DNA from: Thermoleophilia bacterium
GTDB lineage: Bacteria; Actinomycetota; Thermoleophilia; Miltoncostaeales; Miltoncostaeaceae
Direction of reading: 5' to 3'
NCBI GenBank assembly: GCA_020438485.1
Contig: JAGQUM010000014.1
Coordinates: 1-48,691, forward strand
Length of the DNA: 48,691 bases
Shown piece after piece: positions 1 through 48,691 of this stretch. A program made the translations under genes and the position numbers. A model generated the notes under the pieces. That model was not told the origin of the DNA, ran no database searches, and was given only the letters and a program-made list of their open reading frames with translations. Position 1 is the first letter of the stretch; the number at the start of each line of letters is the position of its first letter.

Positions 1-840
<840 letters not shown>

Positions 841-852
841 TTCCCGAGTCAC

Positions 853-885
853 AAGGCCCCGTCGCCATGCTGGCGACGGGGCCTT
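853..885 (+). terminator. Strong hairpin between tuf and rpsJ
   Basis: A 15-bp perfect stem (853-867 with 871-885) has a 3-base loop and lies 12 bases after the tuf stop. Only a weak pyrimidine-rich stretch follows, not a clean T run. It ends 38 bases before the rpsJ start, so it could terminate the tuf transcript, attenuate read-through into the S10 genes, or be a processing site. Confidence 0.7.
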
Positions 886-923
886 TGGCGTCTCCTTCTT
901 CCGCGTTCAGTTCAGGGGCACGA

Positions 924-1232
924 GTGCAGCAGAACAAGATCAGGATCCGGCTCAAGGCCTACGACCACGAGCAGATCGACCGCAGCGCGGCGTCGATCGT
1001 CGAGACCGCTCAGCGCAGCGGCGCGACGATCAGCGGCCCCGTGCCGCTGCCGACTGAGCGCAACATCTACTGCGTCATCAAGGGCCCGTTCAAGGACAAG
1101 GACTCGCGCGAGCATTTCGAGATCCGCACCCACAAGCGGCTCATCGACATCTACTCGCCCACGCCCAAGACGGTCGACTCGCTGATGCGCCTCGACCTGC
1201 CCGCCGGCGTCGACATCGAGATCAAGGCGTAG
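924..1232 (+). CDS. rpsJ: 30S ribosomal protein S10
   Basis: First gene of the S10 cluster; S10 sits in the 30S head and, with NusB, also takes part in antitermination. The GTG at 924 follows an AGGGG-like ribosome binding site and gives 102 residues, the normal S10 length. It begins [16 protein letters not shown] and carries the conserved [16 protein letters not shown] stretch. The frame stays open further upstream, but that extension runs through the terminator and is not conserved-looking. rplC follows after 2 bases. Confidence 0.97.
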
Positions 1233-1234
1233 CC

Positions 1235-1855
1235 ATGGCCGCGATCATCGGACGCAAGCTGGGCATGACCCAGATCTTCACGGAGGACGGGGCCCGCGTG
1301 GCCGTCACGGTCATCGAGGCCGGCCCGTGCCCCGTGACGCAGGTCAAGACCACGGAGACCGACGGCTATGAGGCGGTCCAGCTCGGTTTCGGCGCCACGC
1401 GCCCGAAGCTGCTCAACAAGCCCGAGCTGGGGCACCTGCGCAAGGCCGACGCGGCACCCGTCAAGCACCTGCACGAGTTCAAGACCGCCGACCTGCGCGA
1501 GGGCCTTGCCCAGGGCGACGTGGTCACCGTCGAGGACTTCAAGTCCGGCGACGTGGTCTCGGTGACCGGCACGTCCAAGGGCAAGGGCTACGCCGGCACC
1601 ATCAAGCGCCACAACTTCAAGCGTGGCCCCAAGTCGCACGGCTCGCACAACATCCGTCAGCCCGGCTCCATCGGCGCCGCGGCGTGGCCGTCGCGCGTCA
1701 TGAAGGGCCTGCGCATGAGCGGGCACATGGGCGACGCGTCCGTCACCCAGCGCGGCCTGCAGGTCGTCGACAAGGACGCGTCGCGCAACATCCTGCTCGT
1801 CAAGGGTGCCGTGCCCGGCGGGGTCAACGGCATCGTGATCGTGAGGCCCCAGTGA
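1235..1855 (+). CDS. rplC: 50S ribosomal protein L3
   Basis: L3 is an early 50S assembly protein with an extension reaching the peptidyl-transferase centre. The 206-residue product starts MAAIIGRKLGMTQIF, the canonical L3 beginning, and holds the central basic loop (KRGPKSHGSHN) and the RMSGHMG segment. The ATG lies 2 bases after the rpsJ stop. The stop overlaps the rplD start as GTGA, implying translational coupling. Confidence 0.98.
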   Translation: MAAIIGRKLGMTQIFTEDGARVAVTVIEAGPCPVTQVKTTETDGYEAVQLGFGATRPKLLNKPELGHLRKADAAPVKHLHEFKTADLREGLAQGDVVTVEDFKSGDVVSVTGTSKGKGYAGTIKRHNFKRGPKSHGSHNIRQPGSIGAAAWPSRVMKGLRMSGHMGDASVTQRGLQVVDKDASRNILLVKGAVPGGVNGIVIVRPQ

Positions 1856-2628
1856 GCACCACCGTTCCCGTCCTCACCGCGGGCGGCGCCAAGTCGTCGT
1901 CCAACACCGCGGAGCTCGGCGCGGCCCTGGCCGCCCAGGCCATCAAGCCGCACCTCATCCACGAGACGGTCCTCAACGAGCTGGCCCGCCGCCGCAAGGG
2001 CACCCACTCCACGAAGACCCGCAGCGAGGTGCGCGGCGGTGGCGCCAAGCCGTGGCGTCAGAAGGGCACCGGCCGCGCCCGCCACGGGTCCACGCGCTCG
2101 CCGCAGTGGACCGGCGGTGGCGTCGTGTTCGGCCCCACCCCCCGCGAGCACGGCGGCAAGGTCAACCGCAAGATCCAGCTTCAGGGCTTTCTGGGGGCGC
2201 TCAAGGCCCACGTCGAACGCGACAGCGTCGCCGTGATCGCCGACTCGCTATGGGACGAGCCGTCCACGAGAAAGGCCGCGGAATTCCTGGGCAAGGCCCC
2301 GAAGGGCCTGTCCGGCCGGCCGCTGCTCGTGGTGCTGGACGACGTGCTGTCGGTGACGGCGCGCTCGTTCCGCAACCTCGAGGGCGTGTACGTGCTGGAC
2401 GCCGCCGAGCTGGAGACGGTCGACATCGTGGCCGCGAAGTCGCTCTTGGTGCAGCAGGCCGCGTGGGACCGCCTGGCGTCGCGGGGCAGCGCCCCGGACG
2501 AGGCAGCTCCCGCCGAGCAGGCCCCGAGAAAGAAGGCCGCCCCCAAGAGGAAGGCGGCCGAGGCCGAGGGTTCCGTCGAGGACACCCCCGCCGACACGGC
2601 CAATGGCGCCGAGGAGGCTGACGCATGA
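1852..2628 (+). CDS. rplD: 50S ribosomal protein L4 with long charged C-terminal tail
   Basis: L4 lines the peptide exit tunnel and in some bacteria represses its own operon. The GTG at 1852 overlaps the rplC stop and gives 258 residues. The core includes [15 protein letters not shown] and the Gly/Arg-rich loop ([16 protein letters not shown]). After about residue 220 comes a tail not found in standard ~205-residue L4: first Lys/Ala-rich ([11 protein letters not shown]), then acidic (EEADA). The stop overlaps rplW as ATGA. Confidence 0.97.
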
Positions 2629-2930
2629 GCTCGGTCCTGCGTGACGACATCCGCCGCATCCTGATCGCGCCGGTCATCTCCGAGAAGACCTACGTGCAGG
2701 TGCAGGCGCACAACCAGTACTCGTTCCGCGTCGCGGACTCGGCCCACAAGCTGAGCGTCCGCCAGGCGGTCGAGGAGCAGTTCGACGTGACGGTCACCGC
2801 GGTGCGCATCGTGAACGTCAGCAGCAAGCCCAAGCGGCGCGGCGCCATCCGCGGCCGCCGCGGAGGCTGGAAGAAGGCGATCGTCGAGCTGAAGCCCGGC
2901 GACCGCATCGAACTCTTCGAGGGCGCATAA
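2625..2930 (+). CDS. rplW: 50S ribosomal protein L23
   Basis: L23 lies at the tunnel exit and is the docking site for trigger factor and SRP. The product has 101 residues, a typical length. The [15 protein letters not shown] motif near the N-terminus and the basic [15 protein letters not shown] segment are characteristic. The ATG overlaps the rplD stop and rplB follows after 2 bases. Confidence 0.97.
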
Positions 2931-2932
2931 GC

Positions 2933-3781
<849 letters not shown>

Positions 3782-3784
3782 CCG

Positions 3785-4066
3785 ATGGGTAGGAGCGTCA
3801 AGAAGGGCCCGTTCGTCGAGGAGCGGCTGCTCAAGCGCATCGAGGACATGAACTCCTCGGGCGACAAGAAGATGGTGCGCACGTGGTCACGCGCGTCCAC
3901 GGTCTTCCCCGAGATGGTGGGGCACACCATCGCGGTGCACGACGGCCGCAAGCATGTGCCGGTGTTCATCAGCGAGAGCATGGTGGGCCACAAGCTGGGC
4001 GAGTTCGCCGCCACCCGGACGTACCGGGGCCACGCGGGCTCGGACCGAACCTCGAAGATGCGCTGA
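3785..4066 (+). CDS. rpsS: 30S ribosomal protein S19
   Basis: S19 forms a complex with S13 in the 30S head, near the A-site tRNA. The 93-residue protein starts [15 protein letters not shown] and contains [16 protein letters not shown] and the [10 protein letters not shown] ending, all diagnostic. It is followed immediately by rplV, with one base between stop and start. Confidence 0.97.
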
Positions 4067-4067
4067 T

Positions 4068-4433
4068 ATGAGCCAGAAGCCCCAGACCGTCACCGCCCAG
4101 GCGCGCTACGTGCGCTGCTCGGCCCGCAAGGCCCGCCTCGTGGCCGACCTCGTCCGCGACAAGGGCGTGGCCGAGGCGCAGGCGATCCTGGCCTACAGCA
4201 CGCGCGCGGCGTCCGAGGACGTCCGCAAGGTGCTGCAGTCGGCCATCGCGAACGCCGACCACAACGCCGGCCTGAACATCGCCGACCTCGTGCTGACGCG
4301 CGTCACGGTCGACGAGGGCCCCACGCTGCGCCGCTTCCAGCCGCGCGCGAAGGGCCGCGCGACGCGCATCAACAAGCGCACCTGTCACATCACCATCGGG
4401 CTGGCGCCCTCCTCGGCGCTGGCGACGCGGTAG
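4068..4433 (+). CDS. rplV: 50S ribosomal protein L22
   Basis: L22 binds all 23S rRNA domains, and its beta-hairpin forms part of the exit-tunnel constriction. The ATG at 4068, right after the rpsS stop, gives 121 residues. It includes [18 protein letters not shown] and the hairpin region ending [14 protein letters not shown]. The frame is open farther upstream only as a shadow inside rpsS. Confidence 0.97.
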
Positions 4434-4447
4434 GCGAGGGGAGACTC

Positions 4448-5242
4448 GTGGGTCAGAAAGTTCATCCCGGCGGCTTCCGCATCGGCGTCATCAACGGGTG
4501 GCGCTCCAACTGGTTCAGCGAGCGCGACTTCGCCAACTTCCTGGACGAGGACCGCAAGATCCGTGATCACATCACGGGCAAGCTCAGCCACGCGGGCCTC
4601 TCGAAGATCGAGCTGAAGAAGGACGCCCAGAAGCTGGTCGTCGACATCTTCACCGCGCGCCCCGGCATCGTGATCGGGAAGTCGGGCAGTGAGGTCGACG
4701 CCCTGCGGCGTGAGCTCAACCAGATGACCGGCAAGACCATCCAGGTCAACATCAACGAGATCAAGCGCCCGGAACTCGACGCGAAGCTGGTGGCCCAGTC
4801 CATCGCCGAGCAGCTCGAGAACCGCGTCGGCTTCCGTCGCGCCATGAAGCGCGCGCTCACGTCGGCGATGCGTTCGGGCGCCCAGGGCGTCAAGATCCAG
4901 TGCGGCGGCCGCCTGGGCGGCGCCGAGATGTCCCGCAGCGAGCACTACTCGGAGGGCCGCGTGCCGCTCCACACGCTGCGCGCCGACATCGACTACGGGT
5001 TCCACGAGGCCAAGACCACGTTCGGCCGCATCGGCGTGAAGGTCTGGATCAACCGCGGCGAGGTGCTCCCCGAGGGCGTCGTCGACAGCCGCGGACGTAC
5101 CGACCTCGACGCCGCGCCCCCGCAGCAGCGTCGCCCGCGCCGCGACCGGCGCGACGGCGGCGGCGGTCCGGGTGGCGGCGGCCGCGGTCGTGGCGGCCAG
5201 GGCCGTGGCGGCCAGGGCGGCGGTCAGGGAGGGGGTCGCTAA
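4448..5242 (+). CDS. rpsC: 30S ribosomal protein S3 with Gly/Arg-rich tail
   Basis: S3 lies at the mRNA entry channel. The GTG at 4448 follows GAGGGGAGA and gives [13 protein letters not shown], the universal S3 start. The KH domain contains [17 protein letters not shown]. The conserved core ends around residue 212. The last ~50 residues are basic, then almost pure Gly/Arg/Gln repeats (GRGRGGQ-like), resembling low-complexity tails seen on some actinobacterial S3 proteins. Confidence 0.97.
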
Positions 5243-5245
5243 ACC

Positions 5246-5659
5246 ATGCTGATGCCCAAGCGGGTCAAGCACCGCAAGCAGCACCGCGGACGTCGCAACG
5301 GCGCGTCGCGTGGCAACACCGAACTCTACTTCGGCGAATACGGCCTGAAGGCGGTCGAGCCGGCGTGGATCACGAACCGCCAGATCGAGTCGGCGCGTAT
5401 CGCCATGAACCGCCGCATCCGTCGTGGCGGAAAGATCTGGATCAACATCTTCCCGCACAAGTCGGTGTCGAAGAAGCCAGCCGAGACTCGCATGGGCTCC
5501 GGCAAGGGCGCCCCCGAGTTCTGGGTGGCGGTCGTGAAGCCCGGCTACATCATGTTCGAGCTTTCCGGGGTGCCCGAGTCGCTGGCCCGGGAGGCCATGC
5601 GCCTGGCCGCCATGAAGCTGCCGGTGAAGTGCAAGTTCGTGACCCGAGAGGATCAGTGA
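5246..5659 (+). CDS. rplP: 50S ribosomal protein L16
   Basis: L16 sits near the A-site tRNA elbow and is a late assembly protein. The product has 137 residues and starts [17 protein letters not shown] second in-frame ATG lies two codons downstream. [18 protein letters not shown] and [19 protein letters not shown] are diagnostic. It ends 7 bases before the rpmC GTG. Confidence 0.97.
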
Positions 5660-5666
5660 GGCGGCG

Positions 5667-5876
5667 GTGAAGGCCAAGGAAGCACACCAGCTCTCCGACG
5701 ACGAGATCGCCGTGGGGCTGCGCGACGCGCGGACCGCGCTGTTCAACCTGCGTTTCCAGCACGCCCAGGGCGCGCTCGAGCGCACCAGCGAGATCCGCTC
5801 CCGCAAGCGCGAGATCGCCCGCCTGCTCACGATCGCCCGCGAGCGCGAGCTGGCGGCCGACAGGAAGGACGGCTGA
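5667..5876 (+). CDS. rpmC: 50S ribosomal protein L29
   Basis: L29 is a small two-helix protein at the tunnel exit next to L23. The GTG at 5667 follows GAGGCGG and gives 69 residues. It contains the typical ALFNLRFQHAQGALE segment and a basic C-terminal helix. Its TGA overlaps the ATG of rpsQ (TGATG). Confidence 0.95.
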   Translation: MKAKEAHQLSDDEIAVGLRDARTALFNLRFQHAQGALERTSEIRSRKREIARLLTIARERELAADRKDG

Positions 5877-6145
5877 TGGCCACCCCGCAGGAGTCCGTCG
5901 CGAGCCGCAAGGTGCGCCAGGGCGTCGTCGTCAGCGCGGAGCGCGACAAGACGATCACCGTGCGCATCGACACCGCGGCGCCGCACCCCATGTACAAGAA
6001 GACCGTGCGCCGCTCGTCCAAGCTGCACGCGCACGACGAGAACAACGAGGCGCACGCCGGCGACCTGGTGCGCGTCATCGAGTGCCGGCCGCTGTCCAAG
6101 CAGAAGCGCTGGCGGCTGACCGAGATCGTCGAGCGGGCCAAGTAG
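5876..6145 (+). CDS. rpsQ: 30S ribosomal protein S17
   Basis: S17 is an early 16S-binding protein with an OB fold. The product has 89 residues. [19 protein letters not shown] followed by [19 protein letters not shown] is the standard S17 core. It is translationally coupled to rpmC by a one-base overlap. rplN follows after 10 bases with its own ribosome binding site. Confidence 0.97.
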
Positions 6146-6155
6146 GAGTCGAGGG

Positions 6156-6524
6156 ATGATCCAGAACGAGAGCCGGCTGCGCGTGGCCGACAACACGGGG
6201 GCCCGCGAGGTGCTGTGCATCCGCGTCCTCGGCGGCTCCAAGCGCCGCTACGCCCACGTGGGCGACGTCATCGTCGCCACGGTCAAGAACGCCACGCCGA
6301 ACGGCGCCATCAAGAAGGGCGACGTCGTCAAGGCGGTCGTCGTGCGCACCAAGAAGAGCTTCGGCCGCGAGGACGGCACCATGATCGCGTTCGACGAGAA
6401 CGCCGCCGTGATCATCGACGCCGCCAACAACCCGCGGGGCACCCGCATCTTCGGGCCGGTGGCCCGCGAGCTGCGCGAGAAGAACTTCATGAAGATCGTC
6501 TCGCTGGCCCCGGAGGTGCTGTAA
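6156..6524 (+). CDS. rplN: 50S ribosomal protein L14
   Basis: L14 contacts helix h14 of the 30S (intersubunit bridge) and is the binding site of the silencing factor RsfS. At 122 residues it is exactly family length. It begins [18 protein letters not shown] and carries [11 protein letters not shown] and the [15 protein letters not shown] segment near the end. Confidence 0.98.
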
Positions 6525-6526
6525 CC

Positions 6527-6841
6527 ATGCCGGCCCGCATCAAGACCGGCGACGACGTGATCGTGCTCTCGGGCAAGGACAAGGGCAAGACGGGCACCGT
6601 CCTGCGCGTCCTGCCGTCCGAGGAACGGCTCGTCGTCGAGGGCATCAACATCATCAAGCGCCACACCCGCCCCCGGCCCCCGGCCGAGCCCGGCGGCGTG
6701 GTCGAGAAGCCCGCTCCCATCCATCAGTCCAACGTGGCGCTGGTGGACCCGGAGACGAAGAAGGCGACCCGGGTGCGTACCGAGGTCGTGGACGGCAAGC
6801 GCGTGCGGGTGGCCGTACGCAGCGGGAAGAAGATCGACTGA
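6527..6841 (+). CDS. rplX: 50S ribosomal protein L24
   Basis: L24 initiates 50S assembly. The ATG at 6527 is 2 bases after the rplN stop. The 104-residue product has the KOW motif near the N-terminus ([18 protein letters not shown]) and the [10 protein letters not shown] segment. Its TGA overlaps the rplE ATG as TGATG. Confidence 0.97.
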
Positions 6842-7488
6842 TGTCCGAGGCCAGCACACAGACCCGCGCGCGCCTGCGCGAGGTCTACGACACCGACGTC
6901 CGCGCCAAGCTGCAGGAGGAGTTCAACTACTCCTCGCCGATGCAGCTGCCGCGGATCGAGAAGATCACGCTCAGCATGGGCGTGGGCGACGCCAAGCAGA
7001 ACAGCAAGGCCCTCGACGAGGCCGTCGAGCAGATGACCCAGATCGCCGGCCAAAAGGCCGCGATCACGAAGGCCCGCAAGTCGATCGCCCAGTTCAAGCT
7101 GCGCGAGGGCATGTCGATCGGCTGCAAGGTCACGTTGCGCGGCGCCCGCATGTGGGAGTTCTACGACCGCCTGACGGCCGTGGCGCTGCCCCGCATCCGC
7201 GACTTCCGGGGCGTCAACCCCGACGGCTTCGACGGCCGGGGGAACTACAACCTGGGCCTGCGCGAGCAGACGATCTTCCCCGAGATCGACTACGACCGCA
7301 TCGACGCGGTCCGGGGGATGAACGTCACCATCACCACGTCCGCCGAGACCGACGCGGAGGCGCGCCAGCTCCTTCGCCACCTCGGCATGCCGTTCCGGGC
7401 GGAGGGCTACTCCGCGGAGGAGCTCGCCGCGCGCCGCCGTCGCAAGATGCGCAGCCGCGGTCGCAACTCCGGTAAGAAGCGTAAGTAA
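6841..7488 (+). CDS. rplE: 50S ribosomal protein L5 with extended termini
   Basis: L5 is part of the 5S RNP in the central protuberance. The 215-residue product is longer than the usual ~180. The core includes [35 protein letters not shown] and the LGMPF motif that normally nearly ends L5. About 30 further residues follow, very basic and ending [10 protein letters not shown]. Similar basic tails occur on some actinobacterial ribosomal proteins; their role here is unknown. Confidence 0.96.
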
Positions 7489-7502
7489 GGAAAGCGAGTC
7501 TC

Positions 7503-7688
7503 GTGGCCAAGACCAGCCTCCGCGTGAAGTCCTCGCGGCCCCCGAAGTACCCGACCCAGGCGTACACCCGCTGCATGAAGTGCGGCCGGTCGCGCGCGGT
7601 CTTCCGCAAGTTCGGGCTGTGCCGCATCTGCCTGCGGCAGGAAGCCCACGCCGGGGTGATCCCCGGGATGACCAAGTCAAGCTGGTAG
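7503..7688 (+). CDS. rpsN: 30S ribosomal protein S14, zinc-binding (type Z)
   Basis: The 61-residue product is the short zinc-ribbon form of S14. CMKCGR and CRICLR provide the two CxxC pairs for one zinc ion. It ends IPGMTKSSW like other type-Z proteins. GTG is the start, behind an AAGCGAG stretch. Many actinobacteria encode a second, zinc-free S14 elsewhere under Zur control; whether this genome does cannot be seen here. Confidence 0.97.
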
Positions 7689-7695
7689 GTACGCA

Positions 7696-8082
7696 GTGCT
7701 CACCGATCCCATCGCCGACATGCTCACCCGCATCCGCAACGCCAACCAGGCGTTGCACGACACGGTGGACATGCCGCACTCCAAGCTCAAGCAGCACCTG
7801 GCCGAGCTCCTCCAGGAGGAGGGGTACCTGGCGGGTGTCGAGGTCGTCGACGGCCGCACGCTGCGCGTGCGCCTGCGCTACGACAGCCAGCGCCGCCGGG
7901 TCCTGTCGGGCCTGAAGCGCGAGTCGAAGCCGGGCCGGCGCGTGTACCTGTCGTGCGAGGACATCCCCAGGGTCCTCGGCGGCATGGGCATCGCGGTCGT
8001 GTCGACGTCGCAGGGCCTTCTCACGGGGCAGGACGCGCGGCGCCGCGGCGTCGGCGGCGAGCTGCTGTGCACGGCCTGGTAG
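7696..8082 (+). CDS. rpsH: 30S ribosomal protein S8
   Basis: S8 binds the central domain of 16S rRNA and in E. coli represses the spc operon. The product has 128 residues from GTG. It shows DPIADMLTRIRNANQA at the N-terminus, RRVYLSCEDIPRVLGGMGI, and the conserved end GVGGELLCTAW. It lies 7 bases after rpsN. Confidence 0.97.
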   Translation: MLTDPIADMLTRIRNANQALHDTVDMPHSKLKQHLAELLQEEGYLAGVEVVDGRTLRVRLRYDSQRRRVLSGLKRESKPGRRVYLSCEDIPRVLGGMGIAVVSTSQGLLTGQDARRRGVGGELLCTAW

Positions 8083-8115
8083 TCGGCGAGCGAAGCTGAA
8101 GCGAGGACACTGAGC

Positions 8116-8649
8116 ATGAGCCGAATCGGCCGAGCACCGGTCACCATCCCCGACGGGGTCACGGTGGACATCGCGGGACAGCGCGTCACGGTCAAGGGGC
8201 CCAAGGGGACCCTCGAGCACGACGTCGCGCGCCCCATCACCGTCGCGCAGGAGGACGGCAGCCTCGTCGTCTCCCGCCCCACCGACCGCGGTCCGCACCG
8301 CGCGCTGCACGGGCTCACCCGCAGCCTTCTGGCGAACATGGTCGAGGGCGTCACGAACGGCTTCTCGAAGGCGCTCGAGATCCAGGGCGTGGGTTACCGC
8401 GCCCAGATGAAGGGCCAGAACCTGGAGATGTCGCTGGGCTTCTCGCACCCCGTCACGGTGGAACCACCCGACGGGATCACGTTCCAGGTGCCCGCACCGA
8501 CGCAGGTCGTGGTGTCGGGCATCGACAAGCAGGCGGTCGGCGAGGTCGCCGCAAAGATCCGGGCCAAGCGCCCGCCCGAGCCGTACAAGGGCAAGGGCGT
8601 CCGCTACGCGGGCGAGCAGGTCCGTCGCAAGGTCGGTAAGAGGGCTTAA
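8116..8649 (+). CDS. rplF: 50S ribosomal protein L6
   Basis: L6 lies near the factor-binding site of the 50S. The 177-residue length fits the family. It opens [15 protein letters not shown] and holds the internal GPKGTL motif. The C-terminal signature is [19 protein letters not shown] 33-base gap after rpsH contains an AAGCGAGGA-type binding site. Confidence 0.97.
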
Positions 8650-8654
8650 CGAAC

Positions 8655-9008
8655 ATGGGCAAGATCACTCCACGCGAGGCGCGCCTGCGCCGCCACCGGC
8701 GGCTGCGCAATCGCATCACCGGTTCCAGCGAGCGTCCGCGCCTGTGCGTGTCGCGCTCGAACATGCGCATCTACGCGCAGCTCATCGACGACGTCGAGGG
8801 GCGTACGCTGGCGGCCGCCGGTTCCATCGAGGCCGACCTGAAGGGCATGAAGAAGGGCGACGCGGCGGCCGAGGTCGGCAAGCGCATCGCCGAGCGGGCG
8901 AAGGCCGCGGGCGTCGAGTCCGTCGTGTTCGACCGCGGCGGCTACAAGTACCACGGGCGCATCAAGGCGCTCGCCGACGCGGCCCGCGACGCGGGCCTGA
9001 ACTTCTAG
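8655..9008 (+). CDS. rplR: 50S ribosomal protein L18
   Basis: L18 binds 5S rRNA together with L5. The 117-residue protein has the basic N-terminus ([19 protein letters not shown]), [12 protein letters not shown], and the end [20 protein letters not shown] that defines the family. It sits 5 bases after rplF. Confidence 0.97.
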
Positions 9009-9021
9009 GGCGGGGGAGCAG

Positions 9022-9624
9022 GTGGCCGAGCAGCGGCGCAGGCAGAAGATCAACTCCGACGGTCTCGAGCTCAACGAGCGGGTCGTCCAGGTCAACCGCG
9101 TGGCCAAGGTGGTCAAGGGTGGCCGGCGGTTCTCGTTCTCGGCGCTCGTCGTCGTCGGCAACGAGGTCGACACGGTCGGCGTGGGCCACGGCAAGGCCAA
9201 CGAGGTCCCCGTGGCCATTCAGAAGGCCGTGGACGACGCCAAGAAGAACCTGTTCACGGTGCCGAAGTACAACACGACGATCACGCACGAGATCACGGGC
9301 CGCCACGGCGCGGGCCGCGTGCTGCTGAAGCCCGCCGCGGAGGGAACCGGCGTCATCGCCGGCGGCGGCGTGCGCGCCGTCCTCGAGCTGGCCGGCATCC
9401 GCGACATCCTCAGCAAGTCGCTGGGCACGTCCAACCCCACCAACCTGCTGGCGGCAACGGTCGACGGCCTCAAGAACCTGCGCACGCCCGCGGAGGTCGC
9501 GGACCTGCGCGGCAAGCAGGTCGGCGCCATGCTCGACTCCGGCGCGCCCAGGCCCGAGGCCGAGGCCACCGACTCCGCCGCGGACGCTTCGGAGGCCGGG
9601 CCCGCCGAGGAGGCCGCGTCGTGA
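9022..9624 (+). CDS. rpsE: 30S ribosomal protein S5 with acidic tail
   Basis: S5 helps form the mRNA entry site and affects decoding accuracy. The product has 200 residues from GTG. The N-terminal double-stranded-RNA-binding fold includes [19 protein letters not shown]. The C-terminal half has [19 protein letters not shown]. The last ~30 residues are acidic and Ala-rich ([15 protein letters not shown]), beyond the usual core. The stop overlaps rpmD as GTGA. Confidence 0.97.
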
Positions 9625-9806
9625 GCACCGTCCGCGTCACCCAGGTCCGGTCCGAGATCGGCACGAAGCAGCGTCACCGTGGCACGCTTCGTGCGCTCGG
9701 CCTGGGCGGTATCGGCAAGACTGTCGAGCACGAGGACACGCCGCAGCTGCGCGGCATGCTGCGCCTCGTCGCTTCGCTCGTGCGCGTGGAGGAGGAGGTC
9801 TCGTGA
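9621..9806 (+). CDS. rpmD: 50S ribosomal protein L30
   Basis: L30 is a small peripheral 50S protein. The 61-residue product carries the diagnostic [19 protein letters not shown] and [18 protein letters not shown]. The GTG overlaps the rpsE stop, and its own stop overlaps the rplO GTG. The rpsE-rpmD-rplO trio is therefore tightly coupled. Confidence 0.96.
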
Positions 9807-10342
9807 CGGCCGACGATGAGAACGTGAACCCCGAGGACATCACCCTCGACAAGCTGGGCCCGCCGGCCGGCTCGAAGCGCGCCCGCAAGCGCGTGGGCCG
9901 CGGCATCGGCTCCGGCCGTGGCAAGACGTGCGGTCGGGGCCAGAAGGGCCTCGGCTCGCGCTCCGGCGGCGGCGTCCGCGAGGGCTACGCGGGCGGCCAG
10001 ATGCCCGCCTACATGCAGCAGGGCAAGCTGCGCGGCGCCAACCGCAAGATGTCCATGCCGATGGGTCCGTTCCGCACGCACACCGTGCCGGTCAACGTCG
10101 GCCAGCTCAGCGTGTTCGACGCCGGCGCGGTCGTGGAGATCGCCGACCTCGAGGCCAAGGGCCTGGTGAAGAACAACGCCAACCGGGCGTACCCGGTGAA
10201 GATCCTCGCCGAGGGCGATCTGGACCGGGCGCTCACGGTGCGCGCCAACGCGTTCAGCGCCGGCGCGAAGGCCAAGATCGAGGCCGCCGGCGGCACCGCC
10301 GAGGTCGTGGGGCAGGAGCAGGACGCGCAGGGCGAGGCCTGA
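9803..10342 (+). CDS. rplO: 50S ribosomal protein L15
   Basis: L15 is a late 50S assembly protein. The 179-residue product is longer than the usual ~145 because of an acidic N-terminal segment ([18 protein letters not shown]) and a short C-terminal extension. The glycine/arginine core KRVGRGIGSGRGKTCGRGQK followed by FEGGQ-like YAGGQMPAY is diagnostic. secY follows after 36 bases. Confidence 0.96.
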   Translation: MTADDENVNPEDITLDKLGPPAGSKRARKRVGRGIGSGRGKTCGRGQKGLGSRSGGGVREGYAGGQMPAYMQQGKLRGANRKMSMPMGPFRTHTVPVNVGQLSVFDAGAVVEIADLEAKGLVKNNANRAYPVKILAEGDLDRALTVRANAFSAGAKAKIEAAGGTAEVVGQEQDAQGEA

Positions 10343-10378
10343 CGTCGCTCCGGCGCGGGTGACACGGGGAGGTAAGCG

Positions 10379-11641
10379 GTGCTGAAGGCGATGGCGCAGG
10401 CGCTTGGCTCCCCGGAGCTGCGCAAGAAGCTCCTGTTCACGGCCGCGATGCTGGCCGTGTTCCGGCTGGGATCGTTCATCCCCGTCCCCGGGGTCAACCG
10501 TGCCGCCCTCGAGCAGGCAATGGCGGACCGCGGCAGCCGCCTGCTCGACTTCCTCAACCTCTTCGCCGGCGGCGCGCTGACGCGCTTCGCCGTGTTCGCG
10601 CTCGGCATCATGCCGTACATCACCGCCAGCATCATCATCCAGCTCATGACGGTGGTGATCCCACGCCTCGAGGAACTCCAGAAGGAGGGCGAGGCGGGGC
10701 AGCAGAAGATCACCCAGTACACGCGCTACTTCACGGTGATCCTGGCCGCTCTGCAGTCGTCGGCGTACGTGCTGTACTTCCGCTCGCAGGGTGCCCTGCC
10801 GGACTTCACGTGGGGCCACTTCTACCTCATCGTCATCTCGCTCACGGCGGGCACGACGCTGGTGATGTGGCTGGGCGAGCTCATCACCCAGCGCGGCGTG
10901 GGCAACGGCATCAGCCTCATGATCTTCGCCGGCATCGTCGCGTCGCTGCCCACGGCGGCGCAGGGCTGGTGGGAGCTGACGCCCCTCAACCAGATCATCG
11001 TGCTGGCGCTGGCCGTCGGCGTGGTGTTCGGCGTGGTCTTCATCAACGAGGGCCAGCGCCGCATCCCCATCCAGTACGCCAAGCGCATCGTCGGCCGGCG
11101 CATGACCTCGGGCGGCCAGACGTACATGCCCATCCGCGTCAACATGGCCGGCGTGATCCCCGTGATCTTCGCGGCGTCCATCGTGATCCTGCCGCCGACG
11201 ATCGCCGAGTTCCTCGGGCGTCGCAACTGGCTGACGGACGTGGCCAACGCCCTTGCCCCGGGGACCTGGTACTACATCCTCACCGAGGCCGTGCTGATCG
11301 TACTGTTCACGTACTTCTACACCGCGGTCATCTTCAATCCGGTGGAGCAGGCGGACAACCTCAAGAAGTACGGCGGCTTCATCCCCGGCGTCCGCCCCGG
11401 ACGGCCCACCGCCATGTATCTCGACCGGGTCGTCACCCGGCTCACGCTGCCCGGCGCGATCTACCTCGCCCTGGTGGCCGCCCTGCCCAGCATCGCGTTC
11501 AAGTTCATGCCGGAGGCAAACGTGTTCTTCGGCGTGCTCGGTGGCACCTCGCTGCTGATCGTGGTCGGCGTCGCGCTCGACACGATCCGCCAGATGGAGG
11601 CGCAGCTGATGATGCGATCGTACGAAGGATTCCTCCGATAG
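10379..11641 (+). CDS. secY: Preprotein translocase channel subunit SecY
   Basis: SecY forms the protein-conducting channel with SecE and SecG in the cytoplasmic membrane. The 420-residue product has ten hydrophobic segments. It includes RLGSFIPVPGVN, the GIMPYITASIIIQL stretch, QRGVGNGISLMIFAGI and RIVGRRMTSGGQTYMP. GTG is the start, behind GGGGAGG. The TAG stop is read as ATAG at the junction with adk, which has consequences for adk initiation. Confidence 0.98.
   Translation: MLKAMAQALGSPELRKKLLFTAAMLAVFRLGSFIPVPGVNRAALEQAMADRGSRLLDFLNLFAGGALTRFAVFALGIMPYITASIIIQLMTVVIPRLEELQKEGEAGQQKITQYTRYFTVILAALQSSAYVLYFRSQGALPDFTWGHFYLIVISLTAGTTLVMWLGELITQRGVGNGISLMIFAGIVASLPTAAQGWWELTPLNQIIVLALAVGVVFGVVFINEGQRRIPIQYAKRIVGRRMTSGGQTYMPIRVNMAGVIPVIFAASIVILPPTIAEFLGRRNWLTDVANALAPGTWYYILTEAVLIVLFTYFYTAVIFNPVEQADNLKKYGGFIPGVRPGRPTAMYLDRVVTRLTLPGAIYLALVAALPSIAFKFMPEANVFFGVLGGTSLLIVVGVALDTIRQMEAQLMMRSYEGFLR
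11625..11640 (+). promoter_or_regulatory. Ribosome binding site and ATA initiation site of adk
   Basis: AAGGA at 11625-11629 lies inside the last codons of secY. An 8-base spacer leads to ATA at 11638-11640, which overlaps the secY stop TAG. The spacing is optimal for translation initiation at ATA. No ATG, GTG or TTG occurs in the adk frame for about 30 codons upstream, nor before the P-loop downstream. Confidence 0.55.
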
Positions 11642-12288
11642 CCCGCCTCATCTTCCTCGGCCCTCCCGGAGCAGGGAAGGGCACCCAGGCCGAACGCCTC
11701 AAGGCCGACCTGGGCCTCACCCACCTCGCCACCGGCGACCTGCTGCGCGAGGCGCTCGCCGCCGAGACGCAGATGGGCCTGGAGGCCAAGAAGTACATGG
11801 ACGCCGGCGACCTGGTGCCCGACGAGGTCGTCGTGGGCATCATCCGCGACCGGATGACCGGCGACACCGTAAACAACTTCCTGCTGGACGGCTTCCCGCG
11901 CACGCTGCCCCAGGCCGAGGCGCTGGACGAGATGCTGACGGGGCTCGACGCGCCGGTCGACCACGTGTTGTCGCTCGAGGTGCCGCGCGACGATCTGGTG
12001 TCGCGCCTCGCGGGCCGCTGGCTGTGCCGCAAGTGCGGCCGCTCGTTCCACGAGAAGTTCGCGCCGTACCAGGACGAGCCGTGCTCCAAGGACGGCGACC
12101 GGTGCGACCTGTACCAGCGTGACGACGACAAGGCCGAGGCCGTTGAGAACCGCCTCAACGTGTTCGCCGCGCAGACCGAGCCGCTCGTGGAGTACTACGA
12201 CAAGGCCGGGCTGCTGCGCCGCATCGACGGCGGCAAGGCCCAGGACGAGGTGTATGAGCAGATCAGGTCGGCGGTCCAGGGCCGCTAA
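11638..12288 (+). CDS. adk: Adenylate kinase, apparently starting at ATA
   Basis: The enzyme catalyses AMP + ATP to 2 ADP. The 216-residue product begins (M)ARLIFLGPPGAGKGTQ, exactly the expected N-terminus with the P-loop by residue 15. DGFPRTLPQAE and the zinc-type LID (CRKCGRSFHEKF, then PCSKDGDRC) identify the long form of the enzyme. The only start giving this N-terminus is ATA, overlapping the secY stop and preceded by AAGGA at 8 bases. A sequencing error cannot be excluded. Function is certain; the start codon is inferred. Confidence 0.95.
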   Translation: MARLIFLGPPGAGKGTQAERLKADLGLTHLATGDLLREALAAETQMGLEAKKYMDAGDLVPDEVVVGIIRDRMTGDTVNNFLLDGFPRTLPQAEALDEMLTGLDAPVDHVLSLEVPRDDLVSRLAGRWLCRKCGRSFHEKFAPYQDEPCSKDGDRCDLYQRDDDKAEAVENRLNVFAAQTEPLVEYYDKAGLLRRIDGGKAQDEVYEQIRSAVQGR

Positions 12289-13075
12289 GGCCCTGGGACG
12301 CTCCGCAACCCCGAGGCGCGAGGGCACGGCCAAGACGCCCGGTGAGATCGATGCGATGGCGGCGTCGGGCGCGGTGCTCGCCCGCGTCCACGACACGCTC
12401 GCCAAGGAGATCGCCCCCGGCGTCACGACGGGCCGCCTCGACGAGATCGCGGAGCAGCTCATCCGCGACGCCGGTGGCGTGCCGTCGTTCAAGGGCTATC
12501 AGGGCTTTCCGGGCAGCATCTGCCCGTCGCGCAACGACGAGGTCGTGCACGCCATCCCGGGTGACATCGTCCTCGCCGACGGCGACGTGCTGTCGCTCGA
12601 CTGCGGGGTCACGCTCGACGGCTGGGTGTCCGACAGCGCCCGCAGCTACGCGGTCGGCGCGGTCACCGACGAGGCTCGCCGCCTGATCGACGTCACGCGC
12701 GAGTCGCTGGCGAGGGGCATCGCCGCGTGCGTCGCCGGAAACCGCATCGGCGACATCGGCGCGGCCGTCCAGGCCGAGGTCGAGGCGGCCGGCTTCTCGG
12801 TGGTCGAGAGCCTCGTGGGGCACGGCGTGGGCCGCACCATGCACGAGCCGCCGCAGGTGCCCAACTACGGCACCGCCGGCACGGGGCCCGAGCTGTTCGA
12901 GGGCCTCGTCATCGCGATCGAGCCCATGGTCAACGTGGGCGGGCCCGACATCACGCTCGGCCCGGACGGGTGGACCATCACGTCGGCCGACGGCAGCCTG
13001 TCGGCCCACTGGGAGCACACCGTCGCCGTCACGGCGGCGGGCCCGCGCATTCTCACGCTCGCCGCTGGCGGATGA
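12254..13075 (+). CDS. map: Methionine aminopeptidase, type I
   Basis: It removes N-terminal methionine from nascent proteins using a dinuclear metal centre. After [12 protein letters not shown] the pita-bread fold shows the metal ligands in [33 protein letters not shown] and AIEPMV. The ATG at 12254 follows AGGA by 8 bases and overlaps the end of adk by 35 bases. It gives 273 residues with a basic leader of ~27. The next in-frame ATG (12356) would cut the conserved segment. Confidence 0.95.
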
Positions 13076-13087
13076 GCGGGACCGTGG

Positions 13088-13093
13088 TAAACT
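13088..13093 (+). promoter_or_regulatory. Possible -10 element upstream of rpmJ
   Basis: TAAACT stands out in the GC-rich 103-base gap between map and rpmJ, the place where infA often lies. The -35 region 17 bases upstream is poor. The gap contains no open frame of IF1 length. A secondary promoter for rpmJ-rpsM-rpsK-rpsD-rpoA-rplQ is a reasonable reading. Confidence 0.4.
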
Positions 13094-13178
13094 ACCGGGC
13101 CGCGTGCGGGCCCCGGTCCGCGAGTGGTGGTGTCCGCAAGCCCGCGGACGCCGTGAGCCGTACGTTCAGGGGAGTCCA

Positions 13179-13292
13179 GTGAAGGTTCGTCCATCGGTGA
13201 AACCGATCTGCGAGAAGTGCCGCATCATCCGCCGGCACGGGAAGGTCATGGTCATCTGCCAGAACGTCCGCCACAAGCAGGTCCAGGGCTGA
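13179..13292 (+). CDS. rpmJ: 50S ribosomal protein L36 (zinc-binding)
   Basis: The 37-residue product [17 protein letters not shown]... has the CxxC...C...H zinc ribbon (CEKC, then C and H in ICQNVRHKQ). It starts at GTG behind AGGGGAG. Upstream in-frame codons are a shadow. The stop TGA overlaps the rpsM ATG by one base. Confidence 0.97.
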
Positions 13293-13666
13293 TGGCGCGC
13301 ATCGCCGGAGTCAACATCCCGCGCGACAAGCGCGTCGAGGTCGGCCTGACCTACATCTACGGCATCGGCCGCCCCACGGCCAACAAGGTGCTGGGTGAGA
13401 CCGAGATCAACCCCGACACGTACGTGCGCGACCTGACCGAGGAAGAGGTCGGCCGCCTGCGCGACGTCATCGAGAAGATCCTGATCGTCGAGGGCGACCT
13501 GCGTCGTGAGCGGGCCAACGACATCAAGCGCCTCATGGAGATCGGCTGCTACCGCGGCCTGCGCCACCGGCGCGGCCTGCCGGTGCGCGGCCAGCGCACG
13601 AAGACCAACGCGCGTTCGCGCAAGGGCCCCAAGAAGACCGTCGGCAAGCAGCGCAAGAAGGGCTAA
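13292..13666 (+). CDS. rpsM: 30S ribosomal protein S13
   Basis: S13 contacts the P-site tRNA and bridges to the 50S. The ATG at 13292 gives 124 residues. It has [34 protein letters not shown] and the C-terminal [19 protein letters not shown], followed by a lysine-rich end. It is coupled to rpmJ. Confidence 0.97.
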
Positions 13667-13675
13667 CCACAGGAC

Positions 13676-14074
13676 ATGTCACGAGCGAAGGTCACCCGCG
13701 GCCGCACCCGGCGCCGCGCACGCAAGAACATCGCCGTGGGCCAGGCCCACATCAAGACGTCGTTCAACAACACGATCGTCACGCTGACCGACAAGCAGGG
13801 CAACGTCATCGCGTGGGAGACCGCTGGCTCCGCGGGCTTCAAGGGCTCCCGCAAGAGCACGCCGTTCGCCGCCCAGGTCACGGCCGACGCGGCCGCGAAG
13901 AAGGGCATGGAGCACGGCCTCCAGAAGATCGACGTCTACGTGAAGGGCCCGGGTTCGGGCCGCGAGACGGCCATCCGCTCGCTGCAGGCCGCCGGCCTCG
14001 AGGTCACGTCGGTCACCGACGTCAGCCCCGTGCCGCACAACGGCTGCCGGCCGCGCAAGCGCCGCCGCGTCTGA
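13676..14074 (+). CDS. rpsK: 30S ribosomal protein S11
   Basis: S11 is on the 30S platform near the mRNA exit. The 132-residue protein carries [40 protein letters not shown] and the [13 protein letters not shown] end that defines the family. It begins 9 bases after rpsM. Confidence 0.98.
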
Positions 14075-14125
14075 CGCACACTCATCGCATCGTCACGAAT
14101 CTCGGGATTGGAACGGTAGAGCTCT

Positions 14126-14728
14126 ATGGCGCGTTACAGGGGTCCGCAGGTCAAGCTGTCTCGGCGGGAGGGCATCGCCCTCACCGACAAATGCCAGAAG
14201 TACCTGGACCGTCGCCCGTACCCGCCCGGTGAGCACGGCCGCGGCCGCATCCGCCAGAGCGAGTACCTGCTGCAGCTGCGCGAGAAGCAGAAGACGCGCC
14301 GCTTCTACGGCATCCTCGAGAAGCAGTTCCGTCGCTACTACGAGAAGGCCAACCGTCAGCAGGGCATCACGGGCGAGAACCTGCTGCGCATGCTCGAGAT
14401 GCGACTCGACAACGTCGTGTACCGCCTCGGGTTCGCCGTCACCCGGCGCCAGGCCCGCCAGTTCGTCACGCACGGCCATTTCCGCGTGAACGGCAAGAAG
14501 GTCAACATCCCCAGCTACCAGGTGCGCGAGGGCGACGTCATCAGCCTGCGCCAGGGGTCCACGGCCGAGGGTGTCATGCGGTCGGCCACCGAGAACATCG
14601 CGTCCGTGGCCGCGTGGCTGCAGGCCGATCACGACGGCCTCACCGGCAAGATCCTGCGCGCGCCCGAGCGCGACGAGATCGACACGCCGGTGCGCGAGCA
14701 GTTGATCGTGGAGCTCTACTCGAAGTAA
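14126..14728 (+). CDS. rpsD: 30S ribosomal protein S4
   Basis: S4 nucleates 30S assembly. The product has 200 residues with [10 protein letters not shown], the S4 RNA-binding domain ([20 protein letters not shown]) and the [15 protein letters not shown] segment. The N-terminal zinc knuckle of the C+ type is reduced to a single cysteine (TDKCQKYLD), so zinc binding is unlikely. A 51-base gap separates it from rpsK. Confidence 0.97.
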
Positions 14729-14854
14729 TCGGAGGCCCTCGTCCGGGCGATGGTGGGGCGGCGTTGACGCGCGCCGCGCCCCGCCGATGCTCGGCCGACG
14801 GGTGAAGCGCGTCGTGGTTCTCCGGCCTGCCGCCGGAAGGAAGGACGGGGATAC

Positions 14855-15790
14855 GTGAACGACGTTCAGTCGCCGCGCATGACCTACGAGCCCATCTCGG
14901 ACACGCTCGGGCGCTTCGCGGTCGAGCCGCTCGACCGCGGCTTCGGCCACACGTACGGCAACAGCCTGCGCCGCGTGCTGCTGTCGTCGCTCGAGGGCGT
15001 CGCCGTGACGTCCGTCCGCATCGAGGGCGTCCAGCACGAGTTCACCAGCGTTCCCGGCGTCCGCGAGGACGTCACGGACATCATCATCAAGCTCCGCGAC
15101 CTGGTCTGCCGCCTGCATGGCGAGATGGACGAGATCGAGGTGGAGCTGTCCAAGACCGGCCCCGGGTCGGTGACGGCGGGCGACATCTCCTGCCCGTCCG
15201 ACCTCGAGATCCTCAACCCGGAACTCGAGATCGCGAACCTGATCGACAACGCGTCGCTGGACATGGTGCTCACCATCGCCCGCGGCCGCGGGTACGTGCA
15301 GGCCGAGGCCAACAAGGGCCCCAACACCGTGATCGGCGTGATCCCGGTGGACTCGAACTTCTCGCCCGTCACGCGCGTGCGCTACGAGGTCAGTCACAGC
15401 CGCGTCGGCTCTGACGTGGGCTTCGACCGGTTGATGCTGGAGGTGCAGACGAACGGCTGCATCGACCCGCGCACGGCCGTCGGCCAGGCCGCCGAGGCGC
15501 TTATCGCACGCCTCGCGATCTTCGCCGACCCCGAGAGCGCGAAGCTGCTGGGCCAGCCGGAGCCGGAGGAGGAGCGTCCGGGCGGCAACCTCCACGACAT
15601 CATGATCGAGGAGCTCGAGCTGGGCGTGCGCTCGTACAACTGCCTCAAGCGGGTCGGGGTGGAGACCATCGGCGACCTCATCTCGAAGACGGAGGCCGAG
15701 CTGTCGGCCATCCCGAACTTCGGCAAGAAGAGCATCGAAGAGGTCAAGGAGAACCTGGCGGCCCACGGGCTCGACCTGCGCCAGGACTAA
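14855..15790 (+). CDS. rpoA: RNA polymerase alpha subunit
   Basis: The alpha subunit dimer scaffolds RNA polymerase, and its C-terminal domain contacts UP elements and activators. The 311-residue product has the N-terminal dimerisation domain (GFGHTYGNSLRRVLLSSLEG) and the alpha-CTD (RSYNCLKRVGVETIGDL and IPNFGKKSIEEVKENLA). GTG start at 14855 follows AAGGAAGGA. The 126-base gap before it includes a bulged GC-rich hairpin near 14755-14785. Confidence 0.98.
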   Translation: MNDVQSPRMTYEPISDTLGRFAVEPLDRGFGHTYGNSLRRVLLSSLEGVAVTSVRIEGVQHEFTSVPGVREDVTDIIIKLRDLVCRLHGEMDEIEVELSKTGPGSVTAGDISCPSDLEILNPELEIANLIDNASLDMVLTIARGRGYVQAEANKGPNTVIGVIPVDSNFSPVTRVRYEVSHSRVGSDVGFDRLMLEVQTNGCIDPRTAVGQAAEALIARLAIFADPESAKLLGQPEPEEERPGGNLHDIMIEELELGVRSYNCLKRVGVETIGDLISKTEAELSAIPNFGKKSIEEVKENLAAHGLDLRQD

Positions 15791-15815
15791 CGAACGAACC
15801 AGGAGAGCTGATCCC

Positions 15816-16187
15816 GTGCGTCACCAGCGTAAGGGCCCCAAACTGAACCGCTCGAGCGCGCACCGGCAGTCGCTGGGGGCGAACCTCGCCGCCGCGCTGC
15901 TGGAGCACGGGCGCATCCAGACCACCGCGCCGAAGGCCAAGCTGGCCCGCGGGGTCGCCGAGAAGGCCATCACGCTCGGTAAGGGCGGCACGCTGCACCA
16001 CCGCCGCCAGGCCATCTCACTGCTGCGCAACAAGACGGTCACGTACCGCCTGTTCAACGAGATCGCCCCGGCGTTCAAGGACGTCCAGGGCGGCTACACG
16101 CGCACGCTGAAGCTGGGCCCCCGGCCCGGTGACGCCGCCGAGATGGTGCTGCTGGAGCTCACCGTCGAGGTGCCCGCCGCGTCGTAG
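15816..16187 (+). CDS. rplQ: 50S ribosomal protein L17
   Basis: L17 lies near the peptide exit. The 123-residue product begins with the standard MRHQRKGPKLNRSSAHRQ and contains LLEHGRIQTTAPKAKLAR and the GGYTRTLKLGPRPGDAAEM ending. It starts at GTG behind AGGAG and is the last gene of the super-operon, followed by a hairpin. Confidence 0.98.
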   Translation: MRHQRKGPKLNRSSAHRQSLGANLAAALLEHGRIQTTAPKAKLARGVAEKAITLGKGGTLHHRRQAISLLRNKTVTYRLFNEIAPAFKDVQGGYTRTLKLGPRPGDAAEMVLLELTVEVPAAS

Positions 16188-16210
16188 GGTGCACCGCACC
16201 ACGAAGAGTC

Positions 16211-16238
16211 CCACGGGCCCGCACGCGCGGGCCCGTGG
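16211..16238 (+). terminator. Hairpin after rplQ
   Basis: CCACGGGCCCGC (16211-16222) pairs perfectly with 16227-16238 around a 4-base loop, 24 bases after the rplQ stop. It is followed by CGTTTG with little T tract. It ends only 12 bases before the truA start, so some read-through into truA is possible. Confidence 0.7.
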
Positions 16239-16250
16239 CGTTTGAGGCCC

Positions 16251-17015
16251 GTGCCCACGCTGCGCCTGACCGTCGAGTACGACGGCGCCGGGTTCTCCGG
16301 ATGGGCGGCCCAGCCGGGGCTGCGCACGTGCGAGGGGGAGCTGCGCGAGGCGCTCCAGACCGCGCTGCGGTCGCCCGTGGAGCTGCGGGTCGCCGGCCGC
16401 ACCGACGCCGGCGTCAGCGCGACCGGCCAGGTGGTGAGCGTCCACACCGACTCGACGCCGGACCCGCGGCGCCTGGTGCGCGCCCTGCCGGCGCTGCTGC
16501 CGGACGACCTCAACGTGCGGGCCGTTGCGGCCGCCCCGGACGGCTTCGACGCGCGCCGCGACGCGACGTCGCGCACGTACGAGTACCGGGTCCTGAACGC
16601 CCCCCGCTCGCCCATGCGCCGCGGGCGCGTGCTGGACCACCCGGCCCCTCTCGACGTCGCGGCGATGCGGCGGGCGGCCGCCGCGTGCGAGGGGCAGCAC
16701 GACTTCACGGCGTTCACGCCCACCGACACGCAACACGTGTTCTTCGACCGCACCGTCCTCGCGTCACGCTGGGAGCGCCGCGGCGACGAGCTCGTCTACA
16801 CCGTGGAGGCCAACGCGTTCCTGCGGCACATGGTGCGGGTCTTGGTGGGCACCATGCTGGAGGTGGGACGGGGCAGGCGGACCCCCGAGGGGTTCGCGAC
16901 GCTGCTTGGCGGCGCACCCCGGACGGCCGCGGGCACCACCGCGCCCGCGCATCCGCTCACGCTGGTGGGCGTCGCGTATCCCCCGGCGCTCGGGACGGGG
17001 CCGAGAGCGGAGTGA
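16251..17015 (+). CDS. truA: tRNA pseudouridine(38-40) synthase TruA
   Basis: TruA isomerises uridines 38-40 in the anticodon stem-loop. The GTG at 16251 gives 254 residues starting MPTLRLTVEYDGAGFSGWA; a TTG three codons earlier is possible. The catalytic aspartate is in RVAGRTDAGVSATGQV, near residue 52. FLRHMVRVLVGTMLEVGRG near the C-terminus is the family's other signature. rplQ-truA adjacency is common in bacteria. Confidence 0.96.
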   Translation: MPTLRLTVEYDGAGFSGWAAQPGLRTCEGELREALQTALRSPVELRVAGRTDAGVSATGQVVSVHTDSTPDPRRLVRALPALLPDDLNVRAVAAAPDGFDARRDATSRTYEYRVLNAPRSPMRRGRVLDHPAPLDVAAMRRAAAACEGQHDFTAFTPTDTQHVFFDRTVLASRWERRGDELVYTVEANAFLRHMVRVLVGTMLEVGRGRRTPEGFATLLGGAPRTAAGTTAPAHPLTLVGVAYPPALGTGPRAE

Positions 17016-17663
17016 ACCGCCCTCGGGGGGCGGCGCGTCGCGGCAATCGGTGGCGATCGGCCGGAGGGGCGGGCGAACCGCCGGACAGAGGGCGCGGCGG
17101 CGGCGTGGCGCGCATGTCGTGGCTGTCAGGGCGCCGCGCGTTCGGCGCACCCGTCGGCCGCCGCTCGCCGCCCCCGCGGGGGTCCGCGGGCGGGGTTCGC
17201 GCGCGTCCGGGCCACGCCGGCAGGCCCGCGCCCGCCTGCGGACACACCCGGCCCGGACCGGCCGGGTAGCGCCGCCTCATCCGCGACCGCCAGGTGACGG
17301 GTCGTGCCGGCCCGGCCGGTGGTGCGCCCGAGACCGTGCACCTCGGCGAGCCATGGCCGCAGTCCCAGCCCGGGAGACCCGGGCCCGGCCCCCGGGATTC
17401 GTGCCGGTTCCGGGGCATGCGCACTCCGGTGCAGCGTCCGGCCGGCGCGGCGCCGGCACACCTGTCGGCCCAGGCGGTCACGACCCGGGCACGGCGGCGG
17501 CGAACGCGCCGGACGCGGCGGAAGGGCGCGTGGAACGCCGCGCGGATGGGTCGCAGAGACCCATCCCCCGGCCGGCGTGGTGACGCACGCCGTCGAGGCG
17601 CAGCCAGTCGCGCAGCCGCCACGACGCCGCAACGGAAACGCCGCCCGCGCGCGTTCGCCGCAC
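17016..17663 (+). other. Gene-poor interval between truA and surE
   Basis: No frame in this 650-base stretch gives a recognisable protein on either strand. It is extremely GC-rich, with many short self-complementary runs. One clean hairpin is at 17544-17566: 9-bp arms reading GGATGGGTC and GACCCATCC around a 5-base loop. A decayed gene is possible, but I cannot identify its family. Confidence 0.5.
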
Positions 17664-17669
17664 TAGACT
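17664..17669 (+). promoter_or_regulatory. -10 element of surE, leaderless type
   Basis: TAGACT lies 6 bases before the surE GTG. Transcription would then start at or next to the start codon. There is no Shine-Dalgarno sequence and no convincing -35. The same arrangement recurs before several other genes here. Confidence 0.6.
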
Positions 17670-17675
17670 CGGCCG

Positions 17676-18472
17676 GTGCCCCACATCCTGATCACCAACG
17701 ACGACGGCGTGCTCAGCCCGGGCCTGGGGGCGTTGCTGGCGCCGCTGCGCGAGGTTGGCGAGGTCCACGTGCTAGCGCCGCACGCCAACCGCAGCGCCGT
17801 GGCCCGCGCGCTCACCATCCACCAGCCCCTGCACGTGCGCCGGGTGGACCTGCCGGACGGCACGGCGGCCACGTCGTGCGACGGCACACCAGTGGACTGC
17901 GTCCGCCTGGCCGCCCTCGGCGTGCTGGGGATCGTGCCCGACGCGGTGGTCAGCGGCATCAACCACGGCGTCAACATGGGCGACGACGTCACGTACTCGG
18001 GCACCGTCGGCGCGGCCCTCGAGGGGCTCATGTGCGGCTGGTTCGCCGTCGGCGTGTCGTGCGAGGCCAGGGGCGAACCCGCCGACCGCTGGAGCGGCGA
18101 CGCTTTCGACTTCGGTCCCGTGGCCGCCTCCGTCGCCCGGCTGGTCGACGCGGGACTGCGCGGCGACGTGCCCCGCGAGTACGCGTACAACGTCAACTCC
18201 CCGGCCGAGCTGTCGTCCAACCCGCCGGTGATGACGGCGACGAGGCTGGGACGCCGGATCTACAACGACGAGCTGATGCCGCACCCCCCCGGGGCGGACG
18301 GCGTGTACTACGACATCTACAACGCCAGGCCCGGGCATCACGACGAGGAGGGCACCGACTTCGCCGCCCACGTCCGCGGCGAGATCTCCGTCACGCCTCT
18401 TCACCTCAGCATCACGGCCCACGAGGGCATGGACGCGCTGCGCGCCGGCCTGGCCACCACGGGGATGTCGGC

Positions 18473-18476
<4 letters not shown>
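17676..18476 (+). CDS. surE: 5'/3'-nucleotidase SurE
   Basis: SurE is a metal-dependent nucleoside monophosphatase linked to stationary-phase survival. The 266-residue product begins HILITNDDGVLSPGL with the metal-binding NDD. It then shows the ligands in HANRSAVARALTI, SGINHGVNMGDDVTYSGTV and AALEG. The C-terminal half is typical in length. It overlaps the next gene by four bases (GTGA), forming a surE-HAD-ligA unit. Confidence 0.96.
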
Positions 18477-21174
<2,698 letters not shown>

Positions 21175-21310
21175 CGCCGGCGACCCGCGCCCGCCCCCCG
21201 GGCCGGTGCGGGACGTCGCTCCCCCGCGGCGACGGATTCCCCGGCGCGCCGCGGTCCCGGCGGACCGTCCGGCCGCGGCCGGCCACGCGCCTGCCCGCGC
21301 CGATGCGCCG

Positions 21311-22081
21311 TCAGTGGACCGAGAACCCCCCGTCGACGGCGATCATCTGCCCCGTGACGTAGGCTCCCGCGCCCGACGCCAGGAACACCGCGACCCCGGC
21401 GAGGTCGGCGGGCTCGCCGTTACGCCCGGTCATCGTGCGGGCGGCCATCGCGCGCGCCCGTGCGGGATCGTCGAACACCGTCCGCGTCATCGGCGTCGAC
21501 ACGAAGCCCGGCACGACGCAGTTAACCGTGACGCCGTGCGGGCTCCACCGCTCGGCCAGCGACCGGGTGAGGCCACCCACGGCGGCCTTCGACACGCCGT
21601 ACGCGCCGCTGCGGCCGAACGCGCTCCACGACTGCTGGGACCCGATCAGGATGATCCGGCCCCAGCCGCGCGCGGCCATGCCGGGTGCCAGCGCCTGGGC
21701 CAGCGCGAACGGGGCGTGGACGTTCACCTGCATCGTGGCGGCGTACTCCTGACCCGTGATGTCGGCCATGTCGGGTCGCGGGTTCACGCCTGCGGCGGCG
21801 ACGAGGATGTCGAAGGCCCCGTCCGCGGCGCGGGCCGCGAACGCGGCCACAGCGCCGGCGTCGGCCATGTCGCACGAGGCGGTCGACGCATCCACGCCCG
21901 CGTTCGTCAGCCGCGCGGCGGCGCGGGCCAGGCGGCTCGCGTCGCGGGCGACCAGGCACACCGGCGCGCCCGCCCTGCCCAGTGCCTCGGCCATGGCCAG
22001 CCCGATGCCCGAGCTGCCGCCCGTCACGACGGCCCGGCGGCCCGTGAGCCCGAACAGGGAATCGAGAAACGGGCGGGTCAC
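21311..22081 (-). CDS. Short-chain dehydrogenase/reductase
   Basis: An NAD(P)-dependent oxidoreductase of the classical SDR type, 256 residues. The cofactor motif is GGSSGIG near the N-terminus, then AAAGVNPR. The catalytic serine is in LIGSQQSWS and YGVSK holds Tyr and Lys. It ends VTGQMIAVDGGFSVH, as FabG-like SDRs do. The GTG at 22081 is chosen because TAGCGT stands exactly 7 bases before it; a GTG three codons upstream (22090) is also possible. Substrate unknown. It converges with ligA. Confidence 0.92.
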   Translation of the reverse strand: MTRPFLDSLFGLTGRRAVVTGGSSGIGLAMAEALGRAGAPVCLVARDASRLARAAARLTNAGVDASTASCDMADAGAVAAFAARAADGAFDILVAAAGVNPRPDMADITGQEYAATMQVNVHAPFALAQALAPGMAARGWGRIILIGSQQSWSAFGRSGAYGVSKAAVGGLTRSLAERWSPHGVTVNCVVPGFVSTPMTRTVFDDPARARAMAARTMTGRNGEPADLAGVAVFLASGAGAYVTGQMIAVDGGFSVH

Positions 22082-22088
22082 AGCCGTC

Positions 22089-22094
22089 ACGCTA
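22089..22094 (-). promoter_or_regulatory. -10 element of the SDR gene, leaderless type
   Basis: TAGCGT on the minus strand is 7 bases before GTG 22081, the spacing seen at other leaderless starts in the window. It overlaps the alternative GTG at 22090. Confidence 0.5.
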
Positions 22095-22168
22095 GCTCAC
22101 CCGCCCGCGCCGGGCGTGTCGCGGCGGGCCGGGCGGGGGGTTTGTCGCGTGACCCGCCGGGCCGCTCT

Positions 22169-22206
22169 GACCGTGGGTCGGCCTCTCCCGAGGCCCACCC
22201 ACGGTC
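22169..22206 (-). terminator. Long interrupted hairpin
   Basis: GACCGTGGGT pairs with ACCCACGGTC. After a single C.C mismatch, GGCCTC pairs with GAGGCC around a 4-base loop. It is the second of two strong hairpins downstream of the minus-strand gene ending at 22327 and just upstream of the SDR promoter. Confidence 0.55.
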
Positions 22207-22242
22207 GCGGTCCAGGACACGGGCCGTCTTGTCACCGGAGTG

Positions 22243-22284
22243 CGCCACGCCACCCGACTGGGACCGCGTGCGGGTGGCGTGGCG
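22243..22284 (-). terminator. 14-bp perfect inverted repeat
   Basis: CGCCACGCCACCCG at 22243-22256 is perfectly repeated inverted at 22271-22284 around a 14-base loop. It lies 43 bases after the stop of the minus-strand gene at 22327 and probably ends that transcript. No T run is present on either strand. Confidence 0.55.
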
Positions 22285-22326
22285 CCGCCGGGGGTCCTGG
22301 CCGGGGTGCGCGGACACCCTGCGGCT

Positions 22327-22968
22327 CTAGTCTCCCAGGAGGACCTCGGCGCCGTCGCCGCCCACGAACCGCTGGTCGTTGCCGGCAACCTTCATGCGGT
22401 CGCGCCGCTGGCCGTAGGAGTTGTTCGCCACGACCGCGGTCCCGTCGACCGAACGCACGGCGGCCACGCCGTCCGGCACGAGCCCGAACCGCATCCGGGG
22501 TTGCTCGAGCCCTCCCGGCGCCAGTTGCAGGTCGACCTTGATCAGGCCAGTCGACAGGGTCGCCACCGGGCCGCACATCGCCCCCGTCTGGGCGCCGTTG
22601 ACGCGCTCGCCGCTGCTGGCGCGCTCGCGGAACGTCGCAAAGGCGCACACGCGGGATGCCCCCAAGGTGGAGGGGGCCACAAAGAAGTCGATCCCGGACG
22701 CGAAGCGCAGCCGCACGGCGCGATCGGCCGCCACCTCCGGCACGGGCCGGACGGCCGAGGCTTGCTGCGCGGCGTCGGGGTGACCACCAGGGCCCGCGAG
22801 AAGCCGCGCCACGGTCGCCTCGTCCGTTGCGCCCGGCGAGACCAGGCCGGCGAGCGGCGCGGGCGTGCCCCGGTCGACCTCCGCGAACGCGGCGACCGAC
22901 CCCGACACGAGCACCACGGCGACCGCGCCCGCCACAAGCGGGCCACGGCGGCCGAGTGCACTCGTCAC
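22327..22968 (-). CDS. Membrane-anchored protein of unknown function
   Basis: A 213-residue protein from GTG 22968. One hydrophobic segment near the N-terminus (GPLVAGAVAVVLVSGSVAAF) is a membrane anchor or uncleaved signal. The rest would be extracytoplasmic, with two cysteines (SRVCAFATF and GAMCGPVA) that could form a disulfide. There is a repeating pattern of beta-strand-like segments ending VVANNSYGQ. I do not recognise the family. An ATG at 23028 would add 20 residues encoded by a tandem DNA repeat and is less likely, because CATCAT lies 7 bases before GTG 22968. Confidence 0.75.
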   Translation of the reverse strand: MTSALGRRGPLVAGAVAVVLVSGSVAAFAEVDRGTPAPLAGLVSPGATDEATVARLLAGPGGHPDAAQQASAVRPVPEVAADRAVRLRFASGIDFFVAPSTLGASRVCAFATFRERASSGERVNGAQTGAMCGPVATLSTGLIKVDLQLAPGGLEQPRMRFGLVPDGVAAVRSVDGTAVVANNSYGQRRDRMKVAGNDQRFVGGDGAEVLLGD

Positions 22969-22975
22969 GCGGGGA

Positions 22976-22981
22976 ATGATG
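22976..22981 (-). promoter_or_regulatory. -10-like element, leaderless type
   Basis: CATCAT on the minus strand is 7 bases before GTG 22968. A tandem 28-base repeat begins about 10 bases farther upstream. Confidence 0.4.
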
Positions 22982-22990
22982 TCGCTCGTC

Positions 22991-23053
22991 GGGGGGACAA
23001 GCGGAACACCGTTCATAAGGGGGGACAAGCGGGACTCCGTTCATAAGGGGGGA
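22991..23053. repeat. Tandem 28-bp direct repeat, 2.25 copies
   Basis: Units at 22991-23018 and 23019-23046 differ at two positions. A third copy begins with GGGGGGA at 23047. Each unit reads GGGGGGACAAGCGG, seven variable bases, then TTCATAA. The array covers about -23 to -85 relative to GTG 22968, where an operator would lie. On the minus strand each unit contains an ATG, but 28 is not a multiple of 3, so it does not encode repeated peptide in one frame. Confidence 0.85.
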
Positions 23054-23854
23054 TGGACGGATGCTGCGATCTTCCGTGTCAAGGCTACGGAATAAATGCT
23101 ATTGCCGTCAAAGGCGAAACCGAGACGTGTTCCTGATCCACCTTTCCGTGTCGGAGCGGACGGCCCCGGCGGTGCCCCATCGGTCGTTAAGGACCTATGC
23201 GGGCGCCGGGCCGCGCCGGCCGCCGGGCCGGCGGCCCAGGCGAGGACAGACACGGGCCCCGTTGGCGGGCGCGAGAAGCCGACCTGGCACCGCGCCCCCG
23301 GCACGTCCCGTACCCCACGAGCTCCGACGACGCCAGGGCGCTGCCGTCGCCGGTGTCACAGGGACCACCGGTGCAGGCCGCCCCCGCCGTCGACCGCCGC
23401 GTCGTGACCGGTCACATTCCCGGCACCAAGACCCGCGGCTCGTCACGGGGAAGGCCACCGCGGGCCGGCGGAAACACGATGAGTTCGTCGGCCGCACCCC
23501 TGGCCGGCTGGTCCCGGCGGCAGTATCCACGAGGGGCCTGCAGCTCCGGATGCGTGAGGCGCGCCCCATCTGGATGAGCGGATAGCGGACCCCCGCGGGA
23601 CCTCGGCCACCACAAGGGAAAGGCTGTGGTGCATCGCCCCCCTGCGAAGAACGCCCGACGCCGGTCAGTGCAACCGTGTCGGCGCGCCGACGCCGCGGGC
23701 GGACCACCTCCCGCACCCGTCCTCGTCCGAGGGTGCCTCAGACGTTGCACGGACCCGACCGAGACAGCGCTGCGCCGCCGGGTGTAAGCGGCGCAGATCG
23801 AGCGGGGCGACGGCGTCTCCACGGCGCGCCGTCCGCGAAAGCGGAACCGGTCGT
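23054..23854. other. Long interval without an intact gene
   Basis: No intact reading frame convinces on either strand. Near 23080-23115 there is an unusually AT-rich patch (GGAATAAATGCTATTG) flanked by TTGAC-like hexamers on the minus strand, probably promoter DNA. Between about 23370 and 23620 the minus strand carries broken pieces of a short-chain dehydrogenase, listed separately. Confidence 0.6.
23370..23620 (-). pseudogene. Fossil of a short-chain dehydrogenase (C-terminal half)
   Basis: Read across frames on the minus strand, SDR C-terminal landmarks appear in the right order. They are GPAGVR (GP.GIRVN region), SCRPLVDTAAGTSRPG (CPGxVDTP...GRPG region), ADELIVF and PAVAFP (EIA..VAFLAS), DEPRV, then VTGHDAAVDGGGGLH (YVTGxxxxVDGG). 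At least two frameshifts separate them. The intact SDR at 21311-22081 is not an obvious parent; this looks like another subfamily. Boundaries are approximate, and the N-terminal half is not recognisable. Confidence 0.45.
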
Positions 23855-25264
23855 TCAGGGGACCCGCGCGCGTCCGTGTTCGGTCGCGTTCGTACGGGTC
23901 GTGGTGGCGCCCGCCGGGGGCGTCAGCGAGCCCGGCGACGTCGTGGTGGACATCCTCGGCGCGGGAGCCGGGCGGGGCACGCCGGGCAGGAAGTCGGCGC
24001 GCCCCGACGCCAGCAGCTTCACGATGCGGTCCTGCGTGGCCTTTGCGCCGCCGATATCCGCGTCGTTCATCACGAACGCGAACGCGTAGCGCTCACCCGA
24101 CGGGCTGGTGGCGACGCCAGCCAGGCTCGACACGCCGTTGATGTAGCCGGTCTTCGCCCGCACGCGGGCACGGATGCCCGGCTCGCGGAAGCGCCGCACC
24201 AGCGTACCCGTGCCCCCGGTGGGCAGCGACAGGACCAGCCCGTCACCCCACGCCGGCTCGCGGTACGCGGCCTCGAAGATCGACACCAGCGTGGTGGCCG
24301 ACACCTTGTTGGCCCGCGACAGGCCCGACCCGTCCACCAGCACGTCCGACGGGCCCATGATGCCCCGATCGCGCAGCAGGATCGTGGTCACGCGGTTGCC
24401 CTCGGCGGTCGTGCCCTGGCCGCCCGCGTACGCGCCCACGTCCTTGCGCAGCGTCTCGGCGATGAAGTTGTCGCTGTCGGGGTTCATGGCCCGCAGGATC
24501 ATCGACAGCGGCGGCGACTGCACCGTTGCCAGCACGCGGGCCCGGGTGGGCGTCCGCGCCACCCGCACCGGGCCGGTGTTGCGGATGCCGTTGGCCCTAA
24601 ACACCCGGGCCAGGTGCGAGGCCGCCCCCCGGTCGGGGTTGCGGGCGTAACGGGCGCGGTTGTCGCCCGCGTAGTTCTGGTTCACCGCCGCGCCCGACAG
24701 GGGCGGCGAGTACTGCCAGTAGTAGCTGCGCCACTGCAGGCCGGTGCGCCGCCCGTCGAGCACCGTGGGGTCGACCACGGTGGGGCCGGTGTGGCGGGTC
24801 ACGCCCCGCGCGCGCAGGGCGCGGGCGAGGGCTCCCAGGTCGGTGTGATAGCGGCCCAGGTACGTGCGGGCGTACGTCCGCGTCGCCAGCACGGGGTCCC
24901 CCGAGCCCTTCAGGTACACCGGCCCGGTCAGCGTGGAGCCCTTGCGCACTGTGCCCGGCCCCTCCAGCAGCGTCGTCTGGAAGCGGAAGTTGGGCCCCAT
25001 GGCCAGGAGGGCGCCGGCCGATGTCACCACCTTCATCGTCGACGCCGGCATGTGCGGCAGGTCGGGACGATGGGAGGCCAGCGTGTGGCTGCCGGTGGGA
25101 CCCAGCCGCACGACCAGCGCGCCGGTGTCGGGGTGCTTCTTCGTCCACGTCGCGAGGGCACCGGCCACCGTGTTCGGCGCCGCCGCCGCGGGCGACGCGG
25201 CCAGGCCCGCGACCACGACGCACGCGCCGAGGTGGCGCCCGCCGAGGGCGCCCCTCACCGGCAC
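23855..25264 (-). CDS. dacB: D-alanyl-D-alanine carboxypeptidase/endopeptidase, S13 (PBP4) family
   Basis: A penicillin-binding protein that trims or cuts peptidoglycan peptides outside the membrane. The 469-residue product has an Ala-rich signal peptide ending near residue 29. The active-site motifs are SxxK at S75-K78 (PASTMK), SDN at 264-266 (NPDSDNFIAE) and KTG at 371-373. The last ~45 residues are Pro/Thr/Ala-rich and disordered. GTG start at 25264; other GTG codons lie nearby. The family assignment is firm; carboxypeptidase versus endopeptidase activity is not decided. Confidence 0.93.
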   Translation of the reverse strand: MPVRGALGGRHLGACVVVAGLAASPAAAAPNTVAGALATWTKKHPDTGALVVRLGPTGSHTLASHRPDLPHMPASTMKVVTSAGALLAMGPNFRFQTTLLEGPGTVRKGSTLTGPVYLKGSGDPVLATRTYARTYLGRYHTDLGALARALRARGVTRHTGPTVVDPTVLDGRRTGLQWRSYYWQYSPPLSGAAVNQNYAGDNRARYARNPDRGAASHLARVFRANGIRNTGPVRVARTPTRARVLATVQSPPLSMILRAMNPDSDNFIAETLRKDVGAYAGGQGTTAEGNRVTTILLRDRGIMGPSDVLVDGSGLSRANKVSATTLVSIFEAAYREPAWGDGLVLSLPTGGTGTLVRRFREPGIRARVRAKTGYINGVSSLAGVATSPSGERYAFAFVMNDADIGGAKATQDRIVKLLASGRADFLPGVPRPAPAPRMSTTTSPGSLTPPAGATTTRTNATEHGRARVP

Positions 25265-25777
25265 CGCCCCGCGACGAGGATCGTCCGGCGCTCTCGAGCG
25301 GGCAGGCGCCCGGCGGATCGGGCAGGCATCCGCCGGCCGTGCCCACCGAGTCGACCGATTGCGTCCGGTCGATGCGCCAGTGCTCGATCGGGATGGACTC
25401 CCGGATACGGGGCCCGACCACCCCCCGCCGCGACACGCCGAGCGCGTGCGACGGTTTGCCCGGGGTCAGGGGCACCGCCATCGAGTCGCCCTCGTGCGGG
25501 GGAGGAACCGATGCCGCGCGGCCCGCGCGCCGCGTCACGCGCAGGCGGGTTCAGATGCCCGCCAAGCCGCTGCGCTATCGCGTGGGTGACCCGGCGCCAT
25601 GCAGCCACATGCGTGAGCTGCAGGCGTGCGGCCGGGCGGGGTTCAGGAACCGCCGACGCCACGAGGGGGGTCTCGGCGAAGCCGTGAGGCCGACGATGGA
25701 CGCGGAGCATGGGGCCGCACGTTACCAACGCTCCCCGCCGGAGCCGGCCGCCGCGGGCGCGCCGTGACGGCCGCCGC
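25265..25777 (-). other. Interval with coding-like but unassigned minus-strand sequence
   Basis: About 510 bases separate dacB from the PAP2 gene. On the minus strand an ATG at 25481 opens about 70 codons with very high third-position GC and natural-looking composition (VVGPRIRESIPIEHWRID, then GGCLPDPPGACP). The frame then runs on into dacB in an overlapping register, so it cannot be a normal complete gene. I do not recognise it. A truncated or frameshifted remnant is the most likely explanation. Confidence 0.3.
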
Positions 25778-26605
25778 TCAGCGGCGGGGGGTGGCCGACC
25801 GCGTCCGGGCGAACGCCACGACGGGCGCCGGGTGCGACGGGAACAGCAGCGTCCACGCCTGCGCCAGCAGGAAGCCCATCCCCATGACCGCGCCGCCCGC
25901 GAGGCAGTCGAGCACGAAGTGATTGCCGGTACCCGTGATCGTGAGGAACACCAGCGCCGGATACGACAGCGCCAGCATCCGCAGCGGCCAGCTGTCGAGC
26001 AGGAAGCACGCCACCACCGCGATCATGAACGCGTACCCGAAGTGCATGGACGGCACGGCCGCGTTGGGGTTAAACCAGCCGGAAAGCGCGCCGCCGTGCA
26101 GGTCGATGTCGGACACCCCGCGCAGCGTGTCGATGAAGCCGTCCGTGGGGAGCACGCGCGGCGGGGCCACCGGAAACAGCATGTAGACGACCAGCGCGAT
26201 GCCGTTGGCGGCCAGGAAGCCGTTGCGGATGTACGGGTAGATCCGCCGCCTGCGGTGATACAGCCAGACGAAGAACGCCGTCGTCACGATCCAGTGGGCG
26301 TACATGTAGAAGAGGTTGAGCAGCTCCGTGAATGCCAGGTGCTGCACCAGCCACTGCTGGATGGACAGCTCCACGAACAGCCCCGACGCCTGCTCCCAGC
26401 GGACGATGTGCATGGTGTTGGACACGGCCTGACCGGGGTCGCCGATCACCAGAGCCCTCGAGAGCTGGTACACGACGAGCGCCGCCAGAAAGATGCCCAC
26501 CTCGTGCAGCCCGGGGTGCCGGTGGAACGCGCCCCTCACGCGGCCACGGGGCGAGGCCACGGTGGCGGGGGGTGCCGGGTTCTCCATGATCTCGCGGGTC
26601 GTCAC
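25778..26605 (-). CDS. PAP2-superfamily membrane enzyme (PAP2_3 / inositolphosphotransferase-like)
   Basis: A 275-residue polytopic membrane protein with about six hydrophobic segments. The catalytic histidine motifs are AAVPSMHFGYAFM and, later, TGTGNHFVLDCLAGG, characteristic of the PAP2_3 group that includes Aur1-type inositol phosphotransferases and bacterial lipid phosphatases. GTG 26605 lies 7 bases after a good -10, and an ATG six codons later is an alternative. With ino1 close by, an inositol-phosphate or lipid-head-group reaction is plausible but not shown. Apparent upstream extension of the frame runs through the tRNA gene and is not real. Confidence 0.88.
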   Translation of the reverse strand: MTTREIMENPAPPATVASPRGRVRGAFHRHPGLHEVGIFLAALVVYQLSRALVIGDPGQAVSNTMHIVRWEQASGLFVELSIQQWLVQHLAFTELLNLFYMYAHWIVTTAFFVWLYHRRRRIYPYIRNGFLAANGIALVVYMLFPVAPPRVLPTDGFIDTLRGVSDIDLHGGALSGWFNPNAAVPSMHFGYAFMIAVVACFLLDSWPLRMLALSYPALVFLTITGTGNHFVLDCLAGGAVMGMGFLLAQAWTLLFPSHPAPVVAFARTRSATPRR

Positions 26606-26612
26606 ATGGTTG

Positions 26613-26642
26613 ACGGTACACGGGGAGCCGTTTTCGGGGCAA
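26613..26642 (-). promoter_or_regulatory. Promoter of the PAP2-type gene, leaderless type
   Basis: On the minus strand TTGCCC (26637-26642) and TACCGT (26613-26618) are 18 bases apart, and the -10 is 7 bases from GTG 26605. It is the best complete promoter in the window. Confidence 0.65.
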
Positions 26643-26723
26643 CCGTGACACATCCCGTGGCGGCAAAGGGATGGTAAGGACTCCCGTCCGGGGCCGCGCG
26701 TGGCGGTGGGCGTCGTCATCGGG

Positions 26724-26729
26724 TACCAT
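26724..26729 (+). promoter_or_regulatory. -10 element of the tRNA-Pro gene
   Basis: TACCAT lies 15 bases before the mature tRNA 5' end. The -35 region is weak. Confidence 0.5.
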
Positions 26730-26744
26730 CCTTCGGCCGTACAT

Positions 26745-26818
26745 CGGGGTGTGGCGCAGCTTGGTAGCGCGCTCCGTTCGGGTCGGAGAGGTCCCCGGTT
26801 CAAATCCGGGCACCCCGA
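26745..26818 (+). tRNA. tRNA-Pro (anticodon CGG)
   Basis: A 74-base cloverleaf. Acceptor CGGGGTG (26745-26751) pairs with CACCCCG (26811-26817), with discriminator A. The D arm contains GCAGCTTGGTAGCGC. The anticodon stem CTCCG/CGGAG holds loop TTCGGGT, giving anticodon CGG, which reads CCG. The T loop is GTTCAAATC. The 3' CCA is not encoded. CCG is a heavily used proline codon in such GC-rich genomes. Confidence 0.97.
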
Positions 26819-26927
26819 TTGGCACAACCGGGCGGGTCCGCGGTGGTTACGCGGGCCCGGTCCGCTGGCGTGCGCGACGGCGCTCTGCGAGGTTGAAGGC
26901 GGTCCGTCCCCGTTTCGAGGAGGCTCG

Positions 26928-27539
26928 ATGCCCGATCCCGCTCCCGGGGATCGCCCCGTCCGCGCGTCCGACGCCGAGCGCGAGGCTGCGGTGGCACGCC
27001 TGCGCGAGGCGTCCGTCGAGGGGCGCGTGACGTTCGAGGAACTCCTCGAGCGCACGGGCGACGCGTATCAGGCCCGGGATCGTGCCGACCTCGAGGCGCT
27101 GGTCGCCGACCTGCCCGCACAGGCCGCACCCGCGCGCACGCCCGGCGGATTCGTGCTGGGCATCTTCGGCGGGGGCGACAAGAGAGGGCGCTGGCGCGTG
27201 CCAGAGCGCATCACGGTGCTGAACGTGTTCGGCGGCAGCGACCTCGACCTGCGGGGAGCCGTGGTCACATCGCCGGAGGTGACCATCACCGTCGTGTCGG
27301 TGTTCGGCGGGTCCGACGTCGTCGTCCCCGCGGGGGCGGACGTCGCGATGACCGGCGGCGCGCTGTTCGGAGGCAACGACATCGAGATCACCCACCCCAC
27401 CGTGCCGGGCTCCCCAGCCGTCACCGTACGCGCGTTCAGCCTGTTCGGCGGCACCGATGTGCGGGACGCCGAACGGCCCCGGTGGCGCGACCGCCTGCGC
27501 GGCGGCGGAGCGGATGCGCCCCGTCCGCCGGGGCCGTGA
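26928..27539 (+). CDS. DUF1707 and LiaF-like C-terminal domain protein
   Basis: A 203-residue protein starting at ATG behind a strong GAGGAGG. Residues ~10-63 form a DUF1707 domain (VRASDAEREAAVARLREA...LEALVADLP). This is followed by a beta-rich repeat region with VFGGSD/LFGGND/LFGGTD motifs typical of the cell-wall-active antibiotic response (LiaF C-terminal) fold. There is no membrane segment apart from a short GFVLGIFGGG patch. Such proteins are widespread in actinobacteria; a role in envelope stress sensing is inferred from LiaF. Confidence 0.9.
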   Translation: MPDPAPGDRPVRASDAEREAAVARLREASVEGRVTFEELLERTGDAYQARDRADLEALVADLPAQAAPARTPGGFVLGIFGGGDKRGRWRVPERITVLNVFGGSDLDLRGAVVTSPEVTITVVSVFGGSDVVVPAGADVAMTGGALFGGNDIEITHPTVPGSPAVTVRAFSLFGGTDVRDAERPRWRDRLRGGGADAPRPPGP

Positions 27540-27544
27540 CGCGG

Positions 27545-27580
27545 GGCCGGTGGGGCGCCTCGGCGGGCGCCCCACCGGCC
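27545..27580. terminator. Bidirectional hairpin between convergent genes
   Basis: GGCCGGTGGGGCGCC (27545-27559) and its perfect complement (27566-27580) form a 15-bp stem with a 6-base loop. It fills nearly the whole gap between the DUF1707 gene and ino1, and probably terminates both. Confidence 0.75.
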
Positions 27581-27584
27581 TGGA

Positions 27585-28907
<1,323 letters not shown>

Positions 28908-29005
28908 GTGTTCTCCTGATCGGGCGTGGTGAAGGCGCGGCGGGCGCGTTGCCCGGGCCGCCTGCGGGAGACTACGCCGCGCCCGCGCGCGGCGGCTCCG
29001 GCCCC

Positions 29006-29029
29006 TGATATTGCAAGTATGGTATATCA
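29006..29029. promoter_or_regulatory. AT-rich inverted repeat upstream of ino1 (candidate operator)
   Basis: TGATAT at 29006-29011 and ATATCA at 29024-29029 are perfect inverted arms around 12 bases. The element is strikingly AT-rich for this genome and contains TATACC and CATACT, possible -10 elements for ino1 on the minus strand. It shares the 9-mer TATATCACG with the regulatory region of the ArsR-type gene at 32447-32455. Confidence 0.45.
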
Positions 29030-29150
29030 CGCCGAGGGCGTCGCTTGCGTCTCGGGGCCGCGGTCCTCCGCGCGTTCGCCCGCCCGCAGGCGCGGCCGTG
29101 CCCCGCGCGAACCCCCCAAAAGGTCGAAGCGAACGGCGCAATGGGACTGT

Positions 29151-29156
29151 TACGGT
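29151..29156 (+). promoter_or_regulatory. -10 element of the AbrB-type antitoxin gene, leaderless type
   Basis: TACGGT is 8 bases before the ATG at 29165. There is no Shine-Dalgarno sequence. Confidence 0.45.
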
Positions 29157-29164
29157 CTCGCGCC

Positions 29165-29434
29165 ATGGGGGACAAGAGGGGCAACCGGCGGCCTGGTCAC
29201 ACGCGCCTGTCCACGAAGAACCAGGTCACGGTCCCGCGGGTCGTGACCGACGCGGTCGGCGCCGCCGCCGGCACCGAGTTCCGGGTCGAGGCCGACGACG
29301 CCGGCCGGATCGTGCTGACGCCGGTCGCGGCGGCTCCCGACGCGCGCCGGGCGGCCGTCGCCCGCGTCGCGGGCTCCATGCCCGGGATCTGGCCCCAGGG
29401 CGAGTTCGCCGCGGTGCGGGAAGAATGGCTGTAG
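29165..29434 (+). CDS. AbrB/SpoVT-type antitoxin
   Basis: An 89-residue protein with one swapped-hairpin AbrB domain: RLSTKNQVTVPRVVTDAVG, then GTEFRVEADDAGRIVLTPV. Such domains bind DNA and, with the C-terminal tail (here ending GEFAAVREEWL), neutralise a partner toxin. The next gene starts 10 bases before its stop, the usual antitoxin-toxin arrangement. Autoregulation through the promoter at 29151 is expected for the family. Confidence 0.85.
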   Translation: MGDKRGNRRPGHTRLSTKNQVTVPRVVTDAVGAAAGTEFRVEADDAGRIVLTPVAAAPDARRAAVARVAGSMPGIWPQGEFAAVREEWL

Positions 29435-29820
29435 CGGTCCTCTCGGGCGGCGCGGTGGTCGCGCTGCTGGACCCCGCCGACCGTCACCACGACGCCGCCG
29501 TCCGCGTGCTGTCCGAGGCCGACGTCGACGAGTTCCTGCTGCCGTCGTCGTCGCTGGCGGAGTGCCTCGTGGCGCCGTGCCGGGTGGGCAGCGAGGACGC
29601 GCTCATCGACGCGCTGGCCGACGCCGGCATCGGCGTCGTCCCGGTGACGGCCGAGATCGCCATCCTCGCGGCCCGCCTTCGGGCCCGGGCCACCGGGGTG
29701 CGGCTCTCGGACGCCTTGGTCATCGCCACCGCCGAGGACCTCGGGGCCATGCTGCTGGCCGTGGAGCCCGGCTGGGCCACGATCAGCGACCAGGTACGGC
29801 CGATCACCACGTTGTGGTGA
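29425..29820 (+). CDS. PIN-domain toxin-like protein (VapC-type), first acidic residue missing
   Basis: A 131-residue PIN protein overlapping the antitoxin gene by 10 bases. VapC ribonucleases use four acidic residues. Here the first, normally Asp in a VLDxS-like strand, is Ser7 (AVLSGGAVVALLD). The second, Glu46 in LAECLV, and the third, Asp96 in RLSDALVIATA, are present. The fourth is at best Glu114 (LLAVEPGW). The fold is clear, but nuclease activity is doubtful. It may be a decaying toxin or an antitoxin-bound regulator. Confidence 0.85.
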   Translation: MAVAVLSGGAVVALLDPADRHHDAAVRVLSEADVDEFLLPSSSLAECLVAPCRVGSEDALIDALADAGIGVVPVTAEIAILAARLRARATGVRLSDALVIATAEDLGAMLLAVEPGWATISDQVRPITTLW

Positions 29821-29834
29821 TCGGCGCCGCCGGT

Positions 29835-30068
29835 CTAGACCGTGATGACGCCCTCGACCTCCGGGATCTGACGCCGCAACTCGGCCTCGATACCCAGCGT
29901 CAGCGTGGCCGTCGACATGGGGCAGCCGCCGCACGCGCCGTGCATGGTGAGGTGGACGAAGCCCTCCTCGTCGAAGTCGACCAACTCGACGTCGCCGCCG
30001 TCGGAGTGCAGCGCGGGGCGCACCTGGTCGAGCACGTCCTCGATCTTGGACAGAATCTCCGCGGACAC
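29835..30068 (-). CDS. NifU-like Fe-S scaffold protein
   Basis: A 77-residue stand-alone NifU C-terminal domain that carries and transfers Fe-S clusters. It contains PALHSDGGDVELV and the cluster motif HGACGGCPMST (CxxC). GTG 30068 is preferred: AGGA lies 9 bases upstream and it leaves room for a promoter. An ATG at 30122 would overlap the divergent nitrilase gene. It ends VEGVITV like other family members. Confidence 0.9.
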   Translation of the reverse strand: MSAEILSKIEDVLDQVRPALHSDGGDVELVDFDEEGFVHLTMHGACGGCPMSTATLTLGIEAELRRQIPEVEGVITV

Positions 30069-30113
30069 GTTCAGCCGTCCTCGCTTGTGGTCGTCTAAAG
30101 GAAACGTCGGTTG

Positions 30114-30992
30114 GTGAATCATAGCGCCGCCCCCGCCGCCGGCGTTGTGCGCGTCGCGGCCGTCCAGATGACGTCCGGCGCGGACCGGGACGAGAACATC
30201 GCCCGGGCCGGGGAGCTGGTGGAGCGGGCCGTGGCGGACGGCGCCGACCTCGTCGTGCTGCCCGAGAAGTGGAACCTCATGGACGACCGCGCGGGCACGC
30301 TCGCCGGCGCCGAGGATCTGGACGGCCCCTCCCTGGAGGCCGTCCGCGGGTGGGCGGTGCGGCTGGGGGTCGCCATCGTCGCCGGCTCCGTGAACGAGCG
30401 TCACGATGGGCGCACAGTGCGCAACGCCAGCGTCGCCGTCGACGAGCGAGGCGACGTGGCCGGGGTCTATCGCAAGATCCACCTGTTCGACGTGGACGCC
30501 GGCGGCCGGGTCTACCGCGAGAGCGACGAGGCCACGCCCGGCGACTTCGTGGTGACGGCGACGCTGGCGGGCATCCGGGTGGGCATGTCGATCTGCTACG
30601 ACCTGCGCTTCCCGGAGCTCTACCGGGCGCTGGCCGACCGCGGTGCCGACGCGGTGGTGGTCCCCGCGGCGTTCACCGCCGCCACGGGACCCCCCCACTG
30701 GGAGGTGCTGCTGCGCGCCCGGGCCATCGAGAACCAGTGCGCCGTGATCGCCGCGGGGCAGGTGGGAGCGCACCCCCACGGCGTGCGCACGCACGGTCAC
30801 AGCATGATCGTGGACGCGTGGGGGGTCGTGCGCGCCGAGGCCGCCACGGGCGCCGGGCCGTGCGTGGTGGTCGCCGACGTGGACCTGGCCGAGCAGCGGA
30901 GCGTGCGTGAGCGGCTGCCCGCGCTGCGTCACCGGCGGCTCGGCCGGGACCACACGGCCGGGGGGTGGACGCCGCCCCCCGGCCGGACGTAG
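30114..30992 (+). CDS. Carbon-nitrogen hydrolase (nitrilase superfamily, Nit1/Nit2-like)
   Basis: About 292 residues. The catalytic triad is in place: Glu in [10 protein letters not shown], Lys in [10 protein letters not shown] and Cys in [17 protein letters not shown]. The sequence around the triad resembles the Nit branch that hydrolyses deaminated glutathione or omega-amides, but the substrate is uncertain. Start options are GTG 30114, TTG 30111 (8 bases after AAAGGA) and GTG 30147. It is divergent from the NifU-like gene with a 45-base shared promoter region. Confidence 0.9.
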
Positions 30993-30995
30993 CCT
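30990..30995 (+). promoter_or_regulatory. -10 element, leaderless type
   Basis: TAGCCT overlaps the nitrilase stop region and is 6 bases before ATG 31002, the same geometry as at surE. Confidence 0.5.
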
Positions 30996-31001
30996 CGACG
31001 C

Positions 31002-31397
31002 ATGAGAACGCTGCTCTCCCTCGCGGCCGCCGCCCTGCTAGCCGCCACGATCCCCACTACCGCGTCGGCGCGGTCCGTCTTCATCGCCAGCCCCACCCGC
31101 AACCTGGGCTGCCAGATCGTCGACAACGACGCGCGCCTGCGGCCCTCGGCGTATTGCCAGAGCTACGCCTCCCGCACCAGCGTGACGCTGTCGAAGGACG
31201 GTCGTCTGCGCGTGTGCCGCCGCTCCATGAGGTGCATCGGCGACGGTCCCCCGGAGACGCGCGTACTCCCGTACGGGCGCTCGCGCACCGTCGGACGGTT
31301 CCGGTGCACGTCGCGTCGCGACGGCATGCGATGCGTCATCCGGGCCAGCGGCAAGGGCTTCCACATCGACCGCACGCGGGTGCGTCCCGTCCGCTAG
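31002..31397 (+). CDS. Small secreted protein, DUF6636-like
   Basis: A 131-residue protein with a clear signal peptide (RTLLSLAAAALLAATIPTTA, cut near residue 23). The mature part has six cysteines in pairs: GCQIVDN, SAYCQS, RVCRRSMRC, RCTSRRDGMRC. It shows SPTRNLGC, LPYGRSRTVGRFRC and GFHIDRT, the pattern of DUF6636 (SPSGNIxC ... YG ... GFxxS). The function of the family is unknown. It probably has its own leaderless promoter. Confidence 0.75.
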   Translation: MRTLLSLAAAALLAATIPTTASARSVFIASPTRNLGCQIVDNDARLRPSAYCQSYASRTSVTLSKDGRLRVCRRSMRCIGDGPPETRVLPYGRSRTVGRFRCTSRRDGMRCVIRASGKGFHIDRTRVRPVR

Positions 31398-31433
31398 CGC
31401 TCGGGCCCCCGCGTCGCCGCCCCGCCGGCGTGG

Positions 31434-32435
31434 CTACGGCGTGGTCTCGCCGGCGCTGAGGCCCGTCATCACGCCGTAGAGACGGTTCCGCGCCATCGTG
31501 AGCATGCTGCGCGCCACCTCGGGCCGCGCGGCGTAGATGGTCGCCGCTCCCACCTTGCGCGCCTCCAGCAGGCCCGCCTCGCGCAGCTTGCGCACGTGGA
31601 CGGACGCGGTGGGCTGGGCGATGTGGAGGGCCCGGGCGAGGTCGCTGACCCCGGAGGGTTCGGCCGCGAGCTGGGTGAGGACGGTGAGGCGGGTGGGCTC
31701 CGCGAGCGTTTTCAGGGCGTCCGCGACGATCGTGGCCGCCTCGCGCCGCCGCACCACGGGGTCGTCGTGCGACGGCCGGGCGGCGATCGACATGCCACCG
31801 GGCAGCGCGATGATGTGGCCCAGCCCCGACATCGTGGGCGACAGCAGCACGCGCCCCTGGGCCAGGGCGTCGCGGGCCATACGGGTGAACGGCTCGCGGC
31901 GGGCGATGTGGGCCTCGGGCAGCAGCTCCAGCAGATCGGCTCCGGCGTCGAGGCGGCGGCGCCACTCGGCGGCGACGAGCGCGGCCTCGTCGCGCAGCCC
32001 GCCGTCCCACCGCGACGAGAACGTCGCCCACAACGCACGCAGCACGTCGACGTAACCGCGCCGCAGGTCCGGGTCGGCGGCCAGGCGCACCAGGCGGGCG
32101 CGCACGAGGCGGCGGGCGGACTCGGGCTCGGTCTCCAGGCCGGGGGGCCCGGCCAGCTCCACGGGCTCCAGGAGCCGCTCGAACAGCGGCTCCACGTCAG
32201 GGCTGGCCAGCAGGCCGACGGCGTCGGCCAGCACGTCGAGCTCCTCCGACAGCATTCCCTCGCCGTCGCCCCAGAACGCGTTGGCCCGGTCGATGAGGGC
32301 GGGCGGCACGCCCGAGTCCGGGCGCGGATCGCACGTGGCGCACACGAGCGAGGTGAGGGAGATCGGGGCGGAGGGCGACACGCTCACGCGCGACGGGCGG
32401 GCCGCCTCGCGCTGGCCGAAGTCGACTGGGGTCAT
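31434..32435 (-). CDS. ArsR-family transcriptional regulator with DUF5937-like N-terminal region
   Basis: A 333-residue regulator. The winged helix is at the C-terminus: KTLAEPTRLTVLTQLAAEPS, SDLARALHIAQPTASVHVRK, LREAGLLEARKVGAATIY. The ~230-residue N-terminal part resembles the DUF5937 region found in actinobacterial ArsR proteins. No metal-binding cysteine cluster is seen apart from VCATCDP near residue 32, so the signal is unknown. The ATG at 32435 is overlapped by a palindrome, pointing to autorepression. Confidence 0.87.
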   Translation of the reverse strand: MTPVDFGQREAARPSRVSVSPSAPISLTSLVCATCDPRPDSGVPPALIDRANAFWGDGEGMLSEELDVLADAVGLLASPDVEPLFERLLEPVELAGPPGLETEPESARRLVRARLVRLAADPDLRRGYVDVLRALWATFSSRWDGGLRDEAALVAAEWRRRLDAGADLLELLPEAHIARREPFTRMARDALAQGRVLLSPTMSGLGHIIALPGGMSIAARPSHDDPVVRRREAATIVADALKTLAEPTRLTVLTQLAAEPSGVSDLARALHIAQPTASVHVRKLREAGLLEARKVGAATIYAARPEVARSMLTMARNRLYGVMTGLSAGETTP

Positions 32436-32478
32436 AGTTGAAGAACTATATCACGATAGAGAGATAGCGGCATACAAT
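32434..32478. promoter_or_regulatory. Divergent operator/promoter between the ArsR gene and a small gene
   Basis: ATAGTT (32434-32439) and AACTAT (32444-32449) form a perfect inverted repeat overlapping the regulator ATG. TATCACGATA and GATAGAGAGATA follow. On the minus strand TATAGT (32445-32450) is 9 bases before the regulator ATG. On the plus strand TACAAT (32473-32478) is a near-consensus -10 for the gene at 32511. One regulator could control both directions. Confidence 0.6.
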
Positions 32479-32510
32479 GGGGTGGACGAGCAGCCCGAGG
32501 GAGGCGAACG

Positions 32511-32720
32511 ATGCTGAACACCACACTGGCTCGCATTATCGCGGAGGACCGGCTGGCATCGCTGCACGCCGATGCCGAGTTGCACCGGACCCGCAGGACG
32601 GCCGCGCGCGCGGCCGCCGCCCCGGCATCGGCCCCCACCCCGGCGATCACCCGTGCCCTGCGCGGCGCGGGCGGGTCCGCCCCCCGCGCGGCGCGTGCGC
32701 GGCCCCGGGCGGCCGCGTAG
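32511..32720 (+). CDS. Small basic protein of unknown function
   Basis: A 69-residue product starting at ATG 6 bases after GGGAGG, with a good -10 upstream. The N-terminal half (NTTLARIIAEDRLASLHADA) looks like an amphipathic helix. The rest is Ala/Arg/Pro-rich and probably disordered or nucleic-acid binding. Such short proteins occur near ArsR/DUF5937 genes, but I cannot name a family. Its start signals are better than its sequence conservation can vouch for. Confidence 0.6.
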   Translation: MLNTTLARIIAEDRLASLHADAELHRTRRTAARAAAAPASAPTPAITRALRGAGGSAPRAARARPRAAA

Positions 32721-32761
32721 GCCCGGCGTCGGCGCGGAGCGACCCCGCGGGGGTACGGCAG

Positions 32762-34675
32762 CTAGCCGGAGGGCGGAGAGAGAAAGCCGGCGGAACTCAG
32801 GTGGTCCACCACGGCCTGGGCCGCGTCCTCGGCCGACGCCTGGTCGGTGCGCACGTGCAGTTCGGGCCGCTCGGGCGGCTCGTACGGCGAGTCGATGCCG
32901 GTGAAGTGGGCGATCTCGCCGGCGCGGGCCTTCGCGTAGAGGCCCTTGGGGTCGCGGCTCTCCGCGACGTCCAGCGGCGCGTCCACGAACACCTCGACGA
33001 AGCGCCCGGGGGGCACGACGCCGCGCGCCAGCGCCCGGTCGGCCGCGAACGGCGAGATGAACGACGCCAGCACCACGAGCCCGGCGTCGACCATCAGCGC
33101 GCCCACCTCGGCGACGCGGCGGATGTTCTCCACCCGGTCGCCGTCCGAGAAACCCAGGTCGCGGTTGAGCCCGTGGCGCACGTTGTCGCCGTCGAGCAGG
33201 TACGTGTGCACGCCGAGCGCGTGAAGGCGTCGCTCCACCATGTTCGCGACGGTGGACTTGCCCGCCCCCGACAGCCCGGTGAACCAGACGAGCGCCGCGC
33301 CGTGGCCGTTCATGGACGCGCGCGCGGCGGCGTCGACGTCGGTGGCGTGCCAGTGCACGTTCCGGGCGGCCCTGGTGGCCCGCTCGATGACGCCGGCCGC
33401 GACCGTCGTGTTCGTCATGCGGTCGATGACGATGAAGCCGCCGGTGTCTCGGTTGTGCGCGTACGGGTCGAACGCCACGGGGCGGTCGAATGCCACGTCG
33501 CACAGCCCGATCTCGTTCATCTGCAGCGTGTCGGCGGGCTGGTGCCTGAGCGTGTTGACGTCCACCCGGTGCGCGGGCGGAGCGATAGTGGCCGACACGG
33601 TGCGGGTGCCCAGCTTCACCAGGTATGGACGTCCGGGCGTCATGGCGTCCTCGTGCATCCACACGATGTGCGCTTCGAACCGGTCGGCGACGCCCGCCGG
33701 GTTGGACGCGTCGCAGATCACGTCGCCGCGGCTGATGTCGATCTCGTCGGTCAGCGTCAGGGTGACGGCCTGGTTGGCCTGGGCCTCGTCGAGGTCGCCG
33801 TCGAACGTCACGACGCGGGCGACCGTGCTCTCCAGACCCGACGGCAGGGCCTTCACCCTCATGCCCGGCCGCACCGTGCCGCTGACGACCGTGCCGGAGA
33901 AGCCGCGGAAGTCGAGGTCCGGCCGGTTGACCCACTGCACCGGCATCCGCATGGGCTCGGTGTGGGCGACGTCCTCCACCGGGACGGTTTCCAGGTACTC
34001 CATGAATGTGGGCCCGGAGTACCACGCGGTGTTGGCGCTGCGCTCCGTGATGTTGTCGCCCTTCAGGGCCGACAGCGGGATGCACGTGATGTTGGTGATG
34101 CCCAGCTGGGCGGCGAACGCGCGGTACTCGGCCTCGATGCGGTCGAACTCGGCCCTGTCGTAGCCGATGAGGTCCATCTTGTTGACGGCCAGGACCACGG
34201 TGTGCACGCCGATCTGTGACACCAGATAGCTGTGGCGCCGGGTCTGGGTGAGCAGGCCTTTGCGGGCGTCCACCAGGATCACGGCGACGTCGGCCGTGGA
34301 CGCGCCCGTGATCATGTTGCGGGTGTACTGCTCGTGGCCGGGCGTGTCGGCCACGATGAACTTGCGCCGCGCGGTGCTGAAGAACCGGTACGCCACGTCG
34401 ATGGTGATGCCCTGCTCTCTCTCGGCCGACAGGCCGTCCAGCAGCAGGGCGAAGTCGAGGTCGCCACCCTGCGTGCCCACCCGCTTGGAGTCGGCCTCCA
34501 GGGCCGCCAGGTGGTCGTCGAACACCAGGCGCGACTCGTACAGCAGGCGCCCGATCAGCGTGGACTTGCCGTCGTCGACGCTGCCGCACGCGATGAACCG
34601 CAGCAGCTCCTTGTGCTGGTGCTGGTGCAGGTACTCGTCGATGTTCTCCGCGATGAGGTCGGAACTGTGGGCCAC
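32762..34675 (-). CDS. cysNC: Bifunctional sulfate adenylyltransferase subunit 1 / APS kinase (CysN-CysC)
   Basis: The 637-residue fusion couples GTP hydrolysis to APS formation (CysN) and phosphorylates APS to PAPS (CysC). The CysN part has [23 protein letters not shown] and [10 protein letters not shown], then EF-Tu-like beta barrels. The kinase begins near residue 450 with [16 protein letters not shown], followed by [21 protein letters not shown] start at 34675 shares one base with the cysD stop (TAGTG), so the two are coupled. Confidence 0.97.
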
Positions 34676-35613
34676 TAGAAGTAGCCCTCCTGCTTCTTGC
34701 GCTCCATGGAGCCCGAGGAGTCGTGGTCGATGGCCCGGCCCTGCCGCTCGGACGACGTGGTGAGCAGCATCTCCTGGATGATCTGCGTCAGCGTGTCGGC
34801 CTCCGACTCGACCGCGCCGGTCAGCGGGTAGCAGCCGAGCGTCCGGAACCGCACGCTGCGCATCTGCGGCTCCTCACCGGGCTCCAGCGGCATGCGGTCG
34901 TCGTCCACCATGACCAGCATGCCGTCGCGCTCGACGACGGGCCGGGGCTTCGAGAAGTACAGCGGCACGATGGGGATGCCCTCCAGCCAGATGTACTGCC
35001 ACACGTCGAGCTCGGTCCAGTTGGACAGGGGGAACACGCGCACGCTCTCCCCGGGGTTGCGGCGGGCGTTGTAGAGGCGCCACAGCTCCGGGCGCTGGCG
35101 CTTGGGGTCCCACTGGTGCTGGGCGGAGCGCAGGCTGAACACGCGCTCCTTGGCCCGGGACTTCTCCTCGTCGCGGCGGGCGCCGCCGAACGCCAGGTCG
35201 AAACGGTGCTGCCCCAGGGCCTGCTTCAGTCCCTCGGTCTTCCAGATGTCGGTGTGCAGGGCCGACCCGTGGTCGAACGGGTTGATGCCGCGGGCGACGG
35301 CGTCAGGGTTGATGTGGACCAGCAACTCGGCGTCGATCTCGCGCGCGATGCTGTCGCGGAACGCGATCATCTCGCGGAACTTCCACGTGGTGTCGACGTG
35401 CAGCAGCGGGAACGGCAGCGGCGACGGGAAGAACGCCTTACGGGCCAGGTGCAGCATCACCGAGCTGTCCTTGCCGATGCTGTAGAGCATCACCGGCCGT
35501 TCGGACTCGCTGACCGCCTCGCGCATGATGTGGATGCTCTCGGCCTCCAGCCGCTGGAGGTGCGTGAGGCGCTCGTTGTTCGTCGCTGTCGATGCCGGAG
35601 CCGTGGTGATCAC
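34675..35613 (-). CDS. cysD: Sulfate adenylyltransferase subunit 2
   Basis: With CysN it makes APS from ATP and sulfate. The 312-residue product has the PP-loop-like motif [32 protein letters not shown] and [13 protein letters not shown]. It ends with the conserved [13 protein letters not shown] start at 35613. It is first in the cysD-cysNC operon, with no reductase or permease genes beside it. Confidence 0.97.
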
Positions 35614-35692
35614 CTATCGCCGCCTGGGAGGGGTGGGATTCTCGCACGCCCGCCACGCCGACGCCGGGGGCCACGTGACGTATCAACCTGAC

Positions 35693-35707
35693 GGATAGAC
35701 CATATCC
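35693..35707. promoter_or_regulatory. Inverted repeat upstream of cysD (candidate operator)
   Basis: GGATAGACCATATCC has 5-base inverted arms around GACCA and lies about 80 bases before the cysD start, in a locally AT-rich patch. It is a plausible site for a sulfur regulator; I cannot tie it to a named one. Confidence 0.35.
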
Positions 35708-36088
35708 ATTTCGTGGATGCGAGCGCCGGGAGCGGGGTGGTGTGGCGCCGCCCCCAGGGACGGCACAGGCCGGGACGGAGCCCGGCGGTGGGCGGCGCAG
35801 GAGCGTCCGACGACGGGACCGGGCGCGGCGCGTGCGACCCCCGCCGTCGGAACCGGCCTCACCGTGTACGCGTGCCGGGGAGGCGACGTGGGTGGTTCGT
35901 TCCGTGACGAACCGGCCGTCGCCGCGGGGCTGCGCCACGGGCCCGTGCTCCCGTTCCGGTGCCTCGCCGACCCGGTTCCGGGTGCCGGAGGGGGCGGTCG
36001 TGCCGATGGCGTGGGGCACCGACGGGGAGCGATGGATGACCGGGCGGCGTTTCGGCGGGCCGGGGTGTGACCCGTGCCCGGCCGGTGG
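35708..36088 (+). other. Interval without an intact gene between cysD and nagA
   Basis: No intact gene is seen. The plus strand has coding-like fragments in two registers: TVYACRGGDVGGSFRDEP near 35860-35915, then AVVPMAWGTDGERWMTG near 35995-36045, separated by a frame change. They may be remnants of one gene, but I recognise no family. Confidence 0.3.
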
Positions 36089-37198
36089 CTATTCCCAGCC
36101 GGGCGAACCGACCCACGCGCCGTCCACCATCACCGCCCGCGGGCGGTGATCGGCGTCGAACACCGCCAGCGACGCCCGGCGCTCGGCCACGCGCCGGCCC
36201 AGCACCTCCCGCGGTGCACCGCACGCGGCCCAGAGGGCGTGCGCCCGGGGAACCCCCATGTCCACCGCGCGCCGAACGCAGCGCCACAGGGGGAGCGCAC
36301 CTCCGGCAAGGCGGCCGTCGGCGTCGCGGACGGCCTCGCCGTCGCTGGTCACCTTCCGTCCGCCGAGCGCGTAGGCACCCGGAGGGGCCCCGGCAGCGGC
36401 CGACGCGTCGGAGACGAGAACCATCCGGTGCCCCGCCAGCGCGAACGACAGCCGGCAGACCTCGGGCCGCACGTGGTGCCCGTCCGCGATCAGCGACACG
36501 TACAGGCGCTCGTCCTGCAGCGCGGCGGCCAGCGGCGACGCGCCCCGCGCCGTGATGCCGGGCATTGCGTTGAACGCGTGCGTCACCAGGCGCGCGCCGC
36601 GGGTGGCCGCCGCGTCCAGCGCGTCCGCGTCGCACTCGGTGTGGCCGACGGCGACCACGGTGCCCGCGGCCCGCAGCGCGCCGATCGCGTCGAGTGCGCC
36701 GGGGACCTCCGGCGCCAGCGTCACGATGGCCGGCTCGAACGCGGCGACGGCGCCGACCGAGTGCGGGTCGGCCGCGCACAGCGCGGCGGGGTCGTGCGCG
36801 CCCGCGCGGCGGGGCGAAAGGAACGGCCCCTCCAGGTGGATCCCCGCGACGGCCGCCCCCTCGGTGGCGCCGTCGGTGAGCCGGGAGACGGCGTCGGGGT
36901 AGGCGTGCAGGTGGCGGCTGACCAGGGTGGGGCAGAACGCCACCACGCCGTCCTCGGCCAGCGCCCGCCGGACCGCGGGCAGGGCGCCCGGCGCGTCCAC
37001 CTCGAGGCCGGCGTAGCCGTTGACCTGGACGTCGACCAGGCCGGGCGTGATCACCCAGCCGTCGGGCAGGTCAACCGTGTCCGCGCCCGGAGCGGCGACG
37101 TCCGCGAACGTGCCGCCGGCGATGTGGACCGCGCCCGGGGTGAGTGTGCGCCGGCCCAGGCAGAGGCCGCGCAGCGTGATGTCGGCGGAGTCACCCAT
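36089..37198 (-). CDS. nagA: N-acetylglucosamine-6-phosphate deacetylase
   Basis: Removes acetate from GlcNAc-6-P in amino-sugar recycling. The 369-residue product is an amidohydrolase: PGLVDVQVNGYAG (the QxN variant used by E. coli NagA instead of HxH), AGIHLEGPFLSPRRAGAH with the metal-binding Glu, VAVGHTECDA, LVTHAFNAM, ADGHHV and the catalytic Asp in LVSDASAAAG. The ATG at 37198 fits the family start. It stands alone, without nagB or a PTS gene. Confidence 0.94.
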   Translation of the reverse strand: MGDSADITLRGLCLGRRTLTPGAVHIAGGTFADVAAPGADTVDLPDGWVITPGLVDVQVNGYAGLEVDAPGALPAVRRALAEDGVVAFCPTLVSRHLHAYPDAVSRLTDGATEGAAVAGIHLEGPFLSPRRAGAHDPAALCAADPHSVGAVAAFEPAIVTLAPEVPGALDAIGALRAAGTVVAVGHTECDADALDAAATRGARLVTHAFNAMPGITARGASPLAAALQDERLYVSLIADGHHVRPEVCRLSFALAGHRMVLVSDASAAAGAPPGAYALGGRKVTSDGEAVRDADGRLAGGALPLWRCVRRAVDMGVPRAHALWAACGAPREVLGRRVAERRASLAVFDADHRPRAVMVDGAWVGSPGWE

Positions 37199-37708
37199 GC
37201 GATGGATGATCGCCGCTGGGCGGGCCGCGCATCGTGGCGCGCGGGGCCGCCCCGGCGGGCCTGTGTCGAACGGCCCGGCGTCCAGTGCCGGACGTCCCGA
37301 TCGTGTTCTCGCCGGGCCGGGCGATCGGCGGTGGAGCGCGGCGACCACCGGCCGCCGGCCGCGGTGCCCCGCCCGCGCGGACTCGGCGACCTACGGCGCC
37401 GTCCACGAACGGGGCCGATCCGCCCATGACGCGCTCGACCACCGAGCGGCCGGTCTCGTGGCCGGGAGCCGCCGTCGCGTTGGTCCCGCCGGTCGGCTCG
37501 GGCCCGGTGCTGCGGTGGGCTCGTGCTTCCGCGAACCCGCGGCGCGGCCCGTCGCCGGACGCGTACGCGTTCGACGGGATCGGTTCCGGCGGCGCGATCG
37601 CGTCGCCGATCGGCGGGCCGGTGCTGCTGGTGCCGCCGGGCCCCGGGGTCCGGCACGCCGGATGCGTGCCCCGGCGGAGGTGCGGCCGCCGGGGTCTTCG
37701 GCGGGGCG
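37199..37708. other. Interval upstream of nagA and rlmD
   Basis: About 510 bases without a confident gene; it must contain the nagA promoter. The plus strand has an open frame from ATG 37426 to 37713 with almost exclusively G/C third positions. Part of it, SPDAYAFDGIGSGG followed by GGPVLLVPPG, vaguely recalls type-2 cell-wall-binding repeats. It lacks a ribosome binding site and overlaps the rlmD promoter, so I treat it as a possible gene remnant. Confidence 0.3.
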
Positions 37709-37714
37709 TATGAT
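37709..37714 (+). promoter_or_regulatory. -10 element of the rlmD-like gene
   Basis: TATGAT, one base from consensus, lies 9 bases before GTG 37724. The transcript would be leaderless or nearly so. Confidence 0.55.
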
Positions 37715-37723
37715 CCCCGGCCC

Positions 37724-39100
37724 GTGGCCCGCCTCCAACGTGACGACCAAGTCGATGTCGACATCGTCGACCTCGCGTTCGGGGGGATGGGGGTGGCCCG
37801 CGACGACGGGTACGTCCTGTTCGTGCCCGACACCGTCACCGGCGACCGTGTCCGGGGGCGGGTGCGCAAGGCCCGCCGCAGGTACGCCGAGGCGGACCTG
37901 CGCGAGGTCCTGGAGCCCTCCGCCGATCGCGTGCCGGCCGAGTGCCCGTACATCCCGCGCTGCGGCGGGTGCCGTCTGCAACACGTCCGGTACGAGGCCA
38001 CGCTCGAGGCCAAGCGCGCCCAGGTGCGCGAGCACCTGGCCCGCATCGGTCATCTGCACGACATCGAGGTGCGGCCGGCGGTGCCCGCCACTTCCACGCG
38101 CGGCTACCGCAACAAGATGGAGTACTCGGCGTCCGTCGGCCCCGACGGCGGGCTGGTGCTCGGCTTCCACCGCCGCGGCCGGTGGGATGAGGTGGTCGAC
38201 GTGCGCGCGTGCCAGCTGGCCACGCCCCGGGGCGACGCCGTCCGCGAGACGGTGCGGGCGTGGGCCGAGGAGGTCGGCGCCGTCCCGTACGACCAGCGCG
38301 CCCAGGCCGGGTGGCTGCGCCACGTCGTGGTGCGCGAGGGGGTACGCACCGGCCAGGTCCTGGTCACGATCGTGACGGCTCCCGGGGGGGACGACCTCGT
38401 GGACGCCGCGGTCGGCCCCCTGCGGGCGGCCCACCCCGAGCTTGTCGGGCTGCTGCACGCCATCAACGACGGCATGGCCGAGACCACCCAGGGCCTGCCC
38501 ACCCGCCTGGCGTGGGGCCGCGACCGCTTCGAGGAGATCATCGCCGGCGTGCGCCTGACGCTGTCGGCGCCCAGCTTCTTCCAGACCAACACCGAGATGA
38601 CCGACGTGCTGTACGGCCACGTGGCCGACGCGGCGGGCCTCGACGGCACCCAGACCGTGTACGACCTGTTCTGCGGCGTGGGCAGCATCGGCCTGGCGCT
38701 GGGCGCGCGGGCCGCGCGGATCGTGGGTATCGAGATCGTCCCCGAGGCGGTGGAGGACGCGCGGGCCAACGCGGCCGCCAACGGCATCACGAACTACGAC
38801 GCCCGCTGCGGCGACGTGGGCCGCGTGATGACCGAGAACCGCGGGGGGCTGCCGCCGTGCGACGTGGCCATCGTCGACCCGCCGCGCGCGGGACTCGACG
38901 GCCGGGCCATACGCCGCCTGCTGGAGCTGGCGCCGCCAGTGCTGGTCTACGTGTCGTGCCAGCCCGCCAACTTCGCGCAGAACGCCGCGGCGATCGTGGC
39001 GGGGGGCTATCGGCTGGAGTACGTGCAGCCCGTGGACATGTTCCCGCAGACGGCGCACATCGAGGCCGTCGCCCGCTTCGTGCGGGAGCCCGCGGTGTGA
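37724..39100 (+). CDS. rlmD: 23S rRNA (uracil-5)-methyltransferase, RlmD/RumA family
   Basis: SAM-dependent methylation of a 23S (or tRNA) uridine. The 458-residue product has an N-terminal TRAM domain (VDIVDLAFGGMGVARDDGYV), then iron-sulfur cysteines in CPYIPRCGGCRLQ plus a later ACQL. The SAM-binding motif is YDLFCGVGSIGLALG, followed by VDPPRAGLDG and the nucleophilic Cys in VYVSCQPANFAQN. GTG start is set by the -10 at 37709. The exact target base cannot be decided from sequence alone. Confidence 0.93.
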   Translation: MARLQRDDQVDVDIVDLAFGGMGVARDDGYVLFVPDTVTGDRVRGRVRKARRRYAEADLREVLEPSADRVPAECPYIPRCGGCRLQHVRYEATLEAKRAQVREHLARIGHLHDIEVRPAVPATSTRGYRNKMEYSASVGPDGGLVLGFHRRGRWDEVVDVRACQLATPRGDAVRETVRAWAEEVGAVPYDQRAQAGWLRHVVVREGVRTGQVLVTIVTAPGGDDLVDAAVGPLRAAHPELVGLLHAINDGMAETTQGLPTRLAWGRDRFEEIIAGVRLTLSAPSFFQTNTEMTDVLYGHVADAAGLDGTQTVYDLFCGVGSIGLALGARAARIVGIEIVPEAVEDARANAAANGITNYDARCGDVGRVMTENRGGLPPCDVAIVDPPRAGLDGRAIRRLLELAPPVLVYVSCQPANFAQNAAAIVAGGYRLEYVQPVDMFPQTAHIEAVARFVREPAV

Positions 39101-39133
39101 CGTCCGCCCTCGCCCGGCGGCCGGCCGGCGGCG

Positions 39134-39139
39134 TACCAT
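39134..39139 (+). promoter_or_regulatory. -10 element of the ABC transporter genes, leaderless type
   Basis: TACCAT is 7 bases before ATG 39147. The same hexamer serves the tRNA-Pro gene. Confidence 0.5.
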
Positions 39140-39146
39140 CGGAGTG

Positions 39147-40094
39147 ATGAGCACGTCGTCGCCACCGTCCGGGGCGGGCGGCGCCCCGGACGCCGTGATC
39201 GATGTGCGCGGACTGGTCAAGCGGTTCGGCCGGTTCCGGGCGCTCGACGGGCTCGACCTGCGGGTCGAGCGGGGCGAGGTGCTGGGGTTCCTCGGGCCCA
39301 ACGGGTCGGGCAAGACCACCACGATCCGGGTGCTGCTGGGTCAGATCCGCCGCGACGGAGGCACCGCCGCCGTGTTCGGCCGTGATCCGTGGGCCGATCC
39401 CGTGCGTATCCACGGGCGCCTGGCGTACGTGCCGGGCGACGTCAGCCTGTGGCCGTCTCTGACCGGTGGCGAGTGCATCGACACGCTGCTGCGCTTCCAC
39501 GGGGGGTTTGACCCCGCCCACCGCGACGCGCTCGTGAAACGCTTCGACCTTGACGTGACCAAAAAGGCGCGCACGTACTCCAAGGGCAACCGCCAGAAGG
39601 TGGCGCTCGTCGCCGCGCTCGCGTCCGACGCCGAGCTGCTGATCCTCGACGAACCCACGTCCGGCCTGGACCCGCTGATGGAGGACACGTTCCGCTCTCT
39701 CATCCGCGAGCGCGTGGACAACGGCGACACCGTGCTGCTGTCGAGCCACATCCTGTCCGAGGTGGAGGCCCTGTGCGACAGGGTGACCATCATCCGCCGC
39801 GGCCGCGCCATCGAGACGGGCACGCTCGACCAGCTGCGCGAGCACACCGCCACCACGGTGCAGGCCACGTTCGACGAGGTGCCCGAGGGGCTCGACCGGC
39901 TCCCCGGGGTCGGAGGCGTTCACCTCCATCCCCTGTCGCGCGGCACGCGCGTGACCATGCGCGTCACCCCCGACGGTCTCTCCGGCGCGGTGCACGCGAT
40001 GCTCCACGCGGGCGGCCAGACACTGGCCGTGCAGCCGCCGTCCCTGGACGAGCTGTTCCTCGCGCGCTACCAGGACGCCGGGGACGCCGGGTGA
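39147..40094 (+). CDS. ABC transporter ATP-binding protein (exporter type)
   Basis: A 315-residue ATPase with Walker A GPNGSGKTTT, the Q-loop region, signature YSKGNRQKVAL (in place of LSGGQ), Walker B LLILDEPTSGLD and the H-loop SSHILSE. The C-terminal ~80 residues are like those of daunorubicin/antibiotic exporter ATPases. ATG 39147 is chosen from the -10 spacing; a GTG lies one codon earlier. The stop overlaps the permease GTG by 4 bases. Confidence 0.93.
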   Translation: MSTSSPPSGAGGAPDAVIDVRGLVKRFGRFRALDGLDLRVERGEVLGFLGPNGSGKTTTIRVLLGQIRRDGGTAAVFGRDPWADPVRIHGRLAYVPGDVSLWPSLTGGECIDTLLRFHGGFDPAHRDALVKRFDLDVTKKARTYSKGNRQKVALVAALASDAELLILDEPTSGLDPLMEDTFRSLIRERVDNGDTVLLSSHILSEVEALCDRVTIIRRGRAIETGTLDQLREHTATTVQATFDEVPEGLDRLPGVGGVHLHPLSRGTRVTMRVTPDGLSGAVHAMLHAGGQTLAVQPPSLDELFLARYQDAGDAG

Positions 40095-41710
40095 ACGGCA
40101 TCGACATCCACGGGTGGTCGGCGCTCACGCGGCTGCTCCTGCGGACGTCACGCCTCACCCTGACGCTGTGGCCGCTCCTCATTGGCGTGCTGGCGTTTGT
40201 CACGGCACGGTCGGTGTCGGGCCTGTACGACACGCCCGAGAAGCGGGCGCTGTACGCCCAGACGGTTACCGGGTCGGCGGTCCAGGCGGCGTTCAACGGG
40301 CGGGCGTACGACGTCACCGGCGTGGGGGGCATCGCGGTCTACGAGCTGGGCTTCTACAGCCTGCTGGTCTTTCCCGCGATCGCGGTGCACATGGCGGTTC
40401 ACCTGACGCGCTCGCAGGAGGACGCCGGCCGGCTCGACATCCTCACCGCGTCCCGCCTGGGGCGGACGGCGCCGCTGGCGGCCGCGTTCGCTCTCCTGGC
40501 CGCTGCCCTCGGGGGTACGGGCGTGCTGACGTGGGCCGGGCTGACGGCCGCCGGGCTACCCGCCGTGGGCAGCGCCTGGTTCGCGGCGGCGACGGTCGCG
40601 TCGATGGCGTTCTTCGCTGCGCTCGGCGTGGTCGCCGCGCAGGTGGCCCAGGACGCACGCGGCGCCCACGGGCTCGGCGGGGCTCAGCAGCGACGCCACC
40701 ACCGTGACGGCCTCGGGGTCATGGCCGGGCTCTACCTGGTGCGGGCGGCGGTGGACGGCCGGGGATGGAACGCCACGTGGGTGTCGCCGTCCGGGTGGTT
40801 CCCGGAGACGCGCCCGTTCGGCGATACCGCGTCGTGGCCCCTCGTCGCGTACGCCGCGGGTGCGCTGGCGCTGGCGGCGCTCGCGGCGGTCCTCAACGTC
40901 CGCCGCGATCTCGGCGCCGGGCTCGTCGTGCCCCGTCCGGGCCCGCCCCGAGGGGCAGCCGCGCTGGGTACCCCGTTCGGCCTCACGTGGCGACTCAACC
41001 GCGGGGCCCTGCTGGCGTGGATGGTGGGCATCGCCGTCTGGGAGGGCATCTTCGGCAGCCTCACACGCGAGATGCGGGCGATGATCGAGCGCAACCCCGG
41101 GCTGCGCGAGTACTTCGGCGTGACGGGTTCTCCCGACGATCTGATGACGTCGATGGCGGCGCTGATGGGCGCGCTGCTCGCGGCGGGCGTGGGCATCCAG
41201 GTAGTCGGGCGGCTGGCCGGGGAGGAGATCGCGTCGCGGGCGGCCGTGGTGATGGCGGCCCCCGTCTCCCGCGTGCGCTGGTGGGCCGGCGCGGTCGGCG
41301 TGGCGTTGACCCAGGCGGGCGTCGTCGCGCTGGTGGGCGGGGTCGCGCTCGGCGTCGGCGCCTGGATGTCGACGGGTGACGCCGCGTACCTCCGGCGCGC
41401 GCCGGCGTGGGCGCTGGCCTACCTGCCTGCCGTCGCCCTGGTGACGGCCGCGGCCGCCGTCGTTGCGGCCACCCGGCCGCGCTGGCACGCGGCGGGGTGG
41501 GCGGTCTTCGGGTGGGTGCTCACCGTGGCGATGCTGGCCGGTACGCTACGGATGTCCCCGGCTCTGCGGGGCACGTCCCCGCAGGAGCACGTGGGGCGCA
41601 TCCCCGCCGAACCCCTGGACGTCGCGGGAGTGGTCATCATGGCGGCGGTGTCCGTCGCCCTGCTCGCCGCGTCCGCCGCGCTGTTCCGGCGCCGCGACCT
41701 GGCCGCCTAG
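40091..41710 (+). CDS. ABC transporter permease (polyketide/antibiotic-exporter-like)
   Basis: A 539-residue integral membrane protein with about twelve hydrophobic segments in two similar halves, partner of the preceding ATPase. The architecture is that of actinobacterial exporters of polyketide antibiotics. One oddity: around bases 40676-40722 a stretch expected to be a membrane helix reads GGAQQRRHHRDGLGV, strongly polar. This could be a local sequence change or a compensated frameshift. The exported compound is unknown. Confidence 0.9.
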   Translation: MNGIDIHGWSALTRLLLRTSRLTLTLWPLLIGVLAFVTARSVSGLYDTPEKRALYAQTVTGSAVQAAFNGRAYDVTGVGGIAVYELGFYSLLVFPAIAVHMAVHLTRSQEDAGRLDILTASRLGRTAPLAAAFALLAAALGGTGVLTWAGLTAAGLPAVGSAWFAAATVASMAFFAALGVVAAQVAQDARGAHGLGGAQQRRHHRDGLGVMAGLYLVRAAVDGRGWNATWVSPSGWFPETRPFGDTASWPLVAYAAGALALAALAAVLNVRRDLGAGLVVPRPGPPRGAAALGTPFGLTWRLNRGALLAWMVGIAVWEGIFGSLTREMRAMIERNPGLREYFGVTGSPDDLMTSMAALMGALLAAGVGIQVVGRLAGEEIASRAAVVMAAPVSRVRWWAGAVGVALTQAGVVALVGGVALGVGAWMSTGDAAYLRRAPAWALAYLPAVALVTAAAAVVAATRPRWHAAGWAVFGWVLTVAMLAGTLRMSPALRGTSPQEHVGRIPAEPLDVAGVVIMAAVSVALLAASAALFRRRDLAA

Positions 41711-41859
41711 CCGGCGCCCCGATACCGGACGCACACCAAACCGTCGCCCTCCCTGAACGCCCGCTTGACCGGACGGCAATCGTCGCCGGGCAGGCTTGCC
41801 CGCATACCGGTGACCCGCCTCGGCCGCGAGGCGCGTCCGCACCCCGAAAGAGGCGTTCG

Positions 41860-42123
41860 ATGAAGTCCGCGACCGTGACCGAACTCGCTCCCCACCGCCT
41901 GACGCGTTCCATCGAACAGGCGCTGTCGGCCGTCCCCTCGGGCCTGCCGCTGTTCGTGCTCCTGCAGGAGGCGGGGCGCCGCGAGGCCGCCGCCGGGCGG
42001 CCGGTTCCGGCCCCACGGGAGATCCTCGCCCAGGTGGGCACGCTCATCGCGGGCGGCCGCGCCGACGAGCGCGGCGGCCGCATCGTGCTGCGCGCCGACG
42101 CGCCCGCGGCCCGGGTGGCCTGA
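41860..42123 (+). CDS. Small protein of unknown function
   Basis: An 87-residue product from ATG behind AAAGAGG at 6 bases. It is predicted to be mainly helical (LTRSIEQALSAVPSGLPLF, then FVLLQEAGRREAAAG), cytoplasmic, without cysteines or membrane segment. I do not recognise a family. The 149-base gap upstream contains TTGACC at 41765 but no clear -10. Confidence 0.65.
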   Translation: MKSATVTELAPHRLTRSIEQALSAVPSGLPLFVLLQEAGRREAAAGRPVPAPREILAQVGTLIAGGRADERGGRIVLRADAPAARVA

Positions 42124-42150
42124 GCCCCCGGGCCGCGGGCGGTCACCGGG

Positions 42151-42936
42151 TCAGCCGCGCGGGTCGGGGCCCACGGCCTTGCACAGGCGCTTGGCCGCCG
42201 CCTGGCTGGAGGCCACGCAGTGCGAGTAGTCGCTGATCGCGATGAACCGCTTCGGGTTCACGGGGACGGTGCGCACACGGAACACCGCGGGGATCCGGCC
42301 GACACGGAGCTTCGTCCTCCATTCCCTGCGGGCGTTGGGCCTCAGCGTCCGCAGCGTCTTCCACCGGCTGCCCGCCTTGCGCTGGATCAGGACCCGCACG
42401 GCCGCCCGGGCGGTGGTCGTCTCGCTGCGGCTGTAGAAGCCCGACAGGCTGAGGGTGTTGAGGTAGCGCGAGTAGTACCCGTTGGGGTAGCTGCGCAGGA
42501 CCGCCTTGAACGGCAGCGCGTTCGAGTCGGTCGGGGAGGCCACGCCGCCCTCCGGCGACGGGTTGAGGCGCGCGAAGTACGTGGTGTTCTCCTGCAGGAA
42601 CTGCAGGTCGAAGCTGACGGGCTGGGTGTCCCAGATGGTCTCCGAGTCGACCACCTTGTCGCCGTCGGCGGTGCGCGCGATCAGGTCGACGGTGGCGCCG
42701 GCGGAGCGGCCCTGCGCGTTCAGCACCGGCCCGCCCGCGTCGTTGACGGCCTGGGCCGTGAACTTGAGGCTCGTGTACGGCGCCTGGAACGCCGGCTGCT
42801 TGTTCGGCAGCAGCACGCCCTTCGTGAGCTCGCTCTTGCTGGTGTCGAGGCTGAGCGTCACCTGCGCGGCGTGCGCCGATGCGGTGGTTGCCGCGAGCGC
42901 GGCAAGCGTGGCGGTGATCGTGAGCGTGCGCTTCAT
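42151..42936 (-). CDS. Secreted protein of unknown function, with a decayed copy next door
   Basis: A 261-residue exported protein: signal peptide MKRTLTITATLAALAATTAS, cut near AHA. The mature part is probably beta-rich. It contains GATVDLIARTADGDKVV and two similar segments of the type RVLIQRKAGSRWKTLRTL followed by LRVGRIPAVFRVRTVP, which resemble immunoglobulin-like or cell-wall-associated domains. Two cysteines near the end (SHCVASS and RLCKAVG) may pair. GGGAG lies upstream of the ATG. The family is not recognised. The upstream interval carries a fossil paralogue. Confidence 0.8.
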   Translation of the reverse strand: MKRTLTITATLAALAATTASAHAAQVTLSLDTSKSELTKGVLLPNKQPAFQAPYTSLKFTAQAVNDAGGPVLNAQGRSAGATVDLIARTADGDKVVDSETIWDTQPVSFDLQFLQENTTYFARLNPSPEGGVASPTDSNALPFKAVLRSYPNGYYSRYLNTLSLSGFYSRSETTTARAAVRVLIQRKAGSRWKTLRTLRPNARREWRTKLRVGRIPAVFRVRTVPVNPKRFIAISDYSHCVASSQAAAKRLCKAVGPDPRG

Positions 42937-43124
42937 TCGGTTCTCCCGGGCGGAGGGACGCTGTGACGCGGGCAGGCTACGCGGGGCGCGCACGCGCGCG
43001 CCGCGGTGCGGGTCCACGGAAGGAGAACCTTTACGTTCTCCGGTGGTTACCGGCGGTCCGCCCCGCCCCGCCGGGCGGCGCCCGCGGCGCGACGCACCCC
43101 TGGCACGGCCGGTGCCATCGCGCC

Positions 43125-43750
43125 GACGCCGCGGGTCCCGGCCGATGGCTCGGCACGTGCTCGTGTGTACCCACGAGCGGACCGCCACGTACGAGATGAC
43201 GCCGGTCGGCGCGGAGCCGGTCGCCGCCCCACGGGACGGCGGTGCACAGCCGGACCCCGGCGGGCGCCCGGCCCGCGCCGACGGTGACGTCGCGCGCGTC
43301 GTGCCCGCCGGGCGTGAGCGTGCGCGGAGTCCGCAACGACCGGCCGCTCGCGCCACCCCAGCGGACCGCACCCGCGCCGCAGTGCGCCGCGGCTGCCGTC
43401 GTGCGAGCAGAACCCCGGCGTGCGGCGGCTCGAATCGATGGTCCGGGCGTCCTGGTTCGGCGGGACGGCGCGACCCCGTCGCCGTCCGGGTACGGGCGAT
43501 GAGGTCGATGGTCGCGTCGGCCGAGTGCCCGTCGGGCTTCAGCGCCGCGCACCGTTGTCGTTGTACGCGAGGGCCCTTGAACTCCACCCCGGGCAGGGCG
43601 CCCGCAGCGCGAGCCGGCCGTCGCGCGCCTCGACGCCCGCGGGATGTCGCCGACGCCGCGATCGAGGGCGAGATCCCCCCGGGCGGCCTGAGCGTCCGCT
43701 TCCTCGGTTCTCGGGGCGGACGGACGCGGCGGCCCGCCCGGACCATGCGG
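43125..43750 (-). pseudogene. Decayed tandem copy of the secreted-protein gene at 42151-42936
   Basis: On the minus strand, pieces in different frames match the intact neighbour in order. They are KPDGHSADATIDLIART (intact: NAQGRSAGATVDLIART), then SLRTPRTLTPGGHDARD with VGAGRAPAGVRLCTAVP (intact: TLRTLRPNARREWRTK with VGRIPAVFRVRTVP), then CRAIGRDPRR (intact: CKAVGPDPRG) near the end. The distance between the first and last blocks is about 45 codons shorter than in the intact gene, implying an internal deletion plus frameshifts. The signal peptide is no longer readable. Limits are approximate. Confidence 0.7.
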
Positions 43751-43753
43751 CGC

Positions 43754-43786
43754 CCCCCGTGCGCGCGGTGGGGGCGCGCACGGGGG
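43754..43786 (-). terminator. Hairpin after the transglycosylase-like gene
   Basis: A 13-bp perfect stem (43754-43766 with 43774-43786) around a 7-base loop, 26 bases after the stop at 43812 on the minus strand. No T run. Confidence 0.6.
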
Positions 43787-43811
43787 CAGGACCCCTACGC
43801 CCGCCGGCGGT

Positions 43812-44327
43812 TCACCGGCGGCTGCAGACGGGCCAGTGGCGGTCCATGCCCTTGGAGAACGCCCACGACGCGGCCAGCGCCGACGCGTACGGGTCCGACC
43901 GCGAGAACTCCCGGTACGGGGTCGCGTTCCACAGGGGCGTGCCGAACTGGAACAGGCCCACGTAGGGGCCGTTCTGGGCCGACGGCACGAGCGTCGACTC
44001 GCACGTGGCGATGCGCGTGAGGCGCGATTCGGGCACGCCGTACGTCGCGGCGGCCACCTTCAACGCGTTCCGCACGTTGGGGCTGCTGCGCAACTGGTGC
44101 GAGTAGCGCCGGACCAGGGCGAGTCGCGACTTTCGCGCCTTTCGCAGGCTCCTGGCGTGGGTGCGGCGCTCGGCCCGGAGCTGCTGGCGCAGTTGGTCGT
44201 TCTGGGATTGGAGGGTCGCGGGATCCGCGGGCGGAGCCGCGGGGGTGTCCTGCGCGAGGGCGATGCCTGTGGCCGTGGCGGCCGCGACGGCGGCGCCCGC
44301 GATGGATGCACGTGAGATGCGCTTCAG
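43812..44327 (-). CDS. Secreted transglycosylase-like protein, apparently starting at CTG
   Basis: A 171-residue protein: a KRISRAS basic start and signal peptide (ASIAGAAVAAATATGIALAQ), then an Arg-rich coiled coil (LQSQNDQLRQQLRAERRTH). The small lytic-transglycosylase-like domain has AATYGVPESRLTRIATCEST, with the presumed catalytic Glu, and PYVGLFQFGTPLWN. The best start is CTG 44327: GGGAGG lies 6 bases upstream, and the N-terminus LKRIS mirrors MKRT of the neighbouring secreted protein. No ATG, GTG or TTG lies in frame until an ATG at 44462, far beyond the signal peptide. Confidence 0.8.
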   Translation of the reverse strand: MKRISRASIAGAAVAAATATGIALAQDTPAAPPADPATLQSQNDQLRQQLRAERRTHARSLRKARKSRLALVRRYSHQLRSSPNVRNALKVAAATYGVPESRLTRIATCESTLVPSAQNGPYVGLFQFGTPLWNATPYREFSRSDPYASALAASWAFSKGMDRHWPVCSRR

Positions 44328-44341
44328 GGACTGCCTCCCAT
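44324..44341 (-). promoter_or_regulatory. Five-codon upstream ORF overlapping the CTG start
   Basis: ATG GGA GGC AGT CCC TGA encodes MGGSP. Its stop overlaps the proposed CTG start as CTGA, in the manner of ATGA couplings. Its second and third codons also form the Shine-Dalgarno sequence of the main gene. Termination-reinitiation would explain use of CTG. Confidence 0.4.
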
Positions 44342-44561
44342 ACGGTGTTTCCCCGGAGCCCGTGGCCGCGTGGGTACGGCGCGTTCGGGTCGAAGCTCGG
44401 GCGTGCGGAGCGCGGCGACCGCGGTTGCGGCGGCCGGCGTCCGCGCCGGGGCGGACGTTCACGCCGGCCGGGGGCAGCGGCGGCGCGAGCGCGGAATGGT
44501 GGCAGATCCTTCGGACGGCGCAAGGCCGCCCGTGCCGGGAAACCCGCTCGCAGCGGGGTCG

Positions 44562-45215
44562 CTAGAACGGGGGCTGCGCCTGATGCCACTCGCCCACGGC
44601 GCGGAACGCGCTCCAGAACGCCCTCTTTGCGTCCTGGGCGTCGAGCGACGCGTCGATGTCGGGCACCCAGATCACGTCGATCGTCGGGGTCCAGCGTTGG
44701 ACCTCCCCCGCGCGGGGCTCCAGGGGGCCGGCGCCCGGGTGGTCCATGGTGCCGAGGGCTTCGAGGGTGGGCTCCCCCATGGGCACGATCAGCGTGGGCA
44801 TCACGATCTGGATCTCACGCGACACCCAGTCGGGCCGGAACCCCGGGGGGTCGAGTTTCACGCACAGCGCGCCGTACAGCGTCAGCGGGTCGATGCCCAG
44901 GCGCTGCACGCTCTTCAACACCGCCGTGCCTGAGCGGCCGAAGAACGCCACGCCCTCCTGGCGCTCCGCGGCGGCGGCGCTCCACTTCAGCAGCATGATG
45001 TCCGCCTGCGGCGAGCCGGAGCTCATCACGGGCAGGTCGGCACCCCCGGAGTGGGCCCCGGCGCCGGAGATCTCGTCGTTCAGCTCGCCCAGCTCCGTGA
45101 TGGCGCGCTTGAGGTACGCGTCCTGGATGTCGTCGGGCGGTTCGGGTGCGCTCGGCGCGGGGCGCAGGGCCCGGACGCGCTCGGAGCCGCGTGAGGGAGG
45201 AGTGTTCGCGGTCAT
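44562..45215 (-). CDS. Uracil-DNA-glycosylase-fold protein, divergent
   Basis: A 217-residue protein resembling family 4/5 uracil-DNA glycosylases in outline: VMSSGSPQADIMLL, then GVAFFGRSGTAVLKSVQRLG, the YGALCVKLDPPGFRPDW stretch and TLIVPMGEPTLEAL. The usual catalytic GEAPG-type loop is replaced by KWSAAAAERQEG and the four Fe-S cysteines are absent; only one Cys remains. Glycosylase activity is therefore doubtful. It starts at ATG, 7 bases after TACCGT. Confidence 0.7.
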   Translation of the reverse strand: MTANTPPSRGSERVRALRPAPSAPEPPDDIQDAYLKRAITELGELNDEISGAGAHSGGADLPVMSSGSPQADIMLLKWSAAAAERQEGVAFFGRSGTAVLKSVQRLGIDPLTLYGALCVKLDPPGFRPDWVSREIQIVMPTLIVPMGEPTLEALGTMDHPGAGPLEPRAGEVQRWTPTIDVIWVPDIDASLDAQDAKRAFWSAFRAVGEWHQAQPPF

Positions 45216-45222
45216 TGGCGAG

Positions 45223-45228
45223 ACGGTA
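45223..45228 (-). promoter_or_regulatory. -10 element of the UDG-fold gene, leaderless type
   Basis: TACCGT, preceded by AAAA, is 7 bases before ATG 45215. It is the same hexamer and spacing as the PAP2-type gene. Confidence 0.55.
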
Positions 45229-45266
45229 TTTTCGCGATCCTCGTGTGAGTCCTGCGCGTTCGTGTT

Positions 45267-47021
45267 TCAGGAGTTGCGCCCGCGGCGGCGGTCGCGTGCC
45301 CTGGCCTTGCGGCCGCGGCGCGGCACCACCGGTTCGGCCTCCGCCAGCGCCGCCACGAAATCCCGGCCGTCGGTGAAGCCTCGCATCATCATCCCCGCCC
45401 CGCCTACCGCGTTCACGTCGTGGGCACCGCTGCCCGACGTCGCGGCGAGCCCCAGGCGGCGGGCGTCGCGCACGGCCGCGATGCCGGGGGCGCCCATCGC
45501 CCCGGTGGCCAGCTCACGGCAGTCGATCAGTGAGTCCACGTCGCGCAACGCGCGGGGCGCGGGGACATCGGCGGCTTCGGGGTGCGGTATCAGCGTCACG
45601 CCGCCCTGCCCGCGGATGGCCTCGAGCGTGGCCCGCAGCGGCATGCCATCCGGCACGTCGTGGGTCAGGAACAGACCCACCACCACGCCGTCGGTGGTCG
45701 CCACCTCACGGCCGTCGATCACGCGCAGCGCGCCGGGGGCGACGTCGGCCAGCGCGCGGGACAGGGCGACGCCCCCGGGGGCGGCGACGCCGACGGCATC
45801 CAGCCCCAGTTCCACGCACGCGGCCGCGATGGCGGGCAGGTCGCTGTCCGCCGCCGGGCGCAGCCGCGGGTCCACCAGCACCACACCGCCGTGACGGCGA
45901 GCGGGGGTGGCCGCCGCGCGGGTGTAGACGTCCTCCAGGAGTGCGGCGACCGCGTCCCAGGAGTGCCCGGTGGCCGCGAGAGCGGCGGCGTGTCCCATCG
46001 CGGTCCGGTCGGCGTCGCCACGCAGCAGTGAACGCAGCGCGTCGCGCCATTCCGGGGCCTGGAACGGCGGCACGAGGACACCACCGACGCCATCGTGCAC
46101 CAGCGCGTCGGCGTCGGCCGTGCGGGGGCCGAGCAGCACCCGCCCCCGCGCCCGGGCCTCGGCCGCCACCGCGCTCCAGACATCGTCGGCGCCGACGGCC
46201 ACGACCACGGCGACGTCATCCAGGGCGGCCATCCACGCCGACGGGTCGTCGTCCGGCAGCACCGTCGCCACGCCGCGCAGGGCCTTCGGAACGGCGGCCC
46301 GGGTGCGCCACGCCGCCTCCCGGGGCCCCAGCACGGTCAGGGGCGCCACGTCGCCGGGCCCGGCCATGCGTGCCACCATCAGGCCGAACCGCAGCGCCGC
46401 GCGATCGCGTCCGCGCGCCAGGACCATCACGCCGCGACCCGGCGCCGCGCCGCCCCCAACGGCGCCGGGTGCGATCACCTCGTACTCGCCCGGCAGCAGC
46501 TCGCCCAGCGTTCGCCGCACGGCGGGCGATGCGGCCACGCGGGCGTCCAGGCGGTCGAGGGACCGCTCCACGAGCGGGCTGATGAACGCGACCCCCGCGG
46601 GTGGGTCGGCCCGGTGGAACGTCGCGACAGTGCGGGCGCCCGTGTGGCGCAGCGACGTCAGCAGGGGCGTCGGCATGAGGGGTTCATGCACGTGCACCAC
46701 GTCGAACGCGTCCGTGCCCAGCGCCCGCTCCAGACCGAGCGCGAGGTCGATGGGCCCCGCCACACGGCGCCGCGCCGTGGTGCGGATGGCCCGGCCCACG
46801 GCAACGATGCGCACCGCCCCGGGGGCGGCGCGCACATCGCCCCGTTCGACGGCCCCGCGGCCCGCCCGCACGTCCTCCGGCGCCAGGGCCGCGGCGAGCA
46901 CCGTCACCGCGTGGCCGCGCGCCGCCAGCGCGTCGGCCTCACACGCTACGCGGTATCCCACCTCGTCCGTCGGCGGCCACGGCAGCGGGCAGACCAGCGC
47001 GATGGCAAGCGGATCGCTCAT
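45267..47021 (-). CDS. GT4 glycosyltransferase fused to a degenerate PHP domain
   Basis: A 584-residue two-part protein. Residues ~1-370 are a GT-B/GT4 glycosyltransferase: LVCPLPWPPTDEVGYRVACE, DVVHVHEPLMPTPLL, VATFHRADPP and the donor-site region GVGGVLVPPFQAPEWRDAL; PimA-like enzymes are the nearest type. Residues ~375-565 have PHP phosphoesterase landmarks (IDGREVATTDGVVVGLFL, IRGQGGVTLIPHPE, GSGAHDVNAVGG). The metal-binding HxHS and TDH are missing and GSDAH has become GSGAH. It lies just downstream of a phosphatidyltransferase gene, suggesting phosphoinositide glycosylation. Confidence 0.85.
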   Translation of the reverse strand: MSDPLAIALVCPLPWPPTDEVGYRVACEADALAARGHAVTVLAAALAPEDVRAGRGAVERGDVRAAPGAVRIVAVGRAIRTTARRRVAGPIDLALGLERALGTDAFDVVHVHEPLMPTPLLTSLRHTGARTVATFHRADPPAGVAFISPLVERSLDRLDARVAASPAVRRTLGELLPGEYEVIAPGAVGGGAAPGRGVMVLARGRDRAALRFGLMVARMAGPGDVAPLTVLGPREAAWRTRAAVPKALRGVATVLPDDDPSAWMAALDDVAVVVAVGADDVWSAVAAEARARGRVLLGPRTADADALVHDGVGGVLVPPFQAPEWRDALRSLLRGDADRTAMGHAAALAATGHSWDAVAALLEDVYTRAAATPARRHGGVVLVDPRLRPAADSDLPAIAAACVELGLDAVGVAAPGGVALSRALADVAPGALRVIDGREVATTDGVVVGLFLTHDVPDGMPLRATLEAIRGQGGVTLIPHPEAADVPAPRALRDVDSLIDCRELATGAMGAPGIAAVRDARRLGLAATSGSGAHDVNAVGGAGMMMRGFTDGRDFVAALAEAEPVVPRRGRKARARDRRRGRNS

Positions 47022-47029
47022 GCGCGCCT

Positions 47030-47035
47030 ACCGTA
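47030..47035 (-). promoter_or_regulatory. -10 element of the GT4-PHP gene
   Basis: TACGGT on the minus strand is 8 bases before ATG 47021, as at the AbrB-type antitoxin gene. The gene could also be read through from the phosphatidyltransferase gene 38 bases upstream. Confidence 0.4.
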
Positions 47036-47059
47036 GTCCACGCGCGGCCCGCGCGGGGC

Positions 47060-47614
47060 CTACGGGGTGCCGCTGCGCTCCAGCGAGCGCTTGATGAACC
47101 ACATGCGGTAGACGGCGGTCGCCGTGCTGAGCGCCGCCAGCGCGCACACGGTCAATTCCAGCACGTAGCCGAGGGGCGCGAGGAAGATCCCGACACCCAG
47201 CAGTACGAGCCGCTCCGGGCGGCCCATCAGCCCGCCCTTGTTGTCGTTGATTCCGAGTCCCTCGGACCGCGCCCGGCTGTACGACACGATGAACGACGCG
47301 GTGAGCGCGACGAACATCACGCCGACGGCCCACGGACGCCCGTCGTCGGCCAGGGTCACGCCGATCGCACCCAGGATGACACCCTCGGCCACCCGGTCGA
47401 GGGTGGAGTCGAGGAACGCCCCGAACGTGGTGGAGCGCCCCTGGGCGCGCGCCAGCGTGCCGTCGAGCGAGTCGCCGAGCATGAATGCGACGTACACGAA
47501 TCCCGCCGCCAGCCAGTAGCGCTCGATCATGAGCCAGGCGGCCAGGCACACGCCCGCGAACCCCAGCAGCGTCAGGGCGTTCGGCGACAGGTGCAGGATC
47601 TCGGCGACGCGCAG
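47060..47614 (-). CDS. pgsA: CDP-alcohol phosphatidyltransferase (phosphatidylinositol-phosphate-synthase-like), no canonical start
   Basis: A membrane enzyme with the CDP-alcohol motif GDSLDGTLARAQG...GAFLDSTLDRVAEG (DxxDGxxAR...GxxxDxxxD) and about five further hydrophobic helices. With ino1 and a GT4 neighbour, phosphatidylinositol phosphate synthesis is the likely role. The frame contains no ATG, GTG or TTG before a GTG at 47551, which would remove half of helix 1. CTG 47614 has GGAGG at 7 bases and gives 184 residues. ATC 47683, with AAAGG at 7 bases, gives 207 residues beginning (M)STATEDAPRP. The true start is open. Confidence 0.85.
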   Translation of the reverse strand: MRVAEILHLSPNALTLLGFAGVCLAAWLMIERYWLAAGFVYVAFMLGDSLDGTLARAQGRSTTFGAFLDSTLDRVAEGVILGAIGVTLADDGRPWAVGVMFVALTASFIVSYSRARSEGLGINDNKGGLMGRPERLVLLGVGIFLAPLGYVLELTVCALAALSTATAVYRMWFIKRSLERSGTP

Positions 47615-47718
47615 CAGTGCACCTCCGACTCCGCGCGGGCGCGGCGGGGCGGGGCGGGGGGCGTCCTCGGTGGCGGTGCTGATGCGGAGGCCTTTCGCGG
47701 CGGCGAGCTATCGCAGAC

Positions 47719-47724
47719 ATGATA
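47719..47724 (-). promoter_or_regulatory. -10 element upstream of the phosphatidyltransferase gene
   Basis: TATCAT on the minus strand lies in the AT-rich divergent region, about 35 bases before the ATC candidate start. No good -35 is seen. Confidence 0.4.
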
Positions 47725-47791
47725 TCCCCCGGGACGCGCCGCGTCGCCCGCCGCCCGTGGGGCCAGGCCCTGTCGTTGCAATGATGTGGGC

Positions 47792-48547
47792 ATGACCGAC
47801 GAATCACCTCGCGCCGTGCTGGCCGGCGTGCTGCAGCGGACCGGGCTCGCGTTCCCCCGCGGGGTCCTGGGAGAGGAGACGGCGCGCATCGCCCGCGTCC
47901 TCAACGGCGACGACGTCGGCGCGGACCTCGACGGCATGGTCACCGCCGCGGCCGCGGCCCTGTGGCCCGAGATGCAGCCGTCCACGCTGGCCGCGCTGCG
48001 CCGCCACGCCGGGCAACCGGCGGGGGCGGACGGGGAATCCCTGCGGCGCGTGATGGCGTGGGCCGAGGACCCCGACGCGGAGGGCAACCCCCTGGCCCGC
48101 GCGCTGTGCGTGCGGGCGGCGCAGGAACTTGCGGGCGCCCACGCGCGGGCGGCGCGGACCCTCGAGCAGGCGGAGCGCACGGTGGCACGGGGCGACTCCA
48201 TGGCGGCGATGGCCGCCGCCAACGCGATGGGCGCGGTCGTCGTGGAACTGCTCGACCTCGATCCCGAGGACTTCGCGGACGAGATCTACGCCTACGTGGA
48301 GCGGGACGAGTCGCCTGAGGCGATGGACACGCTGGCACGTTCGACCGGCGACGAGGAGACGCGCGCGTGGGCGCGCCGCGCCCTTGCCGGCATCACGGGC
48401 GCCGGGGCGCCGTCCACCGCCGCGGCCGTCGCGGCGCTCGCGGACGGCCCACCGCCCGCGGATCCCGCCGGCGACGCCGTGTGGGTGCCGACGTTGCTGG
48501 TGCTGGTGCAGCAGGCGTTCGAGCGCGCCCTGACGTCGGGCGAGTAG
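47792..48547 (+). CDS. Helical cytoplasmic protein of unknown function
   Basis: A 251-residue, Ala-rich, probably all-helical protein without signal peptide or membrane segments. An acidic middle (LLDLDPEDFADEIYAYVERD) is its most distinctive part, and no catalytic motif is recognised. ATG 47792 is 6 bases after AATGAT, so the mRNA may be leaderless; a GTG lies two codons earlier. It is divergent from the phosphatidyltransferase gene. Confidence 0.7.
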   Translation: MTDESPRAVLAGVLQRTGLAFPRGVLGEETARIARVLNGDDVGADLDGMVTAAAAALWPEMQPSTLAALRRHAGQPAGADGESLRRVMAWAEDPDAEGNPLARALCVRAAQELAGAHARAARTLEQAERTVARGDSMAAMAAANAMGAVVVELLDLDPEDFADEIYAYVERDESPEAMDTLARSTGDEETRAWARRALAGITGAGAPSTAAAVAALADGPPPADPAGDAVWVPTLLVLVQQAFERALTSGE

Positions 48548-48579
48548 GGGTCGGAACCGGCGTTTCCCGGAGGCGCCGC

Positions 48580-48601
48580 AAACGTATCGTTTGGTACGTT
48601 T
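48580..48601. promoter_or_regulatory. Palindromic operator-like site
   Basis: AAACGTA (48580-48586) and TACGTTT (48595-48601) are perfect 7-base inverted arms around 8 bases. The size and AT-rich arms suit a TetR-type regulator. TACGTT inside it could be a -10. The next start codon is 70 bases downstream. Confidence 0.5.
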
Positions 48602-48670
48602 ACCCCCTGCGCGCCGCCCCGCGACGCGTGTCAGCGACCCGCCCGACGTCACAGGAATGAGGACCGACGC

Positions 48671-48691
48671 ATGAGTGAGTGGAGTGATTGG
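48671..48691 (+). CDS. Start of a gene cut by the window edge
   Basis: ATG at 48671 follows GAGGA by 7 bases and opens MSEWSDW before the window ends. It lies behind the palindrome at 48580. The product cannot be identified from seven codons; a regulator binding that palindrome is one possibility. Confidence 0.45.

Follow-up and report, generated by a model that had tools for sequence, protein, structure and literature searches.

The window analysed here is a 48,691-nucleotide stretch from an uncultured actinobacterium of the Thermoleophilia (contig JAGQUM010000014.1). On its minus strand lies a gene for a predicted secreted protein of lysozyme-fold or transglycosylase-like type, which spans 43812-44327 when read from a CTG codon (171 codons followed by the stop TGA at 43814-43812). 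The proposed CTG start codon (44325-44327) is preceded at 6 nt by the Shine-Dalgarno (SD) sequence GGAGG (44334-44338), and a 16S 3' end, GGATCACCTCCTTT, carrying the anti-SD was found in the source genome. A mini-ORF of five codons encoding MGGSP (44324-44341) covers the SD, and its stop codon overlaps the main start codon within the four bases CTGA (44324-44327). The leader thus reads, 5' to 3' on the minus strand, CCGGGGAAACACCGT-ATG-GGA-GGC-AGT-CCC-TGA-AG. A GGGG run (44351-44354), 9 nt before the mini-ORF ATG, might serve as a weak SD for the latter. Re-reading of the minus strand confirmed the coordinates and the arrangement given in the earlier note, with an SD placed for CTG 44327, the MGGSP mini-ORF and the CTGA overlap. 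Further upstream, the GTG at 44460-44462 is the sole start-type codon in frame with the enzyme gene before the CTG; from this GTG (-135) to a TTG at residue 79 the frame holds no ATG, GTG or TTG. The next gene upstream (44562-45215, minus strand) has no Pfam match and is presumably uracil-DNA-glycosylase-like.

The encoded protein begins with a signal-peptide-like segment of about 25 residues (44253-44327), comprising MKRISRA, a hydrophobic stretch and ALA followed by QD, as judged from hydropathy and charge only. The catalytic-type domain (43824-44060) contains the blocks CES, GLFQFG and HWPVC, with invariant residues C109, E110, S111, G124-G129, W165 and C168. All eight orthologues keep the motifs CES, GLFQFG and HW..C with little or no variation, and the Glu of the CES-type motif together with the GLFQF-type block is invariant among them. 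We regard these motifs as reminiscent of Rpf and SLT enzymes, and take the Glu and the GLFQF-type block to be the catalytic marks of that family. In the Pfam search with the protein itself, the Transglycosylase SLT model (PF01464) scored 17.7 bits, below its cut-off of 21.3, and the Rpf-like Transglycosylas model (PF06737) scored 14.1 bits against a cut-off of 27. The best solved relative by sequence profile was RpfE, with an E-value of 0.16. The structure model has a pLDDT of 73.5 and a pTM of 0.56, and comparison of its fold with the PDB yielded nothing significant at E<=0.001, the entry MltF appearing at E 3.2. The protein is likely a wall-cutting enzyme of the lysozyme fold. No match was found in the phage collection, and a phage origin of the gene was rejected.

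Orthologues of the enzyme were found in 8 of the 42 genomes of the family, which as sampled also make up the whole order. They comprise the gene under study (L001) and that of its sister species (L003) in the own genus g1, L004 and L005 in g5, L006 and L008 in g4, L009 in g8 and L007 in g6. The same neighbour gene precedes all eight orthologues and is itself present in 39 of the 42 family genomes; further enzyme copies beside it were not detected by motif at the 30 of these 39 loci examined. The branching order of the genera is not settled in the orthologue tree. In the alignments A1 and A3 the row ends were set by hand, so that some N-termini are cut or extended (L004, L005, L006, L008, L009 and L007); these alignments served for the search, the tree and the model only, and all statements on start sites rest on other data.

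Comparison of the eight loci points strongly to the CTG as the start of the gene. A GGAG lies 5 to 6 nt before an in-frame CTG in seven of the eight orthologues, from four genera, in line with the start at CTG 44327 given in the earlier note. Measured between base five of the GGAGN core and the CTG, the spacing is 6 nt in L001 and L009 and 5 nt in L003, L004, L005, L006 and L008. In the remaining orthologue, L007, the CTG follows a G-rich run, and the start could instead be an ATG at -48 that has a GGAGG. None of the eight has ATG, GTG or TTG in place of the CTG; relatives with ATG at this position, named in the earlier note as a refutation of its reading, were not seen. The frame of L009 is free of ATG, GTG and TTG from -120 to residue 55, and in L008 a TAG stop codon stands in frame 12 nt before the CTG, making an upstream start impossible in this species. 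L001 and L003 differ by one base in the distance from SD to CTG and by non-triplet indels further upstream, the frame being intact from the CTG on. When read from the CTG, all eight N-termini resemble signal peptides in hydropathy and charge, with one to three K/R residues and no D/E before a hydrophobic segment. Other start positions were also considered. In genus g4 an in-frame ATG or GTG at residue 7, lacking an SD, is a possible alternative start. An ATT/ATC start at codon 4 was rejected, as the SD is 15 nt away and the codon is absent from g5. The conserved SD and CTG, the signal peptide beginning at that codon and the frame-breaking indels upstream make the CTG at 44327 a well-supported start of the gene as far as sequence comparison can tell, and translation very probably initiates there.

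The other in-frame candidate is the GTG at 44462, in which case the CTG would be an internal leucine codon. This GTG is a normal start codon, and a block of 19 bases that contains it is unchanged in the sister species L003. However, it has no SD in front, and the stretch between it and the CTG differs between L001 and L003 by indels of 2, 7, 1, 1 and 1 bases, which argue against coding there. The 45-residue extension that it would add contains 11 R/K residues and shows no similarity past VNVRP; no counterpart of the GTG exists in the other genera, and the stop codon of L008 sits just before the SD. The start at GTG 44462, which the earlier note had named as the competing possibility, was therefore rejected as extremely unlikely. 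The block CGGCGTGAACGTCCGCCCC that contains the GTG (window 44441-44470, about 135 bases upstream of the CTG) is identical in L003 despite diverged surroundings; it is possibly a promoter or operator.

Starting at CTG does not appear to be a habit of this organism. The genome sample comprised 304 kb (the window plus further stretches) with 286 gene calls, the studied gene included; gene calls and coding boundaries, on which the SD counts and the canonical-start controls depend, were produced by a custom script based on coding potential rather than by a validated gene finder. Near coding boundaries of this sample, a strong SD accompanied 34 of 212 ATG, 50 of 396 GTG and 17 of 346 CTG codons; the rate for CTG is at or below that of the ordinary codons, with no excess of CTG. 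A CTG in frame and preceded by GGAG at precisely the spacing seen here occurred in a single gene out of 286 and at a single CTG out of 346, namely at the gene under study. As no other gene of the sample has such an arrangement, CTG starts are not the habit of the organism.

The mini-ORF is less widely kept than the CTG. The CTGA is found in four of the eight orthologues, belonging to the two genera g1 and g5, and the other four have CTGT. All four CTGA leaders carry an in-frame ATG upstream, at -14 in L001, -20 in L003 and -17 in both L004 and L005, encoding MGGSP, MSTGRLP, MTRRSS and MTWRSS, respectively; no mini-ORF is present in any of the four CTGT orthologues. The overlapping mini-ORF described in the earlier note thus held in both CTGA genera, but it is absent from half of the orthologues and its peptide sequence is not conserved, only the position of its stop being kept. 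Its absence from four of eight loci indicates that it is not needed for the use of CTG across the family. The switching or timing of expression suggested in the earlier note found no support in these comparisons.

We propose that the CTG at 44327 would start the gene with the help of the strong, well-placed SD. Since CUG pairs poorly with the initiator tRNA and IF3 rejects CUG, little protein would be expected from this start, and such low output may be what is maintained for a secreted enzyme that cuts the wall, as suggested by the precedents described below. In the own genus and in g5, a very short ORF spans the SD site and stops on the CUG. A ribosome that ends the mini-ORF would stand over the CUG, held by GGAGG, and could step back by one base to start again, a termination-reinitiation that would compensate for the weakness of the codon. 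A weak CTG start with a strong SD, fed by mini-ORF reinitiation in two genera and giving low output, is the best explanation of the locus, with a slightly better than even chance of being correct. The layout of the leader makes reinitiation at the CTG plausible, and we consider the chances about equal that the coupling of mini-ORF and CTG does or does not work by termination-reinitiation.

A simpler explanation is ordinary SD-led initiation at the CTG, the mini-ORF being a by-product of an ATG near the purine-rich SD and having no role. The SD and CTG occur together with no mini-ORF in L006, L008, L009 and probably L007, which favours this explanation, as do the unconserved peptide and the weak SD of the own mini-ORF. 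However, all four CTGA leaders contain the mini-ORF, compared with 41 of the 1249 CTGA sites of the 304-kb sample (3.3%, own site included) that have an in-frame ATG no more than 20 nt upstream. In shuffled leaders, 2-3% had an in-frame ATG that close to CTGA, and 4 of the 47 NTGA-type starts with a canonical codon and an SD had a comparable upstream ATG ORF. The start signals of the mini-ORF also differ between the genera, being strong in g5 (GAGGGGG, 5 nt, ATG) and weak in the own gene. Of the 34 nt before the CTG, 30 are identical between the two g5 leaders, versus 10 of 26 just upstream; this conserved block contains GAGGGGG, ATG and GGAGG, so that the mini-ORF's own SD and its ATG both lie inside it. 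In addition, L003 has its in-frame ATG at a different offset (-20 versus -14 in L001) despite the one-base difference in SD-CTG spacing. These two features of g5 and L003 argue against a by-product. The four mini-ORF cases form two pairs of close relatives whose leaders align and may share one ancestor; given this and the unsettled branching order, they are not independent. We give the by-product explanation an appreciable but less than even chance.

Two further readings assign the mini-ORF a larger part. Translation might start at the mini-ORF ATG and shift by -1 at the stop into the main frame, giving a fusion MGGSP-LKRIS. The geometry for this exists in L001, L003, L004 and L005, and a frameshifted uORF-PPE2 fusion, present in minor amounts, has been described for M. 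tuberculosis, in the portion of that report considered here (PMC11260477). However, a slippery heptamer is absent at the junctions AGTCCCTGA, CTTCCCTGA and TCATCCTGA, the shift is impossible in the four relatives that lack the mini-ORF, and the SD is placed for the CTG; a -1 shift is therefore very unlikely. Alternatively, fresh ribosomes might be unable to use the CUG at all, the enzyme being made solely through the mini-ORF by ribosomes that have come to its end and are retained at the GGAGG. We consider this reinitiation-only start improbable; if true, CUG would be a conditional start codon, and such genes would be hidden from annotation based on ATG, GTG and TTG.

The folding of the leader showed nothing unusual. 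The z-scores of seven leaders ranged from -1.8 to 0.7, the folding energies around the start are like the ones calculated for 71 canonical starts (p = 0.20), and no Rfam element was detected in the own leader or in those of L003-L009. A hairpin masking the SD and the CTG was rejected: the leaders allow local hairpins, but their z-scores and energies are ordinary.

A non-canonical start codon behind a strong SD is known, with the IF3-repressed starts of infC and sigR as examples; what is new here is the CTG, the overlap with a mini-ORF and the wall enzyme. The strongest precedent is sigR of Streptomyces, which, according to the sections of the report drawn on here, starts at GTC behind the SD AGGAGGTG, the GTC being conserved in 32 of 34 species, and is repressed by IF3 (PMC5472188). 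Similar to sigR, the present gene is actinobacterial, starts outside the ATG/GTG/TTG set and has a strong, conserved SD with a start codon kept across species; unlike sigR, it uses CTG instead of GTC, encodes a wall enzyme instead of a regulator and has a mini-ORF on its start, none being described for sigR in those sections (PMC5472188). The effect of IF3 was measured for sigR (PMC5472188), whereas a similar effect on the enzyme gene is a prediction. Retention of the CTG across several genera points to selection favouring weak initiation, as in sigR, here acting on a wall-cutting enzyme.

For the overlap, the closest counterpart is the uORF of ppe2 in M. tuberculosis, in which an AUGA overlap supported termination-reinitiation in reporter constructs, as the relevant part of the report states (PMC11260477). 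Both are actinobacterial short leader ORFs whose stop overlaps the following start by four bases. In contrast, the start is CUG here and AUG in ppe2, and PPE2, as presented in that part, has no SD of its own and is under a B12 riboswitch, whereas the leader studied here has no Rfam match (PMC11260477). The ATGA and GTGA overlaps between genes share the four-base overlap of stop and start and often an SD inside the upstream ORF, but in the excerpts used they couple two real genes through ATG or GTG, compared with five codons and a CTG here (PMC6728339, PMC10666635). Termination-reinitiation at short uORFs in general is discussed in a passage of another article (PMC12548453). Similar to the present gene, rpfB of M. 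tuberculosis encodes a wall-degrading enzyme with a rare start codon and, in the section available, is leader-controlled; it differs in that its TTG belongs to the canonical class and its 5' UTR contains a terminator-type RNA switch (PMC6009663).

Published work on CTG itself partly speaks against such starts. CUG complexes were less stable than AUG, GUG or UUG complexes in the data presented in one excerpt (PMC11497404). Against the use of CTG, the codon was not enriched in a mycobacterial start-codon library (0.03%; PMC4633059) or at M. tuberculosis initiation sites (PMC9094748), as given in the parts of these reports consulted. No described case of a CUGA-type overlap or a CTG start in actinobacteria was found in the literature searched, a limited collection queried with particular wording. 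CTG is almost never used as a bacterial start codon, and this unusual start, overlapped in some relatives by a mini-ORF, probably keeps production of the enzyme low. Gene finders restricted to ATG, GTG and TTG would misplace the start of this enzyme or drop the gene. The locus also lends itself to asking, in a small natural setting, whether termination-reinitiation makes the choice of start codon less strict.

The gene for IF3, infC, is present in the source genome. In the family, infC was found in 14 of the 15 genomes searched (L090-L103), starting with TTG or GTG that is mostly followed at once by CCTCCTAGG-like codons. These codons look complementary to an SD, and the infC start is perhaps self-masking, judging from this complementarity.

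Homologues of the enzyme were also found more widely. Of the 399 genomes sampled from the class, 30 gave a match, comprising the 8 orthologues and 22 distant homologues outside the family. The majority of the distant homologues in family f6 start at ATG with an SD. Common to many of them (L018-L020, L023-L025 and L027-L034) is a stretch like AGCAGGCCGGAAAGGAAGT directly before the ATG, which had no Rfam match in the three f6 loci scanned (L018, L019 and L025). At another f6 locus (L022), a cobalamin riboswitch lies at 2347-2489 on the plus strand, opposite to the strand of the homologue. The genome under study itself contains a diverged paralogue of the enzyme (L002, G000:C12:18790-19152), which shares 45% identity over residues 43-166 and has ordinary GTG and ATG start candidates.
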